Source of the DNA: Erysipelotrichaceae bacterium
GTDB lineage: Bacteria > Bacillota_I > Bacilli_A > Erysipelotrichales > Erysipelotrichaceae
Direction of reading: 5' to 3'
NCBI GenBank assembly: GCA_009773735.1
Contig: WSYG01000025.1
Location: 1 to 40,519, forward strand
DNA: 40,519 nt
Every line of letters begins with the position of its first letter. Position 1 is the first letter of the stretch. A program made the position numbers and the translations under genes. Positions 1 to 40,519 of the stretch are shown here, in pieces. The notes under the pieces were generated by a model, which saw only the letters and a list, made by a program, of their open reading frames with translations, was not told where the DNA came from and searched no databases.

Positions 1-687
1 ATACCATTCTTTTACGTCAGGAAGATGATAATTCGATAACGAAGATAAATATTTTCCTAAAGTGTTTTTGTGTCCTTTATATTCTAGAAATGATCGCAAC
101 AAAGCGATGGTTCTTTTCTTATATTTAAGATTGCTTAAGACGATTTCAAATTCTTTCTCATTGAATGATAAACTAGATTCTTCAAGATATTTCGTAAATC
201 TTCGAATGTTCAAATCTTCTATTTTTTCGTAATGCTCTAAAACTTCCATGAGTTCAATCATTTTGATTACGCTGGGATTTAATCGAATTCTTATCCGATA
301 GAATTTGTTTGATCCAATGGTTTTTGTTTCACTTTGAATAACTGTAGTATAAGCTTCAATTCTTTTGGAAATCTGGGTAGTCAGTCCCAGTCGATTGTAT
401 AATTGGTAACCAATAAATAAACCCTTTAATTGTGTTTCGCCAATGAATGTATTGATGATTTCATTCGGGTTTGATTTGATGATCCCAAATTTCGTGATTT
501 CAGAAATTGAATACACTCCCTTTCCGATCCTGGAAATTTCGTTTTTATGAATCATTCTTTCTAGGGTCTTGTAGAAAGTTGCTTCAGGTAAAATAGACAG
601 TTTTTCGCGATATAGTTTTTCAGCGACAAAAATGCTTTGTGGTTTTAGTTGGAATATAACTTTCCTAATTTCCTGAGCGTATTTCAT
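1..687 (-). CDS. AbiEi-like (DUF6088-type) antitoxin/transcriptional regulator, truncated by window start
   Basis: The frame is open for 229 codons from the ATG at 687-685 to the window edge, so the C-terminus lies outside. It begins MKYAQEIRKVIFQLK. The first 60 residues look like the winged helix of the AbiEi/DUF6088 family: SIFVAEKLY, then ATFYKTLERM as recognition helix, then the wing ISRIGKGVYSI. The rest is charged and mostly helical. In AbiE systems this type of protein represses its own operon and neutralises a nucleotidyltransferase toxin (AbiEii) encoded just downstream; that partner would lie beyond base 1 and cannot be seen. A start is supported by AGGA ahead of the ATG, a TTGACA/TATGCT promoter and a large palindrome over the -35. 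Family assignment rests on pattern recognition only; it could be a stand-alone regulator. Confidence 0.6.
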   Translation of the reverse strand, partial: MKYAQEIRKVIFQLKPQSIFVAEKLYREKLSILPEATFYKTLERMIHKNEISRIGKGVYSISEITKFGIIKSNPNEIINTFIGETQLKGLFIGYQLYNRLGLTTQISKRIEAYTTVIQSETKTIGSNKFYRIRIRLNPSVIKMIELMEVLEHYEKIEDLNIRRFTKYLEESSLSFNEKEFEIVLSNLKYKKRTIALLRSFLEYKGHKNTLGKYLSSLSNYHLPDVKEWY

Positions 688-708
688 TTCTTGTATCCTA
701 CTTATCAA

Positions 709-764
709 AGCATACTTAAGAGTATTAAAAATGTCAAGTTTATTTCATTTTTACTTGACATTTT
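709..764 (-). promoter_or_regulatory. Promoter with 12-bp perfect inverted-repeat operator for the AbiEi-like gene
   Basis: On the minus strand the -35 TTGACA (737-732) is 17 bases from TATGCT (714-709). Two arms, AAAATGTCAAGT (728-739) and ACTTGACATTTT (753-764), are exact reverse complements separated by 13 bases (centres 25 bp apart). The inner arm covers the -35. No other gene reads away from here, so an autoregulatory operator is the simplest reading, as known for AbiEi antitoxins. Confidence 0.65.
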
Positions 765-814
765 GTATCACTATTTAACAATGATTGGTTTTAAAATTTA
801 GAAAGCGTATTTCT

Positions 815-1549
815 TTAGATAATCAGATTACGGTTGATCTTTTCATAGATCAAAGGTAAATCTGAGATGGTGATGATTCCTAAAGGTTTTTGATTAAGGG
901 CTCCGTCTTGGGTAATGATGATTTCTTGTAGGCGTCTGCCTAAAGCCAAATGATGTTCAAACTCTGCGATGACTCCCACTAATGTTGTATTGACTGAGAT
1001 AAAGGAAACATTGCGATCCTTGATGTCGACGGCGAGGATCTGGCTGATGGTGACTTGAGGAAAAGCACAATTGGCTGCGGAAATGTTTTTGACCAAGAAA
1101 TGAGTGATCGCATCGGTCGTCAGTAGGCCTTTGAAGTGATTTTGTTTATCATAGACAGGGATCTTTGAATATTTTGAACTTTCTAAAATGGTCAACGCAT
1201 CGACCAAAGTTGTATCTTCAGTAACCGTATTGACTTTTTTTAGAAAATAATCCTTAACGCGTTCAGGTTGAGTCAGTACACTTGCGATCTGTTCAATTTC
1301 TTCCACGATTTTTAGATGAGGTTCCGCAATGACTTCCCCATCGATCCGTTCATGGACGATCGCATTTCTAAGATCACCAAATTCTTCTAAATAGCGACGA
1401 TATTTATTGTAGGCCTTATCTTGGGTCGATACACGTCTGACCAATTCTGAATATGAAATATATCGATCAGATTTGATCCGACGATTCATGTCGCTTTCTA
1501 TGGTTGTGAAAGCAGTTAAAAAGCGTTCTGAATTAGAAGATAAACTCAT
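815..1549 (-). CDS. Two-CBS-domain protein with HEPN-like N-terminus
   Basis: 244 residues. The ATG at 1549 overlaps the TGA of the upstream HAD gene (ATGA), so translational coupling favours it over a TTG 33 bases further upstream. Residues about 90-240 form a CBS pair: VKDYFLKKVNTVTED, then TTLVDALTILESSKYSKIPVYD, a second repeat with TTLVGVIAEFE, and LGIITISDL near the end. Such pairs bind adenine nucleotides or S-adenosylmethionine. The N-terminal 85 residues are helical and contain DLRNAIVHE, an R-x4-H pattern typical of HEPN domains, which include metal-independent RNases and inactive relatives. No catalytic domain besides this is visible. Function is unknown; the pairing with a HAD phosphatase suggests a nucleotide-sensing role, which is inference. 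Confidence 0.7.
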   Translation of the reverse strand: MSLSSNSERFLTAFTTIESDMNRRIKSDRYISYSELVRRVSTQDKAYNKYRRYLEEFGDLRNAIVHERIDGEVIAEPHLKIVEEIEQIASVLTQPERVKDYFLKKVNTVTEDTTLVDALTILESSKYSKIPVYDKQNHFKGLLTTDAITHFLVKNISAANCAFPQVTISQILAVDIKDRNVSFISVNTTLVGVIAEFEHHLALGRRLQEIIITQDGALNQKPLGIITISDLPLIYEKINRNLII

Positions 1550-2379
1550 AATTGTCCGTTTCTTGGTAAGCGATTTAAACAATCGTTACCATATAGTTTA
1601 TTAAAGATGGTTAAGATGATGTGATGTAAACGAGACCCTTGTGTATAATCCGCTGGGGCAACAAAATCAACCCGGCCATAACCTAAGAGATCCTTGGTGA
1701 CTTCTTTGGGTTCTTTGGTGGGTGGATAAACCGCGATCGAGTGTCCCCCACTGTTTTTGATCAGCTTCATCGAAGGTACATCTGTTAATCCATCTCCGAT
1801 ATAGATCATATGGGTAAAAGGAATCGGTTTGTCTTCATCGGCTTGATGTTTATTAAGATCCTCATCGTTATTGATGTCTAAGACACCTTTGTTGATGCGA
1901 TAAATAAACTGCGTCTTCATCGTATAATTGACGACCAATTTAGGCCATACGGCTTGTCCTTGGTCATCATAATAGAATTCACAGGCATATATTTTCTTAA
2001 AGTATGAAGCGATAGGCGTCGCATCGATGATTTCTTTAAGACCTGACGAGACAATATAATGTTCAACTTCATACCCCATGGTTTCCCCATAGTGATTGAT
2101 GAGTTCAAACCAAGCTTTAACTCCAGGATAAAGTTCTACCCGTGAGGCATATTGAGCCAAGGCTTCTTTAGTAACCGCCTTGTCTTTCAGTTTAGATTGA
2201 TGAATCATTTCATATAGGTAAGCTAAAATATGATCCATACTGTTGGATTTGGCTCTGCGATCCACTTGATCCCAAAACTCAGCCGGATCTTTAAATCCTA
2301 GGTCTTCAATAAACCCATACTCCTGCATATCTCTATCGGAGAGGGTCTTGTCGAAATCATACAATAGGGCAATTTTCAT
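1546..2379 (-). CDS. HAD-superfamily phosphatase (phosphoserine phosphatase-like)
   Basis: 277 residues, ATG preceded by AAGGAAAA. Motif I is YDFDKTLSD near residue 8 (nucleophile and acid/base aspartates). Motif II is the serine of VSSGLKEI near residue 112. Motif III/IV is IYIGDGLTDVPSM near residue 193. The all-helical cap between motifs I and II resembles phosphoserine phosphatase-type (C1 cap) members. These enzymes hydrolyse small phosphomonoesters in the cytoplasm; the substrate cannot be read from sequence. It overlaps the CBS gene by 4 bases and is divergent from a Nudix gene 66 bases away. Confidence 0.85.
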   Translation of the reverse strand: MKIALLYDFDKTLSDRDMQEYGFIEDLGFKDPAEFWDQVDRRAKSNSMDHILAYLYEMIHQSKLKDKAVTKEALAQYASRVELYPGVKAWFELINHYGETMGYEVEHYIVSSGLKEIIDATPIASYFKKIYACEFYYDDQGQAVWPKLVVNYTMKTQFIYRINKGVLDINNDEDLNKHQADEDKPIPFTHMIYIGDGLTDVPSMKLIKNSGGHSIAVYPPTKEPKEVTKDLLGYGRVDFVAPADYTQGSRLHHIILTIFNKLYGNDCLNRLPRNGQL

Positions 2380-2430
2380 ATGTTTTTCCTTGGTTTTAGT
2401 TTACCATAGTCCTGAGCTTCACACAAAATA

Positions 2431-2439
2431 TGTTATGCT
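2431..2439 (+). promoter_or_regulatory. Extended -10 promoter placing the start site at the Nudix ATG
   Basis: TGT directly precedes TATGCT (2434-2439), followed by exactly 6 bases and the ATG at 2446. No Shine-Dalgarno sequence and no clear -35 are present, so a leaderless transcript is predicted. Confidence 0.5.
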
Positions 2440-2445
2440 TACGCT

Positions 2446-2835
2446 ATGAGAGAAGTTGTGATCGCAGCCATATTTATCCAAGATGAACTTTTAGTAGGTC
2501 AACGCGAAAGCGAACCTTTTAAAGGCTATTGGGAATGTCCAGGCGGAAAAGTCGAAGGCGATGAAGATCTAATTGAAGCTTTGGTACGCGAAATACAAGA
2601 AGAAGGCAAGGTCAAAGTCGATCATGCAAGTGCCATGTTCGATTATGAAGTAATGACCCCTGATGGTCCACTTCATTTGACTTGGTTTTATACAACTTTA
2701 TGCGATGAATTCGATCCAACGATCTATGATCATATGAAGACCATAAAAAAAGAGGAAGTCGATGCTTTAGCATGGATTCCTCATAATCGACCTTATTTAG
2801 AAAAACTTAAGACATTCTTTCCTATTCAAACTTAG
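2446..2835 (+). CDS. Nudix hydrolase (MutT/CTP pyrophosphohydrolase-like)
   Basis: 129 residues, close to the usual MutT length. It opens MREVVIAAIF, as house-cleaning Nudix enzymes do, and has the Nudix box GGKVEGDEDLIEALVREIQEE at residues about 31-51. This gives the Gx5E and REUxEE elements that bind the metal. The usual glycine two residues after REUxEE is displaced or replaced (EEGKV), a tolerated variant in several subfamilies. Likely role: hydrolysis of oxidised or non-canonical nucleoside triphosphates. The 3' end overlaps the convergent NagB-like gene by 14 bases. Confidence 0.85.
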   Translation: MREVVIAAIFIQDELLVGQRESEPFKGYWECPGGKVEGDEDLIEALVREIQEEGKVKVDHASAMFDYEVMTPDGPLHLTWFYTTLCDEFDPTIYDHMKTIKKEEVDALAWIPHNRPYLEKLKTFFPIQT

Positions 2836-3562
2836 GCATAGATACATCGGATTCAGATGCGGCTTCCGCATCGATTGCCAAGATGGCATTATGATGCAGT
2901 AAGATCATCGATGCAGGAAAACCTGTCGAGATCTTTTTTGTATTCAACAATTGTTTGACGACAGAGGATTTGTTTCGGCCTGCTGCCATAACGACAACTT
3001 TGCGGGCATTGAGTAGATCTTGTATCCCAAAGGTCAAGATTTGAGTTGGGACTTCACTGAAATCATCATAATCGATGACCATGCTTTGACGAGTCGCATC
3101 GCTGATCGTATCCATATGGATTCGTGGCGACAGTGCATCTGCAGCCGAATTGTTGGCGATATGACCATCGGTTCCAATCGTGGTGATCAAAAGATCAACG
3201 GGGTCAATCATGTCTAGAAATTGATTGAATACCGTGGCCGTTTGATTTAAATCCTCTGGATCAAAGAAATGTATATGATCGTTATCGATTCCGCAAGGTT
3301 TTAAGAAACGCTGCGTGATCTGTTCTTTTAGACTGATACATTGTTCACAACGAACGATCTCGGATATCCCCATAAAATGAGCTTTAGAAAAATCTACTTC
3401 TTTATCTAGATAAGCCATGACCAAATGATCATAGACACGTTTAAAGGTAGGACTGTAGGGTAAAACAATCCAAGAGTTAGGCTTTTGTTTGAGTTGTCCT
3501 TCAATAAGATGGGCAACCATAGCGGCGCAGTGTTCTGCGTCTTTAGAGATGATCAGTTTCAT
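2822..3562 (-). CDS. Degenerate glucosamine-6-phosphate deaminase (NagB/6PGL-fold) homologue
   Basis: 246 residues with the NagB fold signature: MKLIISKDAEHCAAMVAHL, an internal TTIGTDGHIANNS and a late AAGRNKSSVV. Aligning by eye with E. coli NagB, the Asp141-Gly-His143 motif (TDGHIA) and the phosphate-contacting lysine (GRNKSS) remain. Catalytic Asp72 (NMDEYVG) aligns with Ser in FMGISEIV, Glu148 (FNEPA) with Ser in NNSAA, and the GGTP phosphate loop with PYSPTF. Ordinary deaminase activity is therefore doubtful; a changed reaction or a binding role is possible. It follows the Gfo/Idh/MocA gene after only 4 bases, so the two are probably co-translated and may act on the same sugar phosphate. 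Confidence 0.7.
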   Translation of the reverse strand: MKLIISKDAEHCAAMVAHLIEGQLKQKPNSWIVLPYSPTFKRVYDHLVMAYLDKEVDFSKAHFMGISEIVRCEQCISLKEQITQRFLKPCGIDNDHIHFFDPEDLNQTATVFNQFLDMIDPVDLLITTIGTDGHIANNSAADALSPRIHMDTISDATRQSMVIDYDDFSEVPTQILTFGIQDLLNARKVVVMAAGRNKSSVVKQLLNTKKISTGFPASMILLHHNAILAIDAEAASESDVSMPKFE

Positions 3563-3566
3563 ATCT

Positions 3567-4553
3567 TTATTTTACACCATCGGCTTTAAAAAACAAATTC
3601 GCATGCTTACGGCACTCATCTAGAACTAAGATGGCTTTTTCAGTAATGGCCATCCACTCTTCATATTTTTGATCATCATGATCCATGATGACATCATAGA
3701 AATCTTTTATTTCATATACCATGGTCAATTCATCTTGAGGAAAGCCCAATTCGGTTGATTTATTAGATTCGACCAGTAATATTTGAGAGAGTGAAGAAGG
3801 TGATTTTTCAGCTTGAAGATGGGCTTTATCGCCGCCGATACTCATGAAATTTAAGCCAGTAGAGTCTTTCGCAATCGATGCCACTGCGATAAATCCATCA
3901 TAGGTCATTGTGATGACCCCTGATAAATCGATCCCATTGGTGTACTTATTACATTGATAGGTTACATTTTTTGGGCTCCCAAAAGTACCGACACACATGG
4001 TAATTGGATAAATACCCAGATCCATCAAAGCACCACCAGAATGTTCCAGAGAAAAGATGGCTGGCTCTTCAGATGCCAATAAAGATGTATAGCGCGATGA
4101 ACGTTGAACCATGGAGAAATTACATAGGCTTATTCTTCCGATCAGTTTAACGGCTTGTTTAAGTGTTTTAAAGTTAGGTAAATGAACAGGTATGATCGCA
4201 TCGAAGACATATCGATCCACACTCTGCGCAATCCTTAAAATTTCTTTGAATTCAGCGATATTTGATACAAAAGGTTTTTCTACAATCACATGTTTCTTAG
4301 CCAATAAAATGTCTTTGGCCAACGAGAAATGGGTATCGTTGGGCGTTGCGAGATAAACCACATCGATTTGTGGATCCGCAAGTAAAGCTTGCCAATCACT
4401 TTGAGTGTGAAGAATATTATACTTATCTGCTAGGACTTGAGCTTTTTGAGCTGTTCTTGAGAATACGGTATCCACTTCAAATGAACCTTCTTTTTGGGCC
4501 GCTTGAATAAAATGATCGGTAACAAAGGAAGTTCCAACAGTCGCAAGTTTCAT
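3567..4553 (-). CDS. Gfo/Idh/MocA-family oxidoreductase
   Basis: 328 residues. The N-terminal Rossmann fold starts MKLATVGTSFVTDHF. DVVYLATPNDTHF (about 70-83) and the catalytic-site motif HVIVEKPFV (about 93-101) are typical of the family. The C-terminal alpha/beta domain carries the HSGGALMDLGIYPI stretch that normally supplies substrate contacts. Members use NAD(P) to oxidise or epimerise sugars, inositols or trans-dihydrodiols; the substrate here is not determined. The gene starts one base after the pyrophosphatase stop and is followed by the NagB-like gene, forming a three-gene unit. Confidence 0.88.
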   Translation of the reverse strand: MKLATVGTSFVTDHFIQAAQKEGSFEVDTVFSRTAQKAQVLADKYNILHTQSDWQALLADPQIDVVYLATPNDTHFSLAKDILLAKKHVIVEKPFVSNIAEFKEILRIAQSVDRYVFDAIIPVHLPNFKTLKQAVKLIGRISLCNFSMVQRSSRYTSLLASEEPAIFSLEHSGGALMDLGIYPITMCVGTFGSPKNVTYQCNKYTNGIDLSGVITMTYDGFIAVASIAKDSTGLNFMSIGGDKAHLQAEKSPSSLSQILLVESNKSTELGFPQDELTMVYEIKDFYDVIMDHDDQKYEEWMAITEKAILVLDECRKHANLFFKADGVK

Positions 4554-4554
4554 A

Positions 4555-6195
4555 TTAGTGTCCGTTTTCCTCTATGATTGCGGATAGTCTAGGCATGACT
4601 TGTTTCTTACGCGAAATCACATCATAGTAGACCAGTTTATCATTGGTGATCCCATCAAAGGCATCCGTCGCGATCCAGCTTTCTTTACCGGCATACAGAA
4701 TCGCAGATTTGTTGTTTTCTAGTCCTGTAAACAATAAGATCAACACATCAAGTCGCTTATCATCGGCATACGTCTGCATGCCTTTGATCAGCTCAATGCG
4801 AATAGGCTCAATGACTTCCACATCATAGAGAGACATTTGTCCAACCATGACCTTGTATTTACCTAAGGTAAACTCTTTGATGTCGTTTTCGATGATGTCT
4901 TCAATCGATTTATCTTTTAAACCAGAGCCATGGGTAAAGAGATCTTTAGCCAAGTCTTCAGTATTAAGTTGAGCAATGCGTGCTAATCGTTGACCTGTAT
5001 TGATGTCGGTTGGAGTTGTGGTCGGTGACTTAAAATTCAAGGTATCGGAAATGATGGCTGCACATAAAAGACCAGCCATTTTTCCATCCAATGGAATACG
5101 TGCTTCATCATAAAGTTGAGCAATGATCGTACATGTAGATCCTACCAACTGATTTCTAAACATGATGGGTTTAGAAGTGGTGATGTCTCCAATACGATGA
5201 TGATCGATGACTTCCAATAGATCGCTTTCTAAGACCGCATCTACGGATTGAGATACTTCATTATGATCGACCAAGATGATTTTCTTTTTACGGGCATTCA
5301 ACAGGTGGAAACGTGAAATCAAACCATACACATGACGTTTCTCATCGAGCACTGGATAAGATCTGTACCGCGACTTCAACAACTTCGCCAAGACATCATC
5401 CACATATTCACTTCTTTGGAAAGATAAAAGCTCGGTACTCATGATGAATCTGACTGGTGTCGAGTAATACAGATAACGCGATGTATTCAAGGTCCCTTGA
5501 CCTGAAATGATGATGGCACAGCCCTTTTCTTTGGCTTTGGCGATGACCAAATCAGATATTTTTTTCGTCCATACGACCACCAAGCAAGCCGCATTCTTTT
5601 CAATAGCTTGTAGTTGAGCTTCAGTATCATTACCTAAGATAACGGTTCGATCTGATAATTCATAGTTTTCTAGTTTATGTTCAGCTACCGCAATGATCGA
5701 AACTTTACCGTTAAGTCGCGGTGTTTCAGGTTCATAAACCAAGGTTCCGCCTAAAGTCTGAGCTATATAACTGATCGGTGTTTTCTGTAAGAGTTCAATA
5801 CTCTTGGCTGTATCGCCCATAGCGATTGAAGATAAATTAGAATTGGTAACCAAGCCTAAGACTCTTTGGTTCTGATCAACCACAACCAAGGCTCTCTTTT
5901 CATTTTGTATGATCTGCCATGCCTCAAAGATCGTTGTCTCTGGAGATATGGTAATGGGTTCATCTAAATCGATCTCAGATAAGGTCATTCTGGCATCGCT
6001 TAAGACCTTGGGTTCTTCAAATCCAAAGCGCTCTAAGATATATCTTGTTTCATGATTTACTTCGCCTAAACGACAAGCAATGGCTTCTAAACCCTGTTTA
6101 CGTTTAAGGTTTGCATAAGCAATCGCTGAACAAATCGTATCTGAATCTGGATGCTTGTGCCCCGTCACATGGATGGCTTGGTTCGTATTGAGCAT
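4555..6195 (-). CDS. ppaC: CBS-domain manganese-dependent inorganic pyrophosphatase (family II)
   Basis: 546 residues, the length of CBS-containing family II enzymes (about 545) rather than the 310 of plain PpaC. Order: N-terminal DHH part with HVTGHKHPDSDTICSAIAY (metal-binding HxxxxxD), first CBS segment about 70-125, DRTGG-like insert about 130-245, second CBS about 250-300, then the rest of DHH with ILVDHNE and VIDHHRIGD. The DHHA2 domain follows, with VGSTCTII and the substrate motif around FKSPTTTPTD. It hydrolyses pyrophosphate in the cytoplasm; CBS domains in this family allow inhibition by AMP/ADP and activation by ATP or diadenosine polyphosphates. GAGGAAAA precedes the ATG and a TATAAT lies at 6222-6217. 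Confidence 0.92.
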   Translation of the reverse strand: MLNTNQAIHVTGHKHPDSDTICSAIAYANLKRKQGLEAIACRLGEVNHETRYILERFGFEEPKVLSDARMTLSEIDLDEPITISPETTIFEAWQIIQNEKRALVVVDQNQRVLGLVTNSNLSSIAMGDTAKSIELLQKTPISYIAQTLGGTLVYEPETPRLNGKVSIIAVAEHKLENYELSDRTVILGNDTEAQLQAIEKNAACLVVVWTKKISDLVIAKAKEKGCAIIISGQGTLNTSRYLYYSTPVRFIMSTELLSFQRSEYVDDVLAKLLKSRYRSYPVLDEKRHVYGLISRFHLLNARKKKIILVDHNEVSQSVDAVLESDLLEVIDHHRIGDITTSKPIMFRNQLVGSTCTIIAQLYDEARIPLDGKMAGLLCAAIISDTLNFKSPTTTPTDINTGQRLARIAQLNTEDLAKDLFTHGSGLKDKSIEDIIENDIKEFTLGKYKVMVGQMSLYDVEVIEPIRIELIKGMQTYADDKRLDVLILLFTGLENNKSAILYAGKESWIATDAFDGITNDKLVYYDVISRKKQVMPRLSAIIEENGH

Positions 6196-6294
6196 AATTT
6201 TTCCTCACTTAACCTTATTATAGACGATTAGAGCATAATAGACCACAGAATTGGACATCATTTACGTTATGAAACATTTTTTAATTGTTTTGTT

Positions 6295-6322
6295 TTGAGT
6301 TTTTCTCACAATAAGATACAAT
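6295..6322 (+). promoter_or_regulatory. Promoter of the GNAT gene
   Basis: TTGAGT (6295-6300), 16-base spacer, TACAAT (6317-6322), then AGGGGAC ahead of the ATG at 6344. The 148-base divergent gap 6196-6343 also holds the TATAAT of the pyrophosphatase promoter at 6217-6222 on the other strand. Confidence 0.55.
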
Positions 6323-6343
6323 AGGAATTGTCAGGGGACATTT

Positions 6344-6883
6344 ATGGATAAACCACTCTCAAACTTCTATCTAGTGCCAATGCATGACATGACTTTAGAA
6401 GATATTTATCTGTACTACAATGATAACCGTTTTCAGCATGAACAAAATTTTGATCCCGGAGATTTGGATTTTTCCATACAATCGCAACGCATACGCTTAT
6501 TAAGATCGATTATTGAGGCTGATCGTAAGATCGCCTATCGTTTATCCGTGATTTCGGAAGATCGAAAAATGATCGGTGTTGTTAAAATAGCAGGTGTCTT
6601 TGATCCTCATCAATTCATCTGTGACATCAGTTATTCCGTTGATAAAAAACTTGATGGGAAAGGTTATAATGGACTGATCCTTAATCGAGCCACCAATCTT
6701 GCTTTTAAAGAATATGGCTATCGTAAAGCCACACTAACTTTCTTAAGTACCAATGAAACTGGGATTAAGACTGCCCAGGAAGTAGGCTATGTCATCGTAG
6801 GTTTGATGAAAAAACACGAAAAAATAAGAGGTGAATGGAAAGACTTCATCTTACTGGAAAAATTAAATCAAGATATTTTATAA
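6344..6883 (+). CDS. GNAT-family N-acetyltransferase (RimJ/RimL-like)
   Basis: 179 residues. The fold matches RimL/SpeG-type acetyltransferases: IAYRLSVISEDRKMIGVVKIAG (strands 2-3), then the acetyl-CoA-binding strand ICDISYSVDKKLDGKGYNG (the pyrophosphate loop is usually Q/RxxGxG/A; here KLDGKGY), then YRKATLTFLSTNETGIKTAQEVGY and a C-terminal F-I-L-L-E strand. It would transfer an acetyl group to an amine such as a protein N-terminus, amino acid or drug; the acceptor is unknown. It stands alone between its own promoter and terminator. Confidence 0.8.
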   Translation: MDKPLSNFYLVPMHDMTLEDIYLYYNDNRFQHEQNFDPGDLDFSIQSQRIRLLRSIIEADRKIAYRLSVISEDRKMIGVVKIAGVFDPHQFICDISYSVDKKLDGKGYNGLILNRATNLAFKEYGYRKATLTFLSTNETGIKTAQEVGYVIVGLMKKHEKIRGEWKDFILLEKLNQDIL

Positions 6884-6914
6884 ATCGTTTTTGTTTTATG
6901 TTTACTGTCATCAC

Positions 6915-6934
6915 TTAGCCAATCGGCTTTTTTT
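6915..6934 (+). terminator. Short intrinsic terminator after the GNAT gene
   Basis: AGCC-AATC-GGCT followed by a run of seven T. The stem is only 4-5 bp, so efficiency is uncertain. Confidence 0.45.
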
Positions 6935-6949
6935 ATGCCTTAGGCTACC

Positions 6950-6978
6950 TTGACAAGCCACACACATCATGTAAGAAT
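6950..6978 (+). promoter_or_regulatory. Promoter of dedA-family gene
   Basis: Consensus TTGACA at 6950-6955, 16-17 bases, then TAAGAAT (6972-6978), followed by AAGGAGAA before the ATG at 7003. Confidence 0.55.
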
Positions 6979-7002
6979 AAGTCATGTAAATAAGGAGAAC
7001 TC

Positions 7003-7626
7003 ATGGAAGCTTGGATCATCGCATTTATGGAGCAATTTGGATATATAGGTGTCTTTTTAATGATCCTCGTTGAAAATATTTTCCCTCCGATCCCATCCGA
7101 ATTAATTTTGACCTTTGGTGGATTTATGACCACCACGACATCATTAAATGTCCCGGGTGTTGTTTTAAGTGCTACTTTAGGGGCAGTCTTTGGGGCTTGG
7201 TTATTGTATGAATTGGGACATTTCTTCCCAGTTGAAACGATTGAGAAATTTGTTGGAAAATACGGAAAAATCTTACGTCTAAAAGTCGAAGACATTCATC
7301 GCGCAAAATCTTGGTTTGATAAACGTGGAACCTTAGCTGTATTTGTCTGTAGAATGATCCCTGTCTTAAGAAGTTTGATTTCAATACCTGCTGGTATGGC
7401 AAAGATGAACCGTAAGACCTTCTTCTTCTATACCACCATCGGAACTTTGATTTGGAACACTGGTTTGGTGTATGCGGGAGCCTTACTGGGAGATAATTGG
7501 GAAGAGATCTTAACCTTCATGGATGTTTACTCCTACCTCACGTATGCGATATTAGGAATCATAGGTGTTGGATTGATTGTTTATCTTGTCACTAAAAACA
7601 GAAATAACAAAAATAAAAGTCTCTGA
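7003..7626 (+). CDS. DedA/VTT-domain membrane protein
   Basis: 207 residues with 4-5 hydrophobic segments. The DedA signature is clear: GYIGVFLMILVENIFPPIPSE (about 13-33), a re-entrant FGGFM segment, LGAVFGAWLLYELGHF, then the basic-residue region VFVCRMIPVLRSLISIPAGMAKM (about 109-131) that matches the conserved F-x-R-x-x-P-x-x-R motif. The family acts as phospholipid (for example undecaprenyl phosphate or phosphatidylethanolamine) flippases and supports membrane potential and drug tolerance. Context gives no closer hint, although a undecaprenyl pyrophosphatase gene is 4 kb away. The stop is UGA. Confidence 0.9.
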   Translation: MEAWIIAFMEQFGYIGVFLMILVENIFPPIPSELILTFGGFMTTTTSLNVPGVVLSATLGAVFGAWLLYELGHFFPVETIEKFVGKYGKILRLKVEDIHRAKSWFDKRGTLAVFVCRMIPVLRSLISIPAGMAKMNRKTFFFYTTIGTLIWNTGLVYAGALLGDNWEEILTFMDVYSYLTYAILGIIGVGLIVYLVTKNRNNKNKSL

Positions 7627-7650
7627 TCATCATCATCGGAGACTTTTTTT
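7614..7650 (+). terminator. Bidirectional terminator between dedA and ohrR
   Basis: AAAGTCTC ... GAGACTTT stem around a (CAT)-rich loop, followed by T7 on the plus strand; the minus-strand copy also ends in TTTTATTTTT. It serves both converging genes. Confidence 0.75.
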
Positions 7651-8074
7651 AAAGTTGTTTTAACAACTTATGGATGATCGTATAAAGCTGTATAAGTTCT
7701 TCTTCATTAAGATTAAACATCGATCCGATTTTAGCTGGGATATCACTGGCTTTTTCTTTAAGCGCAAGTCCACTTTCTGTGATTTGGATGATGACGCTTC
7801 GTTCATCACTGGTGTCTCTTTGACGTGTGATCAATCGCTGAACTTCAAGCTTTTTAAGGAGTGGAGTTAACGTACCAGAATCAAGATACAATTTATCGCC
7901 TATTGCTTTAACGTTGATTGTTTGTTTTTCCCACATGACCATCATGACCAAATACTGAGTATAGGTCAAATGAAGCTCATCTAAAAGTGGGGTATATTTC
8001 TTTATGATTTCTTTGGATAAAGCATACAGTGGAAAACAGAGTTGATTTTGTAGTTTTAAAGCATCATCTTTCAT
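7649..8074 (-). CDS. ohrR: OhrR/MarR-family organic peroxide-sensing repressor
   Basis: 141 residues, very similar by eye to Bacillus OhrR. LENQLCF-like LQNQLCFPLYALSKEI at the N-terminus carries the single sensing cysteine (Cys13, equivalent to Cys15). It is followed by TYTQYLVMMVMWE, the recognition helix region LYLDSGTLTPLLKKLE and the wing RDTSDERSVII. It binds DNA as a dimer and is released when the cysteine is oxidised by organic hydroperoxides. GGAGGT precedes the ATG. It is the second gene of a gpx-ohrR unit whose promoter carries a textbook OhrR box, so it probably represses itself and gpx. Confidence 0.88.
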   Translation of the reverse strand: MKDDALKLQNQLCFPLYALSKEIIKKYTPLLDELHLTYTQYLVMMVMWEKQTINVKAIGDKLYLDSGTLTPLLKKLEVQRLITRQRDTSDERSVIIQITESGLALKEKASDIPAKIGSMFNLNEEELIQLYTIIHKLLKQL

Positions 8075-8090
8075 ACTGACCTCCGTAGTG

Positions 8091-8570
8091 TTACTTCGCT
8101 AAATACATCAAAATGTCTTTTTCGATACTGGCAGGGGTAATATTCGATTCATAACGTTTGACCACATCGCCTTTTCTATCAACCAAAAACTTCGTAAAAT
8201 TCCATTTGATTTGAGCGCCTAAGAAACTGCCTTTGGCTTTTTTTAGATAGGAATACAGAGGGGCTTCATTGGCTCCATTGACTTCGATTTTAGCAAATCT
8301 AGGGAAAGTCGTCGAATAATTGAGGGTACAAAATGCATTGATGTCTTCTATGGTGCCTGGCGCTTGTTTACCAAATTGATTACACGGAAAATCCAAAACG
8401 ACAAATCCTTTGGCTTCATGATCCTTATACAACTTTTCTAAACCTTCATATTGAGGCGTAAAACCACAACCTGTGGCGGTGTTGACAATCAGCATGACCT
8501 TGTTTTGATAAGGGGCTAAATTGATGTCTTGTTGAGCTGTATTCTTAAGTGGGATGTTGTAAATGTTCAT
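8091..8570 (-). CDS. Glutathione peroxidase-family thiol peroxidase (Cys type)
   Basis: 159 residues from the ATG at 8570, which has AAGGA upstream; a further in-frame extension to 8630 has no such site and crosses the promoter. Key residues: peroxidatic Cys in NTATGCGFTPQY (usually NVASKCGFT; note Gly for Lys), Gln in FPCNQFGKQ, Trp in IKWNFTKFLV, and a second Cys in INAFCTLNY that can form the resolving disulfide. Bacterial members of this type mostly use thioredoxin to reduce lipid and organic peroxides. Co-transcribed with ohrR, which fits a peroxide-induced role. Confidence 0.9.
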   Translation of the reverse strand: MNIYNIPLKNTAQQDINLAPYQNKVMLIVNTATGCGFTPQYEGLEKLYKDHEAKGFVVLDFPCNQFGKQAPGTIEDINAFCTLNYSTTFPRFAKIEVNGANEAPLYSYLKKAKGSFLGAQIKWNFTKFLVDRKGDVVKRYESNITPASIEKDILMYLAK

Positions 8571-8587
8571 GTGTGTTTCCTTTTTAC

Positions 8588-8630
8588 ATTGTATACAATT
8601 TAATATTATCAAATGTATTTCAAATGTCAA
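8588..8630 (-). promoter_or_regulatory. gpx-ohrR promoter with OhrR operator
   Basis: Minus strand: TTGACA (8630-8625), 16 bases, TAATAT (8608-8603), then the perfect 12-bp palindrome ATTGTATACAAT (8599-8588). The surrounding TTAAATTGTATACAAT matches the core of the known Bacillus ohrA operator. The box covers the start-site region, so binding would block transcription. Confidence 0.8.
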
Positions 8631-8639
8631 CTGATATGA

Positions 8640-8657
8640 AACGCACTTTCGTGCGTT
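8640..8657 (-). terminator. Weak hairpin terminator after the hydrogenase operon
   Basis: AAACGCAC-GAAA-GTGCGTTT: an 8-bp stem with a GNRA-type tetraloop directly after the NuoE-like stop, but only three T follow. Read-through into gpx-ohrR is possible. Confidence 0.5.
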
Positions 8658-9137
8658 TTAATGATCTTTGATGTTTTTGATGGCCAATAAGAGTTTTTCT
8701 AGATCCATCTTTGTATGTTCAGTTGCGTCGATGTTGACATTGATCCCAAATTCACAGCGATGAAGACAACGTTGTGTCTTAAGTTCAAAGCGTCCATCTT
8801 TGGTTTGTGAACCTACTCTACAATCCAGTGCTTTCTCAACACTTTGGATAAAAGCTGCAGCTCCTCGATTAGAACACCGTTCTCCATTACATAAAGTAAT
8901 CGTATGCACCTTAGTTTCAGTTCGTAAGCTTGGACTTCTTAAGATCAAACCTTTTAAGATGGCAGGAGAAGTCTTAAGCTGTTGACTCATCAAATCGATG
9001 GCTTCTTGTGGGATGAGTCCATATTCTGCCTGTATCTCTTTTAAACAAGCCAATAGACTGATTTGATCGACCCCGATAAAATCATCCTCATAAGCTTGAA
9101 TCAATCGTTTAAGTTTGCTTGATTCTTCTTCATTCAT
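8658..9137 (-). CDS. NuoE/HydC-type thioredoxin-like [2Fe-2S] protein
   Basis: 159 residues. After a helical N-terminus (LLACLKEIQAEYGLIPQEAI), the thioredoxin-like domain has the four cluster ligands in the NuoE pattern: Cys-x4-Cys in TLCNGERCSNRGA and Cys-x3-Cys in QRCLHRCEFG. In the family this subunit passes electrons between a NuoF/HydB flavoprotein and partner clusters. No NuoF-like gene is nearby, so it may serve the [FeFe] hydrogenase of the same operon directly or work with an unlinked partner. Its ATG overlaps the TGA of the dehydrogenase gene (ATGA). Confidence 0.85.
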   Translation of the reverse strand: MNEEESSKLKRLIQAYEDDFIGVDQISLLACLKEIQAEYGLIPQEAIDLMSQQLKTSPAILKGLILRSPSLRTETKVHTITLCNGERCSNRGAAAFIQSVEKALDCRVGSQTKDGRFELKTQRCLHRCEFGINVNIDATEHTKMDLEKLLLAIKNIKDH

Positions 9138-10051
9138 AGCTGATTCTCTAATGGCTCTCCCGCAAGATAATGTTGGATGTTGTTGATAAAGTTGGTGTAG
9201 TTTCGCTCTTTGGTGAGTTGACCAGAATTGGAGTTATGCGGGGTAATCATGACTTTAGGATGATCCCATAAAGGACTGTTCGCATCCAAAGGTTCACTCT
9301 CAAAGACATCCAGATAGGCAAATGAAATCTGATCTGACCTTAAAGCTTTCAATAATGCAACTTCATCAACTGTTTTACCACGACCTACATTGGCTATGAT
9401 GGCCCCTGATTTTAAAGTTTCAAAGAAGGCTTCATTCATCAGATGATGCGTTTCTGGTGAATATGGCAAGGTATTGATGACGATATCAGCACTGCGTAGA
9501 TATTCATGGACCTCGCTCATCTTTCCTGTCACATTGAAAGGTTCTACTTCCCTACCATTGGTGTTTAGTCCAATCAGTAAGAGTCCAAAAGGTTTTAAAC
9601 GAAGCGCTGTCTCAGCTGCAATACTGCCTGTTCCTAAGAAAAGTATTTTTAGAAAACCCATCTCTCTAACTTCATGTCTTTTCCATACATGGGCTTTTTG
9701 TTGAGCTGCAAATTCAGGTTGAAGTTTAATGGCCATTAAAATATGCATGACGGTCATTTCAGCAATGGGTGCACTAAAGACCCCTTTCGCATTGGATATC
9801 AACTTACCATCGCTTAACCACTTTTGTATCGGCATGGAATCATAGCCCGCTAGACTCAGTTGGATAAATTTTAAATTGGTAAAGGCATTATAAGGATGTA
9901 GGGCAATTGGTATTCTTCCATAAATAACATCATAGAGTGAAGGGTCAAAGGACTCCATATCATCTAAATAATCGACTTCTATTCCAGCATTACTGAAACG
10001 CTCTTTCACATCTAAGGGTAAGGGGCTTAATTCTGAGATCAGTATTTTCAT
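9134..10051 (-). CDS. D-isomer-specific 2-hydroxyacid dehydrogenase
   Basis: 305 residues. Rossmann motif FLGTGSIAAETA (about 149-160). The catalytic triad is present: Arg in NVGRGKTVDE, Glu in DVFESEPLD and His in TPHNSN. After the second strand the usual acidic residue is replaced in GLNTNGR, which could favour NADP over NAD. It would reduce a 2-keto acid to the D-hydroxy acid or the reverse; substrate unknown. AAAGGA leads the ATG and the gene sits 18 bases after the hydrogenase, 4-base overlapped with the NuoE-like gene, suggesting redox balancing in fermentation. Confidence 0.88.
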   Translation of the reverse strand: MKILISELSPLPLDVKERFSNAGIEVDYLDDMESFDPSLYDVIYGRIPIALHPYNAFTNLKFIQLSLAGYDSMPIQKWLSDGKLISNAKGVFSAPIAEMTVMHILMAIKLQPEFAAQQKAHVWKRHEVREMGFLKILFLGTGSIAAETALRLKPFGLLLIGLNTNGREVEPFNVTGKMSEVHEYLRSADIVINTLPYSPETHHLMNEAFFETLKSGAIIANVGRGKTVDEVALLKALRSDQISFAYLDVFESEPLDANSPLWDHPKVMITPHNSNSGQLTKERNYTNFINNIQHYLAGEPLENQL

Positions 10052-10069
10052 AAGGTCCTTTCGTAACAG

Positions 10070-11563
10070 TTAATCCTGATTCTTAAACTCTGCATAGGTC
10101 TTTAAAGCAGAAGCTTTGTCTGAAGATCGGGCAAAATTAGTAACATTGGATGTTGCTTTGGTTGGATGAATAATGGTACCCGCTCCTCCAACACAACCTC
10201 CCGGACAAGCCATACCTTCCAGTAAGTAACCATCTTTTCGTCCTGCTTTGGCCATCAGCAGCATCTTTCGACAACTGTGCAATGTCTCAGCCCGTTCGAC
10301 TTTAATAACGCGATCAGGATCTAAACGCTTGATGACGTTTTCTACCGCACTCAGCACACCTCCACTGATCGCAAATCCACGACCATCCACCGAAGCATGA
10401 TTTAGAGTATGACTGGGAATCAAAGTGACCAAATCAATACCTCTGGCTATAAACATCGCATTGATTTCTTCATACGTCAGTACGAAGTTTACATTTTGAT
10501 TGGGATCCATATAAGCTGCTTCATATTTCTTGGCTGAACACGGACCAATCATAACGATCCTTGTCTTTGGGAATTGTTTTCTTAAGTAGTTGGCAGTTTC
10601 AACCATCGGTGATAATGAATCTGATACACAATAGGCTTTATCGCCTAGTTCTTTTTGGGCTACTTTTAACCATGCGGGACAACACGATGTCGCTAAGAAA
10701 GGTTGATCGATCGGGACATTTTTTAAGAAGTGACGCGCTTCATCTACAGCCGTAATATCAGCCCCATACGCCACTTCACGCACATCATCAAAACCTAGTT
10801 GAAGTAAGCCTTCAACCACTTGATCGGCACTTACTTTATCGCCAAATTGTCCTACAAAAGCTGGGGCAATGATCGCACAGACTTCATCTTCGCCTTTGAA
10901 AGCTTCAACCAACTGATAGATCTCAGATTTATCCATGATGGCACCAAATGGACATGTCACCATTCACATCCCACAACTGACACATTTCTCAGTCACGATC
11001 ACGGCACGTTCTTGGTCATCCTTGGTGATTGCATTGACCCCACAGGCTGCATTACACGGACGTTCATTCTTAACGATCGAACCATAAGGACACACATCAT
11101 AACAACGTCCACATTTGATACAAGGGTCTTGATCAATAAACGCTTGTCCATTTTGCATACTTATACATTTGACTGGACATACTTCAACACAAGGATGAGC
11201 TAAACATCCATGACAAGCATTGGTCACAAAGAAACTCTTCTCTTCACACGCTTCACAGGCTTGAGGAATCACGTTGACTAAGGCCTGTCCTACTTTTTTA
11301 GTTTTTAAAGACTCAAGATCTTCATCGATAAAATGCTTCTCAAACGAAGTTCCGAGTTCCATATTCATCGCCAATTTAATCCGAGCTCTTACGATCTCAC
11401 GTTCACGTTCAATGGAATCACGATACCGTGGCATTCCCTCTTCAATCATCTCAAAAGGTATCTCTTCAAGTCTTTCTTTTGACCAACCTTCATAAGCAGC
11501 TGCCGTCACATTCTTAAAGATTTCATTTCTAAGAAATTTGACTGTGGTAAATACACCGCGCAT
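10070..11563 (-). CDS. Monomeric [FeFe] hydrogenase with an in-frame UGA at a cluster cysteine position
   Basis: One frame of 498 codons interrupted only by TGA at 10966-10964 (codon 200). Before it: a helical N-terminus (1-100) and ferredoxin motifs CHGCLAHPCVEVCP (117-130), CIKCGRCYDVCP (148-159), RPCNAAC (169-174) and CVSCGM (194-199). The UGA stands exactly where the third Cys of CxxCxxCxxxCP belongs, and MVTCPFGAI follows. Then come the three H-cluster motifs: TSCCPAW (292-298), GPCSAKKYE (340-348) and GMACPGGCVGG (450-460). The protein resembles the clostridial group B (CpIII-like) enzymes that make or consume H2 with ferredoxin. Options: selenocysteine, a fresh nonsense mutation of TGT/TGC, restart at the ATG directly after the UGA giving two polypeptides, or a sequencing error. 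AGGAGG precedes the ATG at 11563. Confidence 0.8.
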
Positions 11564-11684
11564 AAGGTGCCTCCTATTTCATCTGCTTTTTTGCCTTATT
11601 TTCTCTACTTGTTCAAATCAAGATGTTTTACTCAAACTTAACACTTTAATCATACCCTTTAATGGCTTTTCTCACAAGAACAGG

Positions 11685-11693
11685 TGGTATAAT
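11685..11693 (+). promoter_or_regulatory. Extended -10 promoter for uppP, leaderless layout
   Basis: TGG-TATAAT (11688-11693) followed by exactly 6 bases and the ATG at 11700; no usable Shine-Dalgarno sequence at normal spacing. Confidence 0.55.
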
Positions 11694-11699
11694 TATTCT

Positions 11700-12524
11700 A
11701 TGGAAAATTTAATCGAACTACTAAAAGCCTTGATTTTGGGCATCATCCAAGGCATCACAGAATGGTTGCCCATCTCATCGACCGGACACATGAAAATCTT
11801 CAATGCGTTATGGCCCATGACTTCCTCTGAAGAATTTACTAATCTTTTCATCGTTTTTATCCAGATCGGTTCGGTAATGGCGGTATTATTGTTGTTTTAT
11901 AAGATTTTGAATCCATTGCGTAAGACACCAGAAGGCACTAGAAACACAGTGAATCTATGGATCAAAATCGTGATCGCATCGATTCCGGCAGCCATCATTG
12001 GTTTACTGTTTGATGATGCGATCGATGCGTTGTTAAGTGAATATATGCTGATCGTTATCGCAGGAACCTTGATTATATATGGTTTTGTGTTCATTTTTAT
12101 CGAAAATCAAAATATCCCAGTTAAAGTCTCTCAACTTAAAGACATCACTTATCCTCAAGCTTTAGCCATTGGAGCCTTTCAAACCTTAGCAATCATTCCT
12201 GGTACTTCTAGAAGCGGAGCAACGATCATTGGTTCTTTATGGTTAGGCTTAAGCAGAACGGTTGCGGCAGAGTTCTCATTCATGTTGTCGATTCCAGTAC
12301 TACTGGGATGGGGCACGATCAAATTCATCAAAGCTGGATTTTCTTGGACTTTACTCGAATGGGCTGTTCTATTTGTTGGATTTACCTTTGCCTTCATCGT
12401 TTCCTTATTGGTCATGAAGATGCTGATGAATTATGTCAGAAAACATAAATTTACTCCATTTGCGTTATATCGTATTGTTTTAGGCGTGTTGATCTTAGCT
12501 TTATTGAGTTTTCAAATTTTATAA
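11700..12524 (+). CDS. uppP: Undecaprenyl-diphosphate phosphatase
   Basis: 274 residues, the normal length for UppP/BacA. The start at 11700 is where the family begins (MENLIELLKALILGIIQGITE); the frame stays open 54 codons upstream but that part is not family-like. Catalytic motifs: EWLPISSTGH (about 21-30) and PGTSRSGATI (about 164-173), both on the membrane face, with about seven hydrophobic helices. It recycles the lipid carrier for peptidoglycan and other envelope polymers, so the organism probably makes a cell wall or related polymers, unlike true mycoplasmas. Confidence 0.95.
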   Translation: MENLIELLKALILGIIQGITEWLPISSTGHMKIFNALWPMTSSEEFTNLFIVFIQIGSVMAVLLLFYKILNPLRKTPEGTRNTVNLWIKIVIASIPAAIIGLLFDDAIDALLSEYMLIVIAGTLIIYGFVFIFIENQNIPVKVSQLKDITYPQALAIGAFQTLAIIPGTSRSGATIIGSLWLGLSRTVAAEFSFMLSIPVLLGWGTIKFIKAGFSWTLLEWAVLFVGFTFAFIVSLLVMKMLMNYVRKHKFTPFALYRIVLGVLILALLSFQIL

Positions 12525-12528
12525 TACT

Positions 12529-12548
12529 GCCCTTAAATAGGGCTTTTT
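12529..12548 (+). terminator. Intrinsic terminator of uppP
   Basis: GCCCT-TAAAT-AGGGC stem-loop followed by TTTTT. Confidence 0.75.
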
Positions 12549-12559
12549 AAACACTTCAT

Positions 12560-12588
12560 TTGCACCTAATGTGTGTCCATGTTAAAGT
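12560..12588 (+). promoter_or_regulatory. Promoter of the Crp/Fnr regulator, leaderless layout
   Basis: TTGCAC (12560-12565), 17 bases, TAAAGT (12583-12588) preceded by TGT, then 6 bases to the ATG at 12595. No Shine-Dalgarno sequence. Confidence 0.5.
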
Positions 12589-12594
12589 AAAGCC

Positions 12595-13266
12595 ATGGAA
12601 ACATGTTTGACCTGTAAATCACCGCTATGTATTTCTCACATTCGTTTGTTTAGAACACTAAGTGAGAAACAGCAAGCTTTGATCGTTGCGAATGTGATTA
12701 GGATCCCCTTAAAAAAAGGCGAGATTTTTATTCATGAGCAAGAACCTTTATCTTCTTTCGTTGTCATCAATCGTGGTCGTTTTAAAGCATACAACGATAC
12801 GATCGATGGTAGACGTAATGTGGTTTACTTTTATCGGTCAGGTGATTTCTTTGGGGAAAACTGTTTGTTTCATCCCGTAGATTCACCGTTTACGGTTGAA
12901 TGTGTGGAAGATGGGAGTCTTTGTACGATCCCTTCTGACATCATGCATCGTTTGATTCAGCAAGATCATGATTTATCATTTGCTCTATTAGCAGGACTGT
13001 CTTATCGTATTGAAGCTTTAGAAGATGAAATCAAAAGCGTTCATGTTGAACGTTTAGAAAACCGACTGTATGGTTTATTAAAATCTTTAGAGTTGGATTA
13101 TGGGGTTGTTCGTAACGGTGAGCGTATCATTAGACTTCCACTGAGCCAAGAAGAAATGGCCAGTCGCTTAGGATCAAGTCGTGAAGCCATTTCCAGAACG
13201 TTAAAGAAGATGGAAAATGCAGGCAAAATCAGAATCTTAGCTCATAAAGAAATACTTTTACCTTAA
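12595..13266 (+). CDS. Crp/Fnr-family regulator with N-terminal cysteine cluster
   Basis: 223 residues. The N-terminus METCLTCKSPLC carries Cys4, Cys7 and Cys12 (C-x2-C-x4-C), as in Fnr-type oxygen sensors that hold a [4Fe-4S] cluster; FFGENC near residue 84 or another Cys could be the fourth ligand. A cyclic-nucleotide-binding-fold beta roll (about 30-125) leads through a dimer helix (about 127-160) to a helix-turn-helix with LSQEEMASRLGSSREAISRTLKKME (about 182-206). The SRE..SR recognition helix is like that of Crp/Fnr, which read TGTGA or TTGAT half-sites. The downstream gene begins behind a perfect TGTGA-N6-TCACA palindrome, the likely target. Confidence 0.88.
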   Translation: METCLTCKSPLCISHIRLFRTLSEKQQALIVANVIRIPLKKGEIFIHEQEPLSSFVVINRGRFKAYNDTIDGRRNVVYFYRSGDFFGENCLFHPVDSPFTVECVEDGSLCTIPSDIMHRLIQQDHDLSFALLAGLSYRIEALEDEIKSVHVERLENRLYGLLKSLELDYGVVRNGERIIRLPLSQEEMASRLGSSREAISRTLKKMENAGKIRILAHKEILLP

Positions 13267-13311
13267 AATGTGATTTGCATCACATTTTTTTGTGTTTGCT
13301 TTCGTTACACT
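13265..13311 (+). promoter_or_regulatory. Class II Crp/Fnr-type activator site and promoter, doubling as a hairpin terminator
   Basis: AAAATGTGAT-TTGC-ATCACATTTT (13265-13288) is a perfect palindrome and matches the ideal Crp consensus TGTGA-N6-TCACA. A -10 TACACT lies at 13306-13311 with no good -35. With a start at 13318 the site is centred at -41.5, the classical class II position. Read as RNA, the same palindrome is a 10-bp hairpin followed by T, so it can also end the regulator transcript. Confidence 0.7.
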
Positions 13312-13330
13312 GAACAAGGAGGATGTAACC

Positions 13331-14485
13331 ATGAGTGAAATCATCAATAATAGTCAACGTCAAGAGAAGTTAAAGAACTTGATCAAGCGTCTGCATCAGG
13401 GAGAAGACCGCACCCAAATCGAAATCGAATTTAAGCGCGATTTTGCGTCTGTCACAGGCGCAGAAATTGCCCAGATGGAGTCTAAATTAGTTGAAGAAGG
13501 TGTATCCATCGATGAGATTCAATCCCTGTGTGATGTTCATGCGAGTTTATTCCAAGGTTCTGTTGTAGATCTTCACCAAGATGTTTTAACCGTCAACCCA
13601 ATGACTGAATTCGAAACAGAAAATGAAGACTTTCAAAAAATGATCGATATTGCGGAAAGTACAATTAAAAGTTCACTTTCAAATGACCAATTGATAACGT
13701 TCATCAAAGAAACTGCAGCATCACTAAAAGAAGTCGATGCCCATTACGCTAAGAAAGAAAATATCCTATTCCCAATACTTGAAAAGAATGGAAATACGAC
13801 CGTTCCACAAGTCATGTGGGGCGTAGATAATAAAATACGAGATGCAATTCGCCTCTTGAATCAACAGTTGGTTCAAAATACGTCTCTAGAACTCATTGTT
13901 GAAACCTATAAATCTACATTGACCATGATCAAAGACATGATCATCAAAGAAAACAATATCCTATTCCCAATGTTGAAAGATCTCATGACGCAAGAAGACT
14001 TCAAATTGGTTGCGGTCAGTCTACAAGACCAAAGCGGTCAAAATTCGATCTACTCACACACAACTGATGATCTAACTGTCAGCGAAAAAATCCAAATGAG
14101 TGCAGGTCAATTAAGCCCAACTGAAATCAATGCTTTATTTAATACCTTGCCTTTCGACATGACTTTTGTTGGGGCAGATCAAAAAGTAAAGTTTGTCTCA
14201 CAAGGCAAAGAACGCATCTTTGATCGACCTTTATCCGTCATAGGTAGACCAATTCAATTGTGTCATCCCCCACAATCTGTCCACATCGTCATGAAAATCG
14301 TAGAAGATCTTGAAAGCGGAAAAAAAGACCATGAAGATTTCTGGATCCAATTCAGAGGTAAATTTGTTTTGATTCGCTATTATGCGGTTCGTGATGAACA
14401 AGGTACTTACTTAGGTTGTTTAGAAGTCACCCAAGACATCAAAGACATACAAAACATAAGCGGAGAAAAACGTTTAGCGGATTAG
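13331..14485 (+). CDS. DUF438 / hemerythrin-like / PAS domain protein
   Basis: 384 residues from the ATG at 13331, which has AAGGAGG upstream; the open frame reaches 39 bases further without support. Domains: DUF438 (about 10-75, LKNLIKRLHQGED...GSVVDLH), a hemerythrin-like four-helix bundle (about 85-230, with HYAKKENILFPILEK and IIKENNILFPML), and a C-terminal PAS fold (about 265-380, ALFNTLPFDMTFVGADQKV...IGRPIQLCHPP). Related proteins are thought to sense oxygen, NO or redox through a di-iron or haem site. The usual N-terminal HPVH pair appears as NPMT, so classic di-iron binding is doubtful. Expression probably depends on the Fnr-like protein encoded upstream. Confidence 0.82.
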   Translation: MSEIINNSQRQEKLKNLIKRLHQGEDRTQIEIEFKRDFASVTGAEIAQMESKLVEEGVSIDEIQSLCDVHASLFQGSVVDLHQDVLTVNPMTEFETENEDFQKMIDIAESTIKSSLSNDQLITFIKETAASLKEVDAHYAKKENILFPILEKNGNTTVPQVMWGVDNKIRDAIRLLNQQLVQNTSLELIVETYKSTLTMIKDMIIKENNILFPMLKDLMTQEDFKLVAVSLQDQSGQNSIYSHTTDDLTVSEKIQMSAGQLSPTEINALFNTLPFDMTFVGADQKVKFVSQGKERIFDRPLSVIGRPIQLCHPPQSVHIVMKIVEDLESGKKDHEDFWIQFRGKFVLIRYYAVRDEQGTYLGCLEVTQDIKDIQNISGEKRLAD

Positions 14486-14489
14486 TATT

Positions 14490-15368
14490 TTAGAGCCTAG
14501 TTGGTTTAAACCAACTGGGTTTTATTTTTGAGAAATGATCGGTATCTTGATCGAATTGATCAATCAAGTGAAGCGCAACATCCACTTCTTCTTGGCCAAA
14601 GTCTTGTGCCCAAGAAAGTGAGCCGATCGCATTAACAGCGATATATAGAAACATCAATTCAAAGAATTGTTGGGGAATCTGAAAATCAAAATAGGCTTCG
14701 ATCATTGCAGATGAAAAAACAGTGCTTTTTTCACGACACCATGTGATGCGATTGAACTCTTCCCAAGGATTTCCGATATCCCAACGATCAAAATCTAAGA
14801 TCCCAAGATTTCCATCAAGATCGACCACAAAGTTACCCACATGATAATCACCGTGTTGAAAGGCTTGTGGACGATCTTTTAATAAGGGCATAAGTTCATA
14901 GATGCGTTGAATCAGGATTTCATCATGTTCAAAATTGATTCTACATTCATGATAAGACTTTATCTTTGTTTCGATTTTTGCTTTGTATCTTTTTTCCCAA
15001 GAACCATCATTTTGAACTTTGATTTGAGTATGGATCTGTTTTAAGGCATACCCTGCTTGAAGACCCAAATGAATTTGTTGATTAATGGGTAATGATGAAA
15101 GTGTCTCAAAAAGATCTGTGCCTTCAATATATGACGTTATAAAATGAGTCTTGCATTTTATGAGTTCAACACTTAAGGGTTGACTATGTTGAATGGGAAA
15201 TAAATCAAGGGAACTTAAATACTGTATCTCTTGGATCTTGCGTTGATATTTAGAAGCATCCATCACACGTAAAAGAACAGTGGAATCTTTTGATTTGAGA
15301 ATGGTTTTTTGATCGTTTGACCAGCCTTTTTTAAGTGGAATTTTCTTTGTTTTATCAAGTGTGTTCAT
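14490..15368 (-). CDS. Aminoglycoside/choline phosphotransferase-family kinase
   Basis: 292 residues from the ATG at 15368 (a TTG two codons earlier is less likely). The kinase-like fold shows the catalytic loop HGDYHVGNF (about 172-180) and metal-binding motif GILDFDRWDIGNPWEEF (about 187-203). The N-lobe is short, with VLLRVMDASKY supplying the probable ATP-binding lysine region. Family members phosphorylate aminoglycosides, choline, homoserine or other small alcohols; many uncharacterised members are not resistance enzymes. A TGT-TATAAT box (15386-15378) ends 9 bases before the ATG and no Shine-Dalgarno sequence is seen. Confidence 0.82.
   Translation of the reverse strand: MNTLDKTKKIPLKKGWSNDQKTILKSKDSTVLLRVMDASKYQRKIQEIQYLSSLDLFPIQHSQPLSVELIKCKTHFITSYIEGTDLFETLSSLPINQQIHLGLQAGYALKQIHTQIKVQNDGSWEKRYKAKIETKIKSYHECRINFEHDEILIQRIYELMPLLKDRPQAFQHGDYHVGNFVVDLDGNLGILDFDRWDIGNPWEEFNRITWCREKSTVFSSAMIEAYFDFQIPQQFFELMFLYIAVNAIGSLSWAQDFGQEEVDVALHLIDQFDQDTDHFSKIKPSWFKPTRL
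14496..14529 (+). terminator. Terminator of the DUF438 gene built on an 18-bp palindrome
   Basis: AGTTGGTTTAAACCAACT (14499-14516) is a perfect palindrome, followed on the plus strand by GGGTTTTATTTTT. It overlaps the last codons of the convergent phosphotransferase gene. Confidence 0.65.
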
Positions 15369-15377
15369 AGCCAATTC

Positions 15378-15386
15378 ATTATAACA
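15378..15386 (-). promoter_or_regulatory. Extended -10 promoter 9 bases before the phosphotransferase ATG
   Basis: TGT-TATAAT on the minus strand; a start seven bases downstream would leave a leader of about 3 bases. Confidence 0.5.
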
Positions 15387-15400
15387 TTACTCAACCTCAC

Positions 15401-15424
15401 AAAAAAAGACACGACGTGTCTTTT
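15401..15424 (-). terminator. Terminator of the psuK-to-ogt operon
   Basis: On the minus strand AAAGACAC-GTC-GTGTCTTT is followed by more T (TTTTTTT in all). It lies immediately after the ogt stop. Confidence 0.8.
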
Positions 15425-15866
15425 ATCTTTTCTCAAAGTTCAACAGCTTTTCTTTTAAATCTAAACCTCCAAAAAATCCAGTCAACCCTTTGACACCAAC
15501 GACTCTGTGACAAGGTTGGACAATCGATATTGGGTTTCTGTTACAAGCGCCCCCAACAGCTCTAAATGCCTTGGGATGACCAATGGCTTTAGCCAAATCA
15601 CCATAGGTTCTGGTTTCTCCATACGGAATTTCACACATGGCTTTCCAGACTTGTTTTTGAAAATGGGTGCCTTGTGGTTCTAACTTAAGATCGAAGTTGA
15701 TCTTTTCACCTGAAGCATATTTTTTTAGCTGGTTGACGGCTTCTAAAAGTTCGCCTTGGGCAATACCTTCACTTTCATCTGTCTCTGTGATGTCTAAGTA
15801 AGTGATGACTTTTTCATCACCAGTCACTGTTAAATAACGATCTAAGAATTTTACGCTATGTTTCAT
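15423..15866 (-). CDS. ogt: Methylated-DNA--protein-cysteine methyltransferase
   Basis: 147 residues. The active-site motif is PCHRVVG (about 118-124) with the acceptor cysteine. The helix-turn-helix region YGETRTYGDLAKAIGHPKAFRAVGGACNRNP precedes it, giving the arginine finger and the RAVG/N-hinge elements. It repairs O6-methylguanine in DNA by a single irreversible methyl transfer. AAGGAGC precedes the ATG, which overlaps the TGA of the AAC(3)-like gene (ATGA). Last gene of the six-gene operon that begins with psuK. Confidence 0.93.
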   Translation of the reverse strand: MKHSVKFLDRYLTVTGDEKVITYLDITETDESEGIAQGELLEAVNQLKKYASGEKINFDLKLEPQGTHFQKQVWKAMCEIPYGETRTYGDLAKAIGHPKAFRAVGGACNRNPISIVQPCHRVVGVKGLTGFFGGLDLKEKLLNFEKR

Positions 15867-16636
15867 AAGTGCTCCTTGAAGTAAGTTAAGGTAAACTCAT
15901 GCAGGGTACTCAAATCAATTAGTTTACATGTGGCATTGCCGAGTTTTATGGTCGGGACTTGATGTGTCTTTTCAAATTCAGTGCCTATCACTTTAAACAC
16001 ATCAGAATCATAATCATAATCTAGAAACTTAATGCGTTTATTTCGACCATTATGAACAACAGTGGCAGATTCTATAGTATACGGTCTTTTTTTTGATAAG
16101 GCTTCCGCAACATGCATCCCTGTTAAACGATCATAATCGACCCCAATCAACAATGCCTTGGCTTTAAGTTGAATGGCTTTGTGTAGTGGTGAATCTAGTC
16201 CAAAAGCTGGGGTCAAAGGGGCATCCATCGTTACCCATTTGGATTGTTTTCCATACGCCATGACAGCCATACTGGGATGATCTGAAAATTCGGTCAGATC
16301 TTTGAGTTGTAAAGTCTGGGCTAATGAACCCATCCAAGCTAGATAAGTAGATTTACCAGTATAAGGCGGATGTGATTCACGAATGGCCTTAAAGGCCTCG
16401 ATGTCAACGGGTGGATGTTCCCAATGGGCAGGATCACTGTTGGTTGAATATTGGGCAGACATGATTAAAGTGCCTTCGTGAGAAAGCACTTTGAGTAAGG
16501 CATCACATATGGTATTGGGTCCTCCGGACACCAAACCAATGGCTTTTAGTGAGCCATGAAGTTCAACGATATCACCACTGTTTAAACCTAAAGATCTAAA
16601 GGCAGTGCTTGCACTTTCAAGGGTCACCGGCAACAA
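15863..16636 (-). CDS. AAC(3)-family (antibiotic_NAT) N-acetyltransferase
   Basis: About 257 residues. Recognised by ELHGSLKAIGLVSGGPNTICDALL near the start, GTLIMSAQYSTNSDPAHWEHPPVD, HPSMAVMAYGK (catalytic His region) and a late LLIGVDYDRLTGMHVAEALS. The fold acetylates the 3-amino group of 2-deoxystreptamine drugs in AAC(3) enzymes, but chromosomal YokD-like members often have no proven drug substrate. The start is uncertain: the frame opens with TTG TTG CCG GTG right after the upstream stop, with no ATG at the expected place, so a TTG or GTG start coupled to the upstream gene is likely. Confidence 0.85.
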   Translation of the reverse strand: MLPVTLESASTAFRSLGLNSGDIVELHGSLKAIGLVSGGPNTICDALLKVLSHEGTLIMSAQYSTNSDPAHWEHPPVDIEAFKAIRESHPPYTGKSTYLAWMGSLAQTLQLKDLTEFSDHPSMAVMAYGKQSKWVTMDAPLTPAFGLDSPLHKAIQLKAKALLIGVDYDRLTGMHVAEALSKKRPYTIESATVVHNGRNKRIKFLDYDYDSDVFKVIGTEFEKTHQVPTIKLGNATCKLIDLSTLHEFTLTYFKEHL

Positions 16637-16637
16637 A

Positions 16638-17120
16638 TTAATTCATCAATCCTTTAGCTTTAAGAACAGCGATCAGATTGACGACATACAAATCAAAATG
16701 TTCATCTAGAAAGCCTGTATCATCTCCTACGATGACTTCTGGGGTAAAGGATTCTTTGATGACCCCATTGATAACGACCACATAAGTTGGGGTTGCTTGC
16801 GGTTTGACCACATATTTATAAATTAAATTTAGTTGTTTGTCTGACGTCTTATCCATTTCAATATAGTAAATGGGGAAACTTTTGCGTTCAACAACTTCAT
16901 TGTTGACATTCTTCATGTATTGGCAAGCACCACAAACTGAACTGCTGAAATAGAACACAAAAGTAGCCTTGGTTTCAATCAATTCAACGATGTAACTGGG
17001 TTTGACTTGAGTGATCTTATCTAAGTTAGGGGCTTTGTCTTTGATTTTTTCTGGTATGCCATCTGAACAGCCCACCAATACTAAAGCCAAGACTGAGATT
17101 AAGAGTAGAACTTTTTTCAT
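16638..17120 (-). CDS. Thioredoxin-like lipoprotein
   Basis: 160 residues. A lipoprotein signal peptide (MKKVLLLISVLALVLVGC) has a clear lipobox LVGC, so the mature protein is anchored outside the membrane. The thioredoxin fold follows: FVFYFSSSVCGACQYM (CGAC active site, about 54-69), the PQATPTYVVV cis-proline loop (about 109-118) and a C-terminal helix. CGAC rather than CGPC suggests a redox potential or partner set unlike cytosolic thioredoxin; disulfide reduction or exchange of surface proteins is the likely role. It lies within the operon 9 bases after pgpA. Confidence 0.85.
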   Translation of the reverse strand: MKKVLLLISVLALVLVGCSDGIPEKIKDKAPNLDKITQVKPSYIVELIETKATFVFYFSSSVCGACQYMKNVNNEVVERKSFPIYYIEMDKTSDKQLNLIYKYVVKPQATPTYVVVINGVIKESFTPEVIVGDDTGFLDEHFDLYVVNLIAVLKAKGLMN

Positions 17121-17129
17121 ATTTTTACC

Positions 17130-17597
17130 TTACTTTCCATGGGTATGGGCAATCTTGCTGGCCGCACTGGCCGCAATTGCCCCAACGATATCGTCTAAGA
17201 ATACATTACATTGGGCACAATGTTCATTGATGGTAGCCAAGATACCAGGCTTTTCACGATCGATATACCCATAATTGGTCAACGCAATCGAACCATACAG
17301 ATTACAGATTCCATAGGCCAACACTTCATCAATCCCATACAAGGATTCATCATTCATCAAGGTCATGCGTAATTGTTCATCCATTTCGAAATTGGATTCT
17401 GCAATTTGATCGATCAAGATGCCTGTCATGATCGCATGTTGAACTTCACGTTTAGCGACAACCCCTTTGACTGTCAACATAATCTCTTCCATTCCAATCT
17501 CAGGATGATATTTACCTTGTAGAAAAAGAACCAAATCACCGATATCTTCTAAAGTGACGCCTCTTTCTTGTAATAATTTAACACATTTATCGTACAT
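17130..17597 (-). CDS. Phosphatidylglycerophosphatase A-family protein (YutG-like)
   Basis: 155 residues, nearly colinear by eye with Bacillus YutG. Motifs: GVTLEDIGDLVLFLQGKYHP, KREVQHAIMTGI, DESLYGIDEVLAYGICNLYGSIALTNYGYIDR and the acidic FLDDIVGAIAASA near the C-terminus, which supplies metal-binding aspartates. No membrane helix of the E. coli PgpA type is obvious, as in YutG. The family removes phosphate from phosphatidylglycerophosphate or related substrates. The start overlaps the 3' end of the broken psuG by 11 bases. Confidence 0.85.
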   Translation of the reverse strand: MYDKCVKLLQERGVTLEDIGDLVLFLQGKYHPEIGMEEIMLTVKGVVAKREVQHAIMTGILIDQIAESNFEMDEQLRMTLMNDESLYGIDEVLAYGICNLYGSIALTNYGYIDREKPGILATINEHCAQCNVFLDDIVGAIAASAASKIAHTHGK

Positions 17598-18464
17598 CTT
17601 GTACTCCTTTGCTTAACGCAACAGCGATTTGTGCTCCAACTCTCGCATTATTCTTGATTAGAGCAATGTTGGACTCCAATGAATCACCACCCGTTAGTGC
17701 TTTTACTTTGGCTAATAAGTAAGGTGTCACATCTTTACCGCTGATGTTTTCTAAGTGACTTTCTTTTAAAGCTTGATCGATGGCTTGTGTAATAACTTGT
17801 TCATCCATCGCAAATGCTGCAGGAATAGGATTACTGATCAAGACACCACCATCTAATTTAAGATCTCGCTTAACGCGTATAATTTTGGCGATTTCTTGGG
17901 CGGTATTGACCCTTTGGTCAACTTTTAAGTTTGATTTAGGGGTATAGAATGCTGCCAATTCATCGCTTTGATAACCCAATACAGGAACTCCAAAGGTTTC
18001 TAGATATTCCATGGTTAGTGGTAGATCCAAGATGGCTTTGGCCCCTGCACAAACGACTGTGACATTGGTATGGGCCAATTCTTGAAGATCCGCAGAGATA
18101 TCAAATGTTGCTTGAGCTCCGCGATGAACACCACCGATCCCCCCTGTCACAAAAACTTCGATCTTAGATAACGCCGCAATGATCATGGTTGAGGCAACTG
18201 TGGTTGCTCCCCACGCTTTGTTCGCAATGACCATGGGTAGATCACTTCGATCTCATCAGGACTCATCCCAACCACCATGATCCCATCGATGATCCCAATG
18301 GTTGCAGGTATTGCCCCATTGGCTCTTATTTCAGCTTCGACTTCAAGAGCTGTTTGTACATTTTGTGGATAAGGCATCCCATGGGATATGATTGTTGATT
18401 CTAAAGCGACCACGGCCTTACCTTGACTTAACGCATCTTTTATTTCTTGATTGATTTTTAACAT
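17587..18464 (-). pseudogene. psuG: Pseudouridine-5'-phosphate glycosidase, broken by a frameshifting internal deletion
   Basis: The first part (18464 down to about 18240) reads [30 protein letters not shown] and GMSPDEIE, matching PsuG residues 15-82 of E. coli. The second part (from about 18240 down to 17587), in another frame, reads [49 protein letters not shown] and PYLLAKVKALTGGDSL to the end. The junction GAAGTGATCTACCC joins the codon for E82 directly to the conserved D-L-P. Compared with E. coli, about 14 residues plus one base (about 43 bases) are missing, including the lysine equivalent to active-site Lys93 and the SRR of SRRDLP. The rest, including the Glu31 and Lys166 equivalents, is intact, so the loss is recent. 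The frame change truncates the product. Confidence 0.85.
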
Positions 18465-19390
18465 AGTTCTTTCCTAACGAACACACATCGTTTATGTTTC
18501 TCAGTAATACTTTCTATACTCAAATCCTTTACAACAGTCCTTTGTGACTCCAAGGTCAACAGTGATGCACAACAGGCAAGTTCCAATGCCTTTTGGAAAT
18601 CAAAGCGCTGACGCATCACCAAATAGGCTCCCATAAAGGCATCCCCTGCTCCTGTTGCATTGATCACAGAAATGCTTGGGGTCAATAAGTGAAAAGTGGC
18701 ATCTCCTTTAGAGACATAGATTCCTTTATCTGCAGCACTGATGATGATTTCTTTGATGCCTTTATTTCTAAAGAAATGTAGGGCTTCTAAAAAATCTTCA
18801 TCTGTTTTTAATGGTGATCCAAAATAAACCTCAGCTTCTAAATCATTGGGTTTAAAGATATCGATCTTATCTAAATGTTTGATTAGTTTCTCTGCTTTAT
18901 GGGTTGAGATCGGATCACAGGCAATCATACAAGGTCTATGTGTCAAAATCATGTCGATGAATTCTGTTTCTAAATTGGTTTCTAAGACAAGGATGTCTTG
19001 ACTTGAGATCGATGATAAAGCAGTCTTTATGGATTCATGACTCAAACACGATAAGATCGAATTATCAGATAAACCTAAGGCTAAATCTCCTGCAGGATCT
19101 AAGATCGCAAGATACATCGATGACGTCTGATCCACAAAAATACTGTGATCGACATTAATCCCACTTTCAACACAATCTTTATAGCACAGATGACCTAAAT
19201 GATCATCTCCAAACACACTAATCAGCTCCACATCTGCCCCTAAATGGGCACAGTTTTCCGCAATATTTCTGCCTACCCCACCAAAAGACAAGGATACAGA
19301 TCCTGGATTAGAATCTTTCATACGCAAGGGATCTGTAGATACTCCCAATAGATCGATGCTAACACCACCCAATACAACAATTTTACTCAT
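18458..19390 (-). CDS. psuK: Pseudouridine kinase (PfkB family)
   Basis: 310 residues. PfkB-type ribokinase fold: [14 protein letters not shown] at the N-terminus, substrate-binding [19 protein letters not shown] (about 36-54), FKPNDLEAE (about 183-191) and the ATP-site anion hole [15 protein letters not shown] (about 246-260) with catalytic Asp. The C-rich C-terminus is normal for the group. It makes pseudouridine 5'-phosphate for PsuG; adjacency to psuG (7-base overlap) supports pseudouridine rather than another sugar. With psuG broken, its product has no obvious sink in this locus. First gene of the operon. Confidence 0.85.
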
Positions 19391-19396
19391 AGAACC

Positions 19397-19402
19397 ATTA
19401 TA
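19397..19402 (-). promoter_or_regulatory. -10 box of psuK, leaderless layout
   Basis: TATAAT on the minus strand ends exactly 6 bases before the ATG at 19390; a weak TTTATG lies 17 bases upstream and there is no Shine-Dalgarno sequence. Confidence 0.5.
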
Positions 19403-19466
19403 CTTTAAAACAGCTCATACATAAATAACAACCCTCTTACGATGATTGAATCTTGATGATGTGGTT

Positions 19467-19492
19467 AAAAAAAGGCACAAGATTGTGCCTTC
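19467..19492 (-). terminator. Terminator of the EF-G-like gene
   Basis: AAGGCACA-ATCT-TGTGCCTT hairpin followed by T6 on the minus strand. Confidence 0.85.
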
Positions 19493-19496
19493 AGGA

Positions 19497-21578
19497 TTAT
19501 TCCAGTTCTTCTTCTTCGTGATCTTTGGCTGAATTTGCGATGACTTTTTCAGCGATTGGTTGAGGGGCAAATTCATATCGATCAAACTTCTGAGTATACA
19601 CACCACGGCCTTGCGTAAACGATCTCAATTCCGTTGAATAACGCATCATTTCGCTCATTGGTGCTTCAGCCAAGACGACTTGATCGCCATCTTCATTGGG
19701 TTCCATGCCTAATATGATGCCTCTACGTTTATTAAAATCACCGATGACCGCTCCTGTAAATTCATCCGGAATGGTGACCGCAACTTTGACGACAGGTTCC
19801 AAAAGCACAGGTTTCGCCAGTGGCATACCCGTACGATACGCCAAACGGGCAGCCATTTTAAATGCGATTTCTTTCGAGTCGACTTCATGGTATTTCCCAT
19901 CGACCAAAGTGGCTTTGACGCCAACGACTTTATAGCCAGCCAAAACACCTTTGACCATGGCTTCTCTTAAGCCAGCTTCTACGGCCGGGAAATATTGACG
20001 AGGAACAGCTCCTCCGAATACCTTTTCTTCAAAGACCATTTCAATGGAATCACAAGGTTCAAAGGTAATGAAGACATCACCGAATTGACCTGCACCACCA
20101 GATTGTTTTTTGTGTTTGCCTTCTACGGTAACGGTTCCGCGAATGGTTTCACGATAAGGGATACGTGGTTCTCTGAGTTCAACATCGACTTTGTATTTGT
20201 TTCTAAGCTTACTGACAATGACATCTAAATGTTGATCACCTAGACCATACAAAACCATTTCATGGGTTTCTGGGTTTTTGATGACTTTACATGAAGGATC
20301 TTCTTCTTCAATGCGTTGTAGGGATGAACTGAGTTTATCTTCATCAAGTTTGGATTTAGGGAATATGCTCATCGCCAATAACCCTTCAGGGAATATGATG
20401 TGATCATAGGCTACTTCTTTGCCTTTGATGGCCAAAGTATCATTGGTCCGAGTAACTTGAAGTTTGACGACACAGCCTAAATCTCCAGTAAACAACTTAC
20501 CTACCGCGATTTGATTCTTACCTTTGACGATAAAGACTTGGGCAATTTTTTCAGGTTTTTCTTCACGAACATTTTGGACAACAGAATCTGAACTTAAGAC
20601 CCCAGTCATGACTTTAATGTAGGAAATACGACCAACAAACGGGTCAATGATGGTTTTATAAACAAGTGCACTAAAGGATTCACTTTCATCGGTACGTAGT
20701 TTAACAACTTCGCCTCTGAGGTTTTTAGCTTCAACGAAACCTTTTTCACCATAAGATGGGAAATACTCCCCAATAAGATCCAATAAACGTTCTACTCCAA
20801 TTTGTTGGGTCGCTGATCCGCAATATACAGGACGAATATCACCAGATCTTACCCCAGCTCTAACGCCTTGGATTAATTGTGCTTCTTGAAAAGGTTCACC
20901 CGAGAAAAACTTCTCCATCAGTTCATCTGATGTCATCGCAACAGCTTCTGAGATCTGATTGAGATAATCATCGACTTGATCTCTTAAGGATGCTGGGACA
21001 TCTTGAGGGGTATTACGGTCATTTAAATACCATGCTTTATTCTTAAGGATGTTGATGGATCCTACGACTTTACCATTTTCAATGATCGGCATTTCAAATG
21101 GAATGACGGATTTCCCAAATTGGTCTCTTAGTTGAGCATAGACTTTATCAAAAGACGTATTTTCTTCATCGATCTTATTGATGAAAAATATCGTAGGTAA
21201 CTTACGCTTACTAACCGCTTTCCAAGCTCTAATGGTTCCAGTTTGAATCCCGTCTTTGGCACTCACAACGATCAGCGCATTATCTGCAACCGCCAATCCT
21301 GCTTCTTGTTCCTGAGCATAATCAAAATACCCTGGCGTATCGATAAAATTGATCTTGTGGTCTTTCCATTCGATCGGTGCCAAACCTGTATAAATCGATA
21401 ATCCTTTTTTAATCTCTTCCTGATCAAAATCTATGACAGAATTCCCATCGACAGTTTTACCCATACGATCGGTCACTTTCGTAAAATACAGCATGCTTTC
21501 TACGATTTGGGTCTTTCCTACACCGGAATGACCCAGTAAGACAATGTTACGTATATCTAAGGCTGCATAATCTTTCAT
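19497..21578 (-). CDS. EF-G paralogue (EF-G2-like translational GTPase)
   Basis: 693 residues with the full EF-G domain order. GTPase motifs: G1 GHSGVGKT (residues about 16-23; canonical EF-G has AHIDAGKT), switch I KGLSIYTG in place of RGITI, G3 DTPGYFD and G4 NKID. Domain II, III (EEDPSCKV), IV (GAGQFGDVFITFEP and VFGGAVPRQY) and V (MLGMEP-like GIILGMEPNEDG, EMMRYSTELRSFTQGRG) are all present. These altered G motifs place it with the EF-G-like second copies of Bacillota, not with the housekeeping FusA or TetM; the role of that group is poorly defined. AGGAGC precedes the ATG; it lies 14 bases after the ankyrin gene. Confidence 0.88.
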   Translation of the reverse strand: MKDYAALDIRNIVLLGHSGVGKTQIVESMLYFTKVTDRMGKTVDGNSVIDFDQEEIKKGLSIYTGLAPIEWKDHKINFIDTPGYFDYAQEQEAGLAVADNALIVVSAKDGIQTGTIRAWKAVSKRKLPTIFFINKIDEENTSFDKVYAQLRDQFGKSVIPFEMPIIENGKVVGSINILKNKAWYLNDRNTPQDVPASLRDQVDDYLNQISEAVAMTSDELMEKFFSGEPFQEAQLIQGVRAGVRSGDIRPVYCGSATQQIGVERLLDLIGEYFPSYGEKGFVEAKNLRGEVVKLRTDESESFSALVYKTIIDPFVGRISYIKVMTGVLSSDSVVQNVREEKPEKIAQVFIVKGKNQIAVGKLFTGDLGCVVKLQVTRTNDTLAIKGKEVAYDHIIFPEGLLAMSIFPKSKLDEDKLSSSLQRIEEEDPSCKVIKNPETHEMVLYGLGDQHLDVIVSKLRNKYKVDVELREPRIPYRETIRGTVTVEGKHKKQSGGAGQFGDVFITFEPCDSIEMVFEEKVFGGAVPRQYFPAVEAGLREAMVKGVLAGYKVVGVKATLVDGKYHEVDSKEIAFKMAARLAYRTGMPLAKPVLLEPVVKVAVTIPDEFTGAVIGDFNKRRGIILGMEPNEDGDQVVLAEAPMSEMMRYSTELRSFTQGRGVYTQKFDRYEFAPQPIAEKVIANSAKDHEEEELE

Positions 21579-21592
21579 GGTGATTGGGGCTC

Positions 21593-22261
21593 CTATTTAA
21601 GTAAAGGCTTTAGTTCAGCCAAACATTCGGTTCTTACATAATGCACGGCTTTATTGCCGCCTTTATCGATGACTTCTTTATCTGCGCCATGATCTAAGAG
21701 ATACTGCACCATTTCGGTATAACCAATATAGGCTGCTCTCATCAAGGCTGTACAACCATTATCATCCACGGCATTGATATTGGCTCCTGCCGCCAATAGC
21801 GCTTTGATCACATCGAATTTGAAGGCATTGCAGGCTTCCATCAAAGGTGTTCTACCCATATCGTCTTGTGCATTCACATTGGCTTTAGACTTGACCAAGA
21901 GCTCTACAACATCGATTTGACCTAAGAAACTGGCTCTGATCAAGGCTGTTTTGCCTTTATTATCAGCCACATTTACATCGACTCCTGAATCAATCAACAT
22001 TTTGACGATGTCAGTATGCCCTTTTTTAGCAGCACCCATCAAAGCCGTCTTCCCATTGTTGTCTCGCGCATTCACATCGGCACCATTGTCGACGAGATAA
22101 CGAACTACTTTTTCAAATCCTCGTTTAGCACTTCTCATCAATGCGGTACGCGCTTCTGCATTTCTGACGTTGACGTCAGCGCCTTGGTTAACTGCCAATA
22201 CGACCTTGGAGAGATCTCCAGCCGCAGCAGCTTCCCAGAATACTTGATTTGTTTGATCCAT
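21593..22261 (-). CDS. Ankyrin-repeat protein
   Basis: 222 residues from the ATG at 22261 (AGGAGG upstream; the frame is open to 22324 through a terminator). About six ankyrin repeats run from residue 10 to 215, each with a NARD/DNxGxTALM-type turn: NAEARTALMRSAKRG, DNNGKTALMGAAKKG, DNKGKTALIRASFLG, DDMGRTPLMEACN and DDNGCTALMRAAYIG. No signal peptide, so cytoplasmic. Ankyrin arrays bind protein partners; the next gene, the EF-G paralogue, is transcribed with it and is an obvious candidate, by inference only. Confidence 0.9.
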   Translation of the reverse strand: MDQTNQVFWEAAAAGDLSKVVLAVNQGADVNVRNAEARTALMRSAKRGFEKVVRYLVDNGADVNARDNNGKTALMGAAKKGHTDIVKMLIDSGVDVNVADNKGKTALIRASFLGQIDVVELLVKSKANVNAQDDMGRTPLMEACNAFKFDVIKALLAAGANINAVDDNGCTALMRAAYIGYTEMVQYLLDHGADKEVIDKGGNKAVHYVRTECLAELKPLLK

Positions 22262-22284
22262 TGTTGTCCTCCTGTGTTCAAACA

Positions 22285-22316
22285 ATAAAAAAGATGAACG
22301 GGTTAAGTCCATCTTA
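22285..22316 (-). terminator. Hairpin terminator between the 30-residue ORF and the ankyrin gene
   Basis: Minus strand AAGATGGAC-TTAACCC-GTTCATCTT (9 bp, one G-T pair) then TTTTATTG. It starts at the stop codon of the small ORF and ends shortly before the ankyrin SD, so it could attenuate the downstream genes. Confidence 0.65.
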
Positions 22317-22406
22317 AAAGGCAAATTTAGTCTTATTCACGACAACAAAGACAGGTGTCTCTGTTACAATTGGTGTCTCAAATTGGACAAGAAAACTTCT
22401 GCTCAT
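22314..22406 (-). CDS. Candidate 30-residue small protein upstream of the ankyrin gene
   Basis: MSRSFLVQFETPIVTETP begins a 30-residue frame ending in KFAF and TAA. GAGG lies 8 bases before the ATG; a promoter-like TTGTAT-16-TACAAT lies further upstream (about 22440-22470), and an intrinsic terminator starts at the stop codon. That complete gene architecture is the main support. The peptide is rich in V, T and F with a slightly hydrophobic centre and no recognised motif. It could be a real small protein or a leader peptide whose translation affects the terminator. Confidence 0.4.
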   Translation of the reverse strand: MSRSFLVQFETPIVTETPVFVVVNKTKFAF

Positions 22407-22525
22407 CCTGATTACCTCACTGTTCTTTGTTCGTTACTTTCATTGTAATCTATTGTTGCCAAAATACAAGTCGTTAGTTTTAAATTTTGTCACTATTTAA
22501 TTTATATTTAGCACTAGCCCATTTT

Positions 22526-23491
22526 TTAGTTAAAAACATATTGGGCAAATTCTAAGTACTGGGCCGCTGTTAATGTCGTATCAGAAGCCAAATCAAACTC
22601 ATGGGCTTTGATTGTAAAAGAAGCTCTGGTGATCTTATCATGGGTCAACAAGAAGTATGTATCGACCACATGGTTTGCTTTATCTGGTACTGGATCATCA
22701 AAGGTCACATCAATATACAACCATGCATCATTGACATAGACCAGATTCCACGCATGGTTCATTTTCGTACTAGATACGGTCAATACAGGAATATTCATCT
22801 CTCTAGCAACCCCCACAAACGCTTTAGAGTAACCGCTGCATACCGCTTTATGTTGAATAAATAAACCATAGGCTTCAAACGGTGTATGATCGACGATATT
22901 GGTTAAATCCAGTTCTAAAATGGCCGTGTCATATTGTGTGGTGACGATCAAACCATCATGAATGTCTCTTAATACTCTTTCAGGTGTTTCTGTACGATCG
23001 ACTTTTAATTTGATGAATGTATCAATGGCCTTATCGACCTGATCCATACGATCATCATAGAGTTCGATTTTGACATAATCCAACGTCTTGACGGTCTTAT
23101 CATTTTGAGTATACGTCTTGGTTCCCATACTGAATCTAAACGCATGGATCATCAAGGATTCAAGATAAGCATAGGTTCGATCGATCGAAAAATCGCGATC
23201 TTCGATAAAGATCTGAACGGTGCCCTCTTCAAAAAGGATCATGGCTAAGACAGCCAATTCCATTTCCGAATCCACTCGATACACTACTTTTTCCTTAACA
23301 TAAGTGGGTTGTGAGACCGTTTGAACAATCAGTTCAGGCATATAGTATTCATGACTTGGTTTATAATCTGCGATGACTTCTTTGAATTGTTTAGGAAATA
23401 ATGCACAGCCTGTTAAAAGGAGGCTTATGGTAATCAGAAGGATCAAAGGTCTTAACTGGATTTGTTTCAATCTATTTTGAAGGTGGCTCAT
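22526..23491 (-). CDS. Transglutaminase-like lipoprotein
   Basis: 321 residues from the ATG at 23491. A signal peptide ends in lipobox LLTGC (Cys about residue 28), so it is membrane-anchored and exported. The C-terminal half has the transglutaminase/protease core with its triad: Cys in HKAVCSGYSKAF, His in MNHAWNLVYV and Asp in YIDVTFDDPVP. The N-terminal 150 residues are a mixed alpha/beta region of unknown role. Related proteins are thought to crosslink or cleave cell-surface proteins. A TGT-TATAAT box sits 9 bases before the ATG and no Shine-Dalgarno sequence is visible. Divergent from the M3 peptidase gene. Confidence 0.85.
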   Translation of the reverse strand: MSHLQNRLKQIQLRPLILLITISLLLTGCALFPKQFKEVIADYKPSHEYYMPELIVQTVSQPTYVKEKVVYRVDSEMELAVLAMILFEEGTVQIFIEDRDFSIDRTYAYLESLMIHAFRFSMGTKTYTQNDKTVKTLDYVKIELYDDRMDQVDKAIDTFIKLKVDRTETPERVLRDIHDGLIVTTQYDTAILELDLTNIVDHTPFEAYGLFIQHKAVCSGYSKAFVGVAREMNIPVLTVSSTKMNHAWNLVYVNDAWLYIDVTFDDPVPDKANHVVDTYFLLTHDKITRASFTIKAHEFDLASDTTLTAAQYLEFAQYVFN

Positions 23492-23500
23492 GCTACAATG

Positions 23501-23509
23501 ATTATAACA
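23501..23509 (-). promoter_or_regulatory. Extended -10 promoter of the transglutaminase lipoprotein gene
   Basis: TGT-TATAAT on the minus strand, 9 bases from the ATG at 23491; predicted leader of 3 bases starting with A. Confidence 0.5.
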
Positions 23510-23543
23510 CAGTCCCACATAGGGATGTTTCAAGGAGACCTTT

Positions 23544-25238
23544 ATGAAATTTAAAGACTATGCTTATATTAGACCTGACTTTAATCATGTCAAATCTGAA
23601 TTCGAAAAATTGTTGGATGTTTTTGCACAAGCACCAGATGTAATCATTGGGCAAGAAACCTTTAAAAAGATCAACGCATTACGCTTAAGTTGGACCTCAA
23701 TGAGCACATTAAGCTCTATACGGCATTCGATCGATACAGTTGATCCATTCTATGAAACTGAGAATGATTACTGGGACAATCAGAATCCACTGTATGCAGA
23801 GCTAGATACCCTTTTATACAAGGCTGTCTTAGATTCAACTTTCAGAAATGAACTTGAAGCTTTTATCCCAAAGACATTCTTTCAGATGGCTGAAAATGCC
23901 CTAAAAGCATTTGATCCTAAGATCATTCCTGATCTACAAGAAGAAAATAAACTGCGTAGTAGCTATGGAAAATTGATCGCATCCGCTCAAATCGACTTTA
24001 AAGGCGAAACGTTGACACTGGCTCAGTTATATCCTTATACCTTAAATCCTGATCGTAAAACCAGAGAAGACGCTTGGTTGGCCAAAGCTGATTTCTTTAA
24101 GACCCATGAAGTAGAAATCGATGAGATCTACGATAAAATGGTCAAACTAAGAGATCAAATCGCACGTAAACTGGGTTATAAAGATTTTATTGAATTGGGT
24201 TATGTTCGGATGAATCGACTCGATTATAATGCTCAAATGGTCTCTGTCTTTAGAAAACAAGTGTTGACTGACATCGTACCTTTAGTACAGAAATTAATGA
24301 AAAGACAAGCTAAACGTCTAGGTTTAGATCATTTATATTACTATGATTTGGGTTATGAATTCATCAGTGGAAATCCTAAACCAATCGGAACCCCTGAAGA
24401 AATCATTGCCTCTGGTCAAAAGATGTATCATCAGCTATCTCAAGAAACTGGTGAATTCATCGATTTCATGATCGAACGAGATCTATTGGATCTGGTCGCT
24501 AAAAAAGGCAAAGAATCCGGTGGTTACTGTACCTACATCAGTGAACATCAGTCCCCTTTCATCTTCTCTAACTTCAATGGGACACAAGGCGATGTTGAAG
24601 TCTTGACCCATGAAGCAGGTCACGCTTTCCAAGCCTATATGTCACGTTGGATCGATATCCCTGAATGTTCTTTCCCAACCTATGAATCGGCTGAAATCCA
24701 TTCGATGAGTATGGAATTCATTACTTGGCCATGGATGGATCAATTCTTTGGGAAAGATACAGACAAGTTTAAATTCAGTCATTTGTCTTCCGCAATGACC
24801 TTCATGCCTTATGGGGTCTTGATCGATCATTTCCAGCATGATGTATATGCCAATCCACAGTGGACCCCTGCAGAAAGAAAAGCAGCCTTTAGATCATTAG
24901 AAAAACAGTACCTACCGCATAAAGACTATACCGGCAATGACTTCTTAGAAAGAGGTGGTTATTGGTTTCAGCAAGGCCATGTCTTTGGATCACCTTTCTA
25001 CTACATCGACTATACCTTAGCTCAAATCTGTGCACTACAGTTCTTTAAACGGGCTCAGGATCAAGATCCACAGATGTGGAATGATTATCTCAATCTGTGT
25101 AAAGTTGGCGGTACCAAGTCTTTCTTAGAACTCGTAAATATCGCTCACTTGAAGTCGCCTTTTGAGGAAGGTTGTGTGGCTTCTGTCACAGCCTTGGTTG
25201 AACAAACCTTAGATGCGATCTCAGATCAATCCTTATAA
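23544..25238 (+). CDS. M3-family oligoendopeptidase F
   Basis: 564 residues, the usual length for oligoendopeptidase F-type M3 peptidases. The zinc motif is LTHEAGHAFQAYM (HExxH, about 353-365), with the third ligand Glu in ESAEIHSMSMEF about 25 residues later. The active-site HxGxxxxxxGxxY-like region appears as YWFQQGHVFGSPFYYIDY near residue 473-490. The first 200 residues are helical, as expected for the channel-forming lobe. No signal peptide, so it probably cleaves imported or intracellular peptides. AAGGAGA precedes the ATG. Confidence 0.92.
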   Translation: MKFKDYAYIRPDFNHVKSEFEKLLDVFAQAPDVIIGQETFKKINALRLSWTSMSTLSSIRHSIDTVDPFYETENDYWDNQNPLYAELDTLLYKAVLDSTFRNELEAFIPKTFFQMAENALKAFDPKIIPDLQEENKLRSSYGKLIASAQIDFKGETLTLAQLYPYTLNPDRKTREDAWLAKADFFKTHEVEIDEIYDKMVKLRDQIARKLGYKDFIELGYVRMNRLDYNAQMVSVFRKQVLTDIVPLVQKLMKRQAKRLGLDHLYYYDLGYEFISGNPKPIGTPEEIIASGQKMYHQLSQETGEFIDFMIERDLLDLVAKKGKESGGYCTYISEHQSPFIFSNFNGTQGDVEVLTHEAGHAFQAYMSRWIDIPECSFPTYESAEIHSMSMEFITWPWMDQFFGKDTDKFKFSHLSSAMTFMPYGVLIDHFQHDVYANPQWTPAERKAAFRSLEKQYLPHKDYTGNDFLERGGYWFQQGHVFGSPFYYIDYTLAQICALQFFKRAQDQDPQMWNDYLNLCKVGGTKSFLELVNIAHLKSPFEEGCVASVTALVEQTLDAISDQSL

Positions 25239-25242
25239 AACC

Positions 25243-25265
25243 AAAACCTGCTCGTGCAGGTTTTT
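25243..25265 (+). terminator. Bidirectional terminator between the two peptidase genes
   Basis: AAAACCTGC-TCGT-GCAGGTTTTT; T-rich on both sides, so it can serve the converging M20 gene too. Confidence 0.8.
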
Positions 25266-26607
25266 ACTTGGTTTTTGTTGCTTCAATCAGAACTTTTTTG
25301 AAGAATTCTATGCCTTTATGATAGGATTCAATGCTGAGTCTTTCATTGTCCGCATGGATCGTTGAACGATCATCTTTCATTGAACTAAAAGGCGGAACAC
25401 GATACACCGCATCAGCCATCCCATGATACACACGACTATCGGTTGCCGCAACCATCAGATATGGGGCAACCACTCTTAACTCTGGATAAACTGAAGTGAG
25501 AGCTTTAGAAACGATCTCAAATTGAGGGATATCAGATCTGCAGATTTCAGTCGGTTGGTTTCCATTTTTTGGGGTGACTTTGATTTTTGGACCAACTCGT
25601 GTTTCTATTCGTCTCACTGTTTTTTCGATGGAATCACCAGGAATAATACGACAGTTGATGTTGATCTTCGCAACTTGAGCCAAGACATTAGGAGCCGAAG
25701 AACCTGAAGCCATGGTCATGACGGAGGTTGTTCTGACGGTAGCAGCAGTTTCAGGACTTTTAACCAGAGCCAACAATAATATCGGTTTAAAGAGTTGTCT
25801 GTTTTTAAATAAAAACTTCATGGGTTGTTTCATATAGGGAATAAGTGCCTTAAACATGGCTTCAGTTGCCGGATTGAAATCAGCCGAGAATTTATGTGAC
25901 TCCATCTTCATTGCAGCTTGAGCGACATCGTAAAGGGCACTGGTGTGCGGTGGTGTTGACGCATGACCGCCACTTTGAGTTGCGCTAAGTTCCACATCGA
26001 GATAGCCTTTTTCACCGACCCCAATGAGCGCTATGGTTGAATCTACACCCATGGCTTTCCCGTTGATATAAGCCCCGCCTTCATCTAAAACCAGATTAAA
26101 ATGAATGCCTCTTTGTTTAAGCAGATTACGTGTCAAGCGTGCCCCAGAATCGATCATTTCAGAGCCTGTTTCTTCATTATGTCCAAACAAGAGATAAACA
26201 TCTCTTTCAAAACCAATGCCTTCAGATAAACAAGCCTCAACCGCTTCACATACCGCAATCACATGACCTTTCATATCCAAAGTGCCTCTTCCATAGATGT
26301 AGCCATCATGGATTTCAGCCCCAAAAGGAGGAACTTTCCAACCTTCAACTTTAACCGGGACCACATCATAATGACCCATCAAAGCGATTGGATCTAAGTT
26401 GCTTGTGCCTTTAAGTTTATAAACAAGGGCATACTTTTCAACCATTTCTAAGGTTGCTTTTTTATGAAGTAAGGGATAACTTTCTTTAAGAAAAGCGATG
26501 AACTTATCGAATTCCTTGAAGTTGATGCGTGAACGATCCCCATAAGAAACAGTTTCACACTGAATGGCTTTTTGAAGATGTTCTAAGGGAGTTCCTGTTT
26601 TCATCAT
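25264..26607 (-). CDS. M20-family peptidase (carboxypeptidase S-like)
   Basis: About 447 residues from the ATG pair at 26607/26604, with AAAGG upstream; the frame stays open to 26832 inside the transporter gene, but that part has no family likeness. Metal and catalytic residues: His and Asp in LMGHYDVVPV (about 85-94), Asp in GRGTLDMKGH, Glu-Glu in FGHNEETGS, Asp in VAATDSRVYHG and His in TIHADNERL. The order and spacing match the CPS1/Gly-X carboxypeptidase branch rather than DapE or PepV. It probably trims peptides or N-acyl amino acids in the cytoplasm. A TTGCTT-17-TATGAT promoter candidate lies upstream. Confidence 0.88.
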   Translation of the reverse strand: MMKTGTPLEHLQKAIQCETVSYGDRSRINFKEFDKFIAFLKESYPLLHKKATLEMVEKYALVYKLKGTSNLDPIALMGHYDVVPVKVEGWKVPPFGAEIHDGYIYGRGTLDMKGHVIAVCEAVEACLSEGIGFERDVYLLFGHNEETGSEMIDSGARLTRNLLKQRGIHFNLVLDEGGAYINGKAMGVDSTIALIGVGEKGYLDVELSATQSGGHASTPPHTSALYDVAQAAMKMESHKFSADFNPATEAMFKALIPYMKQPMKFLFKNRQLFKPILLLALVKSPETAATVRTTSVMTMASGSSAPNVLAQVAKININCRIIPGDSIEKTVRRIETRVGPKIKVTPKNGNQPTEICRSDIPQFEIVSKALTSVYPELRVVAPYLMVAATDSRVYHGMADAVYRVPPFSSMKDDRSTIHADNERLSIESYHKGIEFFKKVLIEATKTK

Positions 26608-26740
26608 TTGACCCAACCTTTCTTGAATAGAATGCGTGTTGCATTGATCACATACAATGGCAGAAAGTACAACTACGTTCCTTTTCCTTTTTTCATCATA
26701 AAGAAAACACCCTGTGTAAGCAAGATGTTTTAATGTTGAT

Positions 26741-27985
26741 TTAAACTTTTTGTGCTTCTTTATCGATCTTTGAGATCTTATTGAGAAGATAGATACCAAA
26801 GATGAAGAAGGTGACCATGAATAGAATGGCATACTTGGTTTGATGGAAAATCAAACCAGATGCGGCCATCAGTAAAGGTCCCAATAAATCCGCATACTTA
26901 CCAAAGATATCGAAGAATCCAAAGTATTCATTGCTGTTTTCTTTAGGAACCAGTTTACCAAAGTACGATCTAGACAAGGATTGAACGCCACCTTGAGCTA
27001 AACCAACCACAACAGCCAAGAACCAGAATTCCCATTGTTGGTCCAACTGGAAGCCAAATACCGCAACGAAGGCATAGATTCCGATGTAACATTTTAATAG
27101 AGTTAAGATATTGTAACGTTTGGCTAACCAAGAAGCGAAGATCGCAAATGGGAAGGCAACAAATTGAGTAAGCAATAAAGCCAAAATCAAACCGTTGGTT
27201 TCAAGGCCAACTTCTTTCCCAAAGATCGAAGCCATAGATATGATCGTATAGACCCCATCGATATAGAAGAAGTAAGCCACGATAAACAAGAACATTTTAC
27301 GATTGGCTTTGATCTTTCTAAACGTAACGGCGATTTGTTTGAAGGATCGAGATATCACATGTGGTTCTCTTTCGCGATAGTAGGTTTGTTTGACATTTCT
27401 CAGTAGTGGAATCGTAAACAACAACCACCATACCAATGCGATAACAAATGATAATTGTGTAGCTGTTTGTGTGGTCAACCCAAAGGTTTCAGGCATCATG
27501 ACCAAGATGATTCCTAAGATAAAAGGAATCGTAGATCCGATGTATCCAAAGGCATAACCATAAGCCGATAAAGAATCCATCTTTTCATCGGTCGTGACAT
27601 CGATCAACATCGAATCATAGAATACATTGGCCAGTGAATAACCTGTTCTAGAAATAACAAACAGAACCAAGAATAAGACCCATTGTGTAACTCCAGAAAA
27701 AGCCAAACCGCCTAAGATTCCCACGGCGATCGATCCGACAAACAATTTGCGTTTTAAACCTTTGTGGTCGGCAATCGCGCCCATTAAAGGACTAAGTAGC
27801 GCAATGATGGCGACTGAAATGGAGGTCGTTATCGCAAAGAAGGTCGTTGCGGGAATGGCTCCAATTGGATTCAAATTATAAAGATAAGCAAACCAAATCG
27901 GAAGCGTCGCGGAGGTGACCAAGGTGAAGGCCGAATTCGCAACATCGTATAAAATCCAACTCTTCTCAGCTTTAGTGAATTTCAT
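26741..27985 (-). CDS. UMF1/Atg22-family MFS transporter
   Basis: 414 residues with about 12 hydrophobic segments. The family start SWILYDVANSAFTLVTSATLPI is diagnostic of UMF1 (Atg22-like) permeases. The MFS motif A region appears as LLSPLMGAIADHKGLKRKLF, and the second half has GLAQGGVQSLSRSYFGKLVP, also family-typical. Yeast Atg22 exports amino acids from the vacuole; substrates of bacterial members are unknown. GAAAGGG precedes the ATG and TATAAT lies at 28017-28012. The downstream M20 peptidase, about 130 bases away, hints at peptide or amino-acid handling. Confidence 0.9.
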   Translation of the reverse strand: MKFTKAEKSWILYDVANSAFTLVTSATLPIWFAYLYNLNPIGAIPATTFFAITTSISVAIIALLSPLMGAIADHKGLKRKLFVGSIAVGILGGLAFSGVTQWVLFLVLFVISRTGYSLANVFYDSMLIDVTTDEKMDSLSAYGYAFGYIGSTIPFILGIILVMMPETFGLTTQTATQLSFVIALVWWLLFTIPLLRNVKQTYYREREPHVISRSFKQIAVTFRKIKANRKMFLFIVAYFFYIDGVYTIISMASIFGKEVGLETNGLILALLLTQFVAFPFAIFASWLAKRYNILTLLKCYIGIYAFVAVFGFQLDQQWEFWFLAVVVGLAQGGVQSLSRSYFGKLVPKENSNEYFGFFDIFGKYADLLGPLLMAASGLIFHQTKYAILFMVTFFIFGIYLLNKISKIDKEAQKV

Positions 27986-28050
27986 AGTTTACCCTTTCAA
28001 ATTTAAACCCATTATATCACTGAACAATCATGTATATATGAGGATGATGT

Positions 28051-28704
28051 TTAAATAAAGAAGACAATTGCGATAAAATGAGCGATGGCAGCGAAGTTCA
28101 CAAATAAGTGCCATATAAAGTGAAAGTAAGGTCGTTCTTTCTTGGAATAAAACCAGGCACCAGCACTATAAAGTACGCCTCCAAAAGCAATAAAGAAGAT
28201 AAACCAAGGTGATGCCTTTTGGATGATGATGGGCATAAATAAGACAGCCGTCCATCCCATCACAAGATAAATCGTTACCGAGACGGTTGGGACAGAACGT
28301 TTAGAGATGGATTTATATAAGATACCCGCAAGCACCATGCCCCACTGGATCACCATGATCAATATGCCCCAAAAACCACCAACGATACTCATCGCAACTG
28401 GGGTATACGATCCCGCAATCGCAACATAAATAAAGATATGATCCAAGATCTGAAAGACACGTTTATGTTTGGTATCATATGCCATGGAATGATATAGGCA
28501 AGATCCCATAAACATCAAAAACAAACTGATGATAAAGATGATCTTACTGGTCGCTAAAATGTATCCGCCATTTTGATAGGCATGGATAGCGATAAAAGGA
28601 TTGAGCCATAAAAGAAGAAACGCCATCACCCCATGGGTGACTGCGTTTCCAATTTCTTCTCCGACGGATAGTCGGATGTATTTGTGGGTGCTTGTTTTTG
28701 TCAT
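28051..28704 (-). CDS. Hemolysin III/TrhA-family membrane protein
   Basis: 217 residues from the ATG at 28704; the longer frame to 28785 overlaps the sodA end and is not family-like. Seven hydrophobic segments and the PAQR/HlyIII conserved residues: EEIGNAVTHGVMAFL (E and H), MGSCLYHSMAYD (S-x3-H), ILDHIFIYVAIAGSYTPVA (D-H) and HFIWHLFVNFAAIAHF (H-x3-H). The three histidines and the serine/aspartate suggest a metal-dependent membrane hydrolase site. Despite the name, a haemolytic role is not implied; bacterial members influence membrane lipid homeostasis. Confidence 0.9.
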   Translation of the reverse strand: MTKTSTHKYIRLSVGEEIGNAVTHGVMAFLLLWLNPFIAIHAYQNGGYILATSKIIFIISLFLMFMGSCLYHSMAYDTKHKRVFQILDHIFIYVAIAGSYTPVAMSIVGGFWGILIMVIQWGMVLAGILYKSISKRSVPTVSVTIYLVMGWTAVLFMPIIIQKASPWFIFFIAFGGVLYSAGAWFYSKKERPYFHFIWHLFVNFAAIAHFIAIVFFI

Positions 28705-28710
28705 GCACCT

Positions 28711-28740
28711 ATTATAGCGCAGCGTTAACCAAATTCTCAA
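28711..28740 (-). promoter_or_regulatory. Promoter of the hemolysin III gene inside the sodA 3' end
   Basis: TTGAGA (28740-28735), 18 bases, TATAAT (28716-28711), then 6 bases to the ATG. The box overlaps the last sodA codons. Leaderless layout. Confidence 0.6.
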
Positions 28741-29317
28741 CCATTTCCCAATTGATGATGTTCCAAAATGCACCGATATAATCAACGCGTCTGTTTTGAT
28801 ACTTCAGGTAATACGCATGTTCCCAAACGTCTAATGCTAAGACAGGAGTTCCTTCATCGAATGGGACATCTTGATTGGCACTTGAGGTTACTTTTAAAGT
28901 ATTTTCTTTGGTCAATACGACCCAAGCCCAACCTGATCCAAAACGAGTTTTGGCAGCTGTGTTGAACTTATCTTTGAGACCTTCCATCGATCCAAAGTCA
29001 CGATTGATTAAATGTAGCAATTTTACGGAAGGATCTTTATACTGTGGGGTCAGTAGTTTCCAAAACAATGCATGATTGTAATGACCTCCTCCATGATTGG
29101 TAACTGCCATTCTGATGTCTGATGGGACTGAATAAAGGTTTTGGAGCAGTTTTTCTAGGGATACGTCATAGAGTTCAGGATGCTTGTCTAACGCTGCATT
29201 GAGGTTATCTACGTAAGCCTGATGGTGTTTTGTATGATGGATGGTCATGGTTTGCGCATCGATATGAGGTTCTAGTGAAGCTATATCGTATGGCAATTTA
29301 GGTAAAGTATAGGTCAT
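28712..29317 (-). CDS. sodA: Superoxide dismutase (Mn/Fe family)
   Basis: 201 residues, normal length. Begins TLPKLPYDIASLEPHIDAQTM. Metal ligands: His in MTIHHTKHHQAYV (about residue 27), His in GHYNHALFW (about 80), and Asp and His in LALDVWEHAYYLKYQ (about 162-167). The GGGHYNH and DVWEHAYY context is of the Mn-type, although metal preference cannot be settled from sequence. It removes superoxide in the cytoplasm. AGGAGAA precedes the ATG. Confidence 0.95.
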   Translation of the reverse strand: MTYTLPKLPYDIASLEPHIDAQTMTIHHTKHHQAYVDNLNAALDKHPELYDVSLEKLLQNLYSVPSDIRMAVTNHGGGHYNHALFWKLLTPQYKDPSVKLLHLINRDFGSMEGLKDKFNTAAKTRFGSGWAWVVLTKENTLKVTSSANQDVPFDEGTPVLALDVWEHAYYLKYQNRRVDYIGAFWNIINWEMVENLVNAAL

Positions 29318-29343
29318 TATTGGGTTCTCCTGTGTTTAACCAT

Positions 29344-29372
29344 ACTGTACTTGAGATTGCACTGTTCATCAA
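29344..29372 (-). promoter_or_regulatory. sodA promoter
   Basis: TTGATG (29372-29367), 17-base spacer, TACAGT (29349-29344) on the minus strand. Confidence 0.55.
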
Positions 29373-29424
29373 TTGCTTTGACCGACTTAAAACCTGGGAC
29401 TATTTTTTAGAACCAACAAAACAA

Positions 29425-29450
29425 TAAAAAACATCGAGAGAATCGATGTT
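29425..29450 (-). terminator. Terminator of the cysK-ECF unit
   Basis: ACATCGA-TTCTC-TCGATGT hairpin followed by TTTTTATTG on the minus strand. Confidence 0.8.
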
Positions 29451-29453
29451 GAA

Positions 29454-30038
29454 TTAAACAGGTTTTCTTTGACTTCTGACTTTACTTAAGGCTTTTAATA
29501 CAACCGGCGCAATCAATGCCGCTGACAATATCTCAAGGGATCCATTGAGTGAAATCACAATGGCAAAGATCGTAGATAGACCTTTATTGAAAGTTACCAA
29601 GCCACTTGACGCAAAAAGAAAGATGGCACTTAGAACCAGAACTGTGTTGGATAAAGTTCCGATGATTGAAACAACCACATGTCTTGGGAATTCTAAAGGA
29701 ATGAGTTTACGCAATCCCAAAGCCGTATAAGAGATGATCAAACCAACTAAGATACGTGGTGCGATCGAAACCAAAGGGTTGACGAAAATCGCTGCTTCAA
29801 TGGTTCCTAAAGTCGTTGCGTAATGCCAACTGGTAAGGCCCCATGTGGCTCCTAGCACCAAACCGCCAATCGGTCCGGTCAAAATTGCTCCAATGATGAC
29901 AGGGATATGGATGATGGTGATTGAAAAAACCCCAGTGGTGATGTAACCAAGATTGGGAATATAGGTCATGATGATGATCATGGCCATCAGCAATCCTAAA
30001 GTGGTGATCATAAGTAAACGTTGTCTGTTTCTGGTCAT
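29454..30038 (-). CDS. ECF transporter S component
   Basis: 194 residues with about six hydrophobic helices: LLMITTLGLLMAMIIIMTYIP, FSITIIHIPVIIGAILTGPIGG, a gap, ISIAPRILVGLIISYTALG, and two more. The helix 1-2 order and the HIPVIIGAILTGPIGGLVLGATWG loop match vitamin-type ECF S components (PanT/DUF3816-like). S components bind the substrate and need a shared EcfA-A'-T module encoded elsewhere. The gene follows cysK by 11 bases with AAGGAG between, which could hint at a sulfur-containing or cysteine-derived substrate such as pantothenate or thiamin; this is inference only. Confidence 0.82.
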   Translation of the reverse strand: MTRNRQRLLMITTLGLLMAMIIIMTYIPNLGYITTGVFSITIIHIPVIIGAILTGPIGGLVLGATWGLTSWHYATTLGTIEAAIFVNPLVSIAPRILVGLIISYTALGLRKLIPLEFPRHVVVSIIGTLSNTVLVLSAIFLFASSGLVTFNKGLSTIFAIVISLNGSLEILSAALIAPVVLKALSKVRSQRKPV

Positions 30039-30049
30039 AGGACTCCTTC

Positions 30050-30982
30050 TTACTCTTCATACAAAAGAGTGGATAAATATCGTTCACCGCCATCTGGTAA
30101 GATGACGACAATGGTCTTGCCTTGGTTTTCACTGCGTTGTGATAGTAACATGCCGGCATGCAATGCAGCGCCACTTGAGATCCCCGATAGGATACCTTCG
30201 CTTTTCGCCAATGCACGGGCAGCGTCAGTGGCTTCTTGAGTCGATACATTGATGATCTCATCGATGATCTTTAAGTTGAGGATGGTGGGTATAAAGTTAG
30301 GCATCAAACCTTGTAGCTGATGCGCATGAGGTGAGCCTCCGCTTAGGACTTGCGAATCTGTTGGCTGTACAGCGATGACTTTTACTTTTGGGTTTTTTCC
30401 TTTAAGATATTCACCGACTCCAGTGATGGTTCCCCCTGTTCCGATACCAGCCACCAAGATGTCAACTTGACCATCTGTATCATGAAAGATTTCAGGTCCT
30501 GTTGTTTCAAAATGGACTTTAGGGTTATTGATGTTTTCAAATTGCGATGGCATGAAGGATCCCGGATGTTCATTGACCAAAGCTTTGGCTTGATCAATGG
30601 CCCCTTTCATCCCTAAATTTACAGGGGTTAAGTGGATTTGTGCTCCATATGCTTTTAGGATCTTGATGCGTTCGATACTCATGTTTTCTGGCATCGTCAA
30701 GATCAACTTAATTCCATAGGATGCCGCAACACTGGCTAAACCAATGCCTGTATTGCCACTGGTTGGTTCTATGATGAGACCACCAGGAGCTAATCGACCT
30801 TCATGTACAGCGACTTGGATCATTCTTAAGGCGATGCGATCTTTGACACTGCCTGCAGGATTAGCAGCTTCAAGTTTGATTAATAATCGAGCGAGGCCGT
30901 TGTGTTTTTGATTGTATCGATCGATGCTGACTAAGGGAGTCTTACCAATCAATGAAGTGATGTTAGGATGAATCTTTGACAT
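30050..30982 (-). CDS. cysK: Cysteine synthase (O-acetylserine sulfhydrylase)
   Basis: 310 residues, the normal CysK length. The PLP lysine is in PAGSVKDRIA (about 42-47). The substrate loop is PTSGNTGIGLA (about 72-82), the PLP phosphate loop GIGTGGTITG (about 176-185), and the C-terminal serine motif GISSGAALHA (about 263-272). It makes L-cysteine from O-acetylserine and sulfide. AGGAG precedes the ATG. Promoter TTGACA-17-TACACT lies at 31028-31000 on the minus strand. Confidence 0.94.
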   Translation of the reverse strand: MSKIHPNITSLIGKTPLVSIDRYNQKHNGLARLLIKLEAANPAGSVKDRIALRMIQVAVHEGRLAPGGLIIEPTSGNTGIGLASVAASYGIKLILTMPENMSIERIKILKAYGAQIHLTPVNLGMKGAIDQAKALVNEHPGSFMPSQFENINNPKVHFETTGPEIFHDTDGQVDILVAGIGTGGTITGVGEYLKGKNPKVKVIAVQPTDSQVLSGGSPHAHQLQGLMPNFIPTILNLKIIDEIINVSTQEATDAARALAKSEGILSGISSGAALHAGMLLSQRSENQGKTIVVILPDGGERYLSTLLYEE

Positions 30983-30999
30983 GGTGAACTCCTAAGTCA

Positions 31000-31089
31000 A
31001 GTGTAAAGGTGAGGTCTATACTTGTCAATCATCATCATCAGATGAACTACTGCTCATCGCTTTACATCTACCATTATAAACGCTAAACT
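31000..31089. promoter_or_regulatory. Divergent promoters for cysK and the NADH:flavin oxidoreductase
   Basis: Minus: TTGACA (31028-31023), 17 bases, TACACT (31005-31000). Plus: TTTACA (31061-31066), 17 bases, TAAACT (31084-31089). No long leader, T-box or riboswitch is visible in this 142-base gap. Confidence 0.6.
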
Positions 31090-31124
31090 ATACATAGCCC
31101 ATTTCAATGACTCCAGGAGGTCCC

Positions 31125-32129
31125 ATGGAAGCCCTAAAACCATTTACACATAAAAACATTACCTTGAAAAATAGGATCGTCATGCCTCCAATGTGCATGT
31201 ATCAAGCCAAAGATGGATTTGTTAATCTCTTCCATATCTCACATTATTCAACCCGTGCCATGGGTGGTGTTGGTTTTGTGATCGTAGAAGCCACCGCAGT
31301 GACCCCACAAGGTCGTATCACAGACAATGATTTAGGGATCTGGAGTGATGATCATATTGCCGGACTTAAACAATTGGTCGATGAAGTCCATCGTTATGGG
31401 GCTAAGATCGCTGTTCAATTAGGCCATGCGGGACGTAAAGCTCAAACCACGGCTTTGCCTCATATTGCGCCTTCAGAACTAAATTTTGATGATACCTATC
31501 AGACACCAGATGCGATGACACTTAAAGATATTCAAGCGACCATCAGTGCCTTTAAAGCAGCTGCCCTTAGGGCAGATCAAGCTGGTTTTGATGGGATTGA
31601 ATTACACGGAGCTCATGGTTATTTGATCAATGAATTCATGTCGCCTTTATCCAATCTAAGAGAAGATGAATATGGCGGCACTCTAGAAAACAGAGGTCGT
31701 TTTGTGTGTGAATTGATTGATTCAATCAGTACCGTATGGCCTCAAGAAAAATGGTTGATGATCAGAGTTTCTGCAGAAGAATATGATCCGCTGGGCAATC
31801 ATCCAGAAGATGTGGTTGAAATACTGCGTCCTATCAAAAATAAACTAGATTTGATTCATGTTTCTTCAGGTGGTGTTGTCAACCGCAGAATTCCTTTGAA
31901 ACCTCTATATCAAGTTGAGTACGCAAAAACCATTCGTCACGCCTTAAATAAAATTGTCATTAGTGTTGGGTTGATCACAACCCCAGAGGAAGTCGAAGAA
32001 GCCCTACAAGATACCGATTTGGTTGCCTTAGGCAGAGAACTACTTCGTAATCCTAATTTCGTTAATCGGATCTTTGCGACACAAGATGCTGATCAACTTT
32101 TTAGTTCATACAAGAGGGCCTTTAAATAA
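31125..32129 (+). CDS. NADH:flavin oxidoreductase (old yellow enzyme/YqjM-like)
   Basis: 334 residues from the ATG at 31125 (AGGAGG upstream). FMN-binding TIM barrel of the YqjM branch: NRIVMPPMCMYQAKDGFVNLFH with the YqjM-type Cys, VEATAVTPQGRITDNDLGIWSD, QLGHAGRKA (catalytic region), FDGIELHGAHGYLINEFMSPLSN (His-Gly-Ala-His), NRGRFVCELIDSI and the late ALGRELLRNPNF phosphate site. It reduces activated alkenes such as enones with NAD(P)H; the physiological substrate is usually unknown but detoxification of electrophiles is common. Confidence 0.92.
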   Translation: MEALKPFTHKNITLKNRIVMPPMCMYQAKDGFVNLFHISHYSTRAMGGVGFVIVEATAVTPQGRITDNDLGIWSDDHIAGLKQLVDEVHRYGAKIAVQLGHAGRKAQTTALPHIAPSELNFDDTYQTPDAMTLKDIQATISAFKAAALRADQAGFDGIELHGAHGYLINEFMSPLSNLREDEYGGTLENRGRFVCELIDSISTVWPQEKWLMIRVSAEEYDPLGNHPEDVVEILRPIKNKLDLIHVSSGGVVNRRIPLKPLYQVEYAKTIRHALNKIVISVGLITTPEEVEEALQDTDLVALGRELLRNPNFVNRIFATQDADQLFSSYKRAFK

Positions 32130-33241
32130 TGAAAAGAATCCTTATCTTAGCTTTATTCTTGTTGAGTTCATGTACAACCGTGAACACTCAGAAAGATACT
32201 TTAGACTCACTATATTCATTTTTGTTCCCAAAACCACTTGTGCAATCTTTTGATTTGGTCATGGTTGGAGATGCGATCGTTCATTCTAGTGTGTATTTGG
32301 ATGCCTATTCCAATGGGACATATGATTTTACAGACCAACTTGAATTGATGAAACCTGTGATTGAACCTTATGATCTTGCCTTTTTTAATATGGAATCGGT
32401 TTTGGGAGGAACTGAATTAGGCCTATCTGGCTATCCACTTTTCAACTCTCCGTATGAGTTTGGGGATGCCATGTTGGATGTTGGATTCAATTTGGTTTCT
32501 TTGGTCAACAATCATACCACTGATCGAGGCAAGCAACCCCTTTTAAACACACTGAAATATTGGGGAGACAAAGATGTGATTACTTCTGGAGTCTATTTAA
32601 CTCCAACTGAAAGATCTACTTTAAACATATCCACAGTCAACGGGATCAAAGTTGGATTTCTTGCCTATACAAACTCAACGAATATAGATCTACCTATAGG
32701 CAATGAACATATGATTGCTTATATTGATTTAGATCAAATGAAAGCAGATGTTTTGGCTTTACAGTCTTATGTCGATGTGTTGATTGTATCTTTGCATATC
32801 GGAGAAGAATACATTGACAATCCAACCGATCAACAGCGTTCGGTTGCACGTTTCTTAGCTGGTTTAGGTGTCAATCTCATCATTCAAAATCATTCTCATG
32901 CCATTCAACCCATTGAATGGATCGATGATAGTCTTGTTTTTTATGCTTTAGGAAACTTCATCTCTAGTCAAATTGGAACAGAAAGACTTATTGGGTTAAC
33001 GTCAGCGATTACCGTTACCAAAGTAACCATCGGAAATGTTTCAAAAATCAAACTTCAAGATTTGAAAGTAGACCTTAATTACACTTACTATGACAGTGAA
33101 CGACGTAATATCAAGGTCTATCCTTGGGATGAAATATCGACCCAACTGTTACCTGATAAAGCCAAGTGGGAAGCTAAGTATCTTAAGATTGTTAATGCTT
33201 ATGGAGCTAAAGTTAGCTTTGAATCCGTTAAAAAAGACTAA
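32129..33241 (+). CDS. CapA/PgsA-type metallophosphatase-like lipoprotein
   Basis: 370 residues. Signal peptide with lipobox LLSSC (Cys about residue 15). The CapA fold has the metal motifs VGDAIVHSS (about 46-54), FNMESVL (about 88-94), VNNHTTDRG (about 128-136), LHIGEEY and the late QNHSHAIQPIEW (GHxHxxQ-like). Related proteins take part in poly-gamma-glutamate synthesis or transport, but capB/capC genes are not nearby, so the substrate is unknown. The ATG overlaps the stop of the preceding gene by one base (TAATG), which suggests coupling. Confidence 0.88.
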   Translation: MKRILILALFLLSSCTTVNTQKDTLDSLYSFLFPKPLVQSFDLVMVGDAIVHSSVYLDAYSNGTYDFTDQLELMKPVIEPYDLAFFNMESVLGGTELGLSGYPLFNSPYEFGDAMLDVGFNLVSLVNNHTTDRGKQPLLNTLKYWGDKDVITSGVYLTPTERSTLNISTVNGIKVGFLAYTNSTNIDLPIGNEHMIAYIDLDQMKADVLALQSYVDVLIVSLHIGEEYIDNPTDQQRSVARFLAGLGVNLIIQNHSHAIQPIEWIDDSLVFYALGNFISSQIGTERLIGLTSAITVTKVTIGNVSKIKLQDLKVDLNYTYYDSERRNIKVYPWDEISTQLLPDKAKWEAKYLKIVNAYGAKVSFESVKKD

Positions 33242-33263
33242 AGGACGCATCAGCGTCCTTTTT
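33240..33263 (+). terminator. Terminator of the CapA-like gene
   Basis: AAAGGACGC-ATCA-GCGTCCTTT followed by TT and T-rich sequence. It overlaps the stop of the convergent GGDEF/EAL gene. Confidence 0.8.
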
Positions 33264-35244
33264 AATGTAAGAGTTGTTCAAGGTCAATAGGAAGTGCAGG
33301 GACATGCAGATAATAGCCTTGTCCATAATCGGTTCCCAGTGACTTCAAGAATTCTTTCTGATTCTCGTATTCTATGCCTTCTGCGATGACTTTAAGGTTG
33401 ATGGCGTGGGCTAAGTTGATGATGGTCGCAATGACCTCATTGATTTCATATGAGCTGTGGATCTGTTGGGTAAATCCCCTATCGATCTTTAAGACATCGA
33501 TGGGTAAAGATACCAGATAAGTCAAGGATGAATAGCCTTTCCCAAAGTCATCCAGTAAGATACGGATGCCTTGAGAGCTTAATAAACCAATGTGCTTTAA
33601 TGCAACATCACCTGATTCGATCAGTGAAGTTTCGGTGATTTCAATTTCAATTTCCCCAGGTTTGATGTTATATTTATCGATCAACTCAATGACGGATTTC
33701 ATAAAGTCTTCATCGGTTAACCCTTTTGAAGATAAGTTGATGGCGATGGGGATATTGCGTGATCGAATCTTACGCCATGCAACCACTTGTTTAAACACGT
33801 CCTCAAACACCCACAATTCGATTTTAGAAATCAATCCTGAAGTTTCGGCCAAGGGGATAAAGATATCTGGTGATACTGGATCTTGATCTTTTGGAAACCA
33901 TCGAATTAGGGCTTCCATTGAAGACAAACTATGATCACTGAGTTTGTAAATGGGTTGATACATCATCAGTAGTTCATTATTATCTACTGCTTTACGTAAT
34001 TGATTGGTCAAAGCAATCTTACTGAGATGGCTCTGATGGAGTGCTCCTGTATAGAAAACATACGTATTCTTGCCTTTATTTTTAGCTTCATACATGGCTT
34101 CATCAGCACAATACAATAACTCTTGGACATCTTTTTCATCATTTGGATATTGAGCAAGCCCAATACAGGCATTGACCTCAATGAGACGTCCATCAATCAT
34201 AGGAATACTATTGAGAGATTCATAGATGCGCTTTATTTTACCAAACAAGTATGTTTTATCAGTACTTTCAATCAGGAATCCAAAACCATCTCCACCTAGA
34301 TTAGATAGATGATCACTACCCTCAAGATGATCTTTAAGCATATTTCCAATCGCGACCAAAAGCTTATCGCCAATTGAATACCCATAGAAATCATTGATAT
34401 TTTTGAAGTCATCGATGTCTAGTTCCATGATGGTAAAAGGAAGCTTAGGTGATTTCTCAATGCGTTCCTTTATTTTTTGACTAAAGCCATGGCGATTGAG
34501 TAAACCTGTTAAACGATCATAATAAGCAATCTTCGTTAATTCTTCCTGATGATTGATGTATAGGGTAATATCGGTATGAGATCCCGCAACTTTAAGAATC
34601 TTTCCGTTTTGATCGATGAGGGATGAACCTCGAGTTCTGATCCAAGCGATGGTACCATCTTTTCTATAAACACGGTAGCTTGCCTCAAAAATGTCGGTTG
34701 GGGCATTAGTGAAACGCTCGACATGCTGGCGAAAAACATCTCTGTCTTCTTCGATGATGTAACTCATCCAATCTTCTAAAGTTTCAAGTTTCATCGTATC
34801 TTCATACCCTAAAGCAATCATAATCGCTTTGGACATAAAGTATTGGTTATGGATCCCATCATATTCCCAAATCGAATCAAAAGATCCTTTGACGGCCAAA
34901 TCAAATCGTTTTTCACTGGTCAACGTTCTTTCATATTGGTCTTGAAGTTCATCTTTTGCGCTTTGAACTCTTTTCTTCGCAACTTCATAGAGACTTAGTG
35001 TTCGTGCTACCAAGGCATAAATAAAGGTTGCAGTCAAAGCCACATAGATCCAACCTTTATAGGTTTGAAGCTGATTGTAGGTCTCATGATCCCCACCCAC
35101 CATCCAATTTAAAAACCGATCGGTGGTTAAAATCCATATGACCCCATACAACAAATAGAAAAGTGATATTCTAAAAGCTGAACCTTTGGGAGACAACATT
35201 TTAGTTAAAATGCTACGTTTAGGTGAACTTTTATTGACTTCCAT
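33262..35244 (-). CDS. Membrane PAS-GGDEF-EAL protein, probable c-di-GMP phosphodiesterase
   Basis: About 660 residues. Two N-terminal membrane helices (about 25-45 and 68-85) and a coiled linker. A PAS/PAC domain follows (about 110-230, DGTIAWIRTRGSSLID), then GGDEF (about 235-400) and EAL (about 410-655). The GGDEF signature is GGDGF, losing the catalytic Glu, so cyclase activity is unlikely. The EAL domain keeps MEALIRW, NLSSKG, EITETSLIE, LDDFGKGYSSL, KIDRGF and AEGIE, so it should hydrolyse c-di-GMP. Start: ATG at 35244 lies 6 bases after a TATAAT; a GTG at 35250 lies 6 bases after AAAGGAG and is an equal alternative. Confidence 0.88.
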   Translation of the reverse strand: MEVNKSSPKRSILTKMLSPKGSAFRISLFYLLYGVIWILTTDRFLNWMVGGDHETYNQLQTYKGWIYVALTATFIYALVARTLSLYEVAKKRVQSAKDELQDQYERTLTSEKRFDLAVKGSFDSIWEYDGIHNQYFMSKAIMIALGYEDTMKLETLEDWMSYIIEEDRDVFRQHVERFTNAPTDIFEASYRVYRKDGTIAWIRTRGSSLIDQNGKILKVAGSHTDITLYINHQEELTKIAYYDRLTGLLNRHGFSQKIKERIEKSPKLPFTIMELDIDDFKNINDFYGYSIGDKLLVAIGNMLKDHLEGSDHLSNLGGDGFGFLIESTDKTYLFGKIKRIYESLNSIPMIDGRLIEVNACIGLAQYPNDEKDVQELLYCADEAMYEAKNKGKNTYVFYTGALHQSHLSKIALTNQLRKAVDNNELLMMYQPIYKLSDHSLSSMEALIRWFPKDQDPVSPDIFIPLAETSGLISKIELWVFEDVFKQVVAWRKIRSRNIPIAINLSSKGLTDEDFMKSVIELIDKYNIKPGEIEIEITETSLIESGDVALKHIGLLSSQGIRILLDDFGKGYSSLTYLVSLPIDVLKIDRGFTQQIHSSYEINEVIATIINLAHAINLKVIAEGIEYENQKEFLKSLGTDYGQGYYLHVPALPIDLEQLLH

Positions 35245-35282
35245 AGCCACATTATACTCCTTTTAAATTGGTGAAAGTTTGA

Positions 35283-35307
35283 AGAAAACGACACACTGGT
35301 GTCGTTT
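35283..35307 (-). terminator. Terminator of the CorC/HlyC-type gene
   Basis: AAACGACAC-CAGT-GTGTCGTTT followed by TCTTC on the minus strand; the T tract is interrupted. Confidence 0.65.
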
Positions 35308-35315
35308 AGATGAGA

Positions 35316-36644
35316 TTAATCCTTTTTAGATTCAAGACTTCTGTCTTTTTTTATGATTCTGACTTTTTCGATGACTTTGTCTTCAGCCTTTAAAATTTTA
35401 AAGCGCAAATCTTTATATAGAATATCTACAGTTTCATTGTCTTCAGGGATATGACCCAAGAGTCCTGTCAAGAAACCACTGAGAGTATCATAATCTTCTA
35501 GTTCTTCTAGTGGTAAATTCAGTTGGCACTCCTCATCTAGATCTTCTAGATCGATTCCGCCATCAACGTCAAACGTATAATGGTTGAGGACTTGAATCTG
35601 CTTTTCTTCTTCATCATATTCATCAAAAATGTTACCGACGATCTCTTCGATCAAATCTTCGATGGTGATGATACCAGCCGTTCCACCATATTCATCGATG
35701 ACCACTGCGATATGTACTTTACGTTTTTGAAGTTCTCTAAAAAGCTCATCGGTTTTCTTAGATTCAGGAACGAAATACGGATCTCGAATCAAAGCTTTCA
35801 AATTAAAATTGATGATTTGTTCATGTTCGATGAATTGTAGCAGATCTTTGACATGCAAGATCCCAATGATGTCATCGATGGTTTCTTTATAGACAGGAAA
35901 ACGGGTATATTGTTCTCTGAATACGATCTGCTTAACTTCCTCAAAACTCGCATCGACTTCGATCCCAAAAACATCTGTTCTATGGGTCATGATGTCTGAG
36001 ACATTGATGTTATCGAATTCAAAGATATTATTGATCATTTCTTTTTCAGAATTACGAATGGATCCTTTTTCTTCACCCACATCAACCATCATACGAATCT
36101 CTTCTTCAGTGACAGCATCAGGTTCTTTATTCGGATCAATTCCAAACAAAGATACGATAAGATTTGTACTGAACGTCAAGAACCTAACAAAAGGATGAAA
36201 CAGGATCGAAATCCAAAAAATAATTTTAACAACCCCAAATGCGATTTGTTCAGAATAATTCATAGCAAGTCGCTTTGGTACCAATTCTCCAAAAATCAAA
36301 GATGATATGGATAACACCAGAGTGATCCCAATCATCACAAACGTCCTTAGCGTGTCTTGAGAAAAGAAATCCACATAGGGATAGATCAAATCAACCAAAG
36401 GTCCACTAAAGCTGTCAGATGCAAAAGCTGAGGCTAAAAAGCCAGCCATGGTTATACCAATCTGAATGGTTGAAAGGAATTTTGTAGGATGCGATAATAC
36501 TCGCCCTACAAGAATGGCTTTGGGATCTCCATCTTCAGCCATGACTTTAATTTTATTGTCGTTTAAGGTAATAAAGGCCATTTCACTAGCCGCAAAGAAT
36601 GCGTTTAAACCGACTAAAGCAATAAGAAATAGAAATTCTAGCAT
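35316..36644 (-). CDS. CNNM/CorC-HlyC-family membrane protein (hemolysin C-like)
   Basis: 442 residues. The DUF21/CNNM membrane domain covers residues 1-190 with four hydrophobic segments (LNAFFAASEMAFITLNDNKIK, SLIFGELVPKRLAMNY). A CBS pair follows (about 210-335: VSDIMTHRTDVFGIE, YTRFPVYKETIDDIIGILHVKDL, VAVVIDEYGGTAGIITIEDLIEEIVG). The C-terminal CorC/HlyC domain has FDVDGGIDLEDLDEE and DYDTLSGFLTGLLGHIPE. Relatives export Mg2+ or related divalents (Bacillus MpfA). GGAG lies upstream of the ATG, which overlaps a 25-codon ORF by 7 bases. Confidence 0.92.
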   Translation of the reverse strand: MLEFLFLIALVGLNAFFAASEMAFITLNDNKIKVMAEDGDPKAILVGRVLSHPTKFLSTIQIGITMAGFLASAFASDSFSGPLVDLIYPYVDFFSQDTLRTFVMIGITLVLSISSLIFGELVPKRLAMNYSEQIAFGVVKIIFWISILFHPFVRFLTFSTNLIVSLFGIDPNKEPDAVTEEEIRMMVDVGEEKGSIRNSEKEMINNIFEFDNINVSDIMTHRTDVFGIEVDASFEEVKQIVFREQYTRFPVYKETIDDIIGILHVKDLLQFIEHEQIINFNLKALIRDPYFVPESKKTDELFRELQKRKVHIAVVIDEYGGTAGIITIEDLIEEIVGNIFDEYDEEEKQIQVLNHYTFDVDGGIDLEDLDEECQLNLPLEELEDYDTLSGFLTGLLGHIPEDNETVDILYKDLRFKILKAEDKVIEKVRIIKKDRSLESKKD

Positions 36645-36715
36645 ACTCTAGAACTCCATCTCTTTAAATCAATCAACTTTGCGAGCTTTCGCTCATCACT
36701 GCCATCGTCACTCAT
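36638..36715 (-). CDS. Candidate 25-residue leader peptide coupled to the CorC/HlyC-type gene
   Basis: MSDDGSDERKLAKLIDLK begins a 25-residue frame ending VC and TAG. GGAGAAA sits 5 bases before its ATG and a good promoter (TTGACT-17-TATCAT) lies just upstream. Its stop overlaps the next gene's ATG by 7 bases, so ribosomes ending it could restart on the transporter gene. A GAGC-GAAA-GCTC hairpin lies within it. Could be a small protein or a translational control leader for an ion exporter; known leader ORFs in Mg2+ transport genes make that plausible, but this is inference. Confidence 0.45.
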   Translation of the reverse strand: MSDDGSDERKLAKLIDLKRWSSRVC

Positions 36716-36740
36716 GTTTTTCTCCATAAAATATGTCCTT

Positions 36741-36769
36741 ATGATACACAGTTTCGTGAGTTTAGTCAA
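36741..36769 (-). promoter_or_regulatory. Promoter of the small ORF and CorC/HlyC-type gene
   Basis: TTGACT (36769-36764), 17 bases, TATCAT (36746-36741) on the minus strand; the -35 lies in the last codons of the CCA enzyme gene. Confidence 0.65.
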
Positions 36770-37935
36770 GAAAGCCGAGATACGGCTTGACTTAATGAAG
36801 CCTTATCGTTCTTGATTTCATCTTTCATCACCAATTCTAGAAGTTGATTCAATATCACTTTGATCGTTTTTCCTTGATGGTCCATTTTAAGCAAATCATC
36901 TCCGTTGATGGCTAAGTCTTTTAAACTAACACATGGATCTTCTTTTATCAATTCTGTCATCAACAAGGGATCGATTCCATCCATTCCTAGTGTTTTCTGG
37001 TACTCTAAAACCAAAAGAACCAGTTCTTTACCATAGCCACCTAAAAGTGTTTTCATGGTATAACGATCTTGAGTCTTAATTTCACTTAGGATTTTAAGTA
37101 AACTGACTTTTAAAACAAAACTTTTTGGATGCTTCAAATGAGTCAGTTGATTTTGGATCTTTTCAGCATTCATATGATTCAATAAGCATAAATAACGTAA
37201 CCCTTTGTCTGAAAATTGTTCGATGTGTTGAATATGAGTCGGATCAAAATCGATACAGATCTTTAATAATTCAGGATAATTCTTGAACAAAGGTTCAAGA
37301 TGTTGTGACTGTATCAATTTATCAAACTCAACTGATATTCTTTCTATCGGTAAGGTTTTGATAAGATCTTGCGACTTGATCATGGCAAGTGAAGTCTTGT
37401 CTTCAATCGTAAAACCTAGTTGTACAGAAAAGCGAAGTGCTCTTAAGATCCTTAAGGCATCCTCTTGAAAGCGATCTTCAGGATGTCCTATGGCTTTGAT
37501 TTGTCGTTTCTTTAAATCGATACAGCCATCCGTATAATCGATTAGATCCCCATAGATATTGATGGCCAATGCATTAATGGTAAAATCTCTACGAAAGACA
37601 TCATCTTTCAATGATCCAATAAAGCGTACCTCATCAGGATGACGATAATTACTGGAAGTTCCTTCTGAGCGATACGTCGTTATTTCGATCCATTGGTCCA
37701 TGATCTTGACCCCAATGGTCCCTAGTTTTTCACCGATTTTTGATAAAGGATAATCCTTGAAAAGTTCGATCATCTGTTGAGTCGATGCATTGGTAGCCAT
37801 ATCGATATCTCCACCAAATCTTCCCAGCAATAAGTCCCTCACAAAACCACCGATAATGTAGGCTTCAAAACCCTTGTCTTCTAGCAAGGTCATTAAAATA
37901 GCTGCTGCTTTTGGGATAGGATAAGGAGGCATCAT
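36766..37935 (-). CDS. cca: CCA tRNA nucleotidyltransferase (poly(A) polymerase head family)
   Basis: 389 residues from the first of two ATGs at 37935; a start at 37974 would overlap the promoter. Class II fold: AYIIGGFVRDLLLGR (about 22-36) with GG motif A, DIDMATNAS metal aspartates, RRDFTINALAINIYGDLIDYTDG (motif B/C region) and HPEDRFQEDALRILRALRFSVQLGF (motif D/E). The helical neck, body and tail follow. It adds or repairs the 3'-CCA of tRNAs using CTP and ATP. A TGC-TATAAT box ends 9 bases before the first ATG and no Shine-Dalgarno sequence is seen. Confidence 0.93.
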   Translation of the reverse strand: MMPPYPIPKAAAILMTLLEDKGFEAYIIGGFVRDLLLGRFGGDIDMATNASTQQMIELFKDYPLSKIGEKLGTIGVKIMDQWIEITTYRSEGTSSNYRHPDEVRFIGSLKDDVFRRDFTINALAINIYGDLIDYTDGCIDLKKRQIKAIGHPEDRFQEDALRILRALRFSVQLGFTIEDKTSLAMIKSQDLIKTLPIERISVEFDKLIQSQHLEPLFKNYPELLKICIDFDPTHIQHIEQFSDKGLRYLCLLNHMNAEKIQNQLTHLKHPKSFVLKVSLLKILSEIKTQDRYTMKTLLGGYGKELVLLVLEYQKTLGMDGIDPLLMTELIKEDPCVSLKDLAINGDDLLKMDHQGKTIKVILNQLLELVMKDEIKNDKASLSQAVSRLS

Positions 37936-37944
37936 GCTGATTTC

Positions 37945-37953
37945 ATTATAGCA
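37945..37953 (-). promoter_or_regulatory. Extended -10 promoter of the CCA enzyme gene
   Basis: TGC-TATAAT on the minus strand, 9 bases from the ATG at 37935; leader of about 3 bases (AGC). Confidence 0.5.
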
Positions 37954-38036
37954 TGACACATCGTTTATGGTCATTCCTCCATTTGGTTAGTGTTTGCACA
38001 TCTTCATCTCAATAAATAAAAGCATGTGATTATATT

Positions 38037-38110
38037 GATCCCTTAAAAGTGGACAGTTAAAAAAAAGACAAGCTCGTTATAGTGAAAAGTATTACGAGGT
38101 TTTTTCATGA
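38037..38110 (+). other. Possible solo insertion-sequence end (IS3/IS150-like)
   Basis: The segment with TGATCCCTTAAAAGTGGACA, an A tract, GACAAGCTCG, ACGAGGTTTTTT and ATGA looks like the terminal repeat and transposase leader of IS3/IS150-type elements that carry a GTGGACAG-like end. No transposase frame follows; the next gene starts from its own SD. Recognition is by eye and weak. Confidence 0.3.
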
Positions 38111-38137
38111 TATGATAGATACACTTGGAGGAAAGTT

Positions 38138-38434
38138 ATGAAACGATTCCTAATATTATTAAGCGCTGTTGTGGTATTGGCTTTTGCGATTTTACTACAA
38201 CTTGATATGATTGCCCTGTTTAATTTAAATTTGTCTGGGATTTATGATGCCCCAACATCCATGTATTTCTTATGGATCTTTCCTATGATGATGAACACAG
38301 ATTATGAAATCTTGAAGGATTCATTGCCAATGATCATATTGGTCAGTGATGTGTTGATCTTAACCTCTGGTGGGCTATTTTATCTGGGATTTAAAAAAGA
38401 TGATGTTTCAAAACAAAGAAAGTATCATTATTAA
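38138..38434 (+). CDS. Small membrane protein of unknown function
   Basis: 98 residues with GGAGGAAA ahead of the ATG. Two clear hydrophobic segments (about 4-30 and 62-85) and a third shorter one (about 41-52, YFLWIFPMMM), plus a basic, hydrophilic tail. No recognised motif; the first segment could be an uncleaved signal anchor. Its promoter is probably the TATGAT at about 38111-38116. The stop overlaps the convergent methyltransferase stop within the sequence TTAA, followed by a strong terminator. Confidence 0.6.
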   Translation: MKRFLILLSAVVVLAFAILLQLDMIALFNLNLSGIYDAPTSMYFLWIFPMMMNTDYEILKDSLPMIILVSDVLILTSGGLFYLGFKKDDVSKQRKYHY

Positions 38435-39645
38435 GGCCTGAAGGCCTTTTTTTCTAAGATGGCGAAAGATTCGATATGTTTGGTGTGAGGAAAAAGATCA
38501 ATGCCTTGGATCCAAGTTACTTTATATTGTTGACTCAGTTGTTTTAAATCACGGATCTGAGTCAAAGGATTACAGGAGATATAAAGGATTTGTCGTGGAT
38601 TCATTTTAATGAGTTTGTTGATAAAAGCCATGGAAGCCCCTTCACGCGGTGGATCCATTAAGACAATATCAGCGCCTTCAGCTGTACTCATATATTCATC
38701 CACATCTTTTTTGATGAACTTAACGTTTGAGATTTCATTTAGTTTTGCGTTTTCTATCGCAAATTTTACCGCAACAGGATTACTTTCAATCCCGATGACA
38801 GTTTTGGCTTTCGTAGCACACATCAAAGCCATGACTCCTACGCCACTGTACAAATCAACCAAGGTATCATTTGATCGAATATCCAAATGAGAGAGTGCTT
38901 CTTTAAACATCAACTCTGCTTGTTTAGGATGAACTTGAAAGAAGGATGAAGGTCCCAATTTAAATTGATAACCGCCAATTTCTTCAGTCAATGTTTCTTT
39001 TCCATACAACAAATGATTCGTGTTGGATAAGACATAAGGACCTTGTTTAGGATTGATATTTTCATAAATGGAAGTAATTTCAGGATGTGCTTTTCTTAGG
39101 GCTGTGACGACGTTTTTTCGTCCTGGAAATTCAGTGGATGCATTAACCAAGATCACCATAATTTCCTGCGTGAAGCTAGAAACTCTGATGACGATATGTT
39201 TGAGATAGCCTTCATCATAATCAGGTTCATATATTTGTTGCTTCTGTTGTTTCAAAATAACTTTTAAGGAGTTGAATATGTCCTCTGCTTTGGGATCTTG
39301 AATCAAACAATGATTGATGGTGACCAAATTCTTAGAATTCATCGCATAAAAGCCACCTAAGATCTCATTCTTATAGGCTTTTAAAGTATAGGTATTTTTA
39401 TGTCTATAACCAAAGATTTCTGATGCTCTTAAAAATGGTTTAGGGCTTAATTGGATGTCATTACACAAAGCTTCCATCTGTTTGGATTTCCACTCGAGTT
39501 GTTTTTCATAATCCCAATTAAGCAACTGACAGCCTCCACACTTTAAAAAGTAAGGACAATAATGACCTTTTGGAGCAGGTGATTTTTTAATCGATTCTAA
39601 GTCTTGGTTACTGATCCTTAATTCAAAATAGCTCTCGTCTTGCAT
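38431..39645 (-). CDS. RNA uracil-C5 methyltransferase (RlmD/TrmA family)
   Basis: 404 residues from the ATG at 39645, which overlaps the ExoA stop (TGATG). The N-terminal TRAM domain is short or absent. The [4Fe-4S] ligands are in CPYFLKCGGCQLLNWDY (C-x5-C-x2-C) and a fourth Cys in INHCLIQ. The SAM fold shows VDLYSGVGVMAL, IGIESNPVAV, DIVLMDPPREG and the catalytic Cys in YISCNPLTQIRDL, with PHTKHIESFAIL at the end. It makes 5-methyluridine in 23S rRNA or tRNA with SAM; which position cannot be told from sequence. Confidence 0.92.
   Translation of the reverse strand: MQDESYFELRISNQDLESIKKSPAPKGHYCPYFLKCGGCQLLNWDYEKQLEWKSKQMEALCNDIQLSPKPFLRASEIFGYRHKNTYTLKAYKNEILGGFYAMNSKNLVTINHCLIQDPKAEDIFNSLKVILKQQKQQIYEPDYDEGYLKHIVIRVSSFTQEIMVILVNASTEFPGRKNVVTALRKAHPEITSIYENINPKQGPYVLSNTNHLLYGKETLTEEIGGYQFKLGPSSFFQVHPKQAELMFKEALSHLDIRSNDTLVDLYSGVGVMALMCATKAKTVIGIESNPVAVKFAIENAKLNEISNVKFIKKDVDEYMSTAEGADIVLMDPPREGASMAFINKLIKMNPRQILYISCNPLTQIRDLKQLSQQYKVTWIQGIDLFPHTKHIESFAILEKKAFRP
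38433..38454 (+). terminator. Terminator of the small membrane protein gene
   Basis: AAGGCC-TGAA-GGCCTT followed by T5 on the plus strand; it begins at the stop codon. Confidence 0.75.
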
Positions 39646-40394
39646 CAAAAGATCTCGATACTGACCGGACAATGATCCGATCCAAAGACATCATCATGAA
39701 TCTTGGCTTCTTTAAGTGCCAATTTTAAACGCTCAGAAATGATGAAATAATCAATTCTCCAGCCTACCCCTTTTTCACGGGCATTCATACGATAGCTCCA
39801 CCAAGAGTACTGGATCTTAGTGGGATATAAGGCTCTAAACGTATCCATAAAGCCGCTTTTTAATAAACGTGTCATTTTTTCTCTTTCTTGATCACTAAAA
39901 CCTGGACTCATTCGATTGGTTTTAGGATTCTTTAGGTCGATTTCTTCATGGGCAACATTCAAGTCACCACAAACAATCACCCCTTTTTTCTGATCCAAAC
40001 GCATTAGAAACATTCTAAATTCATCTTCCCACATCATTCGATAAGGCAATCTGCGCAACTCTTCTTGAGCATTGGGTGTATAAACATTGATCAGATAGAA
40101 ATTGTCATACTCTAAAGTTAAGACACGGCCTTCTTGGTCATGTTCTTCCATGTCGATACCACGATAAACATCGATTGGTGTATGACGCGTAAAGATCGCT
40201 GTTCCTGAATACCCTTTCTTAACGGCAGAATTATAATAGGACTGATAGCCTTCTGGTTTGAATTCCAGCTGGCCTTCTTGCATTTTGGTTTCTTGCAGAC
40301 ACACAAAATCCGCATTAAATGCGTTGAAGATTTCAGGGAAACCTTTTGTATAGATGGCTCTTAAGCCATTGACATTCCAAGATACAAATTTCAT
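39645..40394 (-). CDS. exoA: Exodeoxyribonuclease III (ExoA/XthA family)
   Basis: 249 residues from the ATG at 40394 (AAGGAG upstream); the longer frame to 40463 lacks support. Mg2+ and catalytic residues of the family: MKFVSWNVNGLRA (Asn), CLQETKMQ (Glu), YTPNAQEELRRLPYR (Tyr and Arg), CGDLNVAHEEIDL (Asp and Asn), WWSYRMNAREKGVGWRIDYFI (Asp), and the final GSDHCPVSIEI (Asp-His). AP endonuclease and 3'-5' exonuclease in base-excision repair. Translationally coupled to the downstream methyltransferase gene. A TATAAT lies about 20 bases upstream. Confidence 0.95.
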   Translation of the reverse strand: MKFVSWNVNGLRAIYTKGFPEIFNAFNADFVCLQETKMQEGQLEFKPEGYQSYYNSAVKKGYSGTAIFTRHTPIDVYRGIDMEEHDQEGRVLTLEYDNFYLINVYTPNAQEELRRLPYRMMWEDEFRMFLMRLDQKKGVIVCGDLNVAHEEIDLKNPKTNRMSPGFSDQEREKMTRLLKSGFMDTFRALYPTKIQYSWWSYRMNAREKGVGWRIDYFIISERLKLALKEAKIHDDVFGSDHCPVSIEIF

Positions 40395-40519
40395 AGGACA
40401 CACTCCTTGAGTCATTATACTGTGTAGACTTGTAAATGATGTGAGACAAAATAAGAGAAGCATTTAATTAAAGATTGGGAGAATAAAGTGGAGATTTATT
40501 TAGAAAGGGTATGAAACAA

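Follow-up and report, generated by a model that had tools for sequence, protein, structure and literature searches.

An in-frame TGA at a cluster cysteine codon of a group B1 [FeFe] hydrogenase gene from an Erysipelotrichaceae bacterium: a probable nonsense substitution, not a selenocysteine codon

The interrupted hydrogenase gene and its surroundings

The stretch of DNA analysed here (the window) comprises 40,519 nucleotides of contig WSYG01000025.1, part of an 82-contig draft assembly (1.94 Mb, 99.3% complete) of an Erysipelotrichaceae bacterium. Translation of the minus strand from position 11563 to position 10070 gave a frame of 498 codons (497 plus the stop) with a single internal stop, a TGA at codon 200 (10964..10966, minus strand). 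The gene (10070..11563) was identified as that of a group B1 monomeric [FeFe] hydrogenase, broken at codon 200. With the TGA read as Cys, its product scored 555.4 bits against TIGR04105 (monomeric [FeFe] hydrogenase, B1), for which the curated cut-off is 450; PF02906 matched the C-terminal half with 184 bits, and identity with seven same-genus orthologues was 77-86%. The uninterrupted frame expected of a group B1 hydrogenase is therefore not what this gene presents.

The TGA occupies the position of the third Cys of the last CxxCxxCxxxCP motif, in the context ...EKCVSCGM*MVTCPFGA.... According to translation and alignment, the N-terminal open half (10964..11563, minus strand; 199 aa) contains the N-terminal ferredoxin-like part and most of the accessory-cluster Cys residues, and the C-terminal open half (10070..10963, minus strand; 297 aa from ATG201) contains the leftover Cys (CPFG) of the last ferredoxin motif together with the H-cluster motifs TSCCP, GPCSAKK and ACPGGC, which align with those of relatives. 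All remaining cluster and H-cluster motifs are kept besides codon 200. The first-pass annotation, made from the letters of the window, had described one frame with a single TGA at the third Cys of this motif and the other motifs kept on either side; both observations were borne out by the translation and the TIGR04105 score.

Two conserved neighbours lie downstream on the same strand, a D-2-hydroxyacid dehydrogenase-like gene (9134..10051) and a gene for a NuoE-like thioredoxin-fold [2Fe-2S] protein (8658..9137), both assigned by family match and synteny. The operon-like order of hydrogenase, D-2-hydroxyacid dehydrogenase and NuoE-like [2Fe-2S] protein (8658-11563, minus strand) is kept in two same-genus genomes. 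A 40-kb comparison with two relatives revealed that window genes with syntenic counterparts were essentially full length. One other gene in the window is broken, namely psuG (pseudouridine-5'-phosphate glycosidase family, PF04227; 17587-18464, minus strand), which carries an out-of-frame internal deletion of ~40 nt relative to loci L176/L177 and of which the same-genus copies are mostly full length; the background of broken genes in the window is therefore not zero. A psuG homologue in a same-genus genome (L178, G003:C2:198604-199191) contains an in-frame TAG, and psuG may have been lost repeatedly in the genus.

Elsewhere in the genome, one cluster holds intact HydE, HydG and HydF, and a group A hydrogenase cluster of HydA/HydB/HydC type with NADH-dehydrogenase-type partners is also intact (HydE, HydF, HydB and HydC were named from sequence and context, not by family search). 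A TAA inside the HydG match had raised the suspicion that the hydrogenase genes were decaying together; this was rejected, since that TAA terminates the upstream gene and HydG itself is intact. Because the HydEFG maturases and the HydABC-type hydrogenase are intact, loss of the B1 copy should be tolerable; as judged from gene content, some H2 metabolism would survive without the B1 enzyme.

Codon 200 in relatives and the reading of UGA

All seven same-genus orthologues are uninterrupted, their codon 200 being TGT or TGC. The farther homologues containing the motif that were listed in the codon comparison likewise have TGT/TGC. Among 80 homologue loci from GTDB, the site reads TGT/TGC in 79 (76 by pattern and three by hand), and the remaining locus, L144, has no in-frame stop. 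When 395 genomes of the class were scanned for the exact pattern, TGA turned up in the motif in one genome only, the present one. The lesion is missing in the orthologues, as is expected for a nonsense pseudogene. One of the 80 loci, L107 from an uncultured Ruthenibacterium MAG, is a B1 homologue with its own in-frame TAA at codon 111, indicating that isolated nonsense codons do arise in B1 family genes of draft genomes.

A UGA on a conserved Cys is the classical signature of Cys/Sec pairing, and the first-pass annotation had called selenocysteine (Sec) at this codon possible, though not favoured, proposing an alignment of homologues at codon 200, a search of the genome for selA, selB, selC and selD, and folding of positions 10966-10910. 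The TGT/TGC codons of the relatives count against Sec, with no UGA-bearing homologue found among the seven same-genus orthologues and the 80 GTDB loci. In the 99.3%-complete genome, which was examined family by family and in stretches, no selA (best match 18 bits against a cut-off of 268), selB (201 against 242 bits) or selD (23 against 125 bits) was detected, and no tRNA-Sec match reached the gathering score. The best selB match was rejected as EF-Tu, the other selB matches being open frames of 600-700 aa, the size expected of related translation GTPases, which they putatively encode; the sub-cut-off tRNA-Sec matches were rejected as ordinary tRNAs (Ser, Leu, Gly, Trp, Met). Nor did selA exceed its curated cut-off in any of 51 genomes, comprising the present one and its relatives.

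The candidate SECIS stretch (10910..10966, minus strand) was without significant structure, the 57 nt after the UGA folding no better than shuffled sequence (z = +0.55). The stem of 7 bp with an 11-nt loop pointed out earlier does exist, 9 nt past the UGA, and, as had been noted, has no G at either of its first two loop positions. The MFE prediction gives a different fold, and the loop-G rule is satisfied solely by a weak 5-bp stem. The glutathione peroxidase encoded in the window (8091-8630) has Cys in what we take to be its active-site motif. A literature search for Sec in [FeFe] hydrogenases returned nothing relevant, and the available excerpts of two selenoproteome reviews give Sec in [NiFeSe] hydrogenases, not in an [FeFe] hydrogenase (PMC9312934, PMC13188914). 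Insertion of selenocysteine at UGA200 is ruled out as far as the assembly allows, and we assign it a negligible probability; of the earlier judgement, "not favoured" stands and "possible" does not, given the absent sel genes and the TGT/TGC codons of relatives.

UGA terminates 7 of the 41 ORFs of the window, one of them being the N-terminal half of the hydrogenase itself, in agreement with the earlier remark that UGA is a normal stop in neighbouring genes. No tRNA with a UCA anticodon was present among the 43 tRNAs of the genome, and reassignment of UGA to Trp or Cys was rejected on both grounds. UGA is the leakiest stop codon, which is relevant with A next, as here, and the gene shows no sign of decay; low-level read-through by a near-cognate tRNA (Trp or Cys) might then yield some full-length enzyme. 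This is very improbable in our estimation, as no dedicated suppressor tRNA was found and a Trp in the cluster-ligand position would not ligate.

The coincidence of the stop with a Cys codon is not striking. The hydrogenase protein has 25 Cys, and of the 209 single-base nonsense changes possible in the gene, 25 (12%) fall on Cys. Single-base changes creating TGA number 66, of which 25 (38%) fall on Cys; in a protein so rich in Cys, a TGA on one of them needs no special explanation.

A proposed restart at ATG201 and the age of the stop

An ATG directly adjoins the TGA, and constraint is kept in both halves of the gene, the counted dN/dS relative to sister genomes being about 0.04-0.10 in each, with synonymous sites near saturation. 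Both observations would fit termination at the TGA followed by re-initiation at ATG201, giving a working hydrogenase of two polypeptides. On the other side, Shine-Dalgarno pairing at ATG201 is weak (-4.5 kcal/mol, compared with -10.9 kcal/mol for the gene's own start), and in the seven same-genus orthologues, all of them intact, this ATG encodes an internal Met. Group B enzymes are described as combining an H-cluster domain, which has two [4Fe-4S] clusters, with a ferredoxin-like domain of its own (PMC12578642). When aligned to solved group A enzymes, the break falls in the H-cluster-bearing domain and interrupts a ligand motif there, so that the split loses one ligand and parts the CPFG Cys from its motif inside that domain; two self-sufficient proteins would therefore not be made. 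The earlier suggestion that a restart yields separate electron-transfer and catalytic polypeptides does not hold, as codon 200 falls within a [4Fe-4S] motif belonging to the H-cluster-bearing domain. Restart appears mechanically possible, but a useful split is unlikely, and we give a working two-polypeptide enzyme little credence. Slimmer still are the chances of a group B [FeFe] hydrogenase recently split by stop-and-restart in the ferredoxin motif, with one accessory cluster lost or re-ligated and activity kept.

Besides the TGA, no further lesion was found within the hydrogenase gene, and nothing points to prolonged decay. Residue changes specific to the present lineage numbered 20 (the stop not counted), as against 11 for the sister lineage, for which the rule was stricter in that two genomes had to agree; these counts are not clear evidence of faster change in the present lineage. 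A test for relaxed selection showed no clear excess in dN/dS, for which synonymous sites are near saturation, or in lineage-specific changes. With no other lesion and a low dN/dS, either the gene remains functional or the TGA is of recent origin or erroneous; intact-looking selection would be expected alike from a very recent mutation, from an error and from a split gene that is still useful.

Nonsense substitution, base error and comparison with known systems

The real gene might be intact and the TGA a base error, the assembly being a metagenome-type draft. The assembly is an 82-contig draft, the gene is otherwise free of lesions and under normal constraint, and the site is strictly Cys in relatives, all of which is consistent with such an error. 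The position is internal to the 40.5-kb contig, however, substitution errors in the consensus of short-read assemblies are generally infrequent, and the psuG indel of ~40 nt in the same window is hard to explain as a base error. We consider a base error possible, yet rather unlikely.

The gene is probably that of an ordinary group B1 [FeFe] hydrogenase in which a nonsense change of one base turned a Cys codon into TGA after the lineage parted from its sister species. Among the options of the first-pass annotation, the best supported is that TGT/TGC recently became TGA, whether in reality or through a base error. On this reading UGA acts as a normal stop, and translation gives a fragment of 199 aa, perhaps accompanied by some of the fragment of 297 aa; the full set of cluster ligands is present in neither. 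We infer a genuine, recent change that most likely leaves the B1 hydrogenase of the present strain inactive. The intact HydEFG maturases and bifurcating HydABC-type hydrogenase could sustain H2 metabolism.

This analysis removes a false selenoprotein candidate; a Sec-ligated ferredoxin-type cluster in an [FeFe] hydrogenase would have been surprising. It also illustrates a simple triage, consisting of the Sec machinery, a codon survey of orthologues and a check of how often neighbouring genes are interrupted. A real mutation would provide one case in which a group B hydrogenase was lost and the bifurcating hydrogenase retained.

With group B1 monomeric [FeFe] hydrogenases (TIGR04105) the gene shares full-length architecture, all motifs, the conserved downstream genes and its close similarity to same-genus orthologues; it differs in that its last ferredoxin motif has TGA in place of one Cys codon. 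A TGA aligned to a conserved Cys is also a feature of bacterial selenoproteins with Cys/Sec pairs, but here there is no Sec machinery, SECIS or TGA-bearing homologue, and the motif is a 4Fe-4S ligand set. With ordinary nonsense pseudogenes it has in common an isolated single stop, intact orthologues, a second [FeFe] hydrogenase in the genome and a broken psuG nearby, and no differing feature was found. The case is of an ordinary kind, a nonsense substitution in a known enzyme that is most likely real, or else a base error, and not a selenoprotein.
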